A program made the position numbers and the translations under genes. 64,000 nt of DNA from Nostoc sp. UHCC 0702 (GTDB lineage Bacteria; Cyanobacteriota; Cyanobacteriia; Cyanobacteriales; Nostocaceae). The notes under the pieces are model-generated. The model saw only the letters and a program-made list of their open reading frames with translations, made no database searches and had not been told where the DNA came from. Shown here piece by piece: positions 1 through 64,000 of this stretch. The stretch spans positions 1 to 64,000 of the forward strand of contig CP071065.1 of NCBI GenBank assembly GCA_017164015.1, read 5' to 3'. The first letter of the stretch is position 1. The number at the start of each line of letters is the position of its first letter.

Positions 1-62
1 ATGCTAAATTGGTGCTTGCTCATATCTTCTATTGTGACGATTAGCAGCAAAGGTGGTAAATA

Positions 63-1433
63 ATGGAAATTCCCATTGACAGTCTGTGGAGTCAGGTGCT
101 AGAGCGCTTACAAATAGAACTATCTCGTCCCACCTTTGAAACTTGGATTAAAACTGCAAGTGCAGAGCGGTTAGAAAATAATTGTTTGGTCATAATTACT
201 CCTAATCCTTTTGCTCGCAATTGGTTACAAAAATATTACATCAACACCATTGCTAATGTAGTACGAGATATTCTGGGGCATCCTATAGAAATTTATATTA
301 CCGTTGCTCAAGGTGATGCAGTCGCTCATCTGGGTGAAGCAGAAGTTTCTTGGGAATTACCAAACCAAAACGTTGTCTCTGAAAATGTTCCTAAAAAAGG
401 ACAAACAACTACTAAATTAAACTCTAAATATATATTTTCTCGTTTTGTAGTAGGAGCCAACAATCGCATGGCTCATGCAGCATCTTTGGCTGTTGCTGAA
501 TCTCCAGGCAAGGAATTTAATCCCTTATTTTTATGCGGTGGTGTAGGCTTGGGAAAAACTCACCTCATGCAAGCTATTGGGCATTATCGCTGGGAAATTG
601 ATCGAGATTCTAAAATATTTTATGTGTCTACAGAACAGTTTACTAATGATTTAATTACAGCAATTCGTAATGATAGTATGCAAAAATTCCGGGAGCATTA
701 CCGCGCTGCTGATGTTTTGCTAGTAGATGATATTCAGTTTATTGAGGGTAAAGAATATACCCAAGAAGAATTTTTTCATACTTTTAATACTTTACATGAA
801 GCTGGGAAGCAAGTTGTAATTGCTTCCGACCGTCCCCCTAACCAAATTCCTCGGCTGCAAGAACGTTTGTGTTCGCGTTTTTCTATGGGTTTGATTGCTG
901 ATATTCAAACTCCAGATTTAGAAACTCGGATGGCGATTTTACAGAAAAAAGCTGAGTACGATAATATTCGCCTTCCCCGTGATGTGATTGAGTATATTGC
1001 TTTTCACTTTACTTCTAATATTCGAGAATTGGAAGGAGCTTTAATTCGAGCGGTAGCTTATATTTCTATTTGGGGTTTACCCATGACGGTTGAGAATATC
1101 GCACCAGTTTTAGAGACACCAAGCGAGAAAGTCAAAGCTACATCAGAGGCAATTTTAACGGTTGTTGCTGATGCTTTTAATGTTTCAATTGAAGACCTTA
1201 AAAGCAACTCCCGCCGACGAGAAATTAGCTGGGCGCGTCAAATAGGTATGTATTTAATGCGTCAACATACCGATCTAAGTTTGCCGAGAATTGGTGAAGA
1301 GTTTGGTGGTAAGGATCACACAACAGTGATCTATAGTCATGACAAAATTGCCCAACTCCGGGAAAGCGATCGCAGTTTAGCACAAACTCTACGTCAACTG
1401 AGCGATCGCATCAACATGACCAGCCGCTCCTAA
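63..1433 (+). CDS. dnaA: Chromosomal replication initiator protein DnaA
   Basis: DnaA binds DnaA boxes at the origin, melts the DNA in its ATP form and recruits the helicase. The 456-residue length is normal for the family. Domain I lies at the N-terminus, followed by a short variable linker. The AAA+ core has a Walker A motif GGVGLGKT at residues 159-166 and a Walker B LLVDDIQF near 220. The C-terminal helix-turn-helix carries the DnaA signature [12 protein letters not shown] near 420-430. The ATG is preceded by AAAGGTGG at a proper distance, which supports this start. A dense cluster of DnaA boxes follows the gene. The usual partner dnaN is not next to it; a VanZ-like gene on the other strand comes next. 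Confidence 0.98.
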
Positions 1434-1470
1434 AAATCATCGGGTAAATAATTTCTGGTTTCCTTAGATA

Positions 1471-1503
1471 GCAGGGGAGCGGGGGAGCAGGGGAGCGGGG
1501 GAG
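1471..1503. repeat. Short G-rich tandem repeat (GGGGAGCR units)
   Basis: About four 8-bp units of the GCAGGGGA type lie between dnaA and the DnaA-box cluster. The same unit recurs in many places in the window, in both orientations. It belongs with the short tandemly repeated repetitive sequences known from heterocystous cyanobacteria. Confidence 0.7.
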
Positions 1504-1595
1504 AAAAATTTGTGTCGGTAATTTTACAGGGAGAAGGGAGTCAACAGCTAATTTAGAATATTAAGCAATGTATAAAAACTGATTAAATCTTAATT

Positions 1596-1755
1596 CTTCT
1601 GTGGAAAAATGATGATTTTCTGTGGAAAACTTCATTAAGTATAATTACCCTGTGGAAAAAATAGGGGGTTTTTCCACAAGTTTTCCACAGATACCAACCA
1701 GATCAATTATTTTTTCAACAGACTCGTACTAAGTTTTCCACAATTTCCACAATTT
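1596..1755. other. Probable chromosomal origin (oriC): DnaA-box cluster
   Basis: Six perfect copies of TTTTCCACA, the DnaA box form used by cyanobacteria, lie within 143 bp. Three are in reverse orientation (1600-1608, 1621-1629, 1651-1659) and three forward (1670-1678, 1681-1689, 1734-1742). A one-mismatch copy is at 1743-1751. The block is AT-rich and directly follows dnaA. The reverse boxes all lie to the left and the forward boxes to the right, giving a convergent arrangement. The box sequences are seen directly; origin function is inferred from their density and from position. Confidence 0.85.
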
Positions 1756-1806
1756 TGATGAAAAAGGGAATTGGGAATTAGGAATTGGGAATAGCTTATT
1801 TCTCCC

Positions 1807-2223
1807 TCATCTCCCCTGCTCCCCTGCACCCCTGCTCCCCTGCACCCCTGCTCCCCTTTGCCCTTGTCTTTCTGCTAACCACGTAAATAAAACAATACCG
1901 CAAAGGTCAGCGGCTAAGTCAACTAAATCAAAGCTGCGGTAGGGTACAAAGAATTGAATCATTTCATCAACAAGGCAAAAAAATATCACAATCAATGGTG
2001 CCAGAGGCAGATAAATATTTAAGATTTGAATTTTACGTTTATTTAAAGCTAGATGACTCAAGTAAGCAGCAATTCCCAGTAAAAGAAAATGCAAAATTGT
2101 ATCGTAATACGGAAATTGTGATATCTCAGTTGGAATGATTTTTAGGTAAGCTGATGCAGAGATAGACATTAAAATTCCAAAGTAAACCCAAAATGCAAAA
2201 ACCCAACGCCGATTAGCTTTCAT
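1807..2223 (-). CDS. VanZ-like family membrane protein
   Basis: A small integral membrane protein of 138 residues with about four hydrophobic segments. It shows the VanZ-like pattern: a D..LHF stretch near residue 42, a DE..QFFVP.RSFDLVDL stretch near 88-105, then a glycine-containing last helix. VanZ-like proteins are widespread; the founding member gives low-level teicoplanin resistance, but the cyanobacterial ones have no established role. The last ~18 residues ([19 protein letters not shown]) are written by an octamer repeat array (about 1811-1858) and probably replace or extend the native tail. The family call is fairly sure and the function unknown. Confidence 0.75.
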   Translation of the reverse strand: MKANRRWVFAFWVYFGILMSISASAYLKIIPTEISQFPYYDTILHFLLLGIAAYLSHLALNKRKIQILNIYLPLAPLIVIFFCLVDEMIQFFVPYRSFDLVDLAADLCGIVLFTWLAERQGQRGAGVQGSRGAGEQGR

Positions 2224-2373
2224 TTTGATAATTTCAAAAGTTATTTATTATCAATACAATGCAAAGAAATAGCGTTCCGCAATTGGGAACGCTTGATTTT
2301 AGTAAAACCTTTTGAAGTAAATGTAAATTTCAGCTGAAGTTTTTGTAAGTTAAATGTTGGTTTTCTTGAAGAA

Positions 2374-2634
2374 TCAGGCATGAAGGTTAGCTTGTTCTTG
2401 CAACCACGGATCTACAGGCTGTCCATCTTTGCGACGTAATTCAATTTCTACTACCATGACTTCTTTGGAACCTGGAGGAGCAGGTTTTTTATGGAAAATA
2501 ATGTCATAATCCAATGGATTGTGTTGACGTTCTTTCAACCATTCCTGCACTTTGGTTGTAGCAAAGAATGATTGCCCTTGTTCAAACATTCGGGTAATTT
2601 GCAATTGCAGTGTGTAGGGATTTATCCGACCCAT
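2374..2634 (-). CDS. Conserved hypothetical protein (86 aa)
   Basis: A small soluble protein with no signal peptide or membrane segment; I do not recognise a domain. It begins MGRINPYTLQLQITRMFEQG and has a mixed alpha/beta look with a short proline-rich stretch (KKPAPPGS) in the middle. The start is well supported, because an AGGTGG ribosome-binding site lies 7 nt upstream on this strand. Codon use matches its neighbours. It is monocistronic, between the VanZ-like gene and a repeat-rich gap. It is probably a real gene conserved in cyanobacteria, with no function I can assign. Confidence 0.65.
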   Translation of the reverse strand: MGRINPYTLQLQITRMFEQGQSFFATTKVQEWLKERQHNPLDYDIIFHKKPAPPGSKEVMVVEIELRRKDGQPVDPWLQEQANLHA

Positions 2635-2778
2635 TTTTTACCACCTTTTTTACTTAAATTTTCAGCTTGGGTGATGCCTACTTTATAGGATAGTTTACGG
2701 GTGTAATACTAATTCGTCATTCGTCATGAATGCCCAGTGTTACGGCTTTAGCTTAACGCACCGTTACATAACTGGCTC

Positions 2779-2882
2779 ATACCATTTCCAAAAATATTTG
2801 GAACACATGAATCGCCTGTAGAGACGTTCCGGTGGAACGTCTCTACTAATGTATTTGTATCAGGTATTTCGTGAAATGGTAT
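2779..2882. repeat. MITE-like palindromic element, 104 bp
   Basis: Perfect 10-bp terminal inverted repeats ATACCATTTC / GAAATGGTAT (2779-2788 and 2873-2882) enclose a strong internal hairpin with 13-bp arms GTAGAGACGTTCC (2818-2830) and GGAACGTCTCTAC (2834-2846) around a 3-nt loop. There is no coding capacity. The structure fits a non-autonomous mobile element. Confidence 0.65.
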
Positions 2883-3076
2883 CACCTACAGTAATTTTAT
2901 TTTTACTTAATAAATGCCCTCTGAAAGATTACAACCCTTGCCAATTTGGTATTAGGTATTTTTTGCCATCATTAAAAAATATAGCAGATGGTGCTTGGAA
3001 TCAGGATGGAGGGGTAGCGATCGCAAGTCTTGACAAGAATTAGTTAATTTACCTCAAAATTGCAAATTATCCGCAA

Positions 3077-3182
3077 TTGTGGGGTGTCCTACCCGCCCTT
3101 CAGAGAAAGGACGGGTGGGGACACCCCGAAGTTTGCTCAACGGGGGGGAACCCCCGCACGCAACTTCTCTCCATCCCACAAG
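3077..3182. repeat. GC-rich palindromic repeat of the TTGTGGGG family
   Basis: The element is bounded by TTGTGGGG and its near complement at CCCACAAG. It contains a hairpin between GGGGTGTCC (3081-3089) and GGACACCCC (3119-3127), followed by an inserted short palindrome, CGGGGGGGAACCCCCG. Related copies lie near 5787, 12989 and 36066. Nothing else was seen between 2883 and 3400 except a weak ORF that I rejected. Confidence 0.6.
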
Positions 3183-3402
3183 AAAATTTGGGATATTTTT
3201 TAGAATGGAAGTTCCTAAAGTGATTGTGCAAATAAAATGACTTTTAGCTTACTGTCATAGGTGTGTCTAAGTGTGTTGTGGAACTGCTGATATAAACGTT
3301 TCTTCTTAAATCAGGGTTCGGTAAACCTCATAACTTATGTTTCAGGAATCGCAGCAAAAGTTAATCTATCTAAAGGATAAGTCTCAAAATTTCCTGAGTA
3401 CG

Positions 3403-3442
3403 GTAAACTCTAATACTAAGGCTTTTAATACTCCGTTACAAT
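3403..3442 (+). promoter_or_regulatory. Possible NtcA-type promoter
   Basis: An exact GTA-N8-TAC palindrome lies at 3403-3416. A TACAAT hexamer fitting the -10 form TAN3T follows at 3437-3442, with 20 nt between them. This resembles the NtcA-activated promoter layout, where about 22 nt is usual. It is about 35 bp upstream of the DUF4870 gene. The motif is short and can occur by chance. Confidence 0.3.
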
Positions 3443-3475
3443 TAAAACTATAAAGCGAATTGAGGAGCTGCCAGG

Positions 3476-3850
3476 ATGCAAGTTTCATTCGATTCTGATA
3501 AGCGTAAATTGCTGTCATCTCTGTCTCATGGGGCGATTTTCTTTAGTACAGCAATATTTTCCATTGGAGTTCCTATTGTAATTAACTTACTTTCCGACGA
3601 CCCAGTTGTTAAAAGTAATGCGAAAGAATCGATTAATTTTCACTTCAATGTTTGGTTTTGGGCTACTATAATTGGAGTTCCAATTGCGATTCTATCTTGG
3701 ATAACTTTTGGTCTTGGCGGTATTTTGTTCTTCCCCGTTATTGCTTTGGGCTTTGCACTGCACTGGGGACTGACTATTTGGGCAATTTTGCACTGTCTCG
3801 GTAAGCCAGATGAACCTTTCCGTTACCCGTTTATTTTTCGAGTTTTTTAA
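3476..3850 (+). CDS. DUF4870 / Tic20-like small membrane protein
   Basis: A 124-residue protein with three to four hydrophobic segments. An N-terminal SSLSHGAIFFSTAIFSIGVP segment is followed by the conserved AKESINFHFNVW stretch (residues about 50-61). Two long hydrophobic helices and a short basic/aromatic tail come after it. This matches the DUF4870 family, related in shape to the Tic20 import component; the bacterial role is unknown. The ATG is preceded by TTGAGGAG, a strong ribosome-binding site. A rho-independent terminator follows the stop by about 30 nt, so this is a single-gene transcript. Confidence 0.8.
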   Translation: MQVSFDSDKRKLLSSLSHGAIFFSTAIFSIGVPIVINLLSDDPVVKSNAKESINFHFNVWFWATIIGVPIAILSWITFGLGGILFFPVIALGFALHWGLTIWAILHCLGKPDEPFRYPFIFRVF

Positions 3851-3880
3851 TTAAGTGAACTGAGTATCATATTTGTTTTT

Positions 3881-3911
3881 AAAAAGGGATTGAGGCAATC
3901 ATCCCTTTTTT
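3881..3911 (+). terminator. Rho-independent terminator after the DUF4870 gene
   Basis: A stem AAAAGGGAT / ATCCCTTTT encloses a short loop that can extend the stem through GATT/AATC, and a run of seven Ts follows directly. Position and form fit an intrinsic terminator for the upstream gene. Confidence 0.75.
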
Positions 3912-4032
3912 ATTTATCATGATTTATCAAGCGATCGCTCTTTGCAGTATAGGGTTTGAATTCTAAAACTGCTTAACCCAACAATTAATTATATTAACTT
4001 TACTTCATTTCACCCAACCGACGAGTCACTGT

Positions 4033-5484
4033 TTAGTCTGGTTTTATCCAGCCTTTAATGATAGCCTTAACAATATTAATATAGGAATTATCCAAAAACT
4101 CTTCAATTGCAGTTTCAGTACCTCCTTGTAAAGCTCCAATAAAACGACGCTTGAAGCTGGGGGTAGTTTCGTCGTTTACATAAGCAATCTTTTCAGTTTC
4201 AGTCGCTGTTGGATCATTTTGTTCTAACTGTTTAAGAAGCCGTTGGATTTCAGCAGCAGCTTCAGCAAGAGTTTGCTTTTGTTCAGATAGATGAACGTAT
4301 TGATTTGCTTGCTGGCGTGCATTATCTGCATTTTTATTAGCAAAATTTCCAATATTTGCTTGTTTAAGGTCGTTATTGTATATTTCTGACATAATATGCT
4401 CCACATTGATAGGTCTTGTTGCTTGTTGTCTAATAATTTCTAATAAATTCGTACTTTGCTGACGATAGAATATAATTTCATCATCTTTTGCTTGAAGTTC
4501 TCTGCGATATTGAGCTTCTAAGAACTTTGCATTAGTTTCATAAAGTTCTTTAAAACCAGTTTCAATAGCACCTTTCACAACATCAGTTTTGACACCTGAT
4601 TCAATATTCACATCTAATCTAACAATTAATGTATTATTTTTACGTTCAATTCCTTGAATATTAATGTTTTGCTCAGGGTATTGCTGATGTAATTCGTTAA
4701 AAGACTTAAAAAAAGCTTTCCAATCGATACCATCCGTAAAAGTTAAGTCGATAGTTTCTAGTGCTTTCTCAGCAACTCTGACACGTTCTGTAAACTCATT
4801 AGGCGCAAAAATACTATTTGTGTCTATGGGACGGCGCTGATCAAATTTCAATAATTCATGATTATAAAATAGATAAATATAATCACACTTAACATCATTT
4901 ATCTTAGTTGAAGAATCAATATTCCAATTTTCTATACAAGCTCCTGTCAAATTAGCATAACTAAAATCTGTACCGATAGCCTGAACATAACTCAAATTTG
5001 AATTTCTGAGGTCTGCAAAACTTAAATTAGAATAACTTAAGTCAATTCCTTGCAAATCTGCTTTATATAAATTTACTTCACTAAAATTAATATTTGCCAA
5101 ATTCAACTTATTTCTATAAAAAATTAAAATTGTTTCTATTAGTACTTTTTCAATTATTATAGTTACTATAATGAATAGAAATATCCGGATACTAATAAAA
5201 ATAATAAATTTAGCATGAAAAATATTATTTGAATATAAAGAAAAGTAATTTTCTATTAATTTGTCTAAATTATTGAGTAGTTCAGAATTTGATAGATAAG
5301 GAGTAATAAGTGCAGTAATAATGCGCGAAAAAATTATTTCAACTTGTTGATAGGCTCTTATAGAAATTTCCCTAATCAGAGAAAGTTCACTAAAATCAAT
5401 ATCTATATCAGGATTTGCTTCTCTCCATTTATTCCAAACTACAACTCCCTGTGAAAGTTTTTTAAGATGAGCTTTTTTTGCCAT
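4033..5484 (-). CDS. Pentapeptide-repeat membrane protein with coiled-coil C-terminus
   Basis: A protein of 483 residues. It starts with the MAKKAHLKKLSQGVVVWNKW leader seen in many cyanobacterial pentapeptide-repeat proteins. A hydrophobic hairpin at about 88-123 is probably membrane-inserted. About ten A(D/N)LXX-type pentapeptide units follow at 128-185 (for example LYKADLQGIDLSYSNLSFAD). After a soluble domain, residues 300-440 are rich in Q, E and L, likely coiled coil, with the RPINVEHIMSEI stretch common in this family. Pentapeptide repeats form right-handed beta helices used for protein contacts. The cellular role is unknown. It stands alone, flanked by gaps, and its DNA is markedly AT-rich compared with its neighbours. 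Confidence 0.75.
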   Translation of the reverse strand: MAKKAHLKKLSQGVVVWNKWREANPDIDIDFSELSLIREISIRAYQQVEIIFSRIITALITPYLSNSELLNNLDKLIENYFSLYSNNIFHAKFIIFISIRIFLFIIVTIIIEKVLIETILIFYRNKLNLANINFSEVNLYKADLQGIDLSYSNLSFADLRNSNLSYVQAIGTDFSYANLTGACIENWNIDSSTKINDVKCDYIYLFYNHELLKFDQRRPIDTNSIFAPNEFTERVRVAEKALETIDLTFTDGIDWKAFFKSFNELHQQYPEQNINIQGIERKNNTLIVRLDVNIESGVKTDVVKGAIETGFKELYETNAKFLEAQYRRELQAKDDEIIFYRQQSTNLLEIIRQQATRPINVEHIMSEIYNNDLKQANIGNFANKNADNARQQANQYVHLSEQKQTLAEAAAEIQRLLKQLEQNDPTATETEKIAYVNDETTPSFKRRFIGALQGGTETAIEEFLDNSYINIVKAIIKGWIKPD

Positions 5485-5612
5485 TCTTGAACGATGCTAT
5501 TGAATCAATAGTTTTACAGGAAATTAGATTTTACTGTAAAATATGAAGTTTCAGTTTTTACTTTTAAAAAATAAATAATGAATTAATATTTTGACTAAAC
5601 TACCGAAAAATT

Positions 5613-5782
5613 TTAAGAGGATGTTTGGAAAGTCGTAAAGTATACTCAAAACCCCTCTCCAAACCTCTCCCCGAAGCGGAGAGAGGCTTTGAAACCCCCA
5701 TTTCCTCATAGGGAAGGGGGGTAGGGGGGTTAGGTTCGGAAGCTTTTGTTGTTAGTAATAATACTTTTTAAACATCCTCTAA
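5613..5782. repeat. Inverted-repeat element ending in AGAGGATGTTT
   Basis: The left end reads AAGAGGATGTTTGGAAAG and the right end AAACATCCTCTAA, so the element is bounded by imperfect 12-13 bp inverted repeats. Inside are purine/pyrimidine-rich palindromes (CCCCTCTCC, GGGGGGTAGGGGGGT). A second copy, inverted, lies at 32979-33173, and an end fragment at 57402-57420. It occupies most of the gap before alaS; the rest, 5485-5612, is plain AT-rich DNA. Confidence 0.6.
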
Positions 5783-5817
5783 GGCAGGCAAAATGCCCGC
5801 CCCACAAGACAACATAA

Positions 5818-8589
5818 TTAACCCAACGCGGACTTTAAATCACTCCGTGCTTGTTCCAGCGCCTCTGGTAACTTACTCGCGTCGCGTCCGCCGGCTTGGG
5901 CTAAGTTTGGTCTACCGCCGCCGCCACCGCCGCAAATTTTCGCAACTGCACCCACAAATTTACCTGCTTGCAATCCCTTTTTATTCACTTCTGGACTGAA
6001 AGCTGCAACTATGCTAACTTTCCCAGCTTCGGGAACTGAACCCAGCACCACCGCACCGTTACCGATTTTTTGCAGCAAGCGTTCCGCAGCAGTTTTCAAA
6101 GATTCAGCATCAACATCTTCCAACTGGGCAACCAGAATTTTATAATCGCCCACAGATTCAACTGTTTGCAGCAAACTATCAGATTTTGCGATCGCTAACT
6201 GTGATTTCAAAGTCGTAAGTTGTTTTTCACTGTTTCTCAGTTCGCTTTGCAGAGTTGTGATTCTCTCTGGTAGTTCTTCAGGTTTGACTTTAAAGCGATC
6301 GCTCAAATCCTTCACTACTTTATCGCGGACGTTGAGATAATCCAACACCGCTGGCCCCGAAACAGCTTCAATTCGCCGCACCCCAGAAGCGACACCAGCT
6401 TCCGAGATAATCTTGAATACACCAATTTCAGCAGTATTACTGACATGTGTACCGCCGCATAATTCCATTGACACGCCTGGGAAGTCAATCACCCGTACTT
6501 CTTCACCGTATTTTTCCCCAAACATGGCAACGGCACCCCTTGCTTTTGCCTCTGCTAAAGGTAACACTTCCACTTTTGCAGCATGAGCCTCGGCAACCCA
6601 ACTATTTATCTGTTCTTCAACTTGTTGGACTTCTTCTGCTGTCAAAGCACGGGGACAGTTGAAGTCAAAACGCAACCTGTCAAAGGAAACCAAAGAACCA
6701 GCTTGAGATATGCCTTCATCGACAATTTTCTTCAAAGCTGCTTGTAACAAGTGCGTTGCGGTATGGTTGGCTTGGAGACGACGGCGACAAGCGCGATCAA
6801 TTTGGGCAGTTACAGCATCTCCTACTCGGATTGTACCGCGTTCGATGCGTCCGAAGTGAACAAAAAAATCAGATTCTTTTTTCACGTCTTCAATGCGAAC
6901 GACGATACCATCACCCAAGATATAACCGCGATCGCCGATTTGTCCGCCAGATTCAGCATAAAATGGCGTTTGGTCAAGGACAATTTGCACTTCTGTCCCC
7001 GCTTCTGCTTCTTCAAAGGGAACACCATGTACTAATATGGCTTCGACTTTGGCTGTTGCCTCATTTTTTTTATAACCTAAGAATTCGGTAGCGTGGATGT
7101 GTTCTGCAAGCTTGTCGAGAGAACCTTGCACAGTTAAATCGATGGTTTCATGTGCTGATTGAGAACGTTTTCGCTGTTCTTCCATTTCCTCATTAAACCC
7201 TTCGACATCAACGGTTAATCCGTTTTCTTCTGCAATCTCTTGGGTTAGTTCTAAGGGAAATCCATAGGTATCATACAAGGTAAACGCTTCATATCTGGTG
7301 ATACGATAGGCATCTTCAGGATTAATTCCTGATATTCCCGAAGGTTTTTTAATCTCGCTTAATAGAGCATCAGCTTCAGGATCAATTGGCGAAACTATTG
7401 GAGACGAACTTTTTGGCAAATTTACTTTTTTCTTTTCAATGATGATTTCTTCTAAAAGCTTTTCGCCTCTATCCAAAGTTCTGAGGAAGTTAGCTTCTTC
7501 CCGTTGCAACTCAGCTTTAATTGCAGCTTCCCGTTGCCGCACGTTGGGGTAAGCTGATTCTGAAAGAGCGATCGCAGTTTCGGCAACTTGGGTAATAAAT
7601 TCGCCAGAAATGCCAATTAATCGCCCATGACGCACCACACGCCGAATTAATCGCCGCAACACGTAACCCCGCCCGACGTTGGAGGCGCGAATTTCATCAG
7701 CAATCATGTGGACAACGGAACGAACATGATCACCAATCACTTTCAGGGAGACTTTTATCTTTTCGTCGCTAGCATGGTAGTCAATACCAGCAATTTGCGC
7801 TGCTGTTTGGATAATTGGGAAAATTAAATCAGTTTCGTAGTTATTCGGCACTTTTTGGAGAATTTGCGCCATTCTCTCCAAACCCATGCCGGTGTCGATG
7901 TTTTGGTTTTGCAGTGGTGTTAAATTGCCTGACGCATCCCGGTTGTATTGCATGAAAACCAAGTTGTAAAACTCGATAAAGCGGGAATCGTCTTCTAAAT
8001 CGATGTTGTCGTCGCCACGTTCCGGGTGAAAGTCGTAATAAATTTCCGAACAAGGGCCACAAGGGCCAGTAGGGCCTGATACCCAAAAGTTATCATCTGC
8101 ACCCATCCGTTTAATTCTCGCTTCTGCCACACCAATTTGATCGCGCCAAATGCTAAAAGCTTCGTCATCATCTTCAAAGACGCTGACAACTAAGTTGCTT
8201 GGCGAGATGCCAAACACTTGGGTAGAGATTTCCCAACCCCAAGCGATCGCTTGTTCTTTAAAATAATCACCAAAGCTGAAGTTACCCAACATCTCAAAGA
8301 AGGTATGATGCCGTTTGGTGCGTCCGACATTTTCAATATCGTTGGTGCGGATGCATTTTTGCGATGTCGTAGCCCGTTTGAAGTCCGGCGTGCGCTGTCC
8401 CAGGAATATCGGCTTAAATGGTAGCATCCCCGCGATCGTCAGCAGCACGGTTGGATCTTCTGGTACCAGGGAAGCACTGGGGAGAATTTGGTGTTCCCGT
8501 TGGGCATAGAAGTTAAGGAATAGGTTGCGAATTTCGTTACCGCTGTTAGCGAAGCGCGGCGCAGCCGGGTACTGGGGATTAGAAGGCAT
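5818..8589 (-). CDS. alaS: Alanine--tRNA ligase
   Basis: Charges tRNA-Ala with alanine in the cytoplasm. The 923-residue chain has the class II catalytic core near the N-terminus ([20 protein letters not shown], then [13 protein letters not shown]). The editing domain carries HTATH and LCGGTH zinc/active-site motifs, and the C-terminal C-Ala domain ends in a glycine-rich [10 protein letters not shown] stretch. I place the start at MPSNPQY (8589), where cyanobacterial AlaRS proteins begin. The open frame continues 45 codons upstream to 8724, but that part reads repeat DNA. An unusual segment, PAAPRFAN, follows residue 7 and is encoded by a mobile-type short repeat at 8545-8568. Confidence 0.96.
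8545..8568. repeat. 24-bp GC-rich repeat inserted in the alaS N-terminus
   Basis: The segment GTTAGCGAAGCGCGGC and its continuation sits inside the alaS reading frame and adds about seven codons where related proteins go straight from NPQY to SGNEIR. Its core, CGCGCTTCGCTAAC on the other strand, recurs at 24813-24826 in an intergenic repeat mosaic. The insertion keeps the frame. Confidence 0.6.
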
Positions 8590-8947
8590 GGGTGGACTGA
8601 AGTATGAAGTATGTAAACGCCCTCCGAGTGGGTTCCCGTACTCCACAGGAGAACCCGAAGGGTAGGGTAATGTGAAGTTTACTGGGTGAAGTCTGAAGCC
8701 GCTAGTTGTTTTCTCGCACTTCATCCTTTATCCAGTTGCTTCACCTTTCTGTAGTTTTATATATTTTTGCATTTTGTTTGGGATTGCTGCCAGTAAATTC
8801 TACCTTTGGGTATTTATGTACAGCTATTGCCTGCTGCTATGTCTGTAATACCACAGTTACCTAACTCTAGTCAGATGCGCGATCGCTTTCCGAATTACTA
8901 CTATTATCTCTCAAGTACAAATTCAGCTTTATGTAATGAGGCCAGTA
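8590..8947. other. Intergenic region upstream of alaS
   Basis: It holds a TGAAGTATGAAGTATG heptamer-type repeat at about 8593-8612. A short inverted repeat GTGGGTTC / GAACCCGAAG lies at about 8628-8660. The remainder is AT-rich with one HIP1 site and must contain the divergent promoters of alaS and the metal-binding gene. I could not single out a promoter. Confidence 0.4.
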
Positions 8948-9148
8948 ATGTTACTCAAAGTGAAAGTTCCCAATATCGCCTGCGATGCCTGTAGTGAAAA
9001 AATTACCGAATCTATTCATACTATGGAACCTGATGCTCAAGTAGATGTAGACGTGAAGTCTAAAATTGTCTCTGTAGAATCTCAGGCTTCTGAGGAGTCC
9101 ATCAAACAGGTAATTGTTGCTGCTGGTTACAACATAGAAGGCTATTAA
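8948..9148 (+). CDS. Heavy-metal-associated (HMA) domain protein
   Basis: A 66-residue protein that is one ferredoxin-like HMA domain, as in Atx1-type metallochaperones and the N-termini of P1B ATPases. The metal-binding CxxC is C12-D-A-C15 in the loop after the first strand (PNIACDACSEKI), followed by the alternating DVDVKSKIVSV strand and the terminal AAGYNIEGY. The usual Met-x-Cys is replaced by Ala, so metal preference is uncertain; copper or zinc is likely. An ATG 12 nt upstream in the same frame is possible, but 8948 has a GAGG ribosome-binding site 6 nt before it. No partner transporter is adjacent. Confidence 0.85.
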   Translation: MLLKVKVPNIACDACSEKITESIHTMEPDAQVDVDVKSKIVSVESQASEESIKQVIVAAGYNIEGY

Positions 9149-9201
9149 TTAGATTTGGGTAATTTTCCAGAAATTTTAGATGAACTAGCTCAGCCAACAC
9201 C

Positions 9202-9234
9202 ATTATTTCCGCTTGTGTGACATGCGGAAATAAT
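9202..9234. other. Perfect 11-bp hairpin after the HMA gene
   Basis: Arms ATTATTTCCGC and GCGGAAATAAT enclose an 11-nt loop about 55 nt after the stop codon. It could end transcription or protect the mRNA end, but no T-run follows, so it is not called a terminator. Confidence 0.45.
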
Positions 9235-9916
9235 CAGAAATAAATGAATTTTTACCAAAAACTTACAAAGAATTTATTTATTGACATTTTATGTATATTC
9301 ACTAGTAGTCTTGGCTTCTTATGAACAAGAATATGGGCAGTTAAATATTTACGATCAAGCTGCTGCTACTAGTTGACATAACTATTACTTAGCACTTTTC
9401 ATAGTGAGTAAAACTGCTAGTAAATGGACTGAAAGCTTTTAGACGCAAGGAAAATATCGCGGTATTTTCTGGTATATAACATTTACACTATTCAAAATAC
9501 ATCTCGGTTAATACGGATAAAGAAGAAATTTTATTTTTTTTTAAACATTACAGATAAAGAAAAAAATTGCTGTTTAAGGTGACAAGGAACAGAAACGGTT
9601 TATACTTAAAATGTTTGCAAAGCAATTACACCTTGAAATCACAGTCAAGTTTGATATTGAAAAATAATATTCCGTATTTATACTGTTTCAAAAAAAAATA
9701 TTTAAAAGCAGAAATTAATTATTAAGGTAAGAACTTTAATAGACAGGGTTTTAAGTCAGGGATTAAGAGGAGATTAAAATTGAGAGGTGGTTGTAAATTT
9801 AACGCTAAGACTATCAAGTATAGGGTAAGAACCCTGTAAAAAAAATACCGAGTAGATTCAATATTCGGAATAAATGCCAGTAAGTTTTAGCTTGAAATAG
9901 GGCAGAAAGCACAGCA
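9235..9916. other. Long AT-rich leader region without genes
   Basis: About 680 bp with no credible ORF on either strand and no recognised repeat. It lies upstream of the diguanylate cyclase gene and is rich in A/T tracts (for example around 9528-9560). It may hold that gene's promoter and a long 5' untranslated region. Confidence 0.3.
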
Positions 9917-10942
9917 ATGAATATTTCTCTACTGGTCGTTGGAAGTGATAACTTTTTCTCTACACTTCCTATTCAGATCAGTGACACAACCACTTATAAA
10001 TTAGAAATTATTGCCGATATCAATCAGGCAATCTCGCACATCCAAATTGCACCGCCCGATATCATATTTGTTCAGGGTAGTCTGAATGACAGTATGAAAC
10101 TTTGCTCTTGGTTAAAAGAACAGACTCAGCTATCTTGGATATACTCAATATTCTTAGAGGATCGTCCCGATAAACTTGCTGCTAGAAGTAAGCAAGGCTG
10201 GGAGTGCGAATTGCAGATGACCGCCACTGTACTCAATGAAGGCGCAGATGCTTATATTTGGCATGTTTCTGAAGAAAAAACAGCCCAGCCTTTGGTGGAT
10301 GTCACAGCAAATCATTGCTTGATACTAGCTCACTTGGCGGTGGGTTTGCGCCAAGTGAGAAAATACCGTGATTTAATTCAGCAAAATGATTTATTGTCAG
10401 CGATCGCTTTGGCTGATTCGTTGACCAAACTTAATAATCGTCGTGCTTTAGAATGGGATTTACCCAGACAAATTCAAAAAGCCCGCACTCAAGGAACTCC
10501 CTTGAGTTTAATTATTTTAGATGTAGACTATTTTAAGAAAGTTAATGATAGCTACGGGCATTTAGCTGGCGATCGCCTGTTGCAATTGCTGTGCAGTCGG
10601 GTACGCAACAACCTGCGGTCTCAAGATACTGCCTTTCGTTATGGTGGCGAGGAATTTGTAGTCATTTTGGCTAACACCACTGGTGAGGAAGCACTACGAG
10701 TTGCAAATCGCCTCAATGGTGTAGTTAGCGAGCAACCATTTACTATCAACAATAAACTAACTATTGATATTACCATTAGTTTAGGTGCTGCTACTCTGCA
10801 TCCAGACGATGATGATAAAGGGCTGAGTTTACTGGATCGTGCTGATCAATGCTTGTATCATGCTAAAGCGACTGGGCGTAACCGAGCTATTAGTTGGGAC
10901 AAATTACCCCATTCTTCGCATCTGCAAGCTGTTTCTTCATAG
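9917..10942 (+). CDS. Diguanylate cyclase with degenerate receiver domain
   Basis: A 341-residue protein. The GGDEF domain (about 170-330) should make cyclic di-GMP from two GTP. It shows DSLTKLNNRRAL, DVDYFKKVND and the catalytic GGEEF at 243-247, a variant known in active enzymes. An RxxD product-inhibition site, RSQD, lies at 234-237, five residues before it. The first ~130 residues look like a response-regulator receiver fold, but the phosphorylation Asp is missing: PDIIFVQGS stands where PD-hhhhD is expected. Input is therefore unlikely to be classical phosphotransfer. It stands alone after a long leader region. Confidence 0.88.
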   Translation: MNISLLVVGSDNFFSTLPIQISDTTTYKLEIIADINQAISHIQIAPPDIIFVQGSLNDSMKLCSWLKEQTQLSWIYSIFLEDRPDKLAARSKQGWECELQMTATVLNEGADAYIWHVSEEKTAQPLVDVTANHCLILAHLAVGLRQVRKYRDLIQQNDLLSAIALADSLTKLNNRRALEWDLPRQIQKARTQGTPLSLIILDVDYFKKVNDSYGHLAGDRLLQLLCSRVRNNLRSQDTAFRYGGEEFVVILANTTGEEALRVANRLNGVVSEQPFTINNKLTIDITISLGAATLHPDDDDKGLSLLDRADQCLYHAKATGRNRAISWDKLPHSSHLQAVSS

Positions 10943-11077
10943 AAGTGGTGAGTCAGTTTAAGGGAATTCCCAGAAAGAAATTATTTGGACTGATGGCTGA
11001 TGGCTGATGACTGATAGCATATTTTTTATTTGTAAGTCCCTAATGTGGTAAAGTGCGTTATCGGGAAAATTTTCTAA

Positions 11078-11317
11078 TATCATGTACGCTTGATTACTTA
11101 TTAAACCCTAAGAACTCCACCCCATCAAATCTACGCTTTGTTTCCTGCGTCTAATCCCCAACGCCACTTGCAAAGGCTGTCGGCAAAGCGCGATAGCGCA
11201 GGGCTGCCTCCCTCCGGTCGTGGGGGCCCCGAGTTCCCCGTTCACTCTGAGGGGTTAGGGGTGGGGTGCAATGACTGTGGGAATTATAACTATAATTATT
11301 CCGGACAAGACATGACG
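11078..11317. repeat. Inverted-repeat element, ATATCATGT family (larger copy)
   Basis: The left end is ATATCATGTACGCTTG; the right end CCGGACAAGACATGAC is degraded. The inner part (AAGAACTCCACCCC to GGGGTGGGGT, then GACTGTGGGAA) matches the element at 16404-16552. This copy has extra GC-rich modules inserted at about 11156-11240. One of them, CCTCCGGTCGTGGGGGCC, is shared with the repeat insertion inside the RND gene near 20030. The short ORF here is not a gene. A TGATGGC heptamer array lies at about 10991-11014. Confidence 0.55.
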
Positions 11318-11392
11318 CACTGAAAATCCAGGATGGTGCGTTAGCCTGCGGCGTAACACACCCTACTAAATTTAACTCCTAACTCCTAACTC

Positions 11393-12064
11393 TTAACTCT
11401 TAATCGCCCTTTGACAATCTGTCACTGAAGCCCGTTCCCGCATGGCTTGGACTAGTGCTTGGTAACTAGACCAATTTTCTTCGAGTAGAGTTTTGGCTTG
11501 GAGAGCATGAAATCGCTGTTTTTGCTGATAAACTGACTCAGAAAAACCCAAAATTTTCAAAACTCTCGCCAGCTTACTTTTATCGTCAGCTCCACCTTCA
11601 GCATTCTCATAGACTAGAGTTTCGGCGGCAATACCAGCCATCCAAAGGGTACAGTAGCGATCAAGCATTTGAGCGCCAATTTTACCCTTTTCTAGTTGAG
11701 ATGCTAATTCACCATCATCAAAAGTAACACCACCTTGTCCAGTTTGTCCTTGCTTCCAGGCTTCCCAGGCGCTGAGGGTGTAGCCGGTCACGGGAATCCC
11801 CAGCAGATGAGCAACAAGGAAGTGTCCAGCTTCATGGTGGATAATGCGATCGCGGTGTTCGGGTGAAAAGCTAGCAATCCAGTCTAAAAAAATAGTACCT
11901 CCCTTACCTTGCAAGCCGAAACTGTCGAAAGTGGCTATTCCCAAGATGGTGAAGGTAGCAAGGGCTGGTACTGCTGGGGACAAGTTGACTAATGGCCCCA
12001 GCAGTACCGATAAAGTCATGACAAATATAGAGATGGCAACTAAATTTAGTGCTGTCTGGCTCAT
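11393..12064 (-). CDS. M41 (FtsH-type) metallopeptidase-like membrane protein without AAA domain
   Basis: A 223-residue protein. Two hydrophobic N-terminal segments (about 8-28 and 31-50) precede a peptidase domain with the zinc motif H77-E-A-G-H81. A downstream stretch, EGGADDKSKLARVLKILG, could supply the third, acidic ligand and resembles the FtsH protease domain. The AAA+ ATPase of FtsH is absent, so it is not a processive protease by itself. Such ATPase-less M41 proteins are common in cyanobacteria, with unknown substrates. It is monocistronic. The main uncertainty is whether it is proteolytically active. Confidence 0.75.
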   Translation of the reverse strand: MSQTALNLVAISIFVMTLSVLLGPLVNLSPAVPALATFTILGIATFDSFGLQGKGGTIFLDWIASFSPEHRDRIIHHEAGHFLVAHLLGIPVTGYTLSAWEAWKQGQTGQGGVTFDDGELASQLEKGKIGAQMLDRYCTLWMAGIAAETLVYENAEGGADDKSKLARVLKILGFSESVYQQKQRFHALQAKTLLEENWSSYQALVQAMRERASVTDCQRAIKS

Positions 12065-12133
12065 TGTGAGTTTGTTAAATCTCGCTTAATATTTCTTTAT
12101 TATGAAGCAAGATTTGCAATAAAGAGAATGCCC

Positions 12134-12349
12134 TCAAGCAACAGCAGACTTACTGAGAATTATTTCTAACTCCTGCTGTACCTGCTCAAGTTCCTGGCGT
12201 TTCCCGTAAATCCACGCTTTATCAGCCTCGCGTTGCTCTAGAGTCTCGTTGTGAGCTTTTTACTGCTGTTCTAGAAGATTTTCGTAAAGTGCGATCGCCT
12301 CTGTCAACTCCAAGATAAACTCTGTGAAGATGCCCTGACTGTGATTAAC
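12134..12349 (-). pseudogene. C-terminal remnant of a gene with coiled-coil tail
   Basis: On this strand a continuous frame reads NHSQGIFTEFILELTEAI..., then Q Q stop (TAA at 12262-12260), then continues in the same frame for 41 codons (KAHNETLEQREADKAW...) to a TGA at 12136-12134. The composition is that of a coiled-coil tail. It has no start and one internal stop, so it looks like a decayed gene end. The parent family is not recognised. Confidence 0.4.
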
Positions 12350-12820
12350 CGTTGTGAATCACATGATGAGCTTGATTTTCTGTTTCCTGAAATTACCCGC
12401 ATTCACAACCATGATTTAGTAGTATTAAACTCGTGGCAAAATCATGTTGATTGGATGGGATCGCTACCTGATTCAGAAGTAAAACTTTTAAGTAGCACTG
12501 ATTTCAAAAATTCAGAACTCATTTTTAGTCCAGACCCTAACCAAGCCACAACTGTTTTTACAGCACCACCAGAACAATTACTATACGATAATTTAACTGA
12601 AAAGTCTCATTTTTATTCACTGCGTGACCAGTTACTATTTATGTTTGAGCCTGAGCTACGTCAAAAATACGAATTTTATATTAATCAACAAGCTCAAATT
12701 ACAGGTTATAAAACATTAGTTATATCCAATTTACAACAGGCATCAGATTTAACTGTTGCTAATCTTTATTACTATTTCCAAGTCAGAGATGAATCACCAG
12801 ATGAGGTAGAAGTAGCTTAA
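12341..12820 (+). CDS. Hypothetical protein, possibly a 5'-truncated gene
   Basis: A 159-codon frame starting at a GTG; no nearby ATG and no clear ribosome-binding site. The product is acidic and soluble, with an aromatic-rich middle (LLYDNLTEKSHFYSLRDQLLFMFEPELRQKYEFYINQQAQI) and an acidic tail. I do not recognise a family. The upstream DNA is a gene remnant on the opposite strand, so an earlier rearrangement may have removed the original start. Codon use is typical of the window, which supports present or recent coding. Confidence 0.5.
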   Translation: MINRCESHDELDFLFPEITRIHNHDLVVLNSWQNHVDWMGSLPDSEVKLLSSTDFKNSELIFSPDPNQATTVFTAPPEQLLYDNLTEKSHFYSLRDQLLFMFEPELRQKYEFYINQQAQITGYKTLVISNLQQASDLTVANLYYYFQVRDESPDEVEVA

Positions 12821-12912
12821 TATCACATCTTGTCTAGAGCAAAGAACAACTGAAAGTTACGGCTAAACAAACTATTTGCTCTTGGGCGGACTATTCCTAT
12901 AATAATAGTTAG

Positions 12913-13053
12913 TTGTTGACTGTTTAACGTCAACAGTCAACAGTCATCAGTCATTAGGGACTGACAAATAAAAAATATCTCAAATTTTCTTGTGGGATGG
13001 GTGTCCTCACCCGTCCTCTGTATTTAGGGCGGGCAAGATGCCCACCCCACAAG
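12913..13053. repeat. Heptamer array plus CTTGTGGG palindromic element
   Basis: About 12913-12960 carries GTCAACAGTCAACAGTCATC heptamers. At 12989-13053 a palindromic element starts CTTGTGGGATGGGTGTCC and ends GCCCACCCCACAAG, belonging to the same family as 3077-3182. More CAGTTATCAGTTATCAG heptamers lead up to the end of shc. Confidence 0.6.
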
Positions 13054-13106
13054 ATTTAATTTATTTCTCAAAAATCCCTCAGTCATCAGTTATCAGTTAT
13101 CAGCCA

Positions 13107-15017
13107 TCATTTAATTACCGCTTGATAACGACCGAGAGCGATTAAAGGAAAGTATTGCTGATACATGTGATACTTGAGGTAAAAATGACCAGGGAAACCA
13201 GTACCTGTGAAATCTGCCTCAAACCAAGTACCATCTGGCTTTTGCGTTGCCACAAGGTAATTAATTCCTCGCTCAATGGCCTCCAGAGCAAATTTACCAG
13301 TTGCTTCACCCGCTGCTATCAGCCCAATTAAAGCCCAAGCAGTTTGAGATGCAGTACTATTGCCTTGTCCTTTGAGGTTGGGGTCGTTGTAACTACGGCA
13401 AGTCTCGCCCCAACCACCATCAGAGTTTTGACATCCGACTAACCAAGCTGCACCCCGTTTTATACTTAGTTGATGCTTTTGGGGAGTAATTAAAGCTAAA
13501 GCTGATAAAACACCGCTTGTTCCATAGATATAATTTACACCCCAACGACCAAACCAACAGCCTTCACTTTCTTGCTCGTTGAGCAGATAAGCAAGCGCCT
13601 TCTCTAAGTTGTCAGCGTCAATCACTAAGTTACAAGCACCGAGCATTTCTAACACTCTGGCGGTAACGTCTGCGGTGTTGGGGTCAATCATGGCTTTTAA
13701 GTCGCCATAGGGGATGGAGTTGAGCCAATCTTGATCGTTATCTAAATCAAAGGCAGCCCAACCGCCTGGTTTACACTGCATCGATGCGATCCAATTCAAG
13801 GCGCGATCGCACGCAGTCTGCTTTAATTGTTCATTGGGGAGTTTGGCTAGATGTAAAGCCATGACCACTACAGCCGAGTCATCCACATCTGGATAAAAGC
13901 GGTTATCAAACTCAAACGCCCAAGCCCCTGGTTTTCCAAGGGTGTTTTTGACATGCCAATCACCGTAGTCTAAAATTTGCTTTTGCAGTAACCATTCTCC
14001 AGCTTTGACCACAGCCGGATGATCTGATGCAAAACCAGATTCCACTAAGGCACGTATCACCCAAGCTGTATCCCAGACTGGTGAAATACAAGGCTGGACT
14101 CGGTAGCTTGAATCTGTTTCAATGGCAAAATTATCAATCGCTTGCAAGCCTCTTTCCACAATCGGGTCGTTGGAGTCATAACCCAAACACCGCAAAGCTA
14201 ACATTGAATTCAGCATGGCGGGAATAATCCCACCCCAGTCACCAGTGGCTTCTTGCCGTTCTAAAATCCATTTTTCGGCGGCTTTGATACCCTCTTCTCG
14301 AAAAGGCACCAAATTCCAGCTTTCTGCTAACTTAAATCCATCATCAAGGGTCAGGAATAAATCTGTCCAATCGCCACTCTTGGGCAATTCATACCGGACT
14401 TGATCCACACCTTCAGCATATAATTCATCCAAGGTGATAGCTGGGTCAGTCACAAAAACAGGTTTTTGGTTACAGACAATTAACAATGGTACAGTGCTAG
14501 AACGCGCCCAGCTAGACATTTCGTAGATATTAACTGGGAAAGCTGGCGGTAAAAGCATTATCCAAGGAGGCAGTGAGGGAATGCCCCGCCAATCGTAGCA
14601 TCCAATCAAGGCGAGGTGTAATTTAGTAAAAATGCGAGTTTTGCTAATGCCACCCCGCCCTAGAATAAAAGACCGTGCCCGAATCATCGCCGGATCTGTT
14701 GCTGGTACACCTAACAACTTCAGCGCCATGTAAGCTTCAACCGACGTGCTAAGTTCTCCGCCATCTCCATAGAAAAGTTCCCAGCCCCCATGCTGCCGTT
14801 GTTCAGTACGTAGGTAGGCTTCAACTTTGTGCAAAGGTCTTGTTTGGTCTGTCCCCCAAATTTTATGTAGGAGAACGACTTCAGCCGTGATGGTGGCATT
14901 AGATTCTAACTCTGCCCACCAATAACCTGCTGGATTTTGCATCGAAAGCAGATATTCTTGGCTTTTTGCGATCGCCGCTGCGACTTTATTGACTTTTATC
15001 CGCTCTTGTGTATGCAT
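13107..15017 (-). CDS. shc: Squalene--hopene cyclase
   Basis: Cyclises squalene to hopene/hopanol, the committed step of hopanoid synthesis, as a monotopic membrane enzyme. The 636 residues match the family length. The catalytic protonating motif DVDD is at 377-380. Several QW repeats are present, for example QNPAGYWWAELES near the N-terminus, QRQHGGWELFYGD, and QNSDGGWGE and QKPDGTWFE toward the C-terminus. The ATG at 15017 reads MHTQERIKVNK; a TTG one codon earlier extends the frame but is unlikely. It lies divergently from hpnB with about 110 bp between, so the two may share a promoter region. It opens hopanoid locus I. Confidence 0.97.
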   Translation of the reverse strand: MHTQERIKVNKVAAAIAKSQEYLLSMQNPAGYWWAELESNATITAEVVLLHKIWGTDQTRPLHKVEAYLRTEQRQHGGWELFYGDGGELSTSVEAYMALKLLGVPATDPAMIRARSFILGRGGISKTRIFTKLHLALIGCYDWRGIPSLPPWIMLLPPAFPVNIYEMSSWARSSTVPLLIVCNQKPVFVTDPAITLDELYAEGVDQVRYELPKSGDWTDLFLTLDDGFKLAESWNLVPFREEGIKAAEKWILERQEATGDWGGIIPAMLNSMLALRCLGYDSNDPIVERGLQAIDNFAIETDSSYRVQPCISPVWDTAWVIRALVESGFASDHPAVVKAGEWLLQKQILDYGDWHVKNTLGKPGAWAFEFDNRFYPDVDDSAVVVMALHLAKLPNEQLKQTACDRALNWIASMQCKPGGWAAFDLDNDQDWLNSIPYGDLKAMIDPNTADVTARVLEMLGACNLVIDADNLEKALAYLLNEQESEGCWFGRWGVNYIYGTSGVLSALALITPQKHQLSIKRGAAWLVGCQNSDGGWGETCRSYNDPNLKGQGNSTASQTAWALIGLIAAGEATGKFALEAIERGINYLVATQKPDGTWFEADFTGTGFPGHFYLKYHMYQQYFPLIALGRYQAVIK

Positions 15018-15126
15018 CAACTGAAGGATGAAGGATGAAGTGTCAAGTATGAAAGAAAGATACCACGGTTAGACGCTGCGGTTAGTACTAGGTATAAAAT
15101 ATCAAAGTCTCATCCTTTTTTTGGTT

Positions 15127-16398
15127 ATGGGTGCAATTCTACTAGGACTAACGCTTTTATCCTTGATAATTTGGTTGGGATTATTGAGTTTGCGGGGGCA
15201 GTTTTGGCGGTCAGACCAGTTATTAGAGGTTGCCGAAAGTCAGCTACAATACTTACCTACAGTTTGTGCTATTATTCCAGCCCGTAACGAAGCTGACTTG
15301 TTACCAATTACTCTGCGATCGCTTTTACTCCAAGACTATCCTGGTACTTTCCATGTATTTTTAGTAGACGATCGCAGCACGGACGGTACAGCAGGTTGTG
15401 CCCTTGGTGTTGCCCACGCTGTGGATAAAGCCATGCAATTTCATCTTGTTTCTGGCGAATCATTACCCCCTGGCTGGTCGGGCAAACTCTGGGCTGTTGA
15501 CCAAGGCATTCAAAAAGCCACAGCACTGACACCAGACTACTTTTTGTTGACTGATGCAGATATCGAACATCACCAAAGCAATCTCCGGCGACTAATCACC
15601 AAAGCTGAAGAGGAAAATTTAGACTTGGTATCTGTGATGGTGCGACTCAGATGTGACAGCTTTTGGGAAAAATTGTTAATTCCAGCTTTCATCTTTTTCT
15701 TCCAAAAACTCTATCCTTTTCGCTGGGTCAATGACCCCAATAAAAAAACTGCTGCTGCTGCCGGCGGCAGTATCTTAATCCGTAGAGAAGCATTAGAACG
15801 AATAGGTGGTATTCAAGTCATTCGCCAAGCTTTAATTGACGATTGCGCCCTTGCTTTGGCTATTAAGGAGACGGGGAGGGGAGCAGGGGGGCAGGGGGGC
15901 AGGGGGGTAGGGGAGCAAGGGAGCAGACAAAGTAATTCTTCTGTCCCCCCATCTGCCTATCCCCCCATCCCCCCATCCTCCCCAAAAGGCCGGATCTGGC
16001 TGGGATTGAGTTCTTTAACCCGCAGTCTGCGCCCTTATCCTTTTCTGGCGACAATCTGGAATATGGTAGCCCGCACCGCCTATACTCAACTGAATTATTC
16101 TCCATTGCTGTTACTGGGTACTCTGGTGGCGATGACTCTCATTTATCTAGTTCCACCTGTGGGTGTAATTTTGGGTGCAGCTAGTGGGAATTGGGCGATC
16201 GCATTTACCAGTTTATCAGCATGGCTATTGATGACTTGGGCTTACTACCCGACAATTCGCTTTTATAAATGTCCTTTCTGGTTAGCTTTCAGCTTACCCG
16301 CGATCGCTTTTCTCTATACTTTGATGACTCTAGACTCAGCAATCCGTCATTGGCAAGGGCGCGGCGGTTCCTGGAAAGGACGAGTTTATCCAGGATGA
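15127..16398 (+). CDS. hpnB: Hopene-associated glycosyltransferase HpnB
   Basis: A GT2-family glycosyltransferase of the HpnB type, associated with hopanoid loci; its exact reaction is not established. An N-terminal membrane segment is followed by the GT-A core, with VDDRSTDGTA (about 78-87), LLTDADIEH and the acceptor-side DDCALALAIK. Several C-terminal membrane helices follow. The frame opens at TTG 15121, but ATG 15127 is the better start. About 38 residues after AIKE (TGRGAGGQGGRG...PPIPPSSP) are encoded by an inserted repeat, separating AIK from the conserved GRIWLGL. The frame is kept, so a linker has been added. Confidence 0.9.
   Translation: MGAILLGLTLLSLIIWLGLLSLRGQFWRSDQLLEVAESQLQYLPTVCAIIPARNEADLLPITLRSLLLQDYPGTFHVFLVDDRSTDGTAGCALGVAHAVDKAMQFHLVSGESLPPGWSGKLWAVDQGIQKATALTPDYFLLTDADIEHHQSNLRRLITKAEEENLDLVSVMVRLRCDSFWEKLLIPAFIFFFQKLYPFRWVNDPNKKTAAAAGGSILIRREALERIGGIQVIRQALIDDCALALAIKETGRGAGGQGGRGVGEQGSRQSNSSVPPSAYPPIPPSSPKGRIWLGLSSLTRSLRPYPFLATIWNMVARTAYTQLNYSPLLLLGTLVAMTLIYLVPPVGVILGAASGNWAIAFTSLSAWLLMTWAYYPTIRFYKCPFWLAFSLPAIAFLYTLMTLDSAIRHWQGRGGSWKGRVYPG
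15871..15984. repeat. In-frame repeat insertion in hpnB
   Basis: A G-rich half of GGGGAGCAGGGGGGCAGG type is followed after a short spacer by a C-rich half (CCCCCCATCTGCC...CCCCCCATCC). The insert is about 114 bp, a multiple of three, and sits between codons of conserved protein segments. It is made of the same units as the intergenic arrays. Confidence 0.75.
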
Positions 16399-16403
16399 CT
16401 GAT

Positions 16404-16552
16404 GATATCATGTCCTTTGCTTATTGCTTATGACACTCGAAGAACCCCACCCCACCAAAGCTATGCTTTGCATCCCCTCCCCGTTGACTCTTAGGGGTTG
16501 GGGGTGGGGTTTAACGACTGTGGGAAACATAACTAATTACCCGGACATGATA
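16404..16552. mobile_element. MITE-like element (ATATCATGTCC family) at the hpnB stop codon
   Basis: Inverted ends ATATCATGTCC (16405-16415) and GGACATGATAT (16543-16553) flank about 149 bp without coding capacity. An 8-bp direct repeat TGACTGAT at 16396-16403 and 16553-16560 looks like a target duplication; its first three bases are the hpnB stop codon. A larger relative is at 11078-11317 and a short one at 22891-22921. The remainder up to 16754 holds a CCTCTCCCCC palindrome and no gene. Confidence 0.65.
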
Positions 16553-16754
16553 TGACTGATAACTGAGCCTCTCCCCCCGTGGGGGAGAGGTTTGGAGAGG
16601 GGTCAAAATCTATGGTTCAAAACGAAAAATAGAGACTTTTATCTTTTTCTTTTTTCCAATGAAACCACCCTGCCCTCTGCTAGAAGGAGAAGTCAATTTA
16701 GTACCCGCTGAACTCATCTTTACACTGGACAATATAAATAGGTAATGCTGTGTA

Positions 16755-17774
16755 CTAACTCTTGCCAAACACAGCACCGAGGGAACGTGCTATATTTTGC
16801 GGTTGCATGGCATCCATTGCGGCGGTGGGTTCGTAGCCACAGTGCATCATGCAATCTGCACACTTGGGATTACCACTAGCACGACCGTATTCACTCCAGT
16901 TAGTCTTTTCTAGCAATTCTTTGAAGGTGGCATAATAACCTTCACCTAAGAGATAGCAAGGTTTTTGCCAACCAAGAACGCTGTAACAAGGGCTACCCCA
17001 AGGTGTACATTCGTAGTCTTTCTTGCCAATGAGAAAATCTAGGAATAAAGGATTGTGATTGAAATTCCAGTTTTTTGTACCAGCTTTGTATGGTGCTAAA
17101 ATTTCCCGGAAGAGGGCGCGAGTTTGTTCGCGCTTGAGAAAATGATCCTGATCTGGTGCCCACTCGTAACTGTAGCCAGGAGAAATCATCATCCCATCAG
17201 TATTTAATGTTTCCAAGAAGTCAAAGAACTCTTGCGTTTCTTTGGGGTCACAACCTTCAAAGATAGTAGTGTTAGTGGTGACACGAAAGCCTTTGGCTTT
17301 AGCTGCACGAATGGCTTGCACAGCAATATCAAAAACGCCTTTGCGGTCTACACATTTATCGTGCCACTCTCGCATCCCATCTAAATGCACGCTGAAAGTC
17401 AGATATTGCGAAGGTTGAAATTTATGCAAACTTTTTTCTAACAACAAACCATTGGTACATAAGTAAATATACTTCTTGCGCTCAACTAATCCCCGCACAA
17501 TTTCATCAATTTGGGGATGTAACAGAGGTTCTCCGCCAGGTATTGAAACAACAGGTGCGCCGCACTCTTCCACTGCGGCAAAGCACTGTTCTGGGGTGAG
17601 GTTTTGCTTGAGAACTTCCGTTGGATGCTGAATTTTCCCACAACCAGTACAAGCTAGATTACACCGAAACAGAGGTTCTAACATCAAGACAAGGGGGAAG
17701 CGCTTGCGTCCCAACAGACGCTGAGTCACTAAATACTTCCCAATATCCATAGCTTGTTGTAAATTAATCGCCAT
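16755..17774 (-). CDS. hpnH: Adenosyl-hopene transferase HpnH (radical SAM)
   Basis: Joins a 5'-deoxyadenosyl group to diploptene to form adenosylhopane, the first step toward C35 hopanoids. The 339-residue protein has the radical-SAM cluster motif C38-NLA-C42-TG-C45, then the GGEPLLHP stretch near 100 and a C-terminal cysteine cluster ([12 protein letters not shown]) for an auxiliary function. The sequence [10 protein letters not shown] after the motif is characteristic of HpnH. The ATG is followed by [15 protein letters not shown], as in family members. It lies downstream of hpnA on the same strand, 85 bp apart, and is probably co-transcribed with it. Confidence 0.96.
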
Positions 17775-17859
17775 TTTTCCGATCGCTCCTCAGTTGTATA
17801 TGAAAACACCATAAAAAACGATAAAGGCTGAAATTAAAAAACTTTTTCATCCTTATTTT

Positions 17860-18843
17860 TCATTTGACGTAACCCCCAGAGAAAAACCAATTTACAGCAT
17901 CCAGTATTGCTGTTTCTAGGGAAGACTGAGGCAAACCTAGCTCTTGTATAGCCTTTGAGGCATTATAGTACATAGGTTGCAAAGCCATACGTACACCATC
18001 TAAAGGCACTGATGGCGATTTACCCAACGGTGCGAGAATCTTTTCATCAACCCAGGCTACACCTAGAGGCAACCAAGGAGGTACAGAACGTCGGGGTGCT
18101 GACAGCCCGGTAATTTGGGCGAGTTGGTCAAGCAATTGCTTGAAAGTCAAGTTTTGATGACCTAAGATATAGCGATCGCCACTCTTCCCTTTTTGTAAAG
18201 CCAGTAAATGTCCCCATGCCACATCGCGGACATCGATAAAATTCAGACCAGTATCTATATAAACAGGCATTTGCCGCCGCAAAAACCGCAGGATAATATC
18301 ACCTGTTGGGGTAGGCTTGATATCCAACGGGCCAATTGGGCTGCTAGGATTGACCACAACTACTTGTTGTCCAGTAGCCGCAGCTTGCATCGCTTCAAGT
18401 TCCGCCAGAAATTTAGACTTTTTATACTCACCAACCAATTTTTCTAAGGGACTTTGATGAGTTTCATCTACAACTTTTCCAGATGAACCCACGCCAATTG
18501 CTGCCACTGAACTGGTATAAACAGTACGCTCAATACCTGCTTTCAAAGCAGCATTCAGCACATTGCGCGTACCCAGAACATTGTGCTGGTAGAGTAATTC
18601 TCGGTCTTTGAGCCAGAGAGAATAATGGGCTGCTACATGAAACAGGTACTGACAGCCTACCATGTGTTGCCAGAGTTGCGGGTCATTTAAATCACCTTTG
18701 ACAATTTCCACTTCTAAACCGTGCAGATTCTCCAGATTGCTGCTGTGGCGTGCTAAGGCTTTCACCGTGTATCCTTGTTGCAGCAACAACCGCACCACAT
18801 GAGCGCCAATAAAACCTGTACCCCCTGTGACAAAGACTTGCAT
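17860..18843 (-). CDS. hpnA: Hopanoid-associated sugar epimerase HpnA
   Basis: An extended short-chain dehydrogenase of the nucleotide-sugar epimerase type. The Rossmann motif GGTGFIG is at residues 7-13, a central VYTSSVAAIG segment follows, and YKKSK supplies the catalytic Tyr and Lys. The HpnA family is tied to hopanoid loci; its substrate is not certain. The start is ATG at 18843. It overlaps the stop of the upstream RND gene as TGATG, so translation is probably coupled. The frame runs one codon further to a TTG that is not needed. It is followed by hpnH. Confidence 0.93.
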   Translation of the reverse strand: MQVFVTGGTGFIGAHVVRLLLQQGYTVKALARHSSNLENLHGLEVEIVKGDLNDPQLWQHMVGCQYLFHVAAHYSLWLKDRELLYQHNVLGTRNVLNAALKAGIERTVYTSSVAAIGVGSSGKVVDETHQSPLEKLVGEYKKSKFLAELEAMQAAATGQQVVVVNPSSPIGPLDIKPTPTGDIILRFLRRQMPVYIDTGLNFIDVRDVAWGHLLALQKGKSGDRYILGHQNLTFKQLLDQLAQITGLSAPRRSVPPWLPLGVAWVDEKILAPLGKSPSVPLDGVRMALQPMYYNASKAIQELGLPQSSLETAILDAVNWFFSGGYVK

Positions 18844-21725
18844 CAATTCCCTGCTCCCTGGTCACTGAGCGTAGCCGAAGTGCTGCTCCTCATCCTCTTA
18901 AAGCGGGGAAACCAATCATCTAAAATCGTGTAAACCACTGGTACAACAATCAAACTGAGGATAGTTGAACTGATCAGACCGCCAGCAATAGCAACAGCCA
19001 TAGGCGATCGCAATTCTGAACCTGCTCCTAAACCCAAAGCGATGGGTAGCATCCCTAAGATAGTGGAAGCAGTGGTCATCATAATCGGTCTGAGACGTAC
19101 TAGTCCAGTTTTGAGGATGGCCTCGGTGCGGTTTAAGCCAGCTTGGCGTAGCTGGTTGATGTAATCCACAAGCAAGATAGCATTTTTATTTGCCAGCCCC
19201 AGCAAAAAGACAAAGCCGATTAGTGAAATCATGCCAAAGTCGCTTTTGGTAATTAGTAGCGCCAGCATTGCCCCCACCAGTGCCAAAGGCAAAGAAATAC
19301 CAATAACCACAGGGTCTACCCAGCTTTTGAACAGCAAAATTAGTACCACGATGATGCACAAAGCAGATAAAGCCAGAGTAGTGCCGAAACTGCCAAAAAC
19401 CTCTCCAATGCGGGCCGAATCTCCTCCCAAATCCAAAGAAACACCAGAGGGTAATACAGCTTGAGCTTCAGCCACCAGTTTATCAGTAGCATCACCTAAA
19501 GACAAATCCTTGCCGAGGTTAGCACCGATATAAGCTACCCGCTGATTATCCAGCCGCTCAATATGAAAAACTGTGCCTTGTAAATTCTGTTCACCTGTAA
19601 CTGTGACATCAGCAAAGCCCGGTAGTTTTGAAATCCTTTCTTTAATTGCCTTAGCGGCTTTGCTTAAAGCTTGGAGATCATTTCCCCGTAATGCTACTTG
19701 GAGAGGTTTTTGTCCGCCGGTATCGACAAATTGAATATCTTCAACACTAGTAGTCACCCCAGGCAGAGTAGGCAAAGCAGAGCGAAGTTGGTCTTGTAGT
19801 GCCGCCGTTGTAATATTGCGATTATCCTTCAGCTTCACATAGAGCGTACCTTTATTCGGTTCCCCTTCACGAGAACCAACAGTAGTAAACACTGTTTCCA
19901 CTGCTGGTGATTTTCTCACGACCTCTTCCAGTTTTTTAGCAACTTCGAGAGAATCATTTAAGGGATTGGGGATTTGGGGATTGGGGATTGGGGACTGGGG
20001 ACTGGGGACTGGGGATTGGGGACTGGGGAACTCGGGGCCCCCACGACCGGAGGGAGTGGGGATTAGGGGCAATGGGGACTGGGGATTGGGGATTGGGGAC
20101 TGGGGATTGGTATTTCTCCCCTGCTCCCCTGCTCCCCTGCTCCCCTGCTCCCCTGCACCCCCGCTCCCCTGCACCCCTACACCCCTGCTCCCCTGCTCAA
20201 GAGCAACTTCGGGAATACTCGGCAAAGGGGCAATATAAGCAATATTGAACTCACCGCGATCAAGTTTAGGAATAAACCCTTTGGGGATCAGGGGAATAAT
20301 TGCTATACCTGCAATGAAACTGAGTGCAGCTAACCCAATAACTATCCTGCGGTGATTCAAAGACCACCGTAGCAAGCCTGTGTAAGATTGGGCAAAAGCT
20401 ACCCAGATATTTGCTTCCCGACGAGGAGAACGCGAGAATGTCGGTTTTAGCCAGTAGATAGCCAGAACTGGCGATAATGTCCGAGCAACCAGCATCGAAG
20501 CAAGCATCGCTGCTGAAACAGTAATACCGAAGGGCTTGAAAAATTGACCAATAACCCCACCCATCAAACCTATTGGCAGAAATACCGCTACAGCCGTCAA
20601 AGTGGCGGCGGTGACTGTTAAGCCAATTTCGTTCGTGGCTAAAAGCGCGGCTTTGCGGGGACTCTCCCCATCTTCGATGTGACGCATAATGTTTTCCACA
20701 TCAACGATCGCGTCATCTACAATACTGCCAATCACTAAAGCCAAAGCCAGCAACGTGATTGTCTCCAGGTTAAAACCAAAAATCGCCATGACGATAAACG
20801 TCGCCAACAAAGATGTAGGAATGGCTAAGGCAGAAATCAAAGTTGCTCGCCAGTTCCACAAAAAAGGAAAAATCACCACAATAGACAACAAGACTGCCTC
20901 CAGCAAAGCATCTATTGTTGACTTGGTGGCTTGGCGGATGTATTTTGCTTGAGTAGCGGCTAAGGTAAGTTTGATATCCTTCAGGGTAGAACGCAGCTTT
21001 TGGACTTCCTTCTCAACCCGACTCACCACTTCTAAAGTGTTGGCGTTACCACGTTTAATCACCTGAAACGCCAGTGCATTTTGTCCGTTAAACCTAACTA
21101 ATGTAGCCCCTGTTTCGCTTAGCGCATTAGCTGGATTTGGGGCAACAGATGCACTAGGATTACCCAAGAGTGAGACTTTGAGAACTCCTGGTAGTTTTGC
21201 GATCGCTGGCACAATTTGGTCATTGGCTAGCTTAGTCAAATCTGTTAAATTCCGTGAGTCACTCTCAATGGCATAGCTAACGGCGGCTGACTCGTTCAGA
21301 TTCAGGGGAATGATTTTGTAATTTGCTTTCTCAGGCAAAGTCAATTGCTTGAGAGCAGTTTCTACCTTACGAGTCGATGTGTCTAAATTAGTGCCAACCA
21401 CAAAAGACAGACTGACGGCAGTTTGACCAGGGTAGACGGATGCACGAATATCTTCAAGTCCTTGTAGAGAACGCAGTCGCTCCTCCAATGGCTGGGTGAG
21501 CTTTGCTTCCGTATCTAGGGCAGTATTTAGAGGTGCAGTAGCATTCACCACCACTACCGGAAAGGTTATATCTGGAAACAAAGCATATTTGAGAGAACTA
21601 AAAGCAAGAGTACCAGCGATGGTCACGGCAATCCAAAAACTCACCGTCAACCACGAAAAGTCAATTGCCAATCTGGAAATATTGAAGCGTTCTCGTACAG
21701 ATTTTGAATTATTTAACTTTACCAT
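18843..21725 (-). CDS. RND-family efflux permease in the hopanoid locus
   Basis: An AcrB/CzcA-type (hydrophobe/amphiphile efflux) inner-membrane permease, 960 residues, near 880 without an inserted repeat. An N-terminal membrane helix with KYALFPDITFP is followed by a periplasmic porter domain and a first helix block (ALVIGSIVDDAIVDVENI, with the paired acidic residues of helix 4). A second porter domain and a C-terminal block (LLGLANKNAILLVDYINQLR) complete it. The second porter half carries about 83 foreign residues (QGSRGVGVQGSGGAGEQG onward) encoded by heptamer/octamer repeats. No membrane-fusion partner is adjacent. Coupling to hpnA suggests a role in lipid or hopanoid handling, which is inference. 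Confidence 0.9.
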   Translation of the reverse strand: MVKLNNSKSVRERFNISRLAIDFSWLTVSFWIAVTIAGTLAFSSLKYALFPDITFPVVVVNATAPLNTALDTEAKLTQPLEERLRSLQGLEDIRASVYPGQTAVSLSFVVGTNLDTSTRKVETALKQLTLPEKANYKIIPLNLNESAAVSYAIESDSRNLTDLTKLANDQIVPAIAKLPGVLKVSLLGNPSASVAPNPANALSETGATLVRFNGQNALAFQVIKRGNANTLEVVSRVEKEVQKLRSTLKDIKLTLAATQAKYIRQATKSTIDALLEAVLLSIVVIFPFLWNWRATLISALAIPTSLLATFIVMAIFGFNLETITLLALALVIGSIVDDAIVDVENIMRHIEDGESPRKAALLATNEIGLTVTAATLTAVAVFLPIGLMGGVIGQFFKPFGITVSAAMLASMLVARTLSPVLAIYWLKPTFSRSPRREANIWVAFAQSYTGLLRWSLNHRRIVIGLAALSFIAGIAIIPLIPKGFIPKLDRGEFNIAYIAPLPSIPEVALEQGSRGVGVQGSGGAGEQGSRGAGEQGRNTNPQSPIPNPQSPLPLIPTPSGRGGPEFPSPQSPVPSPQSPIPNPQIPNPLNDSLEVAKKLEEVVRKSPAVETVFTTVGSREGEPNKGTLYVKLKDNRNITTAALQDQLRSALPTLPGVTTSVEDIQFVDTGGQKPLQVALRGNDLQALSKAAKAIKERISKLPGFADVTVTGEQNLQGTVFHIERLDNQRVAYIGANLGKDLSLGDATDKLVAEAQAVLPSGVSLDLGGDSARIGEVFGSFGTTLALSALCIIVVLILLFKSWVDPVVIGISLPLALVGAMLALLITKSDFGMISLIGFVFLLGLANKNAILLVDYINQLRQAGLNRTEAILKTGLVRLRPIMMTTASTILGMLPIALGLGAGSELRSPMAVAIAGGLISSTILSLIVVPVVYTILDDWFPRFKRMRSSTSATLSDQGAGN
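19959..20206. repeat. In-frame composite repeat inside the RND gene
   Basis: About 248 bp. A GGGGATT/GGGGACT heptamer array is interrupted by a GC-rich module (GGGGCCCCCACGACCGGAGG, about 20034-20053) that also occurs near 11215. A CTCCCCTG octamer array follows. The whole insert keeps the reading frame of the RND gene on the other strand. Confidence 0.75.
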
Positions 21726-21777
21726 TTGGGAAAATCATCGTGTGGGTGACACAATTATTTGTCATGCTACAGTAATC

Positions 21778-21965
21778 GGTTGTCAGTTGTCAGTTGTTAG
21801 TGGTCAGTGGTCAGTTGTCAGTGGTCAGTTGTCAGTGGTCAGTGGTCAGTTGTCAGTTGTCAGTGGTCAGTGGTTATTCTCCCCTGCTCCCCTGCTCCCC
21901 TGCTCCCCTGCTCCCCTGCTCCCCTGCCCCCCTGCTCCCCATCTCCCCCATCTCCCCCATCCCCC
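21778..21965. repeat. CAGTKGT heptamer array and CTCCCCTG octamer array
   Basis: About fourteen CAGTTGT/CAGTGGT units (21780-21872) run into seven to eight CTCCCCTG units and CATCTCCCC units. The array fills the gap between the divergent RND gene and hpnG and reaches right up to the hpnG start codon. Small ORFs read through it in several frames and are not genes. Confidence 0.8.
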
Positions 21966-22646
21966 ATGCCCATGATTCTGGTGCCCCAAGGAGCCGAGTA
22001 TAAAGCTGTGTGTCGTGGCTTAAGTCGAGTCACTGGCTTTAAACCAACCCTGATGCCTATACCAATTGGCGCTAAAGCCTTAAACGAATACCTGCAACGA
22101 TGTTTAGAGAATGAAAATTTCCGCAATCATCTACAACCACAAGTCTTGGTTATGGGTATATGTGGCAGCTTGACCAAGCACTATGGTGTCGGAGACGTTG
22201 TGCTGTATCTTGATTGTATTTATCAAGGGAAGTTGAGAGAGTGCGATCGCTCTTTTACTGCACAGTTGCATTCTTGCTTACAAGAAAAGGTGTCTTTAGT
22301 CAAGTCTTTGACAAGCGATCGCGTAATTTGCTCTGCTGCTGAAAAACAGCATTTGGGTGAAACATTAGGGGCTGATGTTGTTGATATGGAAGGATTTGCC
22401 GCCCTAGAGTTTTTCCATCAGTTTGGTGTGGCAGTGGCTATGTTGCGAGTTGTCAGCGACGATTGTCAGCATGATATCCCAGATTTGTCATCGGCAATCA
22501 ATCCAGATGGTTCTCTTCAAGCAATACCATTAGCACTAGGATTACTTGGACAACCAATTGCCGCTACCAGACTAATTCGAGGCTCATTAAAAGGACTCAA
22601 AGTATTGGAGAAAATTACAAATTTACTATTTTTTGACCAAAGCTAG
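21966..22646 (+). CDS. hpnG: Adenosylhopane nucleosidase/phosphorylase HpnG
   Basis: Removes adenine from adenosylhopane to give ribosylhopane (or its phosphorylated form), the step after HpnH. It belongs to the purine nucleosidase/phosphorylase superfamily: MGICGSLTKHYGVGDVVLY forms the substrate site in the first half, and VVDMEGFAALEFFHQFGV carries the conserved Met-Glu pair. ATG 21966 (226 aa) and ATG 21972 (224 aa) are both possible; MILVPQGAEY is the family-like beginning, so 21972 is attractive. No ribosome-binding site is visible because the leader is a C-rich repeat. An apparent longer frame into the repeat is not real protein. Confidence 0.88.
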   Translation: MPMILVPQGAEYKAVCRGLSRVTGFKPTLMPIPIGAKALNEYLQRCLENENFRNHLQPQVLVMGICGSLTKHYGVGDVVLYLDCIYQGKLRECDRSFTAQLHSCLQEKVSLVKSLTSDRVICSAAEKQHLGETLGADVVDMEGFAALEFFHQFGVAVAMLRVVSDDCQHDIPDLSSAINPDGSLQAIPLALGLLGQPIAATRLIRGSLKGLKVLEKITNLLFFDQS

Positions 22647-23188
22647 AGTGTAGGGGGATATCAGGGCAAACGCACCAAAATTTACAAAAATTGCGCCTCA
22701 TTGGTTGTCGGTCAAACTGAAATCAAGATGCCTCAACTTCAAATGTACAAACATTTGATATCAAGTTCGGCTAATTACTTACGATATAGTCGGTTTGCTT
22801 GGTAATAGGTAATGGCTAATGGGTAATAGGTAATACTCAAAACCAATTACCAATTACCAATTCCCAATTCCCAATTACCGACCTCCACAGATATCATAAG
22901 TGTTTAAACGGACATGATATGAGATATAACTGTTGTTGGGTACAACAAAAAACAAAAAGCCCAACAACTCACTGCATCGACTTAAGCTAATTAGGTGTGA
23001 TCGCAATCACAAATTAGTAGTCAGAACAGGTGTTGCTGTGGGCTTGAGATTTAGGTATGTGGGTGCATTACCTGACGGGGTGACAAGAAGGCGAAGAGTG
23101 CTGATTGAATCCGTGCAATAGCATGTATACCTCGCCTAATTGGGGTAGTTTACCAGGCACAAGACGTACAAGTGCGATCGCTAATCAT
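22647..23188. other. Repeat-bearing gap after hpnG
   Basis: It holds GGTAATAGGTAATGG and CCAATTACCAATTACC heptamer arrays facing each other (22797-22877). A short derivative of the ATATCATGTCC element follows (22891-22921). A 62-codon ORF further on has no homology or ribosome-binding site that I can support. No gene is called. Confidence 0.5.
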
Positions 23189-23962
23189 TTACGATTGCGA
23201 TATCAAGCCTAATTGAGATACTGTTTCCTTCTTTGCCGCACTTGATGAGGTAACTTTTATAACCTCTTCTATACCTCTGTATTTTTTAGCAAAATTAAGA
23301 AGCACATCTACTAAGTGTGTAAAAAGTTCAAAAATTTTACTAACTAATTCACAGGCTTGCTTATATTTGTCTTCTGTTAAATGCATATTTGCGATATTTT
23401 TTTTGATTTGATAAGAATGAACACAATGTTGATCTTCAGCGAGGAAATGAAGATTTCCAAAATATGGATACTCTCTGTTAGTGAGTAATTTTAATTCTTG
23501 GGTCACTGGTGCAGTTTTTGAAAAGAATATATGCGATATGTATTCTATAGACTCAATAGCCACTAACTTATAAATGGGACTAACTTTATAAGTATACCGA
23601 TATAATTCATAGATTGTTTGTCTACAAATCCACGTCTCATTGCTCCAATTAAATTTTAAAGAATCTGTAAAATTTAATGAATAATTAAACTCTAAATCTT
23701 TCAGATCTTGTAAAAACCATATCCAATGGTTTTCTTCTTCGCAAATTTGTTGATTAATAATATTTTGAATAGGGTCGGTAGTTGGTTGTTCTAACCAAAC
23801 AAACTTGTTTAAGTCTCCATAACCCATTACAAAAGGGGTGAAACAAGGAGCAAAACACAGTTTTTCTGCAGGAGGAATATTTGGATCTTCTAAAAATTGA
23901 AAAAACGGTAATTGAGCAAATTTGAATAATTCTTCTTCTATTAAGGCTAAGATTTTTTTCAT
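23189..23962 (-). CDS. Putative helical metal-binding oxygenase-like protein
   Basis: A 257-residue, mostly helical protein. Two acidic-His motifs, CEEENHW (about 75-81) and LAEDQHCVH (about 174-182), plus a Glu-rich helix AIESIEYISH between them, resemble metal-binding helices of heme-oxygenase-like or ferritin-like diiron proteins. The pattern FFQFLEDPNIPP, then FAPCFTPFVMGYGDLN, is familiar from uncharacterised cyanobacterial proteins of this type. No signal peptide is seen. It lies 1.3 kb downstream of the polyketide synthase on the same strand, so a role in that pathway is possible but unproven. It could also be an unrelated redox enzyme. Confidence 0.55.
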   Translation of the reverse strand: MKKILALIEEELFKFAQLPFFQFLEDPNIPPAEKLCFAPCFTPFVMGYGDLNKFVWLEQPTTDPIQNIINQQICEEENHWIWFLQDLKDLEFNYSLNFTDSLKFNWSNETWICRQTIYELYRYTYKVSPIYKLVAIESIEYISHIFFSKTAPVTQELKLLTNREYPYFGNLHFLAEDQHCVHSYQIKKNIANMHLTEDKYKQACELVSKIFELFTHLVDVLLNFAKKYRGIEEVIKVTSSSAAKKETVSQLGLISQS

Positions 23963-24015
23963 TGTTAAATTTTACCTTGATTATTTTTACTATACAATCT
24001 TTAATATCTTAATAA

Positions 24016-24132
24016 TTAGAAAGTGGCAATACCAAGTTGGTATGCATCAATACTTTGCTTTAACCGTTCTCTAGCATCCAAAGTTAATCTATTAACGTAA
24101 TCAAACATTTTAGGAGAATAACCAGCACTTCC
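24016..24132 (-). pseudogene. Short gene-end remnant
   Basis: Between two stop codons on this strand a 38-codon frame reads SAGYSPKMFDYVNRLTLDAR then ERLKQSIDAYQLGIATF, with clear protein-like composition. It has no credible start. It may be the tail of a lost enzyme gene downstream of the polyketide cluster. The family is not recognised. Confidence 0.35.
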
Positions 24133-25305
24133 TTATTTTATTCATATAAAAACACGAATAACATCAGTAAATACGCCCGAAAATATTTTTTAAATATAAA
24201 TTTTCTATCAAGCGCTCCAATGCTTGAAAAAGTATTTAGTCAGTTTTTACTGAAGCTTTAAGCTCTGAAGAAAAATAAAGCGCAGTTTCGTATATAATCG
24301 GTATTATTCATAATCCCCTGCCACTGTTGCGATCGCGCTCCAAATCCAGGCGATCGCTCTGTTTGACCTCTGTCAATTCTGGAACTTCAACAGAGTTTCA
24401 TGACGACCATGCCCTACTTCTTCTGTTTTATATAGGACTCATATTTGATTTTTGAACAAAACTCAGTACACCTTTATTCCTTCTTCCCAGTCCCCAGTCC
24501 CCAGTCCCCAGTCCCTTACCTCTACGAGTGATTCAGAAATCAAATCGGATTGCTATATGTCCTATGTTGAATCTCTTGAAAACCTGTATTTATAGTTGAT
24601 TTGAAGAGTTTTTAATTTCATCATAAAGATTACTTTAATTATTTTTTAACTTAATTACATAATCTGCATTTTGCTGTGTAATTAACTTCACACTTGAGAT
24701 CGCCACTTACTCATGGCGGAAACCACACCAGATGCCCTCTGCCGACAGCCTTTGCACCTGGCGTGAAACTCCAACACCCTTACGCGTGACGCTCGTTTTG
24801 GCGCTCGTTCTTCGCGCTTCGCTAACGCCGGGAACCAGAGCCACTGCGCTATCGCACTCTGCCGACAGCCAAAGGAAGTAGCGTACAAGACGAGAGCTAC
24901 CTCACCGTAAGACTGCGACTGCCTCACCAAGTGGAGCAAGTGGCGTTCCAGAGTCAATAGTCCAAAAAAGCTAAAATTTGGACTATTGACTATTGACTGC
25001 CTCAATTAAAAATTTATGACAATGCGCGTAAGTCCAAAGTATGTTAAATTGTGTTTTTAATTTGTGCTGGTGTTTGAAGTTGAGAAGATTTTAAATAATT
25101 TTCTCAACTATTGCTGAACAAAATAAAAACTCTTCCTTACCAATTACTTGAAATTCTAATTCTGCTCCTACAGTTTTAGATTTAGCATCAAGTATTCCGA
25201 ATAAGGTGACACGATGGCCGCGTCGTTGAAGATGCTTTCCTTAGGAAAGCATAGGGTTTAGGTGACCAGATACTGGTGGACAAATGATACCAAAATGAGT
25301 CATTA
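24133..25305. other. Gene-poor gap with a GC-rich repeat mosaic
   Basis: It holds HIP1 sites near 24340, a CAGTCCC heptamer array at about 24486-24515, and a GC-rich mosaic at about 24690-24960. The mosaic is built of modules such as CTTGAGATCGCCA, CCACTGCGCTATCGC and CCGACAGCCTTTGCA, which recur at 57190-57365 and 58857-58892. A GACTATTGAC heptamer tract and a GCGTAAGTCC element end follow. The 105-codon ORF across the mosaic is not a gene. Confidence 0.55.
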
Positions 25306-28300
25306 TCAAGTGCCTTTGAAAGTGAGATTTTGTGTTTGTTTAATGCATCTTTTTAATTTTTCGGCTATAACTTGAACGTGAGGTTCATACAACATTGTTA
25401 AGTGGTCACCAGGGATAAAATGCACTTCCAATGGTTCAGCAGAAAACTTGCCCCAACCCCATGCCGTATCTTGAAGAATATCAAAAAGTTCATCTTCAAA
25501 AATAACAGCCCTCTCTGGATTAAAATCGTTAGCTCTAAACAGGATATTTCGAGTTAGATAAACTTGCTCTGGTGGGTAAAAAGTTAAATCATTAGCAATA
25601 AAACTCACAAGCCAGTTGTATAAACGTATTGCTCTCTGTTCTGAAGATATATTACCAGTAATTCGCAATGATTTTTTGTTCATAGGATGAAGTTGCTCGG
25701 CATTTAGGAATTGCTCGAAAAGGTAGTCTATTTTTTCGTCTGTATTCAGAGACTGGAGAATATTTTCAGATAAGTCCAGATTTATTCCACCTAATGCTTC
25801 GATTGTTTTGAGAAGATAAGTTACCCATGTAGGACGATCCCAATCAAAATTTGTCGGTTTAATTGACCTTGGGGCAGAAGTATCTAGTAGGGCAATTAGA
25901 GCTACCTCTTGTCCTTGTTTAAACAACTGCTGTGCCATTTCAAATGCCACTTTTCCACCAAAGGAATGTCCTCCCAAAAAGTATGGGCCTTGAGGCTGAA
26001 CTGTCTGTATTGCTTTAACATAGTCAGATGCCATATTCTGGCATATGGTGTAAGGGTTCCATTCTTGATCAATATCTAATTTTTGCAGTCCGTAAAATGG
26101 TTGATTTGAACCTAAATGATGTGCTAACTCACATAAATAACTTGCATTTCCAGCACCCCCTGATATACAGAAGAAAGGGCGCTGAGAACCACCAGTTTGA
26201 ATCTCTAATAATGTAGAATCCGACAAAGATGATGTTGATTGATATCTAACAGAATCAGATAAACTAGGGTAAATATTGGAATTTTCATCCTTTACAGGTA
26301 TCTTGTATTTTATTGCACTTGCTTGTATTTCTTTAAAAGAATTAGCATGAGTCCGTTTAATTTCTAAATCTAGATAATTTGCAACATCTAAAAGAGTTGG
26401 TTTTTCATAAAAATCACGAGGATAGATTTTGATTTTCAAGTCTTGATGAATATGATTAGTAACTTCGATGATGATCAAAGAATCTACGTCTAGTTCTAAA
26501 AGGATATCGTCTTCTACTGGAACTTGTTGAGCATCTATCCGTAAAACTTGAGCAATCTTTTTTTGTAAGTAAGATGTGAGAAAATCTACTCTTTCTTTTG
26601 TTGCCATCTCAAGAATTTGATTGAGAAGTATTCCCTCTTTTTCTATGATTTGAGAATTGCGGTCAACTGGAACTAATTTTGATTTTTCAGAATCCTGAAA
26701 TGGTAACTGTGATTTACTTGATTGATTTTTGGATTCAGTTAATATTGGTTGAATCAAATCTTGTTCACTTTCTAAAGTTGTTTGTTTCTCAATCCAATAT
26801 CGCTGTCTTTGAAATGGATAAGTTGGCAGCCTAAGTTTTTGTTGCCGATGATTTTGATAAAAAGCAGACCAATTTATAGTTTGTCCACGCACATATAAGC
26901 TACCCAAAGTTTGAAGTATTTGTTGCCAATCAGAAGACCCAGGTCGCAAACTTGCAAGCCAAACTCCTGTTTCTGCTGGTAAACAATTACGTCCCATTTT
27001 TAACAAAATAGGTTTTGGGCCAACCTCTACAAATATTTCATAACCTAAGTCGTGAACTGTCTGCATACTTGCAGCAAATTCTACGGACTGCCTCATGTGA
27101 CGACACCAATAATCAGGTGTAATTTCATCAGATTTTAATTGCTTTCCAGTCACGTTAGAAATAATATTAATCTGCGGTTTCGAGTAAGAAATGGTAGCAG
27201 CAACTTGACGAAATTCAGCGAGTATCGGCTCCATTAATGGAGAGTGAAAAGCATGAGAAGTTTCTAGTTTAACTGTTTTAATTCCTGCGTTTTCTAGTTG
27301 AATACAAATAGCTTGTAATATCTGTTGTTCTCCAGAAATGACAGTATTTTGTGAACTATTACGAGCAGCGATCGCTACTTTATTTTCATCAATTTCAACC
27401 AGTTTTCGGATATCAGCTTCTTGTGCAAATACTGCTACCATCTCACCATTGGTAGGTAAGTTCTGCATCAAGCGGCTTCTTTCGGCTATTAGTTTTAATC
27501 CATCCTCCAGACTAAAAACTCCTGCTACACAGGCAGCTACATATTCTCCTACACTGTGACCCATGACAACACTGGGTACAACACCCCAAGATTTCCAAAG
27601 TTCAAAGAGCGCATACTCGATCGCAAATAAGGCAGGTTGAGTATAAAGTGTCTGGTCTAATGGTGAAATCTCTCCCGGTTGAGGATAAAGAACCGCGAGC
27701 AGTGAGTTTCCTAAATAAGTACGTAAAATTTGATCGCAACGATTCAAGGTTTGGCGAAAAATGGGCGCAGTTTCGTAAAGTTGGCGTCCCATGTCAATGT
27801 ATTGTGAACCTTGTCCAGTGAATAAAAATGCTATTTTGGGAGGTTTTTTGCTCTCTATCAAACCACTGATAACTGTGGCTGTCTTTTGATGATTCGTAAA
27901 AGCAAATAACTGTTTTTGCAACTGCACGCTAGACTCAGCGACAATGGCAAGACGGTTGTTAAAATGCGATCGCCCCACATTAGCAGTAAAACAGATATCT
28001 GCCAACGCTGATTCTGGCTGGTCGATTAAAAACTCCCGATAACGTTGTGCTAGTTCCCCCAGAGCATCTTCATTTTTGGCTGATAAGGTGAGAAAATGCA
28101 CAGGATGTTCAATTACGTCATCTTTTGGACTTTCCACTGGTGCTTGTGCCAAAACCATATGGGTATTTGTGCCGCCAAAACCAAAAGAACTTACCCCAGC
28201 TAATGCCAAACTATTTCCTTGTGGCCAAGGCTCTAAGGTTTGCTGAACCCGTAGAGGTAGTTTATCAAAAGGAATATAAGGATTTGGCTTTTGAAAATGC

Positions 28301-29409
28301 AGACTCGGTGGAATTTGTTGATGTTTGAGAGACAATGCGACTTTAATCAATCCAGCAATTCCCGCTGCTGCTTCCAAATGTCCAATATTAGTTTTAACTG
28401 AACCTACAGTACAGTAGTTTCCAGGCAGCCGTCCCTCTGCTAGAATTTTTCCTAAAGCTTTGATTTCTATGGGATCTCCCAAACTTGTGCCTGTACCATG
28501 AGCCTCAATGTATTGCACCTGACCAGGCGAAACACCGGAGATTCGATAAGCAGAACGTAAAACAGCTTCCTGTGCTTGGGGATTTGGTGCGGTAAGTCCA
28601 TTACTACGCCCATCTTGGTTAACTGCACTTCCCTTAATCACAGCATAAATGCGATCGCCCTCAGCCTGAGCTTGCGATAAGGGTTTCAAAATTACCACAC
28701 CCGCGCCTTCACCACGAACATAGCCATTAGCTCTTGCATCAAAAGTTTTACAACGACCATCAGGAGCCATGAACCCGGCTTTGGCAAAGTTAAACGTGGC
28801 TTTTGGTGACAACAAAAGATTCACTCCACCAGCCACCGCAAGTGTAGACTCTTCATTCCACAAGCTCTGACATGCATAGTGGACTGCAACGAGTGACGAG
28901 GAACAAGCCGTATCAAAGGCGATGCTTGGCCCTGTAAAATTTAACACATAGGAAATGCGGTTCGCTGCTATACAGTGAGATGTTCCAGTGGTCTTATAGA
29001 TGTCATCGTTGGAATTTTCCCAGGACAATACAGAAAAATCCTGACTTGAGATACCGATAAAGACACCAGTTTGCGTACCTGCTAAATGCGCTGGTATTTG
29101 TCCAGCATCTTCTAATGCTTCCCAAGTAACCTCTAGCAATAAGCGTTGCTGGGGATCCATGCTCGCAGCTTCTGGTGCAGAAATACCAAAGAATTTCGGG
29201 TCAAACTGCTCTACCTGGTCTAAAAAACCACCCCAAAAAGTATTTGTTTTGTCTAGTTTGACTGCCTTTGGGTCTATGTCCCATCGTGAAAGAGGTGTTT
29301 CTGTAATCGCATCCACACCATCAGATAGTAGTTGCCAAAAAGCCTCTGGATTTTTAGCATGAGGAAAACGGCATCCGATTCCGATGATGGCAATTGGTTC
29401 TCTATTCAT
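25306..29409 (-). CDS. Type I polyketide synthase: KS-AT-ACP-TE
   Basis: A 1367-residue single module. The ketosynthase (1 to about 425) has DTACSSS with Cys169, HGTGT and NIGHLEAAAG. The acyltransferase (about 530-830) has GQGSQY, the GHSVGEY active serine and a HAFH motif that predicts malonyl-CoA. After a Gln/Ser-rich linker, the acyl-carrier domain has LDVDSL with the phosphopantetheine serine near 1000. The C-terminal alpha/beta-hydrolase thioesterase has GHSFGG. There is no KR, DH or ER, so a beta-keto product is expected unless enzymes act in trans. It starts 10 bp after the P450 stop and is the third gene of an FAAL-P450-PKS operon. Confidence 0.95.
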   Translation of the reverse strand: MNREPIAIIGIGCRFPHAKNPEAFWQLLSDGVDAITETPLSRWDIDPKAVKLDKTNTFWGGFLDQVEQFDPKFFGISAPEAASMDPQQRLLLEVTWEALEDAGQIPAHLAGTQTGVFIGISSQDFSVLSWENSNDDIYKTTGTSHCIAANRISYVLNFTGPSIAFDTACSSSLVAVHYACQSLWNEESTLAVAGGVNLLLSPKATFNFAKAGFMAPDGRCKTFDARANGYVRGEGAGVVILKPLSQAQAEGDRIYAVIKGSAVNQDGRSNGLTAPNPQAQEAVLRSAYRISGVSPGQVQYIEAHGTGTSLGDPIEIKALGKILAEGRLPGNYCTVGSVKTNIGHLEAAAGIAGLIKVALSLKHQQIPPSLHFQKPNPYIPFDKLPLRVQQTLEPWPQGNSLALAGVSSFGFGGTNTHMVLAQAPVESPKDDVIEHPVHFLTLSAKNEDALGELAQRYREFLIDQPESALADICFTANVGRSHFNNRLAIVAESSVQLQKQLFAFTNHQKTATVISGLIESKKPPKIAFLFTGQGSQYIDMGRQLYETAPIFRQTLNRCDQILRTYLGNSLLAVLYPQPGEISPLDQTLYTQPALFAIEYALFELWKSWGVVPSVVMGHSVGEYVAACVAGVFSLEDGLKLIAERSRLMQNLPTNGEMVAVFAQEADIRKLVEIDENKVAIAARNSSQNTVISGEQQILQAICIQLENAGIKTVKLETSHAFHSPLMEPILAEFRQVAATISYSKPQINIISNVTGKQLKSDEITPDYWCRHMRQSVEFAASMQTVHDLGYEIFVEVGPKPILLKMGRNCLPAETGVWLASLRPGSSDWQQILQTLGSLYVRGQTINWSAFYQNHRQQKLRLPTYPFQRQRYWIEKQTTLESEQDLIQPILTESKNQSSKSQLPFQDSEKSKLVPVDRNSQIIEKEGILLNQILEMATKERVDFLTSYLQKKIAQVLRIDAQQVPVEDDILLELDVDSLIIIEVTNHIHQDLKIKIYPRDFYEKPTLLDVANYLDLEIKRTHANSFKEIQASAIKYKIPVKDENSNIYPSLSDSVRYQSTSSLSDSTLLEIQTGGSQRPFFCISGGAGNASYLCELAHHLGSNQPFYGLQKLDIDQEWNPYTICQNMASDYVKAIQTVQPQGPYFLGGHSFGGKVAFEMAQQLFKQGQEVALIALLDTSAPRSIKPTNFDWDRPTWVTYLLKTIEALGGINLDLSENILQSLNTDEKIDYLFEQFLNAEQLHPMNKKSLRITGNISSEQRAIRLYNWLVSFIANDLTFYPPEQVYLTRNILFRANDFNPERAVIFEDELFDILQDTAWGWGKFSAEPLEVHFIPGDHLTMLYEPHVQVIAEKLKRCIKQTQNLTFKGT

Positions 29410-29419
29410 AAGTTATAAG

Positions 29420-30691
29420 TTATTTATAAGTAAAAGTTACAGGGAGAGATTTTAAACCGCGTAAAGCTATGTTTTTACGCCACTCTAATTTGTCTGAAGC
29501 TAACTGTAAGTCAGGAAATTGTTGCAATAATGTGTTGATAGCAATTTGAGCTTGAACCCTTGCTAGTGCAGCGCCTAAACAATAATGAATACCATCACCA
29601 AAGGCAACATGGTTATCCTGATATCGATGAATATTGAACTGATCGGGATTGGGAAACTGATATGGATCTCGGTTAGCAGCTCCCAAACAAAGAATTAATT
29701 TTTCACCTGCTTGAATTGTTTGGTTCCCTATTTCTATATTGTCAATGGCAACACGAGCAGTTAATTGAACTGGGCTATCGTAGCGGAGTATTTCTTCAAC
29801 AGCACTTTGAATAATTGTTGGTTCTTTTTTCAGTTGTTCCATTTGATCGGGGTGATGCAGCAATGCCAACATCCCATTACCGATTGTATTGACTGTGGTT
29901 TCTTCACCTGTGGCAAATAATAATATGCAAATTGCCAGTAGTTCTTCAAGAGTTAGTTTGTCACTTTGTTCTCTAGCTGCAATTAAAGCACTAATTAAGT
30001 CTTCTTGTGGATTTTTTTCTCGTTCAATAATCAGACCGCGTAAATAGTCTTGAAACTCTCCAATCACTCGATTGAGGATTTCATATTCTTCTAGTGAGAC
30101 TAGTGAGTCTAAAATACGGGACAAAACATTAGACCATTGATGAAGCTGTTCTTGAGCTTCAATTGGTATTCCTAACATCTTACCGATCACAATTACAGGC
30201 AATGGCCCAGCAATATCGGCAATAATGTCCATATTTCCCTTATTTTGAACTTGCTCAAGCAAGTCATCCACTATTTTGTGGATACGGGGACGCATACGTT
30301 CAACGACTAGAGGAGAAAAAGCTTTCACAACCAAACTACGTAGTCTGTGGTGGTCTGGCGGATTCATATAAAACAGAATTTTGTTGCTGATCTGAGCAAG
30401 AGTATTGAGATTTCTCCCTCGATTTTGCAGGTATTGGTTTTTTTCTTTGATCAACTCTGGCTGGTCGTGGCTGCGAATACGATTACTTCTCAAAACTGCT
30501 TTGACATCAGCATAGCGAGTCAGAACCCAATCGCCTCCCACAAAAGATTTGTGTACAGGTTCTTCAAAGCGGAGGCGATGGTAAATGGGATAAGGATTAG
30601 TACGAAATTCGGAGCTATAAGGATTAAATTTGAAAGCTTTTTTTAACCCTATTTTGGGAACCTTGTTAATACTAATAACTTCTTGATTCAC
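29420..30691 (-). CDS. Cytochrome P450
   Basis: A soluble bacterial-type P450, about 423 residues. Heme-binding FGDGIHYCLGAALAR is near the C-terminus with the axial cysteine, EEILRY gives the ExxR pair, and the I-helix oxygen-activation segment is FATGEETT, with Gly-Glu-Glu where Gly-His/Asp-Glu is common. It presumably hydroxylates or oxidises the acyl chain handled by the flanking FAAL and PKS. The frame is open to a TTG at 30709. GTG 30691 has a GGAGG about 11 nt upstream and gives a normal N-terminus; the exact start is unsure. It lies between the FAAL (69 bp) and the PKS (10 bp). Confidence 0.93.
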   Translation of the reverse strand: MNQEVISINKVPKIGLKKAFKFNPYSSEFRTNPYPIYHRLRFEEPVHKSFVGGDWVLTRYADVKAVLRSNRIRSHDQPELIKEKNQYLQNRGRNLNTLAQISNKILFYMNPPDHHRLRSLVVKAFSPLVVERMRPRIHKIVDDLLEQVQNKGNMDIIADIAGPLPVIVIGKMLGIPIEAQEQLHQWSNVLSRILDSLVSLEEYEILNRVIGEFQDYLRGLIIEREKNPQEDLISALIAAREQSDKLTLEELLAICILLFATGEETTVNTIGNGMLALLHHPDQMEQLKKEPTIIQSAVEEILRYDSPVQLTARVAIDNIEIGNQTIQAGEKLILCLGAANRDPYQFPNPDQFNIHRYQDNHVAFGDGIHYCLGAALARVQAQIAINTLLQQFPDLQLASDKLEWRKNIALRGLKSLPVTFTYK

Positions 30692-30760
30692 GTTAGTTAT
30701 TTCCTCCAATTATACATTTTGTTCAACACCAACTAGAGAGTTAAATGCAGCAATTGACTG

Positions 30761-32824
30761 TTATCTAACTGTTAAATAATCTGCAAGTATTTCAATATTG
30801 GGGTACTCCCAGAAAAGGGTAGGTTCAAGTTCACAGCCAAGCCATTGGGCTAATTCTCCCGTCATGCTGACAGCTACTGAGGAATCTAGACCATATGCAG
30901 CAAAAGGTTCTTGAATGTCTATTTCATCTGGGGATACTTTCAGTGATGAAGCAAGATGAGAAACAAGCCAGGTGGCGATCGCTTCTTCTGTAAAAGCTGG
31001 TTCTCCAGATTCCTGATGGGGTTGAGACTCATGTGAATTTTGCACTTGCTCCCAAAAGGTTCCTACTTGTTGAATATTCGCTGTCCAATCTCCGACAATA
31101 TTCAAACTTCCATTGATAAACCCATCGCGACAAGCATAGCGCTGAATCTTACCGCTAGAAGTTTTTGGGATACTTGCTGTCTTCAATAGCACAACAGCAT
31201 AAACTTGTAGCTGATGCTCTTCGGATACTGCTTGACGAATGGCTTTCACTATCTCATCTATATCTAGCTGACGTATATAACTCCGCTCTACCTCTTGGAC
31301 AATGACTAGTCTTTCAACACCTTCCACCTCTATAGAAAATGCTGCTCCATAATTCAGTCTTAGTGCAGGATGGCTCTTTTGGACTGTCAATTCTATATCC
31401 TGGGGATAATAATTTTGCCCCCGGATGATAATCATGTCTTTGATGCGGCCTGTGACAAATAACTCGCCATCAAGCAAAAAGCCCAAATCACCGGTACGAA
31501 GAAATGGCCCTTCTTTTGTGTCTGTCAGATATGCATTAAAGCTATTTTGAGTCTCTTGAGGTTTTTTCCAGTAGCCTCTAGCCACACTCGGCCCAGAAAC
31601 CCAAATTTCTCCTATGTGTCCATCTGGATATTTAGTTAATGTTTCAGGATTAGCGATCGCAATTTTTTGTTCAAAGCAGTTCTTACCCGCACTGACAATG
31701 GCTTTAGTATCTTCTTGTTTTTCTCTAGTAGTCTTTACCAAGTTTTGCTTCAATGTTTGCTCGTTGACAAACTGAACAACTGGTAAATCTGTTTTTAAAC
31801 CCCCAGAAGTAATTAAAGTTGTTTCAGCCATTCCGTAGCAGGGGTAAAAAGCAGTTTTTTGAAAGCCAGAATCTTTAAAGCTAGTTAAAAACCGCTCTAT
31901 AGTTTCTGCGCGCACAGGTTCAGCACCAGTAAAAGCCACCTCCCAACTACTCAAATCAAGCTGAGAACGCTCCTGGCTATTAATCTTGTCAATACACAAA
32001 TCGTAGGCAAAGTTAGGGGCACCACTGGTAGTCGCTTTGTAGTCAGAAATAGCCTTTAACCAGCGAAAAGGCTTTTGTAGGAAAGTCTCTGGCGACATCA
32101 ATATGACAGGAAAACCACTATATAAAGGCTGTATTACTCCACCAATCAAACCCATATCGTGATAAGGAGGAAGCCATATTACACCTTTACTGTCAGCTGT
32201 ATGTCCAAAACACCTTTGAATTAAGTAAGAATTGTGCAATAGATTTCCATGACTTACCATCACTCCTTTGGGGGTTCCTGTTGAACCAGAAGTATATTGG
32301 AGAAATGCCAGTGAGTTGCTAGTTATTTCTGGTTTAAACCAATTGTCTGCATAATCGTCAGTTAGATCATCAGTAGTTATGTATTGCAAAGCTGCTAATT
32401 CTGGTTTTTCTTGGCAGCTTTGTGCCAAATTGATCGCTATAGATTTGCTGGTGAGGGCAAAAGTTGCTTGTGCGTCTTGTGCTATGGCTTGCAATCTTGT
32501 CAGCCGCTGATTGTGTCGGGGTGGATATACAGGAACAGCCGTTACACCTGCGTAGAGACACCCAAAAAAAGCAGCAATGTATTCTAATCCAGGTGGGTAC
32601 AAAAGCAGCGCTCTTTCGCCAATAGCTTTCATCCTCTGTAATAAACTAGCGATCGCTCGCGCTTTTTGATCTAATGCTTGATAGGTTAAGCTAACTTTTT
32701 GTGTTTCTCCATCTACTAAAAAGGTATATGCTACCTTTGTTTGTTGCTCTAGCGCTCTTTTGCCTAACAGATCCACTAAAGTAGCTTCAGCAAGAGTAGG
32801 AACTAAAAATAAACTTTTGTTCAT
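30761..32824 (-). CDS. Fatty acyl-AMP ligase fused to an acyl-carrier domain
   Basis: Activates a free fatty acid as acyl-AMP and loads it on a carrier protein. Of 687 residues, the first ~580 are an ANL adenylation domain of FAAL type: YTSGSTGTPKGVM near 180, YGMAETT, RTGDLGFLLDGELFVTGR, and the C-terminal lobe KDMIIIRGQNYYPQDIE. The last 80 residues form a carrier domain with GLDSS holding the phosphopantetheine serine. The ATG has GGAG 8 nt upstream. First gene of the FAAL-P450-PKS operon, it probably supplies the starter unit. Its promoter must lie in the long AT-rich gap upstream. Confidence 0.94.
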   Translation of the reverse strand: MNKSLFLVPTLAEATLVDLLGKRALEQQTKVAYTFLVDGETQKVSLTYQALDQKARAIASLLQRMKAIGERALLLYPPGLEYIAAFFGCLYAGVTAVPVYPPRHNQRLTRLQAIAQDAQATFALTSKSIAINLAQSCQEKPELAALQYITTDDLTDDYADNWFKPEITSNSLAFLQYTSGSTGTPKGVMVSHGNLLHNSYLIQRCFGHTADSKGVIWLPPYHDMGLIGGVIQPLYSGFPVILMSPETFLQKPFRWLKAISDYKATTSGAPNFAYDLCIDKINSQERSQLDLSSWEVAFTGAEPVRAETIERFLTSFKDSGFQKTAFYPCYGMAETTLITSGGLKTDLPVVQFVNEQTLKQNLVKTTREKQEDTKAIVSAGKNCFEQKIAIANPETLTKYPDGHIGEIWVSGPSVARGYWKKPQETQNSFNAYLTDTKEGPFLRTGDLGFLLDGELFVTGRIKDMIIIRGQNYYPQDIELTVQKSHPALRLNYGAAFSIEVEGVERLVIVQEVERSYIRQLDIDEIVKAIRQAVSEEHQLQVYAVVLLKTASIPKTSSGKIQRYACRDGFINGSLNIVGDWTANIQQVGTFWEQVQNSHESQPHQESGEPAFTEEAIATWLVSHLASSLKVSPDEIDIQEPFAAYGLDSSVAVSMTGELAQWLGCELEPTLFWEYPNIEILADYLTVR

Positions 32825-32978
32825 TAGAAATCTCCAAAAATTAAATTACTCAATCCATCCAAGACAACTAAAAAATTTCTCACGCTGCTCTACGGCAATT
32901 CCCTCAAGTTGGGAAACCATGCGCGGCTGTCTCTCTTGCTTACCAAAGCGATTGATTATTTTTTTATTTGTCAGTCTC

Positions 32979-33173
32979 TTAGAGGTTGTTTGAAAACTAT
33001 GGTGATTAATAGAAAAACCTCCACACTAACTCCCCTCCATACCCTCTTAGGAAGGGGGAGGTATAAAATCCTCTTTCCCTGTAAAAAACTTATAGATCCC
33101 TCTAGAAATTGAGAGAAACAGGAATGGAAGCGGGGTTTATACTATACTTTACAACTTGGCAAACATCCTCTTA
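32979..33173. repeat. Inverted-repeat element, AGAGG.TGTTT family (second copy)
   Basis: The left end is TTAGAGGTTGTTTGAAAA and the right end CAAACATCCTCTTA. Inside near the right end, ATACTATACTTTACAACTTG is the inverted counterpart of the segment just inside the left end of the 5613-5782 element. It lies upstream of the FAAL gene and has no coding capacity. Confidence 0.6.
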
Positions 33174-34114
33174 CAGCAAGCGTGTTGCTTCGTTATAGAT
33201 CAGCATTAGTCAAGTTAAAAAGTTGATGTAAAATTGAACTTTTTTCCTTGTACTCTTGAATTTAATCGCATCAGTTAATGACCTATTTTTTTACCTGATA
33301 AGGCAACGAAATAGGCTCAAAAGCTTATGAGATAAAGAATATACCTATTTATCCTAGAAAAGGACAGGTATAATTTCCTCAATAAGATCAATCAATAAGA
33401 TTGCTAATATTACCCGCATTGTAACAAAACTACTTAGAATGTCAATTGAGTTTACCAGGATACCTGTTACTCAAAATTTTACTTAATTTCTTACAGACAA
33501 TTTAGAGAGCATAGCAGATGCTTTACTTTTGGCAATTAAGGTTAAGAGTAAAACAAAAAGAATACAAACGTTTTTTTTAGCAAATATAACAAGTAAAAAA
33601 GTTAATTTTACATTTATTAATAAATATTTATAATTTTATTAACTTGATATAAAAATAATTTATATAGCAATTCATTCTATGAATTGCTATATAAATTTAT
33701 TGATGATTAGTATAATTTCGGATAAAAAAGCATTTTTAAGATATTTTACCTCACTGCCGAAATTAGGTAGTACTGACATCTGTGAACAACAAAATATTCT
33801 ATTACAGATAATACAAATTTATGTTGTTGGTCAAAAAATTAAACTTCAAAACATCAAAAAACTCGTTTTAATTAATATAGTCACTTATTACCAAGACACA
33901 GTAGTTTTTATATTAGCTGATTAGGAACACAATAGCCAATTATGAGTTAATTTACATAGTATTTAATATCTCAAAAAATCACTCGTTTATTTCAGACTAC
34001 ACTAGATATTGCTGTGTGACTGTTATCTTCATGTTGTAGCGGTAAATCATATTTATGAGTAACTACTTAGACCAATATCAAGTAGTATTTTCCACTTTGG
34101 GTATGAGTTTTAAT
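33174..34114. other. AT-rich gap with a perfect 19-bp inverted repeat
   Basis: Very AT-rich DNA upstream of the FAAL operon. The clearest structure is a perfect inverted repeat with 19-bp arms at 33657-33675 and 33679-33697 around a TCT loop. An 81-codon ORF starts within the hairpin but has no recognised domain, so I do not call it. No other structure was seen. Confidence 0.45.
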
Positions 34115-34430
34115 TACAAAGGAATTAACTTGTTCTGCTGTGTATATTCAGAAATCACTAGCTGATGAAAGCGAATAGTATCTTCCAACATAGATTCAAA
34201 TTTGAGTACTATTAAATCAACGCCAACCGCCTCGTATTCTTTGAGGCGCTTAATAACTGTGTAGCGATCGCCAACGAGTTGAGCAGATAAACCTAGATTG
34301 GCTTCAATGGTTTGACTGATATCTAGTTTGTTGTGGGCAACTACGTTAGGATCGATTTGCTGTTGAAAGTACTTGATTTGTTGGTGATCGGCAGAACGAT
34401 AAATTGCTTCTAATCTAACTTGCGTTTTTA
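34115..34430 (-). pseudogene. C-terminal remnant of a flavin-dependent monooxygenase (LLM class)
   Basis: A frame of about 105 codons on this strand ends at a TAA (34117-34115). It reads LEAIYRSADHQQIKYFQQQI, then GLSAQLVGDRYTVIKRLKEY, then EYEAVGVDLIVLKFESMLED. The pattern Q-L-V-G-x-x-x-x-V-x-x-R-L, followed by GVDLIVLKF, is the C-terminal segment of bacterial luciferase-like monooxygenases of the SsuD/SfnG type. Upstream the frame dissolves into AT-rich DNA without the rest of the enzyme. It is therefore a truncated relic, lying divergently from the intact sfnG. Confidence 0.6.
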
Positions 34431-34774
34431 AGTATAAAAAAATACTTATATATTCAGAAAAAATACGTCTGTATTCCCTTTTGGAATATGGAAATGGAAT
34501 TTAAGTATATCGAATCACGACATCGGAAAAGTTGCCGTGCTAAAGTCTGACTGATTCAAAACTACGGTAGCTCGGTCGATTTATGGTATATTACCACCAT
34601 CAGCTCCTGAGATTGTCTACAAGTAGACTCAAAGTAGTTTCCAGCCACTCTCAAGCTTTTGATTTTGACATATCAAGTTTTAGCTGAATTATTAGCGATG
34701 AAAAATTAACTTTAGTAGTATCACAAGCAAACTTAGACAAATCAGCAAGCAGTTCTAATTACAAACGCACAATT
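34431..34774. other. Upstream region of sfnG
   Basis: An AT-rich gap of 344 bp with no ORF. A short palindrome GTATATTAC lies near 34586-34594. The sfnG promoter should be here, but I could not fix its elements. Confidence 0.3.
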
Positions 34775-35869
34775 ATGGTAGATATTAAATTCGCATACTG
34801 GATTCCTAACGTCAGCGGGGGGTTAGTGGTAAGTAAAATCCCCCAACGGACAAATTGGACTTATGAATACAATGCTCAACTAGCTCAAACAGCTGAAGAA
34901 GTCGGGTTTGAATATGCTTTAGCACAAGCCAGATTTATCGCCAGCTATGGCGCTGAGTACCAGTTAGAAGCATTTACAACCGTATCAGCCCTAGCTCCAG
35001 TCACCAAAAAAATAAAGCTAATTGCAGCAGTTCACCCTGGCTTGTGGCATCCGGGAGTAGTTGCTAAAATCGGTTCCAGCATTGATTTTTTGTCCAACGG
35101 TAGGTTTGCCCTCAACGTAGTCAGCGGCTGGTTCAAAGATGAATTCACTATCTATGGTGAACCTTGGTTAGACCATGACGAACGCTATCGTCGTTCCGAG
35201 GAATTTATCCGTGTTCTCAAAGGTTTGTGGACAGAGGATGAGTTTCACTTCAAAGGCGACTTTTATCGTATCAACGGTGGTTGGGTGAAGCCCAAACCAC
35301 TTACCCAACCGCATCCAGAAATCTTCCAAGGCGGTAACTCAAAAGCAGCCCGGCGCATGGCTGGGCGGGTGTCTGATTGGTATTTTATGAATGGCAATAC
35401 TATAGAAGGGGTGCGAGAGCAGATTGCAGAGGTGTCTGCATTAGCTCGTAGTGAAGGACGCAAAATCAAGTTTGGTTTGAATTCCTTTATTATCGTGCGT
35501 GATACGGAAGCAGAAGCCCATGAAGTATTGCGCGAGATCATCGCCCAAGCTGATGTGGAAGCGGTTAAGGGATTTGGCGAAGCCGTGAAACAGGCGGGAG
35601 CCTCGACTCGTGAACGCGAGGGAATGTGGGCGAATTCCAATTTTGAAGACTTAGTACAGTATAACGATGGCTTCCGGTCAGGTTTGATAGGTACAGCTGA
35701 CCAAGTAGCCGAGAAGATTCGCCAATTTTATGAAGCCGGAGTTGATTTAATTCTCGGTGGCTTCTTACACTACTCAGATGATTTACCTGCATTTGGTCGT
35801 ACAGTAATTCCGATTGTGCGGGAACTAGAAGTTAATCGTCAGACATCTGATGAGTTGGTTGTGGTGTAG
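34775..35869 (+). CDS. sfnG: Dimethylsulfone monooxygenase SfnG-like (LLM flavin-dependent)
   Basis: An FMNH2-dependent two-component monooxygenase that, in SfnG, oxidises dimethyl sulfone to methanesulfinate for sulfur supply. The 364 residues cover the whole luciferase-like TIM barrel. KFAYWIPNVSGGLVVSKI at the N-terminus, NVVSGWFKDEF near 110 and GEPWLDHDERYRRSEEF near 127 are strongly SfnG-like, and the C-terminal GTADQVAEKIRQFYEAGVDL completes the fold. No flavin reductase is adjacent. It is followed after 440 bp by sfnB on the same strand, and the pairing supports a role under sulfur limitation. The physiological substrate in this organism is inference. Confidence 0.88.
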   Translation: MVDIKFAYWIPNVSGGLVVSKIPQRTNWTYEYNAQLAQTAEEVGFEYALAQARFIASYGAEYQLEAFTTVSALAPVTKKIKLIAAVHPGLWHPGVVAKIGSSIDFLSNGRFALNVVSGWFKDEFTIYGEPWLDHDERYRRSEEFIRVLKGLWTEDEFHFKGDFYRINGGWVKPKPLTQPHPEIFQGGNSKAARRMAGRVSDWYFMNGNTIEGVREQIAEVSALARSEGRKIKFGLNSFIIVRDTEAEAHEVLREIIAQADVEAVKGFGEAVKQAGASTREREGMWANSNFEDLVQYNDGFRSGLIGTADQVAEKIRQFYEAGVDLILGGFLHYSDDLPAFGRTVIPIVRELEVNRQTSDELVVV

Positions 35870-36040
35870 AGTCACAGGAATATACTTTGTAGGGGCGGGT
35901 TTTGTAGATTCAAGCTGTTCTAGATAATAGCTTTACTCACTCCTACAGCAATAATAATTAGCGATGCCAATGGCAAGCGCAAAGTGCTACGCAAATATTA
36001 GCGGTTAGTACACATTTTACAATCTCTGACATGAATCGAT

Positions 36041-36120
36041 GGCGTTGCTGAATCAAGGAATGAATCTTGTGGGACAGGCAAAATGCCCACTGTGCAATAC
36101 AAGGGACGGGCGAGACATCC
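36041..36120. repeat. MITE end joined to a CTTGTGGG-family repeat
   Basis: GGCGTTGCTGAATCAAGGAA at 36041 matches the left end of the elements at 39856 and 58631. It runs directly into CTTGTGGGACAGGC...GCCCACTGTG, a member of the 3077/12989 palindrome family. No right end was seen. It occupies the gap between sfnG and sfnB. Confidence 0.5.
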
Positions 36121-36309
36121 ATGCGACAAAACTATCAAAATCATCCCGCAATTATGCGACATCAAATTAGCTATCTTGTCTATCACCAACTTGAGATGGG
36201 TAAGATGTCCATTCTTCAAATGGGATGTGCTGATCAAATACAAATATTTTGCACAGTCTGATAGTAGTGGCGATTATAAGTTACTCAATTACAATCAAGG
36301 AGTTTTATC

Positions 36310-37515
36310 ATGACATCAGTAATTAATACTGAACAGCAAGCGCATATTATTCAGGATGATCAAGAAGCGATCGCGATCGCTCACGAACTAGCAGCTGAGT
36401 TTGCCAAGGGTGACTCAGAACGCGACCAAACTCGGCGTCTACCTGCCGAAGAAGTGCAAAAGTTCTCCCAAAGCGGATTGTGGGGGATTACAGTCCCTAA
36501 AGAGTATGGTGGGGCTTTTGTATCGAATGTCACCTTGGCAGAAGTAGTTAAAATCATCTCCGAAGCTGACTCTAGCCTCGGTCAAATTCCCCAAAATCAC
36601 CTCTATATGGTGGAAGCAATCCGGTTGGATGGCACACAAGAGCAGAAGAAGTTTTTCTTTGATTTGGTTCTACAAGGTAAGCGCTTTGGTAACGCCTTCT
36701 CGGAAATTGGCACTAAGTCTGTCACTGATGTCCAAACAAAGTTAGAACCAGATGGTTCTGACTACGTACTCAATGGACGCAAATACTACTCTGCTGGGGC
36801 ATTACTAGCACATTGGGTTCCTGTGATTGCTAACCAAGATGGTAAGACAGTGGTGGCATTTGTGGAAAGAGATGCCCCAGGATTGACCTTACTTGATGAC
36901 TGGACGAGCTTCGGACAGCGTACCACCGCCAGCGGCACTACCATTATTGAAAACGTGAAAGTGAAGGCAGAATACGTGATTCCCCACTATTTAGCCTTTG
37001 AGCGGGCTACACCGATGGGTGCGATCGCGCAAATCATCCAAGCTGCTGTAGACGTAGGAATTGCCAAAGCCGCAGTCCGTGACACCATCTACTTTGTCCG
37101 CAACCATACCCGCCCTTGGGTTGACAGCAACTTAGAAAAAGGATATGAAGACCCGCTAACACTCTATAATTTAGGCAATGTCCAAATTCAAGTTCACGCT
37201 GCTGAAGCATTGCTGCGGCGTGCGGGTGAGTTTATCGACATCGCCAACGAGTCAGGTTTAGAAGAACCCAAGGTAGTTGAAGCATCGATCGCAGTTGCTG
37301 AAGCCAAAGCCTTAGCCACCGAAGCATCACTACTAGCTACCAACAAGTTGTTTGAACTAGCAGGTACTAAGTCCACATTGGAGCAATTCAACTATAATCG
37401 CCACTGGCGAAATGCCCGCGCTCACACACTCCACGATCCCGTGCGCTGGAAATACTACGCTGTTGGCAACTACTTCCTCAATGGTGTTTATCCCCCACGC
37501 CATCCTTGGCTGTAA
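36310..37515 (+). CDS. sfnB: SfnB-type sulfur-acquisition oxidoreductase (acyl-CoA dehydrogenase fold)
   Basis: A 401-residue flavoprotein of the acyl-CoA dehydrogenase/DszC-like superfamily. It has the N-terminal helical domain (GLWGITVPKEYGGAFVSN), the central beta domain (GNAFSEIGTKSVTDVQTKL...LNGRKYYSAGALLAHWV) and the C-terminal helical domain, ending HDPVRWKYYAVGNYFLNG. SfnB proteins are linked to use of sulfones and sulfonates, probably as FMNH2-dependent monooxygenases, though the reaction is not settled. AAGGAG lies 8 nt before the ATG, a strong start. It lies downstream of sfnG with repeats between, so separate promoters are possible. Confidence 0.9.
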   Translation: MTSVINTEQQAHIIQDDQEAIAIAHELAAEFAKGDSERDQTRRLPAEEVQKFSQSGLWGITVPKEYGGAFVSNVTLAEVVKIISEADSSLGQIPQNHLYMVEAIRLDGTQEQKKFFFDLVLQGKRFGNAFSEIGTKSVTDVQTKLEPDGSDYVLNGRKYYSAGALLAHWVPVIANQDGKTVVAFVERDAPGLTLLDDWTSFGQRTTASGTTIIENVKVKAEYVIPHYLAFERATPMGAIAQIIQAAVDVGIAKAAVRDTIYFVRNHTRPWVDSNLEKGYEDPLTLYNLGNVQIQVHAAEALLRRAGEFIDIANESGLEEPKVVEASIAVAEAKALATEASLLATNKLFELAGTKSTLEQFNYNRHWRNARAHTLHDPVRWKYYAVGNYFLNGVYPPRHPWL

Positions 37516-37565
37516 TTGCCGCATTCTATATTGAAAGACTTTTTTAAATTTTGGATTTTGAATTC

Positions 37566-37658
37566 AGGACTTACGCACGGACTACGATTTTACGTCCGGA
37601 GCGAGCTTAGCGTTGTAATCGCAAAAGCTTAGTTTTTCATCAATAGTGCGTAATTCCT
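37566..37658. repeat. 93-bp inverted-repeat element (AGGACTTACGCAC family), intact
   Basis: Ends AGGACTTACGCAC (37566-37578) and GTGCGTAATTCCT (37646-37658) flank a core with CTACGATTTTACG and GCAAAAGCTTAGTTTTTC. The same element, inverted and interrupted by another insertion, lies at 58604-58814. It sits in the gap between the convergent sfnB and rnz genes. AAAATCCAAAATTTAAAATC-type repeats follow it. Confidence 0.65.
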
Positions 37659-37724
37659 AAAATTATTTAATCCAAAATCCAAAATTTAAAATCTAAAATT
37701 CGGTGAAGCATTCAAAATCAACGG

Positions 37725-38672
37725 TTACGTTGACTCTACTTCCCTGCGTCTGGGGACATCATAAGTCATGAAATCATAAGCCATGTCTGTATTGAGAAAA
37801 ATTGCACGGGCTTCCTGAAGTAAATCCTTCAACTCCAAGGAATTTCCAGGAGCATAGCGGGGACTGAAATGAGTCATAATTAACCGATGCGCTTTAGCGA
37901 CTAAAGCTGTTTGTGCAGCCATTGTGGTTGTAGAATGCAACCGCTGAAAAGCCATGTCTGCATCTTGATGGGCAAAGGTAGCTTCATGAATTAAAACATC
38001 TGCATCTTGCGCCAATTCTACTGCGCCTTCACAATAAACTGTGTCTGTGCAATAAGCAATCTTGCGTCCAATTTCTGTTGGCCCGCACAGTTCTGTACCA
38101 TTAATCACTCGTCCATCGTTAAGGGTGACTGTTTCACCACGCTTGAGTTGACCGTAAATGCGACCAGGAGGAATTTGCAAAGCCTTGGCTTTTTCTACAT
38201 CAAAACGTCCTGTTCGGTCTTTTTCTGCTATACGGTAACCAAAGGCAGGAATGCGGTGGTGCAAAGACCCACAGCTAACAGTGAACTCATTATCTTCATA
38301 AATCACACCAGGACGGATGGCATGAACTTTGACAGGATAGGAAAAATGTGTATGGGAGTACCGACAAGCAGCTTGGATATATTCATTTAATCCAGCTGGG
38401 CCATAGATATCAACTCGTTCCACATTACCAGCTAAGCCGCAACTAGCCAGAAGTCCCATCAAGCCAAAAATGTGGTCGCCGTGCATGTGGGTGACAAAAA
38501 TTCGGGATAATTGGCTACTTTTCAGCTCACTCCGCAAAAGTTGATGCTGGGTACCTTCGCCACAGTCGAATAACCACAGCTCTGCCCGTTGGGGTAATCT
38601 GAGAGCAACGCTGGAAACATTGCGCCCTCTTGTAGGTACACCAGAACTCGTCCCTAAAAATGTTATCTGCAC
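37725..38672 (-). CDS. rnz: Ribonuclease Z
   Basis: A zinc-dependent endonuclease that trims the 3' ends of tRNA precursors. The 315 residues fit the short-form RNase Z. The metallo-beta-lactamase motif THMHGDH lies near residue 61-67, with downstream ligands in the C-terminal half (HEATF, MTHFSPRY). The N-terminus MQITFLGTSSGVPTRGRNVS is characteristic. The start codon is GTG at 38672, and the sequence it encodes is the family N-terminus, so it is trusted despite a weak ribosome-binding site. It is monocistronic and convergent with sfnB. Confidence 0.95.
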   Translation of the reverse strand: MQITFLGTSSGVPTRGRNVSSVALRLPQRAELWLFDCGEGTQHQLLRSELKSSQLSRIFVTHMHGDHIFGLMGLLASCGLAGNVERVDIYGPAGLNEYIQAACRYSHTHFSYPVKVHAIRPGVIYEDNEFTVSCGSLHHRIPAFGYRIAEKDRTGRFDVEKAKALQIPPGRIYGQLKRGETVTLNDGRVINGTELCGPTEIGRKIAYCTDTVYCEGAVELAQDADVLIHEATFAHQDADMAFQRLHSTTTMAAQTALVAKAHRLIMTHFSPRYAPGNSLELKDLLQEARAIFLNTDMAYDFMTYDVPRRREVEST

Positions 38673-39117
38673 AGCGTTCTTTGGCCTTCCTCTTGCTCAA
38701 TTGGACTGAAGAAAGGTTAAAGTATGAAGCATGAAGGATAAAAACTTTATCTTTTATTCTCGGTAAGATGAGCATAAATTGATAGAGAAATTTCAGCCCA
38801 GCATTTATTTTTCAAGCCCTAGGATTGCTCCTGAGGTTACATCCTTCATACTTTACACTTTACCCTTCTGTTGACGCTCTGTTTTCTATAGTGGCATGGT
38901 TGTTGAGCAAAATATTTATGGGAAAAAGTCGGTCAAGCATCGAAAGTATAGTTAAAAACCTTTTTTTGACTCTATTTTCATTGTTTCTTTCATGTCTCTA
39001 GGATGCAACTGCTTCTTTAAAGAGGTTTTTTCACTTTTGTTCAGATTAAAAAACGCATAATAATATCTTAATAGTGTAATATCTTTAACAAAGATTTTAA
39101 GTGAATAAGGATGGAGT
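38673..39117. other. Gap with inverted TGAAGGATGAAGC-type repeats
   Basis: GTATGAAGCATGAAGGAT (about 38721-38738) and its approximate complement ATCCTTCATACTTTAC (about 38841-38856) face each other over about 100 bp. The rest is AT-rich, upstream of the methyltransferase gene. No gene was seen. Confidence 0.45.
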
Positions 39118-39843
39118 ATGAAGACACAACTTATTTCTAAGGTATTACGGAAAGTGCGTCAGCGCGTATTTCCCCTACTGGGGATAGATGAAATAACTGG
39201 TACAAAAATATCGTCACGTAATGATTTGTTACATATAGGGACAGGTTATGGTGGCTGGGTGGTTCCGAAAGATTTACTCCAGGCAGAATCTATATGCTAC
39301 TGCGTCGGCTGTGGGGAAGACATTACATTTGATTTAGGGTTGATAGAAACATTTGACTGCCATGTATACGCTTTTGACCCTACTCCCCGCGCAATCAAGC
39401 ACGTCAGAGAACACGCTGCCCATTATGACCAATATCATTTCTTTGATATTGGGTTGTGGGATCAAGAGGAAAAATTAAGGTTTTACGCACCAAAAAATCT
39501 AGACCATGTATCACACTCAGCCTTAAATCTACAAAAAACCGAAGAATTTTTTGAGGCTAAAGTAGACAGACTGGCAAATATCATGCAGAAGAACGGGCAC
39601 ACTCACATTGACTTACTAAAACTAGATATTGAGGGAGCCGAGTATAAGGTCATAAACTCGATTATTGAAGATAAACTGGATATCAAAATATTATGTATTG
39701 AATACGACGAAGCTGGCATTCCCTTAGACACTAATTATAAGAACAGAATAAAACAGTCTGTAGCTAGCATACTTGACTCTGGATACTCAATGGTGTGCGC
39801 TCAAAATGTTGGTGGAAATTACACGTTTGTCAAACACGCGTAA
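39118..39843 (+). CDS. FkbM-family methyltransferase
   Basis: An SAM-dependent methyltransferase of the FkbM type, 241 residues. The SAM-binding region is CVGCGEDITFDLGLIE, then VYAFDPTPRAIKH. The FkbM signature is LLKLDIEGAEYKVINSI near 180, where Asp-Ile-Glu-Gly is typical. The family O-methylates sugars and natural products; substrates cannot be told from sequence. It stands alone between repeat gaps, and the nearby glycosyltransferases (42-45 kb) make a glycan substrate possible. A GATGGAGT ribosome-binding region directly precedes the ATG. Confidence 0.85.
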   Translation: MKTQLISKVLRKVRQRVFPLLGIDEITGTKISSRNDLLHIGTGYGGWVVPKDLLQAESICYCVGCGEDITFDLGLIETFDCHVYAFDPTPRAIKHVREHAAHYDQYHFFDIGLWDQEEKLRFYAPKNLDHVSHSALNLQKTEEFFEAKVDRLANIMQKNGHTHIDLLKLDIEGAEYKVINSIIEDKLDIKILCIEYDEAGIPLDTNYKNRIKQSVASILDSGYSMVCAQNVGGNYTFVKHA

Positions 39844-39855
39844 TAGTTTGTCAAC

Positions 39856-39958
39856 GCCGTTGCTGAATTTAAGTATGAAATTTCCAAATTTGATATTTGA
39901 AACTCTTACTCTCTGCGCCTCTGCTTGAGGTAAATTCATACCAGAATTCAGCAACGTC
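39856..39958. mobile_element. MITE-like element (GGCGTTGCTGAAT family), degraded
   Basis: Inverted ends GCCGTTGCTGAATTTAAG and the complement ending ATTCAGCAACGTC enclose about 100 bp containing CTCTGCGCCTCTGC. Flanks share GTCAAC (39850-39855 and 39961-39966), probably the remains of an 8-bp duplication. A cleaner copy is at 58631-58741. Confidence 0.55.
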
Positions 39959-40017
39959 AAGTCAACTAACCAAAGTAATAGTTCAGATCATCAGCAAAAA
40001 TCATCAGCAAAAATTTG

Positions 40018-40449
40018 TCAGCTGTTTGGTGATGTAATCTTACTCAAAACCCGATCGCGAATTACCATTAGTTGCTCTTCAGTGCTAACTGGGCTTCTTG
40101 GCGCTGGTATTTCCGTATTGGGCCAGGTGATTAAATCGTTGCAAGGACACAACAAAGCTGGCATACCCACATTTCGCATCGCTACTGGCATACTGCAACG
40201 ACTGCAAGGCGCTAATTCCCATGCTGGTGTCAATAGCTCAGCAATAGTTTCATGAGTACCCTCAAGGTGACATTCGCCTGATTCCGGCAGAAGAATTTGC
40301 TGCCAGCAAGCTTCAAATTCATCACTGTAGCGATCGCCTTTTAGCACTGGCTGAGGCACAAAGCTTGCCTGACCATTGCCCATCACTATTTTTTTGCCCA
40401 ACTGAAACCAGTAGGCAAGATATTTTTTAACTTCTTGTTTGGTTGCCAT
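40018..40449 (-). CDS. Conserved hypothetical protein with CxxC zinc-type motifs
   Basis: A 143-residue soluble protein. The C-terminal half has CSRCSMPVAMRNVGMPALLCPCND, a CxxC and a CxC about 20 residues apart, which suggests a structural zinc knuckle. The N-terminal half (KKYLAYWFQLGKKIVMGNG) is basic-aromatic. I do not recognise a named family, though such proteins occur across cyanobacteria. It lies 56 bp downstream of cobU on the same strand, so they may be co-transcribed; this gives no firm clue to function. The start ATG at 40449 is the only good one. Confidence 0.65.
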   Translation of the reverse strand: MATKQEVKKYLAYWFQLGKKIVMGNGQASFVPQPVLKGDRYSDEFEACWQQILLPESGECHLEGTHETIAELLTPAWELAPCSRCSMPVAMRNVGMPALLCPCNDLITWPNTEIPAPRSPVSTEEQLMVIRDRVLSKITSPNS

Positions 40450-40505
40450 AGCATAATTATAAAATTAATATGGGTCTATTTTGATATTAAATACTTAATT
40501 TGCTA

Positions 40506-41054
40506 TTAAGACTTTGGTGGTGGTAACGGCAAACCAAGAATGCTGAGATTCAACACATGACCACCAGTAACTAAATAGACAGCTTCACAAATTGTACTTA
40601 ACTGGCGCACCAAAGAACCCAGGCGATCGCGGAATGTCCGCCCCAGTGGATAAGCTGGCACAACGCCCCAACCGGTTTCTTCTGCTACAAATATCATATC
40701 AGCAGCAACGAGTTCCACAGTTTCTAACAACTCCAAGAGGGTGTTTTCCCAACTAGCCTCATCCTCTTCTAAAAGATTAGCTACCCAAGTCCCCAAAGAA
40801 TCTACCAAAAGGCAAGTGTCTGGTTTGGCATCGGCAAGAGTGGCAGATAGTTCCACTGGTACACAAAGCGTTACCCAGTCTTGGGGACGGCGTTTTTGAT
40901 GTTGTTGAATGCGTTGATGCCACTCTTCGTCAGTGGGATTTTCAGTAGCTGTTGCTACGTAAACAACGGCTTTCCCCGACTGCATTGCCAGAGTTTCCGC
41001 CCATTCACTTTTACCGGATCTTGCCGGCCCTGTGATCAGAATAACTTGACCCAA
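40506..41054 (-). CDS. cobU: Adenosylcobinamide kinase / adenosylcobinamide-phosphate guanylyltransferase
   Basis: A bifunctional enzyme of the late cobalamin pathway: it phosphorylates adenosylcobinamide and then adds GMP to give AdoCbi-GDP. The 182 residues match CobU/CobP. The P-loop GPARSGKS is at 9-16, followed by the family-typical YVATATENPTDEEWHQRIQQH with the guanylylated histidine region, and VDSLGTWVANLL. The first codon is TTG (41054), which gives the proper family N-terminus MGQVILITGPARSGKS. No other cobalamin gene is in the window. Confidence 0.93.
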   Translation of the reverse strand: MGQVILITGPARSGKSEWAETLAMQSGKAVVYVATATENPTDEEWHQRIQQHQKRRPQDWVTLCVPVELSATLADAKPDTCLLVDSLGTWVANLLEEDEASWENTLLELLETVELVAADMIFVAEETGWGVVPAYPLGRTFRDRLGSLVRQLSTICEAVYLVTGGHVLNLSILGLPLPPPKS

Positions 41055-41490
41055 AAACTGTTTCCTTAGTTTAGAACTTACGCAACTGGCACACTAAATA
41101 AAGATTAGGGTTGTCAACAGTCCACAGTCAATAGTCAAGTCGTTGGGTGTCGGCTGTGGGGGTAGTTGAGGAAACTCTCAACTGTACTTGAGACTAAGAA
41201 GCAGAAAATGATTTAGAAAAGCTGAGTTGAGAACAACCAATGCAAAAAATCTAAAACGTGAGAAATTTAGACTAAAATTGAACTTTTGACTATTGACAGC
41301 CTCAACTAAAAATTTCTGACAATCCGCTTCAGTTTTGTTTGCAACATTGTTGCTCATAAATAACTTTTAAGAGATAAAATTAACACCAGCATTCTTTATG
41401 CCAAAATTGGCAAAAGCTAAAAATCTCAAAAAACCCATTCATTTTGAATTATTCAATATTAGTGGGGTCAGCAAATTTTAGGTTATTTTT
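41055..41490. other. Gap with CAACAGTC heptamers
   Basis: It holds GTCAACAGTCCACAGTCAAT-type repeats (about 41113-41140). A GACTATTGACAGCCTCAA tract (41289-41306) also occurs, slightly changed, near 24981. The rest is AT-rich and lies between divergent cobU and the hypothetical gene. Confidence 0.45.
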
Positions 41491-42309
41491 ATGAAAGCAG
41501 GTATAAAACGTATTGAAGCAACTCTACACGATTTAGGGAATCGTAGCATAGATTCAGCCGAAGCAAGTGATTCCACAAAGCGATCTTTTTCGTTTAGGAT
41601 TAGTGTTGGAGCAACGGAGGCTGTAGCGGAGGCTGATACCGTAACTCAGGAGCAAACAAACACCCAAGTACAAGCAGATCGCACAGGTACAGACTCTCAA
41701 GGTGATTTTACTCCTGAACAGAATATATTTGCTCAGCACAGCCAAGAGGTGCAGACCTTTCCTGCACAAGATGACGGTAGTAAAACACCCAGCCTGCCAA
41801 AGTTCAAAAATCCTACCTTCAGTAGCCATCGCCACGGAGCTAATCCAGCATTGGCGATGAATCTCTTGCAAGAAATTCAGGAACATGTGGCTGGTTGGCA
41901 GCAAGAGCTACAAACAATTTTGCAGCAGATACAAGACACATATCTAGAAGGGCCAATTGTCAACGGATGGTTAGAATCTAATCCACAAGAACTAGAACAA
42001 GGAGGAACTGCCACACTGCGCCATGCAGAAGTTGACCGCCTGATGGACTATGTGGAAGAAATTTGTGCGCCAGGGGCGAAAGTCTCTTATAAATCTTCTC
42101 GTACAGGTTATCGCCTCTGCGGTTTGGATAGTTCTGGTAAACTCTGGTCACGTCCATGCCCACCAGATCAAGTACCCACTGTGAGCATGGCCATCGCTCG
42201 TCATCAAAAGTTACGTCAACTATTGGTACGCAAGCAATACCTGGAAACCCGACTCAGTCAACTGGCTGAAACTTTAGTGATTTTACACAGTCATATCCAA
42301 CAAGCTTAA
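41491..42309 (+). CDS. Conserved hypothetical protein (272 aa)
   Basis: A soluble protein in two parts. The first ~115 residues are low-complexity, rich in Thr, Gln and Glu, and probably disordered. The second part is ordered: helical LLQEIQEHVAGWQQELQTIL, then VDRLMDYVEEICAPGAKVSY, a short beta region (GYRLCGLDSSGKLWSRPCPPDQV) and a closing coiled coil (KLRQLLVRKQYLETRLSQLAE). I recognise it only as a cyanobacterial type of unknown function. It precedes the glycosyltransferases by 138 bp on the same strand but need not share their role. Confidence 0.65.
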   Translation: MKAGIKRIEATLHDLGNRSIDSAEASDSTKRSFSFRISVGATEAVAEADTVTQEQTNTQVQADRTGTDSQGDFTPEQNIFAQHSQEVQTFPAQDDGSKTPSLPKFKNPTFSSHRHGANPALAMNLLQEIQEHVAGWQQELQTILQQIQDTYLEGPIVNGWLESNPQELEQGGTATLRHAEVDRLMDYVEEICAPGAKVSYKSSRTGYRLCGLDSSGKLWSRPCPPDQVPTVSMAIARHQKLRQLLVRKQYLETRLSQLAETLVILHSHIQQA

Positions 42310-42447
42310 AGTTTTCAAGAGTATTTCCGAAAAATCTCGGTTGGTGAGTGAGGAATTTTTGGTATAGATTAACCCTCAACAGGCAATTGTTGGATTTAGG
42401 ATTTTAATTAAATTAAAATTTTAAATCTCAAATCAAAAATTAAACTT

Positions 42448-43380
42448 ATGCCAGACACCCAAATCTCTGCCATTATCTGTACTCACAATCGAGATACCTA
42501 TTTAGGTGCAGCGATTGATAGTCTATTGGCGCAGGATTTTGCACCTGACTTTGAAGTGATAGTAGTCGATAATGGTTCTAGCGATCGCACCCGCTCAGTT
42601 GTAGAACAAAGGGCCGGCAATCACCGCTTGAAGTATGTCTTTGAACCCACCATTGGCTTGTCTGTTGCCCGCAATACTGGGGCAAGAGTTGCTAGTGCTA
42701 AAATTCTCGCTTATTTAGATGATGATGCAGTCGCCAGTACTCACTGGCTGCAAGTTTTATATTCTGCCTATATAAATAATTCTACTCTAGCGATCGCAGG
42801 TGGCAAAGTCACTCTTTTATGGCCTCAAGATATCCAACAACCACGGTGGCTATCTCCTGGGCTAGCTGGAAATTTGGGAGCATATGACTTGGGCGACAGT
42901 AGCATCTACATCCAACAGCCTTCTTTAACCCCCAGAGGCTTGAATTACTCTATACGCCGCAGTTTCCTGGAAGAAATCGGTGGTTTTGATCCTCATCTTG
43001 GTCGAGTGGGGAAAAACTTACTATCCAATGAAGAACTGCAAATGACCGAGTTTGCTATACAGCGTGGTTGGCAAGTCGCTTATCTTCCCGAAGCTTTAGT
43101 GGCTCACAATGTCGCGCCAGAACGTCTCAAACGCTCTTGGTTTTTAAACCGAGGCTGGTGGCAGGGTATAAGTGAGTGTTATCGAGAACAACTCTCTGGT
43201 AAAGCTGGTATTGGTCAGTTACAGCGCGGCAGCGAACGTTTTTTGCGTGGGTTATATAAAGCATTGCAATATTTTTCCGACCCAGCAGAACGCTTTGATA
43301 AACTTGTGTATGCCTATGCTCAGGTGGGTTACTTAAATGCTGCTATTAAAGGTCTGCTGTTCACATCAAATAAAAAATAA
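42448..43380 (+). CDS. Family 2 glycosyltransferase
   Basis: A GT-A fold sugar transferase, 310 residues. The N-terminal ISAIICTHNRDTYLGAAIDSLLAQ with VVDNGSSDRT binds the nucleotide, AYLDDDAV is the metal-binding DxD, and NEELQM in the second half supplies the likely catalytic acid. A basic C-terminal tail and a hydrophobic end suggest peripheral membrane binding. It begins a same-strand trio with the next GT2 gene (8 bp later) and an acetyltransferase, which looks like a small surface-polysaccharide group. Sugar specificity cannot be read. The ATG has only a weak upstream site. Confidence 0.88.
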   Translation: MPDTQISAIICTHNRDTYLGAAIDSLLAQDFAPDFEVIVVDNGSSDRTRSVVEQRAGNHRLKYVFEPTIGLSVARNTGARVASAKILAYLDDDAVASTHWLQVLYSAYINNSTLAIAGGKVTLLWPQDIQQPRWLSPGLAGNLGAYDLGDSSIYIQQPSLTPRGLNYSIRRSFLEEIGGFDPHLGRVGKNLLSNEELQMTEFAIQRGWQVAYLPEALVAHNVAPERLKRSWFLNRGWWQGISECYREQLSGKAGIGQLQRGSERFLRGLYKALQYFSDPAERFDKLVYAYAQVGYLNAAIKGLLFTSNKK

Positions 43381-43388
43381 GAACTGAT

Positions 43389-44330
43389 ATGTTATCTAAA
43401 ATTCCAGTTTCTGTACTCATTCCCGCAAAAAACGAAGAAGCAAATTTACCTGCTTGTCTCGCTAGCCTCACTAGAGCAGATGAAATATTTATCGTCGATT
43501 CTCAAAGTACTGATAAGAGTGCTGAAATTGCTAAAAATTACGGTGCAAATATCGTACAATTCAACTTTAATGGTCGTTGGCCGAAAAAGAAAAATTGGTC
43601 TTTAGATAATTTGCCTTTTCGCAATGAATGGGTGCTGATTGTAGATTGTGATGAACGTATTACTCCGGAATTGTGGTCAGAAATTGCCCAAGCAATTGAA
43701 AATCAGGAATATACAGGTTACTACCTCAACCGCCGCGTATTTTTCTTAGGAAAATGGATTCGCCACGGTGGTAAATATCCTGATTGGAATCTGCGTTTAT
43801 TTAAGCATAAACAAGGTCGTTACGAAAACCTGAATACAGAAGATATTCCCAACACAGGCGATAACGAAGTTCACGAACATGTCATTTTGCAAGGGAAAGT
43901 CGGATATCTGAAAAATGATATGCTTCATGAAGATTTCCGTGACCTTTTCCACTGGTTAGAAAGACACAACCGTTATTCTAATTGGGAAGCTCGTGTTTAT
44001 TTCAATCTGCTAACAGGTCAAGGTGACAGCGGCACTATTGGTGCAAATCTATTTGGAGATGCAGTGCAACGCAAGCGCTTTTTGAAAAAAGTATGGGTAC
44101 ATTTGCCATTTAAACCATTTTTACGGTTTGTTTTGTTCTACATTATTCAGCGTGGTTTTTTGGACGGCAAAGCGGGATATATTTATGCACGGTTGTTAAG
44201 TCAATATGAATATCAAATTGGAGTCAAACTTTACGAGTTACGCAGCTGTGGCGGTAAGCTCAATACGACAACTACATCTAAGCCTTTAGCATCATCTCTA
44301 ACTCAAGAAATTGGGCAAACAGTGAGTTGA
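43389..44330 (+). CDS. Family 2 glycosyltransferase (lipopolysaccharide-core type)
   Basis: A 313-residue GT2 protein resembling the WaaE/KdtX group. VSVLIPAKNEEANLPACLASL opens the fold, DEIFIVDSQSTDKSAEIAKNYGA and GRWPKKKNWSLDN follow, and LIVDCDERITPELW holds the DxD region. Later come WIRHGGKYPDWNLRLFK and NEVHEHV. A hydrophobic segment near 235-250 (FKPFLRFVLFYIIQRGFLDGKAGY) suggests membrane contact. The 8-bp gap after the preceding gene makes an operon nearly certain. The last residues (QEIGQTVS) end directly at a repeat array, so the native C-terminus may have been clipped. Confidence 0.88.
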   Translation: MLSKIPVSVLIPAKNEEANLPACLASLTRADEIFIVDSQSTDKSAEIAKNYGANIVQFNFNGRWPKKKNWSLDNLPFRNEWVLIVDCDERITPELWSEIAQAIENQEYTGYYLNRRVFFLGKWIRHGGKYPDWNLRLFKHKQGRYENLNTEDIPNTGDNEVHEHVILQGKVGYLKNDMLHEDFRDLFHWLERHNRYSNWEARVYFNLLTGQGDSGTIGANLFGDAVQRKRFLKKVWVHLPFKPFLRFVLFYIIQRGFLDGKAGYIYARLLSQYEYQIGVKLYELRSCGGKLNTTTTSKPLASSLTQEIGQTVS

Positions 44331-44474
44331 GCAGGGGAGCAGGGGAGCAGGGGAGTAGGGGAGCAGGGGAGCAGGGGAGCAGGGGAGCAGGGGGATGAGG
44401 AAGAAATAATAACTACTCCTGCTTTCTGACAACTGACAACTGACAACTGACAACTGACAACTGACAACTGACAA
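44329..44474. repeat. GCAGGGGA octamer array and CTGACAA heptamer array
   Basis: About eight GCAGGGGA units (44331-44393) and, after a short spacer, seven CTGACAA units (44427-44474). The arrays fill the gap between the second glycosyltransferase and the acetyltransferase and run up to the latter's ATG. Confidence 0.8.
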
Positions 44475-45041
44475 ATGACTAACGACAAACCCTTCGTAGA
44501 TTTACGCAAATATGACCAATCCTGGTTTGATCGGGGACGACCAGGTTGGTATATTTTGCTATGGTGGTTTGTACAGGCGATCGCCTTTCCCTTGACTCCT
44601 CAACCGCTGAATATTCTGCGTCGTGGTTTACTGAGGCTGTTTGGAGCTAATATTGGCAAAGGTGTATTTATTCGACCCACCGCACGCTTTACTTATCCTT
44701 GGAAAATTACCATTGGTGACTACAGTTGGGTTGGAGATGACGTAGTTTTCTACAGCCTCGACGAAATTCACATCGGTGAACACTGCGTAATTTCTCAGGA
44801 AACTTACTTATGTACTGGTAGCCATGATATCCAAGACCCTGCCTTTGGCTTAAAAACAGCCAGCATTACCATTGGCAATGGAGCATGGGTAGCAGCAGAT
44901 TGTTTCGTGGGGCCAGGAGTACAAATCGGCGCTAATGCTGTCATTGGCGCTCGCAGTAGTGTTTTTAGTCACATGCCTTCTGGACAGGTTTGCTTAGGAA
45001 GCCCCTGTCGTCCCCGATATCCAAGGCTAGGGAGTCAATAG
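44475..45041 (+). CDS. Hexapeptide-repeat acetyltransferase (WcaF-like)
   Basis: A trimeric left-handed beta-helix acyltransferase of 188 residues, like the colanic-acid acetyltransferase WcaF. The N-terminal half has a hydrophobic patch (PGWYILLWWFVQAIAF). Hexapeptide repeats run from about 60 to 170 (IGDYSWVGDDVVFYSL, IGEHCVISQETYLCTGSHD with the catalytic-type His, IGNGAWVAADCFVGPGVQIG). It should transfer an acetyl group from acetyl-CoA to a sugar during polysaccharide assembly, in line with the two upstream glycosyltransferases. The ATG sits at the end of a heptamer array, so no normal ribosome-binding site is visible. Confidence 0.88.
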   Translation: MTNDKPFVDLRKYDQSWFDRGRPGWYILLWWFVQAIAFPLTPQPLNILRRGLLRLFGANIGKGVFIRPTARFTYPWKITIGDYSWVGDDVVFYSLDEIHIGEHCVISQETYLCTGSHDIQDPAFGLKTASITIGNGAWVAADCFVGPGVQIGANAVIGARSSVFSHMPSGQVCLGSPCRPRYPRLGSQ

Positions 45042-45042
45042 T

Positions 45043-45160
45043 AAGTGGTCAGTTCTCAGTGGTCATTTGTCAGTGGTCAGGGGTTTTTTCTCCCCTGCTC
45101 CCCTGCTCCCCTGCTCCCCTGCTCCCCTGCTCCCCATCTCCCCTGCTCCCCTGCTCCTCA
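45043..45160. repeat. CAGTGGT heptamers and CTCCCCTG octamers between convergent genes
   Basis: GTGGTCAGTTCTCAGTGGTC units (45044-45080) are followed by about eight CTCCCCTG octamers to 45155. They separate the acetyltransferase from the DUF928 gene. Confidence 0.75.
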
Positions 45161-45166
45161 TTTATA

Positions 45167-45958
45167 CTAGGGTTTTTCTAAAAGAATTGGTTTGTCTGCC
45201 ACGTCATCTAAGCTGATGCTGCTCAGCAAATTTTTCCACTCTGTCTTGAGTGCCGCATCTTGGGGATTTTGTTGACGTAATTGTGCCAGCGTGGAGAGTG
45301 CATTGTACCAAATCCCGTTTTGGACATAGATAGTAAACTGCTGTAGAGGCGTTGCTCTTTTTAGCTGTTGGGCAATTGCTGGCTTGAGGCTAACCCGTTG
45401 TACCACCCCTTTAATGAAAATGGGGGGTGATGTCTGGTCTGCATAACAGCGGATATTCACAAACCAGTGGTATTGTTTGCCTATTGTTAAAGAGGGAGCG
45501 TTCGCAGGCAGAGAAATACTAATGACTCCTGGCTGAGCCGGTAAAGCGATCGGTTTTTCGTAGATAGGGCTTAAATCCTCATCTTGCAGCACAAATTCAG
45601 TAGTAAAGGCACAATCTTTGGTAGCAGAATCTTTGGTATATGGTGTATATACCCAAAGGGTTGGGTTTGCGTCAGTTGTCAATCCCCAAACATTAGTCAC
45701 TGAGCCATTCTTAGTAAAAGGTACTAAAGCAGTCAATTGTGGACAAAATTGCAATAGACACTCGTCCCGCGTGGCTCCACCACGGGGGCGGCCTCCTGGA
45801 GGATTATCTGTTGGAGGTTGCGGCCACGAAGGGGGTGTAGTTTGGGCAATAGTCCCCACACTACGAGCAGAAGTTAGAGGTGGTGGTGTTGCCAATAACA
45901 AGGTCTGACTAGCCACAAAAGTTGTGTAGCTAAGAGCTAATGTTAAAAATAGTTTCAT
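45167..45958 (-). CDS. DUF928 family exported protein
   Basis: A 263-residue protein with an N-terminal signal peptide (LTLALSYTTFVASQTLLLA). A Pro/Gly-rich stretch PPGGRPRGGATRDEC follows, then a beta-rich domain (TLWVYTPYTKDSATKDCAF, GKQYHWFVNIRCYADQ) and a helical end (GIWYNALSTLAQLRQQNP). This is the DUF928 layout seen across cyanobacteria; the function is unknown and a periplasmic place is likely. It is last of four same-strand genes: CHAT-TPR, DUF1822, CHAT-CHASE2 and DUF928. Such genes tend to occur together in cyanobacteria, which I recall from family knowledge rather than from this sequence. Confidence 0.85.
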   Translation of the reverse strand: MKLFLTLALSYTTFVASQTLLLATPPPLTSARSVGTIAQTTPPSWPQPPTDNPPGGRPRGGATRDECLLQFCPQLTALVPFTKNGSVTNVWGLTTDANPTLWVYTPYTKDSATKDCAFTTEFVLQDEDLSPIYEKPIALPAQPGVISISLPANAPSLTIGKQYHWFVNIRCYADQTSPPIFIKGVVQRVSLKPAIAQQLKRATPLQQFTIYVQNGIWYNALSTLAQLRQQNPQDAALKTEWKNLLSSISLDDVADKPILLEKP

Positions 45959-46222
45959 AGTTGGATTTTGGATTTTGGTGTTTAGATTTTAGATTGGAAA
46001 TTGCTTATTTCATGTGACAGTTGCGTAAGCCCTATCAGTATTAAATTTACAACCAACATATTAAGTTTGTAGTAGTCCTAAATAATTTTTGAGATCTGTT
46101 CTCTTTCCCTGAGCTTCCTATCCTGGGGGTTCTGTTTTGAAGTACAGCTGAAAGCCCCATATCTACCTTCAAAAAAACTGCTCACGACTCAAATAAGATT
46201 GCTATGGAATGTTGGCTAATTC

Positions 46223-48577
46223 CTAGTTCTGTACATCGTGTTTGTTTAATTTTGCACTTTGCATTATGAGGAATTCTATAAAGCCAACTGTAATCACCAA
46301 AGATAAAGCTGACGGTACAAAAGGCACCCAAACGCCCGCAATTAACAGACCAAAGCAGAGTAAATAAAGAACACTAGAAGTAACACCAACTGCTAATGCC
46401 AACCAGGGCAAAGAGCGCCACTGCCAAGCAACTACACCCCCGACGATAGACCAACCCCAAATCCAGATGACTTCAAGCCAAGGTGACCAAACCCGTAATA
46501 ACGGACGCCCATCCAAAACGGCGCTGACAATTTGGCTCACCATATGCGCTTGTACCAGCACTCCTGGCATTTGCTTGTCTAAATTCCCGTAGGGCGTATC
46601 CCAGTAGTCAGGACGATCTTCTTTTGCTGTCACACCAATCAGCACAATCCGGTTTTTGATATCTCTAGGGTTGACTGGATCAGATAAAAATTGGGTTAGC
46701 GATACTTGTTCGGCAACCTTAACAGAGGAGCGGTAATTGAGTAAAATTTGACCACCATTAGCATCGATGCCTTGATAACCGCCGGTACGAGGCGAAATGC
46801 GTTGAAAAATAGTATTACCTAGGTGCAAATTCGCTTTGGGATCATTAGAGTTAAGCTTTGGTTGAATTTTTAAGGACGATAAATAATGGAATGCCAGTTG
46901 CGTGCTTAATGCATAGGGGGCAGAACACTTAGATCCAGTTTCGTGGGTCATGAACAAAAGATGGCGACGCACCACCCCATCACTATCATCAATGAAGTCA
47001 CTGAATCCTTGGCGTTGATTGGGAATTTCGGGGGGCGGTGCAATACCTTTACTTTTAGTCCCTACTGACGTATCACTCCCCTTGCATACCCCAATCAAGT
47101 TATTAGTCTGCTTCAGACGTGTAATTAAATCTTTGTGTTCGGCAGGAAAATCACGATATATATCTAAGCCGATCACACGGGGTTGGTACTGTTCTAGTTT
47201 TCCTAATAGTTTTTTGAGAGATGTTTCAGAGATGGAAATTCCTTTGAGAATCTCACCATCATTGCGCCGTTGATTATCCAAATCTGTACCGTCAATCGTC
47301 ACCACCAGTAGGCGGCGATCAGGCCCTTCATCTGGACGCGATCGCATCATTTGGTCAAAAGCTTGTAGTTCACTGGTTTGTAGCCCTCCCAAAAATCTCA
47401 CGCCACAGACTAAGGCAGTAATCGCCAGACTGGAGAACAAAGTTCTCTTCAATCCGCGTTTGCGGAACAGATGTGAATCCAATGTCTCTTGCTTTTCGGT
47501 GTGTTTTAGCTCGTCCCAGGTCAGTGGTATCTGTCCCGGATTTTGGCAAATCACTGGTAGCCAAGTTGCACAGGGAAATCTATCCTCTAAACCTTGCAAA
47601 CGTTCCCGTGCTTGTCGCACTGCTTGGTATAAAGATTCACCACCTGCAAAGCTTTCGAGAAAATACTTCAAGAACTCGTGGGCTACTTGGTCTGGAACAG
47701 GTTCACGCATCACAATGATCTGCGGGATGTGCAAATCAGCCAGTTCTCGTGCCAGTCCCAACCCATCACAGGAGTTGAATATTGCTAATTGTAAACCCCG
47801 TTCAATGGCTGTTTTCAGGGCGTACTTTAATTCGCCGATGCTGAGGCTATCAGTTTTATTCAAGTAGATCCGCCCACAGTTATTACTTCCCTGACTGGAA
47901 CTATGACCGGCGAAGAATAGAATGTCCCAGTTTTTGCCCCAGAGATAATCGGTCAATTCCTTGCGCTGTGGCTCCACTACAAAACTAATATTCGTATGAG
48001 GGCACTTTTGCAAGATGGCTTGGTCTGCTTGGGTATCAATTCCTTGACTGTCACCCACAATTGCCAAAATGTTGACTAGTGGGTTTGGTTCACGTGGCTT
48101 GACAATGAGTTCATAACTTGGGGATGAGAGCGCAATTTCAGTTTTGGGGTAGCGTTCTAACAAATCCCAAAGATGCCAAGGCAGTCTCTGCAATTGACTA
48201 TTTTCTGATTGCAGAATCACTCGCACTTGATCTGTAGGCAATAATCTCTCTAACCATTTCTCTCGTAGGGGACGAAACTCCTCGGCTTGCAGCCAACTGT
48301 TAAAGCGTGCCCGCAAAATGTGGGCCATATTTTGGCAGTCTTGGGAAACTGACACATTAGTTACTTGGATTTTGTCAGCATCCAAACGGTAACGGTTGCC
48401 CAACTGAATATAGCTAGATTGCCAACGGGCGTAGTAAAGGGGCATTTCGGGACATGGCGGCAGTTTACCCGTAATTTCCGTTGAGGGGCGATCGCTTTCT
48501 TCACCTATCTGGAGAGTGACAGTGAACCCCAGATCAAAACTACCGTCTGTGAATTTCAAAACCACTAACTTAGCCAT
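46223..48577 (-). CDS. CHAT-CHASE2 membrane protein
   Basis: A fusion of 784 residues from ATG 48577 (MAKLVVLKFTDGSF); a GTG 10 codons earlier is less likely. The N-terminal ~350 residues are a CHAT (caspase-like peptidase) domain with the catalytic pair H225 (FFAGHSSSQG) and C270 (FNSCDG). A membrane helix near 385-400 follows, then a CHASE2 extracellular sensor domain (LLVVTIDGTDL, RPDEGPD, VVRRHLLF, VVLIGVTAKEDRPDYWDTPYG) and three C-terminal helices. This suggests an outside signal controlling a cytoplasmic protease-like domain. No kinase or cyclase output is present. It lies between DUF1822 and DUF928 genes. Confidence 0.88.
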   Translation of the reverse strand: MAKLVVLKFTDGSFDLGFTVTLQIGEESDRPSTEITGKLPPCPEMPLYYARWQSSYIQLGNRYRLDADKIQVTNVSVSQDCQNMAHILRARFNSWLQAEEFRPLREKWLERLLPTDQVRVILQSENSQLQRLPWHLWDLLERYPKTEIALSSPSYELIVKPREPNPLVNILAIVGDSQGIDTQADQAILQKCPHTNISFVVEPQRKELTDYLWGKNWDILFFAGHSSSQGSNNCGRIYLNKTDSLSIGELKYALKTAIERGLQLAIFNSCDGLGLARELADLHIPQIIVMREPVPDQVAHEFLKYFLESFAGGESLYQAVRQARERLQGLEDRFPCATWLPVICQNPGQIPLTWDELKHTEKQETLDSHLFRKRGLKRTLFSSLAITALVCGVRFLGGLQTSELQAFDQMMRSRPDEGPDRRLLVVTIDGTDLDNQRRNDGEILKGISISETSLKKLLGKLEQYQPRVIGLDIYRDFPAEHKDLITRLKQTNNLIGVCKGSDTSVGTKSKGIAPPPEIPNQRQGFSDFIDDSDGVVRRHLLFMTHETGSKCSAPYALSTQLAFHYLSSLKIQPKLNSNDPKANLHLGNTIFQRISPRTGGYQGIDANGGQILLNYRSSVKVAEQVSLTQFLSDPVNPRDIKNRIVLIGVTAKEDRPDYWDTPYGNLDKQMPGVLVQAHMVSQIVSAVLDGRPLLRVWSPWLEVIWIWGWSIVGGVVAWQWRSLPWLALAVGVTSSVLYLLCFGLLIAGVWVPFVPSALSLVITVGFIEFLIMQSAKLNKHDVQN

Positions 48578-48928
48578 GACCGTCGCTTTGCTCTCATTCA
48601 AAATCACTCTATGTGCTTACGTCTGTTGACTCGCGCCATCATTTGAGTTCTGCTTTACAGTACAAGTACTTTCTGAGAACCCTTCCGAGGAACACAGCCG
48701 CCTAGATTGAGCTAACCATATTCAGAGCATTGTTGTCTGTTTTTCCAGTAAACTCTTCTTTCATCTGCTCACTGTTTCACCGCTGCGCCTCTACAAAAGA
48801 AGCCACCACTCCAACTTTTCTTTAAATATAAATTTTTTAACAATTCAGCATGAATGTTTAATATTGAGCTGTTAATTCTCCTATTTTCTTTTAACCATGT
48901 CAATGATTAACAAAATCTAAAAACTACC
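48578..48928. other. Gap upstream of the CHAT-CHASE2 gene
   Basis: 351 bp, AT-rich, with no repeat array and no ORF on either strand. It probably holds a promoter for the CHAT-CHASE2 gene or simply separates cistrons. Confidence 0.35.
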
Positions 48929-49897
48929 TTAAATCACAAAATTTTCTGTAATACTCATATCATCCAATGATACCTGAACACTAAACTGTTCTTGAGTTTC
49001 ACCTTTAAATTGCAACTGAATGTAATTATCAGCACTTCTGGCTTGTGCTTCTAAAAATACCGCTGCCGATCCATCTAGAACCGTGAGTTTTACTCCTGTT
49101 GGCAAGTAAATTTGATTACCTGTAGCATGTAATTGTAAACGAATACTAGTTTGTTGATTAGCTTCAGGGCTGATTTCCACAACCAACATCACGGGTTGAC
49201 CAGCTATTTTGATGCCCAAATCAATTAGTTTTGCCCGTCTTGTAATTGTTTGTGCTTGGTTATCTAATGTTTCTTCAAAAGTTACCGGACTGCGAAAGGC
49301 GTAAGCGGGTCTGGCTTCCAGCGAGTTCAACAAAGATTCAACAGTTTGCCAGCCAGCCTGACATTGATTGGTAAACCACTGGCTTAAGTTCACCAAACTG
49401 TCAAATGCAGTTGTTCTCAGTTCTGCTAAACGATCAATTAATGCTTCCAGTGGTTGCAGTTGAATTAAAGGTAATGCTTCTGTTGCGACACTTTTGATAA
49501 ACCCTAGTAGTTTTGCTTCTTTTAGCGATTCATCAATTTGTACCACTACATAACCGACTCGTTCTTCCCAAGTTTCTGGTGGAATCAAACATACGTTATC
49601 CTGCAAACGCACAGGACGACACTCTAAACGACCAACTGAGGGCATTTGCAAGTCAGCCACATTACCAGTTAGTTGCATTACAGAGTTCCAACTGTCACTT
49701 CCTCTGAGGTCGGTAGGTATTTCCATCATCTGTAAGTAGTCATTCACCACCGATACAGCTAGCGTATTCATCTGAACTTGCTGTGCTTTTTCAGCAGTAG
49801 GTTGTTGGCTAGCAAACTGCAAAGCCGTAGTACGGGCTGCTTGGGAAATCGGCAATGTGATTGCGGAATCGTCTAGCTTGTAGGTGGTGTTAATCAT
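48929..49897 (-). CDS. DUF1822 family protein
   Basis: A soluble protein of 322 residues from ATG 49897 (MINTTYKLDDSAITLPIS); an upstream ATG at 49945 would add 16 unlike residues. The first half has helices (AARTTALQFASQQPTAEKAQQVQMNTLAVSVVNDYLQMM, with the DUF1822 stretch NTLAVxxVxxYL). The second half is beta-rich (GIKIAGQPVMLVVEISPEANQQTSIRLQLHATG...LPTGVKLTVLDG). DUF1822 is found in cyanobacteria beside CHASE2/CHAT genes and has no known function. Same strand and order as its neighbours suggest a functional unit. Confidence 0.85.
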   Translation of the reverse strand: MINTTYKLDDSAITLPISQAARTTALQFASQQPTAEKAQQVQMNTLAVSVVNDYLQMMEIPTDLRGSDSWNSVMQLTGNVADLQMPSVGRLECRPVRLQDNVCLIPPETWEERVGYVVVQIDESLKEAKLLGFIKSVATEALPLIQLQPLEALIDRLAELRTTAFDSLVNLSQWFTNQCQAGWQTVESLLNSLEARPAYAFRSPVTFEETLDNQAQTITRRAKLIDLGIKIAGQPVMLVVEISPEANQQTSIRLQLHATGNQIYLPTGVKLTVLDGSAAVFLEAQARSADNYIQLQFKGETQEQFSVQVSLDDMSITENFVI

Positions 49898-50009
49898 AAA
49901 TAAATCCCAGTGATCAATGCTGCTATATATAATTAACGCCTGCATTCAAAAAATTTATGCCGTAAATTTGGAAAAAGTCAGAAAAAGTAGGCAAGAAAAA
50001 TTGGAAGTT

Positions 50010-50265
50010 AGGGACTGGGGACTGGGTACTGGGGACTGGGGACTGGGGACTGGGGACTGGGGACTGGGGACTGGGGACTGGGGACTGGGGACTGGGGACT
50101 GGGGACTGGGGACTGGGGACTGGGGACTGGGGACTGGGGACTGGGGACAAGGAAGGAATTTAGTTCACACGACTTAGTTTTTTTCCTAATACCCAATCCC
50201 CAATCCCCGATCCCCGATCCCCGATACCCGATCCCCGATCCCCGATTCCCGATCCCCATTCCCTA
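50010..50265. repeat. Large GGGGACT array facing a CCCCGAT array
   Basis: About 19-20 copies of GGGGACT (50011-50147), the longest array in the window, are followed after 45 bp by about ten CCCCGAT/CCCCAAT units (50191-50262) in the opposite sense. The two arrays are partly complementary and could pair. ORFs in several frames cross them and are artefacts. Confidence 0.9.
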
Positions 50266-50266
50266 A

Positions 50267-53026
50267 TTACAACCAATTGCCAACTAACACATAGGCAGAC
50301 CAAAAGCTGGGCGCTCGGTAGTTAGGATGTTGCAGTAATTTTAGCTGAGCATGGCGCACAGCTGCGGCTTTGGTGATTTTGCCGCGATTAAGTTCTTGAT
50401 AGAAGTCACCAACAAACAAGGCTGTTGCTTCATCATCAATCTGCCACAATGATGCCAGGGTACTGCGTGCCCCCGCTCGTACTGCTGCTCCTGCTAGACC
50501 GAGGGTTGCACGGTTATCTCCAGCAGCCGTTTGACAGGCACTCAAAACTAATAGTTCCACTGGTTCGGTTCTGGTTTCATCCCGACTCCTCAGAAGACTG
50601 TCGAAGCCTTTAACGTTGATCGGGCCATCGGCAGCTAAAATAAAGGTATTTTCAGCATTAGAACTAAACTCTCCGTGAGTTGCCAGATGCACTACATTAA
50701 ATGGAGCAGTATTCACTTCTGTTTCGAGCGCCTTGCGGGTGAACTGCTGATCTAGCAAACTAGTTACTGATACTCCAGCGCTAGCAATGAGATTGATTTC
50801 AGATTTGATGGCAGGCAAGGGGGCATAATCGGAAAAGCCTACCGGAGGCTTAGTTAAACCAGCAGTTAATGCTCTAAGTTGCTTTTGCAGAAAAGGTTTG
50901 GGTTTTTGCAGTTGTAAACCAACGCTAAGAGCGATCGCATATTTTTCTACGAGGTATTGCTTACCATCGTAAAGAGATGCCATTGGTATATTACGTAATT
51001 TCCCATCAAGTACAAACACTAAGGTATCCACTTTACTTGCTGCCAATTCTGACTCAATGGGTTTGATCAACCATTGGTAAACTTCTTGCGATTTGGTTTT
51101 AAAGGCTTTGGTAGCCGCAGGATTGACAAGAACTTTTCGTAGTTCGGTAACGCGTTTATCTACGTATGCTTGGGAAATATTCTGACTGTAATGCTGTAAA
51201 GGTTTATTGGGAATTTTGACAATTACTTGGAGTTGTTCGGGGAGAATAATTGGATAAAAGATAGCAGCAGTGGGATTCTCTTGGTCTACTATTGTATCAA
51301 GGGACACACTTTGACCCTGCAAGCAAGCTTCTCTAAAAAAGTTATCTAACTCTGCTAACTGCAATGCTTCAATCCGCTGACGTGCTTTATCTAAAGTTGT
51401 TTCATCCAGTTTTCCTTCTGGGGATTGCAGTATTAACTCTACTGACTCTCGATAGACTGGTTCAACACTGTCCCGGAAGTTAAATTGCACATCCTGATTT
51501 TTGTCAGCAACCAAGTCACTGCGGAGAGACTTGAGAGTTTCTACGGCCGCATCATAGGCGACGATCGCTCCCTTGATATCTTTTTGTGACCGTTTCAACC
51601 TGCCTAACTGCCACTCTGATTGATAGGCAATGTCTGGTGCGTTATTTGTTTGAGCGAGGACTAATGCTTGCTGAGTGAGGTTTTCTGACTCTGACCATTG
51701 CTGGTTTTTCTGATACAAACTACCCAAACTCAAAAGTGCATAAGCTTCTGCTCGTTTATCGCCCAAACTGTGGGATTGTTCGACGGTGGTAGCCAGCGAT
51801 CGCGCTAAGTTTTGCGTGCTGAATTCAAAGACAGATTTTCTATTCGGCACTTGGAACTCAGGGCTTTGGAGTTTCATCAGGCTTTGGGCAAAATTAATCT
51901 GGGCGTACATGGCAGCACGGCTGTTGGGCAGTTCCTTGACTTTTTGTTTAATTAATGGTATTAAAGCTTCAGCCTCTGCCAATTGTTTATCTTCGATAAA
52001 CAGACTCAGAAGATTGAGTTGGGCCTGGACTTTTGTCAGGGGCGAGGGGGATGCTTGAGTTGTTTGTTGATAATAGTTGATCGCCTGACTCAACCAGTAC
52101 TTAGGGTCTAATTCTCGACGGGATACTTGAGTTGTTTGTCGATATTTAGCGATCGCTTGTTTTTGTTGGTACTGTGCCCGGGCGTGGTTTCCCAAACTGA
52201 AAAGACTTGCCCCAATTTCACCATTTGATTGCAAACGCTCAGCAATTTCCCGACTCTGTTTGAGAGCAACCAGGGAGTTTTCCCCATCTCCCACTGCTAA
52301 AAGAGCATCACCAAGCGATCGCAATCCCACTGCTTTTTCTATTGAGTCTGGTTGAGATTGTAACTTTTGATATACTTCTGTGAGGATTTTGACTGCACGA
52401 GGGTAAAATCCTTGCGTTCGCCATGCCTGTGCTTGATTGATTTGCGATCGCACCACGCCACTGTCATTTTTTGCTTGCTTATAAATTTCTGCTGTCTGCT
52501 GCCAAGTTTCTAAAGCTTCGTTTGTCTGCCCCATTGCCAGTTGCAGACGACCTTGAATATCCAGCGATTTCGCTAATATTTGCAAATTTTGGTTTTTATC
52601 ACTTGTCTTGAGCAAGTTCAAGCTATCTGTAATTGACTGCTTTGCTTCAGTCCATGCACCGAGTTGTTGGTAAGCCAGAGATAAATTGCTGAGAGTGATG
52701 GCTAATCTGAGGTTATCCCCTTTTTCTTTGTATTCCTGTGCTGCCTGCTGTAATATCTGCACTGCTTCGGCAAAACGTCCAGCATCGTATAACACTTTGC
52801 CCTGTTCTAAGAGTGAGTCAGAAGTAGTAGCAGTAGTTGCATTTGCCTGGTGGTATGAGGAGTTGATTGCACCAGTCACTTTTGCCAACACAGGTGAACC
52901 AAGAATACACAGCAAAGCTATAAGAAAGTACAAAAGCAAATGTAACCAGTAAAAAGTTTTACCTTTTACCTTTCGCCTGCTAATTTTTATAGAATTTTGG
53001 CAACAAATCTTAGTTGTTTTATTCAT
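50267..53026 (-). CDS. TPR protein with C-terminal CHAT peptidase domain
   Basis: A 919-residue protein. A hydrophobic N-terminal segment (LLLYFLIALLCILGSPVLA, about 31-49) is a signal peptide or anchor. Residues about 70-520 hold many tetratricopeptide repeats (AVQILQQAAQEYKEKGDNLR, LAITLSNLSLAYQQLG and others). The C-terminal ~350 residues are a CHAT caspase-like domain with H784 (HLATHGEF) and C831 (LSACQTAAGD), and the end is typical (ASLWQIDDEATALFVGDFYQEL). CHAT-TPR proteases elsewhere act in cell-death or defence signalling; the role here is inference. First gene of the four-gene CHAT/DUF1822/CHASE2/DUF928 set. Confidence 0.9.
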   Translation of the reverse strand: MNKTTKICCQNSIKISRRKVKGKTFYWLHLLLYFLIALLCILGSPVLAKVTGAINSSYHQANATTATTSDSLLEQGKVLYDAGRFAEAVQILQQAAQEYKEKGDNLRLAITLSNLSLAYQQLGAWTEAKQSITDSLNLLKTSDKNQNLQILAKSLDIQGRLQLAMGQTNEALETWQQTAEIYKQAKNDSGVVRSQINQAQAWRTQGFYPRAVKILTEVYQKLQSQPDSIEKAVGLRSLGDALLAVGDGENSLVALKQSREIAERLQSNGEIGASLFSLGNHARAQYQQKQAIAKYRQTTQVSRRELDPKYWLSQAINYYQQTTQASPSPLTKVQAQLNLLSLFIEDKQLAEAEALIPLIKQKVKELPNSRAAMYAQINFAQSLMKLQSPEFQVPNRKSVFEFSTQNLARSLATTVEQSHSLGDKRAEAYALLSLGSLYQKNQQWSESENLTQQALVLAQTNNAPDIAYQSEWQLGRLKRSQKDIKGAIVAYDAAVETLKSLRSDLVADKNQDVQFNFRDSVEPVYRESVELILQSPEGKLDETTLDKARQRIEALQLAELDNFFREACLQGQSVSLDTIVDQENPTAAIFYPIILPEQLQVIVKIPNKPLQHYSQNISQAYVDKRVTELRKVLVNPAATKAFKTKSQEVYQWLIKPIESELAASKVDTLVFVLDGKLRNIPMASLYDGKQYLVEKYAIALSVGLQLQKPKPFLQKQLRALTAGLTKPPVGFSDYAPLPAIKSEINLIASAGVSVTSLLDQQFTRKALETEVNTAPFNVVHLATHGEFSSNAENTFILAADGPINVKGFDSLLRSRDETRTEPVELLVLSACQTAAGDNRATLGLAGAAVRAGARSTLASLWQIDDEATALFVGDFYQELNRGKITKAAAVRHAQLKLLQHPNYRAPSFWSAYVLVGNWL

Positions 53027-53232
53027 GGGTGTAGCCAGTAATTCGTAATTAATATCAAGTTTGGTTAATTAGTTTTAATTCCTGCACTCTATACAGTCAG
53101 CTAAAAAACCCTCTTTACCCTTCCTTTGCTGACTTTATGATAAGTCTTTGACCGAACACGATATCAGACGGATTTGAAAAAGCTTGATATATTAAGTTTC
53201 TGATGCTTGACCCTGTTTCTCAAACAATCTCC

Positions 53233-54099
53233 TCAAAGGGTCATTTTCACATAGTTAGTTAATTCAAAGTTGTTGGCAATCAATACTTCACGCACTTGCT
53301 TGCTTAATAGGGCAGCAAGTTCTGCTTCGCCCGCCCCTGGTAGACCATTGAGCGGTTCCTGGTGATTAATAACTGCGGGATGGGAATAAATCTCTACCAA
53401 ATCTGCTTCAATCTGGGGTATCAGACCGAGTAAATATTCCTCAGTCATAGAGCCAGTTTGTAGCAACCCGTACACTCTGTTAGCAAATCCTATACCTTTA
53501 GATGTTAGCAAATCCTCACCATAGCGACGCAATCCACCAAATACTCCTGCCCAGACTAACTTAGTCAGGAAACCCTGACGGTCAAGCTTGAGGGTGATAC
53601 CCAGTTCTTCAGATGGCAGACGAATGGCTCGAATTTCAAACTCTTGTGCTAACTCCACTAAAATACGCAGTACCACTGGATGGGTATGTAGATGTAGATG
53701 CCCGTCTACGTGAGAAAGGCGTAACCCAGATTCACGAAATTTTTCCAATTGACCGCGAATTTCTTGCCGGAGTTCTTCACGAGCAGCAGAATGAAATTGG
53801 TAGCGCAACCCCGCTTGTAGAGGGCTATTTGAGAAGTTCCCCATTGAATCAACCAAGTGGGGAATCTGGGAGGGTGGCAAAAGTGCGCGGCCGCATACCA
53901 ACACTAAGTGCAGACCGACAGCCAAATTTGAGTGAGTACGTGCTAAAGCGATCGCTTGCTCGGCGGCATCACCTGTCACCATTAAGCTGGTACTAGTCAG
54001 TACACCTTGCTCATGTGCAGTAATAATCGCTTGATTCACACCACTAGAAAAGCCAAAATCATCACCATTGATAATGGCAAAACGACGAGAATGGGGCAT
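53233..54099 (-). CDS. hpnK: Hopanoid-associated deacetylase HpnK (YdjC/ChbG family)
   Basis: HpnK removes the acetyl group from the N-acetylglucosaminyl bacteriohopanetetrol intermediate. The 288-residue YdjC/ChbG fold shows NGDDFGFSSGVNQAI with the metal-binding Asp pair near residue 11, GLHLVL with a His near 63, and SHVDGHLHLHTHP near 129. The last part matches HpnK (EIYSHPAVINHQEPLNG). It is 106 bp downstream of hpnJ on the same strand, with a heptamer repeat between them. HpnI, which would make its substrate, is not present in this window. Confidence 0.9.
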   Translation of the reverse strand: MPHSRRFAIINGDDFGFSSGVNQAIITAHEQGVLTSTSLMVTGDAAEQAIALARTHSNLAVGLHLVLVCGRALLPPSQIPHLVDSMGNFSNSPLQAGLRYQFHSAAREELRQEIRGQLEKFRESGLRLSHVDGHLHLHTHPVVLRILVELAQEFEIRAIRLPSEELGITLKLDRQGFLTKLVWAGVFGGLRRYGEDLLTSKGIGFANRVYGLLQTGSMTEEYLLGLIPQIEADLVEIYSHPAVINHQEPLNGLPGAGEAELAALLSKQVREVLIANNFELTNYVKMTL

Positions 54100-54205
54100 G
54101 GGGAATGGGGAATTGGGGATTGGGTATTGGGTATTGGGGATTGGGTATTGGGGATTAGGAAAACTCTTACCTAGTCACCAGTCCCCAGTCCCCAGTCCCT
54201 GCTCC
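54100..54205. repeat. GGGGATT/GGGTATT heptamer array between hpnJ and hpnK
   Basis: About eight GGGGATT/GGGTATT units (54107-54159) and a short CAGTCCC array (54178-54200) fill the 106-bp gap between hpnJ and hpnK. Confidence 0.75.
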
Positions 54206-55645
54206 CTATTGCGCGTGTGTAGCAGCTTGAGTGCGGCGTTCTCTCAGGTAGGAGAAGAACTCAGCACCTTCGCGCAGGCGACGTACCAACATTTGCCGGT
54301 CAGTTAACATTTCCTTAACTATTGGCGCGATCGCTTTGGGGCGAAAGTAGAATTTACGGTACATGCGCTCAACGGCATCTTCAATTTCCGCACCAGAAAG
54401 AGTCGGATATTGCAGTGTGGAGGTTTGAATGCCGGAATTAGCCACTAAAGCTTGGTTGCTAAACCAGCCGTTGGCTTTGGCTTGTTCATAAAGTTCTGTG
54501 CCGGGATAAGGTGCGGCGATGGAAACTTGAATGGTATGGGGACTGAGTTCGCAGGCAAAGCGAATAGTCTCTTCTACAGTTTCTTTGGTTTCAATTGGCA
54601 GTCCAATAATAAAGGTACCGTGGACGGTAATGCCGAGTTTGTGGCAGTTTTTCATAAATTCCCGCGCCACCTCTAGCTTGATGCCTTTTTTAATGCCGTT
54701 GAGAATATCCTGGTTGCCAGACTCAAAACCGACTAGCAGCAATCGCAAACCATTGTCACGCAGTTGTTTGAGGGTATCGTAGTCTAAGTTAGCGCGGGCG
54801 TTGCAACTCCAAGTCAGCTTGAGTCGCTTCATATGCTCACTAATGGCGATCGCTCGATGCTTATCAATGGTAAAGGTATCATCATCAAACATATATTCCC
54901 TTACCTTGTCGCCAAAGATGGCTTTGGCTTCTTCCATCTCGCGTCCCACAGCTTCGGGGCTTTTATGGCGGTAGAGATGACCGCCAATTGTTTGCGGCCA
55001 AAGGCAGAAGGTGCATTTTGCCGGACAACCACGCCCAGTGTAAAAGGAAATGTACGGATGTAGCAGGTAGCCAATGAAATATTTTCTAATATCTAAGTCA
55101 CGCCCATAAACTGGTAAGACACTGGGCATAGCATCCCAGTCATGAATCAATGGGCGTTCTTCATTGTGCTGTATATTAAAGTTCTGGTCACGATAGCTCA
55201 AACCCTTAATTTCTGACCAAGATTTACCTTCGGCTAGTTCCTTACAGGTATAGTCAAATTCATTGCGACATACAAAGTCGATGACTGGGTGATCTCGTAG
55301 TGTCTCCTCTGGTAAGACAGCTACATGCGCTCCCACAAAACCTATTTGAACATCCGAATTTGTAGCTTTTATTGCCTCAGCACACTTGACATCATTAGCT
55401 AATGAAGGTGTACTGGTGTGCATGACAATCAGCTCGTAGTCTTTGGCAATTTTCAGCACATCTTCCAGCGTTTGACCATGTGGTGGAGCATCTACAAGTT
55501 TGCTACCTGGTACAAGTGCCGCAGGTTGCGCCAACCAAGTAGGATACCAAAAAGAAGTAATTTCGCGCTTGGCTTGGTATCGCGAACCGGCACCACCATC
55601 AAACCCATCAAACGATGGCGGATTGAGGAACAGGGTTTTCTTCAC
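54206..55645 (-). CDS. hpnJ: Hopanoid radical-SAM enzyme HpnJ
   Basis: A B12-binding-type radical-SAM enzyme. HpnJ is credited with contracting the glucosamine head group to the cyclitol ether of bacteriohopanetetrol. Residues 1-180 resemble a cobalamin-binding fold (ELIVMHTSTPSLANDVKCAE), then comes the cluster motif GRGCPAKCTFCLWPQ (CxxxCxxC), and the C-terminus is FYFRPKAIAPIVKEML. I start at GTG 55645 (VKKTLFLNPPSFDGFDGGAG), which has GGGAGAG about 8 nt upstream and gives 479 residues. The frame stays open to 55726, but that extension is repeat-encoded. Between squalene synthase and hpnK on one strand. Confidence 0.93.
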   Translation of the reverse strand: MKKTLFLNPPSFDGFDGGAGSRYQAKREITSFWYPTWLAQPAALVPGSKLVDAPPHGQTLEDVLKIAKDYELIVMHTSTPSLANDVKCAEAIKATNSDVQIGFVGAHVAVLPEETLRDHPVIDFVCRNEFDYTCKELAEGKSWSEIKGLSYRDQNFNIQHNEERPLIHDWDAMPSVLPVYGRDLDIRKYFIGYLLHPYISFYTGRGCPAKCTFCLWPQTIGGHLYRHKSPEAVGREMEEAKAIFGDKVREYMFDDDTFTIDKHRAIAISEHMKRLKLTWSCNARANLDYDTLKQLRDNGLRLLLVGFESGNQDILNGIKKGIKLEVAREFMKNCHKLGITVHGTFIIGLPIETKETVEETIRFACELSPHTIQVSIAAPYPGTELYEQAKANGWFSNQALVANSGIQTSTLQYPTLSGAEIEDAVERMYRKFYFRPKAIAPIVKEMLTDRQMLVRRLREGAEFFSYLRERRTQAATHAQ

Positions 55646-55689
55646 TGATATCTCTCCCACACTTATGTTTTCATTTAATCTACAAAAAT

Positions 55690-55895
55690 ATAGAAAATTG
55701 GGAATTGGCAATTGCCAATTGGGCATTGGGAATATTCTCCCTCATCCCCCCATCTCCCTCATCTCCCTCATCTCCCTCATCCCCTCATCTCCCTCATCCC
55801 CCTCATCCCGCTCATCCCCCTCATCCCCCTCATCCCCCTCATCCCCCTCATCCCCCTCATCCCCCTCATCCCCCCATCCCCCTCATCCCCACTTC
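55690..55895. repeat. CATCCCCCT array between squalene synthase and hpnJ genes
   Basis: A GGGAATTGGCAATTGCCAAT tract (about 55699-55732) is followed by about seventeen CTCATCCCC/CATCTCCCT units (55740-55890). It forms the whole intergenic space between the two hopanoid genes, and spurious Pro/His/Ser-rich ORFs cross it. Confidence 0.8.
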
Positions 55896-55903
55896 CCAAC
55901 TCA

Positions 55904-56734
55904 TTAGCTAGCTTTGACGTTGACACTGATAAACTGTTGAATCAGTGCAATCACTTCATTGCGGCTAAGTTTTTCTCTACCATTAGCTAGAGCGTCAAGA
56001 GTGCCATGAGCCAAGGTTAAGGGAATTTGGCAAAAGTCTAAAGCAGGGCCAGCAGGAAGCGATTTAGTATAAGCATCTGCTAGTACTAAGTTGCGATGTG
56101 CATACTCATGTAGATTTGCTGCACTCCATCCTTCAGGAAAGAAGTCTACCCCACGTTCCAAATCTTCAATGTGGTTACGTAGGATGTTAACGGCTTGTAG
56201 ACCACGGCCAAACCCAATTGCTTGAGTACGGTTCGTCTCGGTTCCGTCGTACCAACTCCACAAATCCGAGAGTAACAAACCAACTGCACCTGCAACTCCA
56301 AAGGTATAACGATCTAAATCTGACTCTGTATCAATTTTCCAGTTTTTTTCTGCCCAGAAAGCCATGCGGTCTGCCATGGCTGCGGTAGCATCCCAAATCC
56401 GAGGTGCGATCGTTTCAGGTGCTAGTATCGACCATTCTCTCACCCTGATGGTGACTTCTTCTAAAGAATTCTCGTATCCGCTAAAGCCTGCCGAGAAAGC
56501 ATCAACTGCAAAACCATCAACACCTGCCTGTAATGTAAAGCTAATCATTCGTAACAGTTTTGCTTTTGTCGGATTATCCAGTTCTGGATGATCTTCAATT
56601 TCATCAATAGCACGCATACACAGGTATGCTGATGCTACTGCTTCTTGCAATCCTGGCGGCAATATACTAATTGGAATATAAAAAGTTCGGCTTGTTGCTT
56701 TGAGGATTTGCAATGCATCGCTACGTAAATCCAT
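55904..56734 (-). CDS. Squalene synthase family protein
   Basis: A phytoene/squalene-synthase-fold enzyme of 276 residues. The first Asp-rich motif is D44-E-I-E-D48 in YLCMRAIDEIEDHPEL, and the second lies near 200 in AVNILRNHIEDLERGVDFFPEGW. TSRTFYIPISILP at the start is closer to squalene synthases than to CrtB phytoene synthases. It should condense two farnesyl diphosphates via presqualene diphosphate to squalene, the substrate of Shc. ATG 56734 follows a GGAG site; the frame is open 11 codons further. Leading the hpnJ-hpnK group supports the squalene role; HpnD-type partial activity is the alternative. Confidence 0.82.
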   Translation of the reverse strand: MDLRSDALQILKATSRTFYIPISILPPGLQEAVASAYLCMRAIDEIEDHPELDNPTKAKLLRMISFTLQAGVDGFAVDAFSAGFSGYENSLEEVTIRVREWSILAPETIAPRIWDATAAMADRMAFWAEKNWKIDTESDLDRYTFGVAGAVGLLLSDLWSWYDGTETNRTQAIGFGRGLQAVNILRNHIEDLERGVDFFPEGWSAANLHEYAHRNLVLADAYTKSLPAGPALDFCQIPLTLAHGTLDALANGREKLSRNEVIALIQQFISVNVKAS

Positions 56735-57079
56735 ATCTCCACTCCCCTCTTTTTTCTGACACCACATGCAGTTTGCAGTTTTCTGATAATACTGGATCTA
56801 GTTGTTACTGAACCTAAAAAACTTTGGATACCCTAGTATTTCATCTAAAAATTGATTTTTTATAGTATCATAATTGACAAAATCCTCAAATTAAGCAAAG
56901 CAAAATCTAGTATATAAGACTTTAGTTACATGAATTTGTCGTGTATAGGCTAATATAGACATCAGTATTTTTTGGTGTAAATATAGACAATTGTGCTATA
57001 ATAACCGTGCTAAAATTTAACAGGTAATAACTAAAAGTTTTTCAGTAGCTAAAACCTAATTTATTTGTATAGTTAAAGC
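56735..57079. other. AT-rich gap upstream of the squalene synthase gene
   Basis: 345 bp of very AT-rich DNA with no ORF and no array, probably holding the promoter of hopanoid locus II on the minus strand. No specific element was recognised. Confidence 0.3.
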
Positions 57080-57420
57080 TACCGCAGGCGTGAGTTCTTC
57101 TAAGAATATGTCTCAAAAGTATTGGGCGAATATAATTCGCTACTACACAAACTCTCGTCCCTTCGGGTGACGCTACGAACGTCGAAGATCGCTCTTGAGA
57201 TCGCCAGTCGCCTGGGTCAGGAAACCCTACCAAGAGCGCTGGACTCACCGCCTACGCGGAAAGCGCGCTTAAACGAGGGTTTCAAACCCACGCAGGTGGG
57301 TAAAGTCTCGTATAGCCAAGCCACTGCGCTATCGCGGTTTCCCGACAGCCTTTGCATGTGGCGCGCGACTTCTAGTCGCTAGGGGAAGTAATAAATTAGA
57401 CTTTTCAAACATCCTCTAAG
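57080..57420. repeat. GC-rich repeat mosaic ending in an element terminus
   Basis: Modules include CTCGTCCCTTCGGGTGACGC, CTTGAGATCGCCAG, GCCACTGCGCTATCGC and CCGACAGCCTTTGCATGTGG, shared with 24690-24960 and 58857-58892. The mosaic ends in TTTCAAACATCCTCTAAG, the right terminus of the 5613/32979 element family. It abuts a truncated Nramp gene. A small ORF across it is rejected. Confidence 0.65.
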
Positions 57421-57457
57421 AGTTCCCTCGCTTCCACAAAGGAATTTTCTTAACTGA

Positions 57458-57805
57458 ACCGTATTGGCCTATATTGTGGCTCAAGCTTTTGGTTGGAATT
57501 GGGGTGAAAATCTGAAACCAAAAGATGCTGCACGCTTTAGTTTGGTTTACACTGTGTTTGTCTTTCTTTCTTCGTTACTAATAGTATTTGGTGTAGATCC
57601 TTTGCAATTAACATTATTTTCAATGGCGATTACAGCAGTGATTTTGCCGCCTGTAGTTGTGCCATTTTTAGTGTTAATGAACGATAAATTATATGTTGGT
57701 AAATATACCAACGGCTGGATTAGTAATAGCATTGTCATCTTTACTCTTGTACTAGCGTTTGTCCTGGCAATTGTTGCTATTCCTCTGGAAATTATTGGAG
57801 GATGA
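57458..57805 (+). pseudogene. 3' fragment of an Nramp-family Mn/Fe transporter
   Basis: The open frame encodes only the last ~113 residues of a divalent-metal transporter that is normally over 400 residues. It reads LAYIVAQAFGWNWGENLKPKDAARFSLVY, two hydrophobic helices (VFVFLSSLLIVFGVDP, FSMAITAVILPPVVVPFLVLMND), YTNGWISNSIVIFTLVLAFVL and the end IPLEIIGG. This matches the last membrane helices of Nramp proteins. The metal-binding DPGN helix is gone, so it cannot transport. The break lies at the repeat mosaic just upstream. Codons are still intact, implying a recent loss. Confidence 0.7.
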
Positions 57806-57875
57806 ATGGATTTAGGATTAGAATTTTTCTCTCAGTTTATATTTTTAACAAAAAACATAATTAAAAGTGATAAAA

Positions 57876-58220
57876 ATGGACATTATTAGAGATGTTCTTG
57901 ATAACCAATTAGTTGACCGCAATCAACGCAAAATGGGTAAATCAGTATTAGACTTAACAGGTAGAGCGATCGGACGCATTGAGGAAGTAAGAGCCGAACA
58001 ACAAGGTGAAGAATGGATTGTTAAAGAATATCTTATCGGCTATGCTGCTGCGTTAGAAAGGCTATCTGCTTGGACAATTGGGTTAAAAATTTTGCATCTA
58101 CTAGGAGCGTATAAAATCCAGGGTGGTTATACAGTACCTTGGGACAAGCTAGATTTGACAGACCCAGACAAGCCGCGTTTGCTTTGTAGTTTAAACGAAT
58201 TAAAGTCATTAGAGCAATAG
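57876..58220 (+). CDS. PRC-barrel-like small protein
   Basis: A soluble protein of 114 residues from ATG 57876 (a GTG three codons earlier is less likely). DIIRDVLDNQLVDRNQRKMGKSVLDLTG followed by GRIEEVRAEQQGEEWIVKEY looks like a PRC-barrel start, where a D..G.k.GkV.d strand pair is typical. The end is IQGGYTVPWDKLDLTDPDKPRLL, with the WDKLDLSDP form also common in PRC-type proteins. The function is unknown. It lies 70 bp after the Nramp fragment and was probably co-transcribed with the intact transporter, so a metal-linked role is possible. The call is moderate. Confidence 0.6.
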   Translation: MDIIRDVLDNQLVDRNQRKMGKSVLDLTGRAIGRIEEVRAEQQGEEWIVKEYLIGYAAALERLSAWTIGLKILHLLGAYKIQGGYTVPWDKLDLTDPDKPRLLCSLNELKSLEQ

Positions 58221-58277
58221 GAGTCAGTTGTCAGTTGTTAGTGGTCAGGAGGCAAGATTATTCTTTTTGTCCTCAAC

Positions 58278-58446
58278 TTAATGTTTCAGAAAAATTTTCA
58301 GAAATTGTTGATCATTTTCAGTCAAATAAACTCCAGTATTGTTAATAATTTCTAATGTTTCTACAGACTCTATATCTTTGATAAAAGGGTTTTCTAAGTA
58401 GTGGTCAGCCTGAAAATCAAGGGGTTTAAAGTGAATATCAAATCTT
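58278..58446 (-). pseudogene. Short gene-end remnant
   Basis: A frame of about 55 codons between stops on this strand reads FDIHFKPLDFQADHYLENPF, then IKDIESVETLEIINNTGVYL, then TENDQQFLKIFLKH, with protein-like composition but no start. The family is not recognised. Confidence 0.35.
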
Positions 58447-58603
58447 TAGCTCAGTGCGGTTTAAATCGCTGATATTAGAGCAAATTCGACTTGCACCGAC
58501 TATCTACGGAACTTTTTTTAAATTTTCAGAAAATACCATAATTTCTCCGCTTAGTTACCCAATTCGTCATAAATATATAGAAAGTTTCTGCATTAAGAGG
58601 TCT

Positions 58604-58814
58604 AGGACTTACGCACTCGTAACGAAAAACGGCGTTGCTGAATCAGAGTATGAAATGCCAAAATTACATTTATTTTTCTTTGTAGCTTTGCGCCTTTGCG
58701 TCTTTGCGTGAGACATATTCATACTTTCAATCAGCAACGCCCGAAAAACTAAGCTTTTGCAATTACTTTGCTAAGCTCGTAATGACCTAAAATCGTAGAC
58801 CGTGCGTAAGTTCT
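58604..58814. repeat. AGGACTTACGCAC element interrupted by a nested MITE
   Basis: Ends AGGACTTACGCAC (58604-58616) and GTGCGTAAGTTCT (58802-58814). Removing the nested insertion and one target copy leaves 92 bp, matching the intact 93-bp element at 37566-37658 in inverted orientation (shared GCAAAAGCTTAGTTTTTC and CTACGATTTTA). A further GCGCGTAAGTCCTGAATT end lies near 58938, and a GC-rich module at 58857-58892. Confidence 0.7.
58631..58741. mobile_element. MITE with perfect 8-bp target duplication
   Basis: A 111-bp insertion with inverted ends GGCGTTGCTGAATCAGAG / complement GGCGTTGCTGATTGAAAG, and no coding capacity. The direct repeat CGAAAAAC stands on both sides (58623-58630 and 58742-58749). 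The site without insertion is visible in the related element at 37566-37658. Degraded relatives lie at 39856-39958 and 36041. Confidence 0.85.
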
Positions 58815-59004
58815 GAGTCCATTTATAAAGTAAAAATAAAATTACTCTAGGGAAGCTACTGCGCGATCGCCCTCTGCTGACAGCCTTTGCATGTAGGGTT
58901 GTTTCTCCTATGAGCAATAGAAGTCATATGATAATGCGCGTAAGTCCTGAATTAAAAGGACTCAGCTTGTTTTAAGCTAATAAAAAAATCGTGGGTATAA
59001 ATTG

Positions 59005-61383
59005 ATGGCAACTGTAGAATTAGAAAAAAAGGTCATGACTGAAGAAGAAGTGACCAAGCTGTGGGAAGCGTTCAAAGTATTTGATGCGGACGGTAGCGGT
59101 GCCATCTCAGCAAAAGAATTGGGGGAAGTGATGCGATCGCTAGGGCAAAGTCCCAGCGACATCGGACTGCGCGACATGATCAAAGAAGTGGATGTTGACT
59201 TATCAGGCAGTATTGATTTTGAGGAATTCAAAACCCTGATGGTGTCAGCACAAGGCGATCGCCAAAGCCGTCTGAAGTTGGCATTTAGCGTGTTTGATGA
59301 AGATGGTAGCGGTCAGATTACCACAAACGAACTGCACAGTGTTATGACTCTGTTTGGGCTAACGGACACAGAACTCGACGATCTCATTAAAGAGGTCGAT
59401 CACGATGGCGATGGTTCAATAGACTTGCAAGAGTTTATGAAACTAGTTCCACCAGAGTCAGAAATAACCAGCGGCTATAAAGATTCACCCATTTCTTTTA
59501 CCAGTTCCCCTGAAAATAATCCAGCGCTGGTTACTGCAAACGACGCACCCATATCATCAACCAGTGTATCTCCCACACAGGAAACACAGGGCGATAATCT
59601 AGAAGTGGTACAACTCAAAGAACTGCTCGCGCAACACCCACAAGAGCAAAAAGAACGTGCCACCTCCCGACTGCAAATGCAGATTGGTTTGTTTCGCCTG
59701 ATCCAAGGAGCTGCCTACCGTTGCTTCCGCGAGAGTTTCTCTGCCAATCACGAAACCCACCTGCGCGTGAGGAAACTGCCCTACAAAATTACAGACTTTG
59801 TGCAGTTTGTCCAAAAAGCGATCGCATTATACAAAGGTTTAGATATCGTAGAAAAAGCTTGCTACCACCTGTTAGATGCGATCGTTGAATCAATCGAACA
59901 AGAGTATGCCAGACTCCAAGACCGTATCCAGAACTGGAAGAGCATCCAAAAAACACCTGAAATGTTAGCTGAAGAAAAAGCAATGGAGTTAGCACGCCGT
60001 AAATCCATCTCTGTCAAGGAGAAGTTTGCAGCGGGTGTAGAGTTCGCCATTACTATCAAGAAAAAACATTTCAGCTTTCGTGACATTGCAGCAGGCGTGC
60101 TAGCAATCAACGAACTCAACCGTCTCAGGCGGATGGAACTGAATGCAGAACTTACTCCCCCTCCCCCAAAATCACCAGGCGATCCCAAAGATTACCTCAA
60201 GCAGTGGAACCGCATTATTCTTGCCGATGCTTCAGAAGAAATAGACGGTGCAATGATGCCAGTAGCCTATTGGTATGAAGATTTCATGCCGAAGTTGCTA
60301 GCTGCTTTCAGTGTCAACACTGCCGCTGACTTGGAAAACAACACCATACCTGACGAAGCAGCTTTGGCTCAGTGGTATGAAGATACTAAAACAGTGGGAG
60401 AATTTGACCGCTATGGGGCAGATGTGGCAGAGAACTTTTCTAAATGCACTCCCAAACAAAAATTGGCAATTAAGCAGGCATGGCGTTTGACGCATCATTA
60501 TCTCAATGGCGTGCAAAAACGGCGTGAACGCCAAGAGTTTGGGCGCGAGTCAGGGGCACTTTCGCAATACGTGGCATTCATTGATGTGTATTTGGGACGC
60601 AGTGATATTAAAGATGCCCAGATGCGCCTGAGCTTTCCTTATTACATTGGGCCCGCTGTGTGGCGTTTCTTCCACACCACGGCTGAAATCGTATGTAATA
60701 AGCCATACAAAGAGCAAAAAGCGCTCGTGGCAGTTTTCCAAGACTTCTTTAAACTATTTGCCACGATGTACCCCTGCCCTTACTGCCGTCACCACCTGAA
60801 TATGTATGTGGTGCAGAACAAAGAGGTCGATATGTACCCAGTAGAGTATCTTTTGCTGGGACGCGACCCGCAACTGAACAATTTTGAGGTATCGATGGAG
60901 GCCAAGCTGTCTACAGTTGTAGATGGCCCCGCCTTACGCTTATTTTTCTGGAAACTACATAACACCGTTTCCTCATCCATTGCCCGCTCCGAGGAATGGT
61001 ATCACAAAGATGAGAAAGCTTTTTACACTACCCGCTATTGGCCCAGTCTGGACTCCGAACTCGCACGAAGCAAAGCGCTCAAACACCTCAGCATCTCCAT
61101 CGAGCGATTATACCGCCTCTATGGAATTCTTAAACCGACATCGCGGTTGGCAGGAGTCAGAGCAACTCTGCAAAAGCTCTTGCAGAAAGGCGATGAGTTA
61201 GGTATCAAAGAGGCGTGTACCCTAGCCGAAGTTTATATCAAAGAGTTGGAATCATCTGTGAACGACGGGCAATTTCTTCAGGAAGCCTACCGCTTTGACC
61301 CTGAAATTGTAGATAAAAACCCCTACTTTTCTCCTGAAGAGGAAGAGTTTGCTCGCAGTGGCGTATTTGTAGAAGTCATATAA
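59005..61383 (+). CDS. Calmodulin-like EF-hand protein fused to an Erv/ALR sulfhydryl oxidase domain
   Basis: A soluble protein of 792 residues. Residues 15-147 form four canonical EF hands spaced as in calmodulin, with loops D27-E38, D63-E74, D98-E109 and D132-E143. A Ser/Thr/Pro-rich linker (to ~195) leads to a helical middle region (~200-320, RLQMQIGLFRLIQGAAYRCF). The C-terminal part (~550-700) resembles Erv/ALR FAD-linked thiol oxidases: VWRFFHTTAEI, the redox pair C591-P-Y-C594 (YPCPYCRHH) and KLHNTV at 651-655. No signal peptide is seen, so the place of oxidation is unclear. ATG 59005 is chosen over TTG 59002. Calcium control of disulfide formation is inferred from the fusion. Confidence 0.85.
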   Translation: MATVELEKKVMTEEEVTKLWEAFKVFDADGSGAISAKELGEVMRSLGQSPSDIGLRDMIKEVDVDLSGSIDFEEFKTLMVSAQGDRQSRLKLAFSVFDEDGSGQITTNELHSVMTLFGLTDTELDDLIKEVDHDGDGSIDLQEFMKLVPPESEITSGYKDSPISFTSSPENNPALVTANDAPISSTSVSPTQETQGDNLEVVQLKELLAQHPQEQKERATSRLQMQIGLFRLIQGAAYRCFRESFSANHETHLRVRKLPYKITDFVQFVQKAIALYKGLDIVEKACYHLLDAIVESIEQEYARLQDRIQNWKSIQKTPEMLAEEKAMELARRKSISVKEKFAAGVEFAITIKKKHFSFRDIAAGVLAINELNRLRRMELNAELTPPPPKSPGDPKDYLKQWNRIILADASEEIDGAMMPVAYWYEDFMPKLLAAFSVNTAADLENNTIPDEAALAQWYEDTKTVGEFDRYGADVAENFSKCTPKQKLAIKQAWRLTHHYLNGVQKRRERQEFGRESGALSQYVAFIDVYLGRSDIKDAQMRLSFPYYIGPAVWRFFHTTAEIVCNKPYKEQKALVAVFQDFFKLFATMYPCPYCRHHLNMYVVQNKEVDMYPVEYLLLGRDPQLNNFEVSMEAKLSTVVDGPALRLFFWKLHNTVSSSIARSEEWYHKDEKAFYTTRYWPSLDSELARSKALKHLSISIERLYRLYGILKPTSRLAGVRATLQKLLQKGDELGIKEACTLAEVYIKELESSVNDGQFLQEAYRFDPEIVDKNPYFSPEEEEFARSGVFVEVI

Positions 61384-61397
61384 ATATCAATAGCTCG

Positions 61398-61435
61398 TAC
61401 AAGTAAGGTAAATATTATTACTTACCTTACTTGTA
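61398..61435. terminator. Perfect 14-bp hairpin after the EF-hand/Erv gene
   Basis: Arms TACAAGTAAGGTAA and TTACCTTACTTGTA enclose a 10-nt loop 15 nt after the stop codon. There is no direct T-run, so termination is likely but not certain. Confidence 0.5.
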
Positions 61436-61488
61436 AGCTGTCGCGCCTACAAATTGCACCATTTTTATTGTAAATAAAAGCTTCAAAC

Positions 61489-61561
61489 CTGCTCCCCCGC
61501 TCCCCTGCTCCCCTGCTCCCCCGCTCCCCCGCTCCCCCGCTCCCCTGCCCCCCCGCTCCCC
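61489..61561. repeat. GCTCCCCY octamer array
   Basis: About nine GCTCCCCT/GCTCCCCC units lie between the EF-hand/Erv gene and the RnfD-like gene. The rest of the 276-bp gap is AT-rich. Confidence 0.8.
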
Positions 61562-61659
61562 TATTTTGTAACAAAATCTGTAACGACAATATGATTTGAG
61601 CTTTTACTCGTTTAGATTGATGAGAAATCTACGGGTAATCCCTGAATGAAGGGGTAATT

Positions 61660-62607
61660 TTGCTTAAAGATATACGAGATTATCAAATTCTGTTTCTGGG
61701 CTTGTTTCTAGTCTTGGGAATTGCTACAAGGGACTGGACGCTACGACCGGAGTTGATTGGTGTAGCGATCGCCACTTGTTTAGCAACACAATGGATACTG
61801 TCATTTGTGATTAGTCATTGGTCATTAGTTACTGGTACTGAACAAAAGACAAATGACACAGCACACATGAGGAATCTTCGTAGTGCTTTGATTACCTCAT
61901 TGGGACTGAGCTTGCTTTTGCGAGCTGACCACTGGCCGACAATGGCTTTAGCAGCAACAAGTGCGATCGCTAGTAAATTTCTTTTCCAAGTCGGTGATAA
62001 GCATTTTTTCAATCCTGCTAATTTTGGTATTATTTTTGCCTTATTGCTAGCGCCCGATGCTTGGGTTTCTCCCGGACAGTGGGGTGAACAATGGTGGTAC
62101 GGGCTGTTATTTGCTGGCACTGGTGGCATGATTTTGCAACGGATTGGTCGCTGGGACACCACAGCAGCTTTTTTAGGTGCATACTCCTTGCTGGAAGCAA
62201 TTCGTAATCTTTGGCTGGGTTGGACTTGGGATGTTTACTGGCATCGGTTGATGAGCGGTTCTTTGCTGCTGTTTGCCTTATTTATGATCACCGATCCCCG
62301 GTCAATTCCCAACGCTCGAATTGCGCGTGTAATTTGGGCAGTGTGCATCGCCATCTTGACTTTTATTCTGAGGAATTATTTCTTTATTTCCACCGCAGTT
62401 TTCTGGGCATTGTTCGCCCTTGCACCATTGACCATCCTGTTAGATGTTCTCTGGTCAGCCCCGCGATTTTCTTGGTTAGGGGGTGGGGAGATGGGGAGCA
62501 GGGGAGCAGGGGAGATGGGGAGCAGGGGAGATGGGGAGCAGAGGAGATGGGGAGCAGGGGAGCAGGGGAGCAGGGGGGATGAGGGAGAAATAAAAACTGA
62601 TTACTAA
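61660..62607 (+). CDS. Stand-alone RnfD/NqrB-like membrane protein
   Basis: A 315-residue protein with about eight hydrophobic helices. It resembles subunit D of Rnf and B of Nqr, which bind covalent [48 protein letters not shown] and [16 protein letters not shown] are the conserved stretches, and [19 protein letters not shown] ends the core. The other Rnf/Nqr subunits are absent. The start is TTG 61660 with AAGGGG upstream. Residues ~50-68 ([19 protein letters not shown]) look repeat-derived, and the last ~40 residues ([20 protein letters not shown] onward) certainly are. It is followed by a DUF2330 gene, with which it probably works. Confidence 0.82.
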
Positions 62608-62625
62608 CTCCAAACTCCAAACTCC

Positions 62626-62735
62626 TAATCTCCAGTCCCCAATCCCCAATCCCCAGTCCCCAATCCCCAATCCCCAGTCCCCAGTCCCCAATCCCCAGTC
62701 CCCAGTCCCCAATCCCCAGTCCCCAATCCCCAGTC
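62626..62735. repeat. CCCCAAT/CCCCAGT heptamer array
   Basis: About fifteen CAATCCC/CAGTCCC units lie between the RnfD-like gene and the DUF2330 gene. A G-rich octamer array at 62474-62577 inside the RnfD-like gene precedes it in the opposite sense. Confidence 0.85.
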
Positions 62736-62760
62736 CCTATCTTGAAAGTGAAGGTATAAA

Positions 62761-64000
62761 ATGAACCGTTTGAAATTGATAATTCCATTACTAGTGGCAT
62801 TGGTAGCTGTGCTGTGCTTTGCGCCGACAGCTTGGGCATTCTGTGGATTTTATGTAGCCAAAGCTGATGCTAAATTGTACAACAAAGCTTCTCAGGTGGT
62901 GATTGCGCGAGATAGCGATCGCACCGTCTTAACAATGGCAAACGATTTTCAAGGAGAAGTGAAAGATTTTGCAATGGTAGTCCCTGTACCGACGGTGCTG
63001 CAAAAACAGCAAGTCCGCATTGCCCAACCTAAGATTATCGAACGTTTGGATGCTTTTAGTGCGCCACGATTGGTCGAATATTTTGACTCTGACCCTTGTG
63101 CCGATAACGATTGGCTAAACCGACCAGTACCTGCACCTAGTAGAGAAGCACTAAACAGTACAGCACCCAGTGCGAGGGGTGATGCTAGCTTGGGTGTGAC
63201 GGTTGAGGCCCGTTTTAATGTTGGCGAATACGATATTGTAATTCTGAGTGCTAAAGAATCTGGTGGGCTGGAAACTTGGCTCAACCGCAATGGCTACAAA
63301 ATCCCTAGAGGGGCGAAAGAGTTACTTAAGCCCTACATCCGCTCCTCAATGAAATTCTTTGTTGCTAAAGTCAACCTAGATAAATTCGAGGAATCTGGCT
63401 ATCAATTTCTCCGCCCACTGCAAATTTTCTATCAGTCACCCAAGTTCATGCTGCCAATTCGTTTAGGCATGATTAACGCTACAAAAGAGCAGGATTTGAT
63501 TGTATATATCCTATCACCTCAAGGTCAAGCAGAAATCACTAACTACCGGACTGTGAAAATCCCATCAAACGCTAACATTCCCCTGTTTGTTAAAGATGAA
63601 TTTAGCGACTTTTACAAATCTATGTTTCAAACTTCTTACGTCAAAGAAGATAGGAAAGTCGCTTTTTTGGAATATGCATGGGACATGAGTAGTTGCGATC
63701 CCTGTTCTGCCGAACCCTTGACCCAAGAGGAACTCAAGCAAGCAGGCGTGTTTTGGCTGGATGATAATTCTACCACTGATGCGCCAGTACCTCCCGGCTT
63801 TCGTCGTCGGTTTGGGACTAGTAATGTCTTCATTACACGATTGCATATCCGCTACACCCGTGACAAATTCCCCGAAGACCCAATATTTCAACAAACCTCC
63901 AACCGCGAGTCTTTCCAAGGACGTTATATTTTGCAACATCCTTTTACAGGTGAACTTAACTGTCAGTTAGGCAGAGAATACAAGCGGTCTTTGCCCAAAC
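62761..64000 (+). CDS. DUF2330 family exported protein (partial, runs off the window)
   Basis: Open from ATG 62761 to the window end with no stop, so at least 413 residues. GAAGG lies 7 nt before the ATG. A signal peptide ([17 protein letters not shown]) is followed by [20 protein letters not shown] and [20 protein letters not shown], the typical DUF2330 start. Later come [31 protein letters not shown] and [14 protein letters not shown], all family features, and two Cys pairs (SSCDPC). The protein should be periplasmic or anchored; its function is unknown. The adjacent RnfD/NqrB-like gene on the same strand suggests a redox-linked membrane role, which is inference. Confidence 0.88.

Follow-up and report, generated by a model that had tools for sequence, protein, structure and literature searches.

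A predicted Ca2+-linked thiol oxidase of cyanobacteria, with a calmodulin-like EF-hand quartet and an Erv/ALR domain on one chain

Little is known of how cyanobacteria respond to Ca2+ transients; according to a 2020 paper, CSE was the only Ca2+ sensor known from Anabaena (PMC7065334). A gene of interest here lies near the end of the 64,000-nucleotide stretch of Nostoc sp. UHCC 0702 DNA (contig CP071065.1, positions 1 to 64,000) analysed here, which we call the window. Positions 59005–61383 of its forward strand encode a 792-aa protein (start ATG at 59005, stop at 61381–61383; the ORF program puts the start 3 bases upstream, at TTG) composed of an EF-hand quartet, a helical middle domain, an Erv/ALR domain and C-terminal helices. 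What would a bacterium do with a calmodulin-like module and a putative sulfhydryl oxidase on the same chain? If the two were to work together, a directly testable enzyme would couple Ca2+ to thiol oxidation and bear on the question of the Ca2+ response.

The quartet occupies residues 11–150 (Pfam EF-hand_7, 3.3e-29). Loops 1 (residues 27–38, DADGSGAISAKE, 59083–59118, + strand like all features below) and 2 (63–74, DVDLSGSIDFEE, 59191–59226) are followed by loops 3 (98–109, DEDGSGQITTNE, 59296–59331) and 4 (132–143, DHDGDGSIDLQE, 59398–59433), the pair best kept among distant relatives. A strict EF loop pattern, with Gly at position 6, has four matches in the protein; 2000 shuffles gave 0.0025 matches on average and never more than 1. 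Among the best 60 of 501 matches, the solved chains matching the quartet were calmodulins and calmodulin hybrids at about 130 bits (e.g., 2n6a, with 132.8 bits over residues 13–159), and the alignment gaps show the loops to be spaced as in calmodulin, except that loops 2 and 3, and likewise loops 3 and 4, are two residues closer together. All four canonical Ca2+-binding loops of a calmodulin-like protein are present in the sequence, as a preliminary description of this DNA had proposed. The same description held such quartets to be rare in bacteria, which stands only in part, since the same genome has another 182-aa frame with two EF-hand pairs (L092/L094, G000:C1:7310428-7310892), perhaps a free calmodulin-like quartet. 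A match to the XopAW-type EF-hand effectors (NCBIfam NF041410, residues 22–214) stayed below the cut-off, with 72.8 bits against 120. Elsewhere in the genome, a 699-aa frame (L091, G000:C1:7736126-7736341) shows by eye a phosphoglycerate-mutase-like start, membrane helices and terminal EF-hands; it was considered as a NOX5 and rejected by eye, being otherwise unlike it.

Behind the quartet come a variable, unconserved linker (residues 151–197, 59455–59595, pLDDT below 50) and the strongly conserved middle helical domain (205–530, 59617–60594), for which we found neither a Pfam family above cut-off nor a solved relative: a search of PDB sequences gave a single match, at E 0.79, and the structure model gave weak helical matches. 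Within it, a basic helix (499–514, YLNGVQKRRERQEFGR, 60499–60546) is strongly conserved; its candidacy as a calmodulin-docking site was dropped, as relatives with degenerate EF-hands keep the helix too. The full-length model is of low confidence (pLDDT 66.7, pTM 0.60), and calmodulins and calmodulin constructs appear in the best 50 of each structure search of the PDB made with it.

The last EF loop lies 448 residues before the CxxC of the Erv/ALR domain (residues about 547–665, 60643–60999), in agreement with the distance of some 450 residues first suggested. Erv/ALR sulfhydryl oxidases are defined by a shared fold, cofactor binding and active-site cysteines (PMC3509050). The profile search proposed as a check for this region gave a match to PF04777 (Evr1_Alr) over residues 551–607, scoring 40.7 bits (cut-off 27.6), and the predicted active-site motif C591-P-Y-C594 (60775–60786) aligns with the CxxC in Erv proteins of solved structure. 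W553-x3-H557 (60661–60675) aligns with Erv1 and Erv2, and the expected LHN motif is in place as L651-H652-N653 (H652-N653 at 60958–60963). Because 57 residues separate C594 from H652, the query's profile match stops short of HN; in three of four small-genome relatives, all four being above the cut-off, it extends past HN (profile positions 2–82 of 93), the match there laying 113 residues on 81 profile positions, with an insertion between CxxC and HN. PF04777 was also matched at E up to 0.01 by 48 of 48 aligned members. All 118 non-redundant rows (194 rows collapsed at 95% identity) have W553, H557, C591, C594, H652 and N653, and so do all 58 rows of alignment A4. Outside the CxxC, W553, H557, H652 and N653 would have a role in binding FAD. 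The chain ends in helices partly conserved across the family (682–784, 61048–61356).

We infer FAD binding, oxidase activity and Ca2+ gating, and our main reading, to which we give a probability of about one half, is a cytosolic FAD-dependent thiol oxidase that would be switched on by Ca2+. According to this model, Ca2+ would fill mainly EF3 and EF4, and the loaded C-lobe would dock on the middle and Erv parts across the flexible linker of about 50 residues, much as happens in NOX5, where the human C-lobe associates with the dehydrogenase domain of the cyanobacterial protein. Docking would make the C591–C594 disulfide beside FAD accessible, electrons could then arrive directly from an outside dithiol brought by a client or partner (we would guess at thioredoxin-type proteins or the targets of these), and they would leave through FAD to O2, giving H2O2. 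The gating step is drawn from the parallel between the acting C-lobe of NOX5 and the better preservation of EF3 and EF4. Such an enzyme might work against thioredoxin, in the oxidising direction, whenever a Ca2+ transient occurs, for instance from light to dark; a dark-induced Ca2+ signal has been reported for Anabaena (PMC4915528, citing Torrecilla 2004b), and an oxidising switch at nightfall would fit it.

Does the sensor really control the enzyme? A different and rather unlikely possibility is an Erv-type oxidase whose EF-hands, always loaded with Ca2+, have a structural or targeting role and gate nothing. The conservation pattern gives it some ground, with all four loops keeping their coordinating residues in 102 of 118 rows, compared with 118 of 118 for the oxidase signature. 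When Gly is demanded at position 6, four loops are found in 41 and three in 111 of the 194 rows; over 169 fetched database proteins the counts are four loops in 139, three in 6, two in 13 and one in 9, so at least one canonical loop is present in 167, the other two being frames without that region. Two proteins (P0081 and P0089) considered as an EF-less form were rejected, both looking by eye like cut or mis-started frames. Among 48 new rows, the 20 nearest to the Salaquimonas query have one canonical loop (eight rows) or two (twelve), of the EF3/EF4 type as judged by eye, and five of six proteobacterial loci keep at least one, the sixth (L069), cut at a contig end, showing none. Moreover, the enzyme and its signature persist in some small-genome cyanobacteria whose quartet is largely degenerate: EF3 alone in L002 and L003, EF4 alone in L015 and none in L013 (longer copies, L084–L087). 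These loop counts, together with the degenerate quartets, indicate at the sequence level that the catalytic signature is held more strictly than the sensor and that the C-lobe outlasts the N-lobe. The EF-poor members, including a plasmid copy from Gemmobacter, likewise indicate that the predicted enzyme can do without four sensors. Against purely structural EF-hands, loops with complete coordinating residues persist across two phyla, and their connection to the rest is an unconserved, low-confidence linker of the kind often seen with sensor lobes; this alone is no proof of gating.

A second question is where the electrons would come from and what the main product would be. In the 118 rows, no second redox cysteine pair conserved throughout, a typical though not defining trait of cellular Erv enzymes, was found: C591 and C594 are the sole cysteines shared by all rows, and C286 occurs in 114 and C481 in 105. 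Both of the latter are absent from L002, L003 and L013, whose frames hold only one other cysteine from the EF-hands onward. From this we conclude that the enzyme would use no obligatory intrachain shuttle. Many viral Ervs, unlike most cellular ones, are described as lacking a shuttle disulfide (PMC3509050). Kyte-Doolittle hydropathy gave no evident signal peptide or membrane helix, the most hydrophobic 19-mer scoring 1.18 and the first 40 residues peaking at 0.33. The lack of a visible signal peptide, previously called odd for a disulfide-forming enzyme, is borne out, and we read it rather as a clue to a cytosolic role: together with the missing second pair, it leads us to predict a cytosolic oxidase supplied by an outside dithiol. 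The usual exported disulfide system is VKOR-thioredoxin, and the same genome encodes a separate VKOR frame, with a thioredoxin part recognised by eye. If the prediction is right, an Erv-type disulfide maker would be placed in the reducing cytosol of a bacterium, and the protein would be a candidate Ca2+-switchable disulfide catalyst. One could argue instead, and we find it unlikely, that H2O2 and not disulfides is the main product, in a thiol-driven analogue of NOX5/DUOX that emits a Ca2+-triggered peroxide signal. The logic would be that of NOX5, which cyanobacteria possess and which is likewise an oxidase with EF-hands (PMC7317449), and a shuttle disulfide for protein clients is not conserved throughout; the large conserved middle domain suggests, on the contrary, a specific client or partner.

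A third reading, very unlikely in our judgement, supposes that an Erv-like helical bundle has lost FAD and its oxidase function, with CPYCRHH left to bind a metal or to support the structure. A CxxC followed by His-His could indeed bind a metal, and Foldseek gave no significant match to an Erv structure. Sequence comparison points the other way. When the Erv region alone was compared with the PDB by phmmer, the best nine chains were sulfhydryl oxidases (best E 2.3e-4), as were 13 of the 15 matches listed at E up to 10, and with a 19-row profile the best 13 of 15 were Erv1, Erv2, ALR and viral oxidases (best E 1.9e-6). In both comparisons the motif aligns with the CxxC of Erv1/Erv2 together with the W and H; in the alignments a His likewise follows the CxxC of Erv1p and Erv2, and the HN pair is present in every one of the 118 rows.

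Whether such a protein is an oddity of one genome was answered by database searches. With residues 160–793 as query, at least 589 matching proteins were found, and the best 120 listed contain the Erv family (PF04777) in all cases and EF-hands in 118, so from sequence this is a conserved family and not an odd fusion. The Salaquimonas member as query retrieved 597 proteins, Ruegeria being the nearest named. As anticipated, the same domain order was found in other cyanobacteria, and it extends across Cyanobacteria and Pseudomonadota. Within 386 sampled cyanobacterial genomes, PF04777 was matched in 15, in each case by the EF-hand/Erv protein, although once (G161) by a partial match. Order-wide, 43 of 389 genomes match, 37 of them with intact frames; two copies are spread over contigs (G905, one piece of it with a stop, and G988), and four are remnants with stops or very short pieces (G161, G914, G119 and G370). 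The gene was not found in the one other genome of the query's genus, and among 385 genomes of the class to which the Salaquimonas genome belongs, that genome alone had a match. It also occurs in Microcoleus, Oscillatoria, Tychonema, Lyngbya and proteobacteria, which are not known to form heterocysts, and the proposed link with heterocyst formation is not supported. Patchiness, remnants and the genome of the same genus without the gene would fit a chance or recent fusion devoid of function, an idea hardly credible for at least 589 matching proteins with the same order in two phyla and invariant signature residues.

The family seems instead to have moved. In a 45-row tree, which is unrooted, three proteobacterial metagenome bins (L069, L076 and L077, where mis-binning is possible) fall within a branch of six cyanobacteria (support 100/99), and the small-genome cyanobacteria G251, G285, G318 and G336 (2.3–3.0 Mb, family f25, probably picocyanobacteria) form their own long branch, possibly misplaced, outside the main cyanobacterial branch (both 100/100). 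Together with the patchy distribution, these positions suggest sideways transfer and repeated loss. Among plasmids there is one record, from Gemmobacter (39% identity over 91%), and phage sequences gave no match; a scan of viral contigs against the 58-row alignment yielded 51 pattern stretches, none of which was confirmed. The copy on the Gemmobacter aquarius plasmid (L088) adjoins genes for a glycogen-debranching enzyme, a DJ-1/PfpI protein and a sugar-phosphate nucleotidyltransferase on the same strand. Clustering of frames of at least 90 aa over 69 stretches (67 loci, L088 and the window) revealed no conserved gene neighbours beyond the family itself: the largest cluster was a promiscuous kinase group (20 stretches), others reached at most 10, and clusters 1–13 were rejected as partners, their positions looking like lineage synteny.

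In the window itself, the gene is followed on the same strand by an NQR2/RnfD-like frame (61660–62607) and, from 62761, by a DUF2330 protein (247 bits) that continues beyond the window end (region 61660–63999). Upstream, a 113-aa frame (57464–57805), possibly a decayed remnant, matches only the end of the Nramp transporter family (profile 278–356 of 357). Between this frame and the gene, at 58603–58816, one small repeat element, whose inverted ends measure 24 nt (58631–58741), seems to sit inside another short element. A 241-base stretch there has 59 matches listed in the genome, its own place counted, and the halves of the outer element adjoin elsewhere (7889551–7889580 and 7889573–7889647) with an 8-base overlap that looks like a target-site duplication.

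A look-alike of the part without EF-hands was found in a giant virus. The model of residues 201–792 matched Yasminevirus protein A0A5K0UAY3 (1140 aa) by Foldseek with E 3.3e-18, TMq 0.59 and 20% identity over 748 columns, a likeness by fold (rmsd 14.3). Its database name, histidine kinase, is shared by the cyanobacterial members P0005 and P0010 and was probably copied from members so labelled; the papers listed for Yasminevirus gave nothing on this protein. If the kinship were real, the unit of middle and Erv domains would be wider than bacteria. The boldest reading, which we hold to be less likely than not, is a whole family of Ca2+-gated sulfhydryl oxidases in the cytosol of photosynthetic bacteria, spread sideways across phyla and sharing its fold with a giant virus; in it a calmodulin lobe would activate the Erv enzyme, and a Ca2+ pulse, at nightfall for instance, would write disulfides onto thioredoxin targets.

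PF04777 has been catalogued in Nostocales, Oscillatoriophycideae, Rhizobiales and Rhodobacterales (PMC10598087), and some members already carry the names thiol oxidase or ERV1/ALR-related in databases. The Erv domain is thus not new; what we have not found described, in a literature search that left subscription papers largely outside its scope, is the EF-hand–Erv pairing as a Ca2+-linked thiol or sulfhydryl oxidase, in line with the initial impression that no such Ca2+-gated enzyme was on record.

Compared with known systems, the protein shares with Erv1, Erv2 and ALR (PF04777; mimivirus R596, PDB 3td7) the Pfam match, the aligned W-x3-H and CxxC and the invariant HN, and with many viral Ervs the lack of a shuttle disulfide conserved throughout (PMC3509050). 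It differs from them by the quartet and the roughly 330-residue middle domain that precede the Erv part, the CxxC–HN insertion, the C-terminal helices and the absence of an evident export signal. CSE of Anabaena (asr1131) is also a cyanobacterial EF-hand sensor, but it is small, has two putative EF-hands, and its description includes no enzyme domain (PMC7065334). Closer in logic is NOX5 of Cylindrospermum stagnale and humans, a Ca2+-activated NADPH oxidase in which a calmodulin-like EF domain and an O2-reducing oxidase share a chain and the C-lobe is the part that acts (PMC7317449), the counterpart of the EF3 and EF4 best kept in our family. The Pfam scan of our protein listed no family for the membrane and dehydrogenase domains of NOX5, and the protein has no strongly hydrophobic 19-mer; its electron donor would be thiols. 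Calredoxin of Chlamydomonas, in turn, fuses four EF-hands to a thiol-disulfide enzyme under Ca2+ control, but this is a thioredoxin that reduces peroxiredoxin (PMC4911631), a family with no match in the Pfam scan of the query. With an Erv domain predicted to oxidise, the Nostoc protein would be, if our reading is right, the mirror image of calredoxin.
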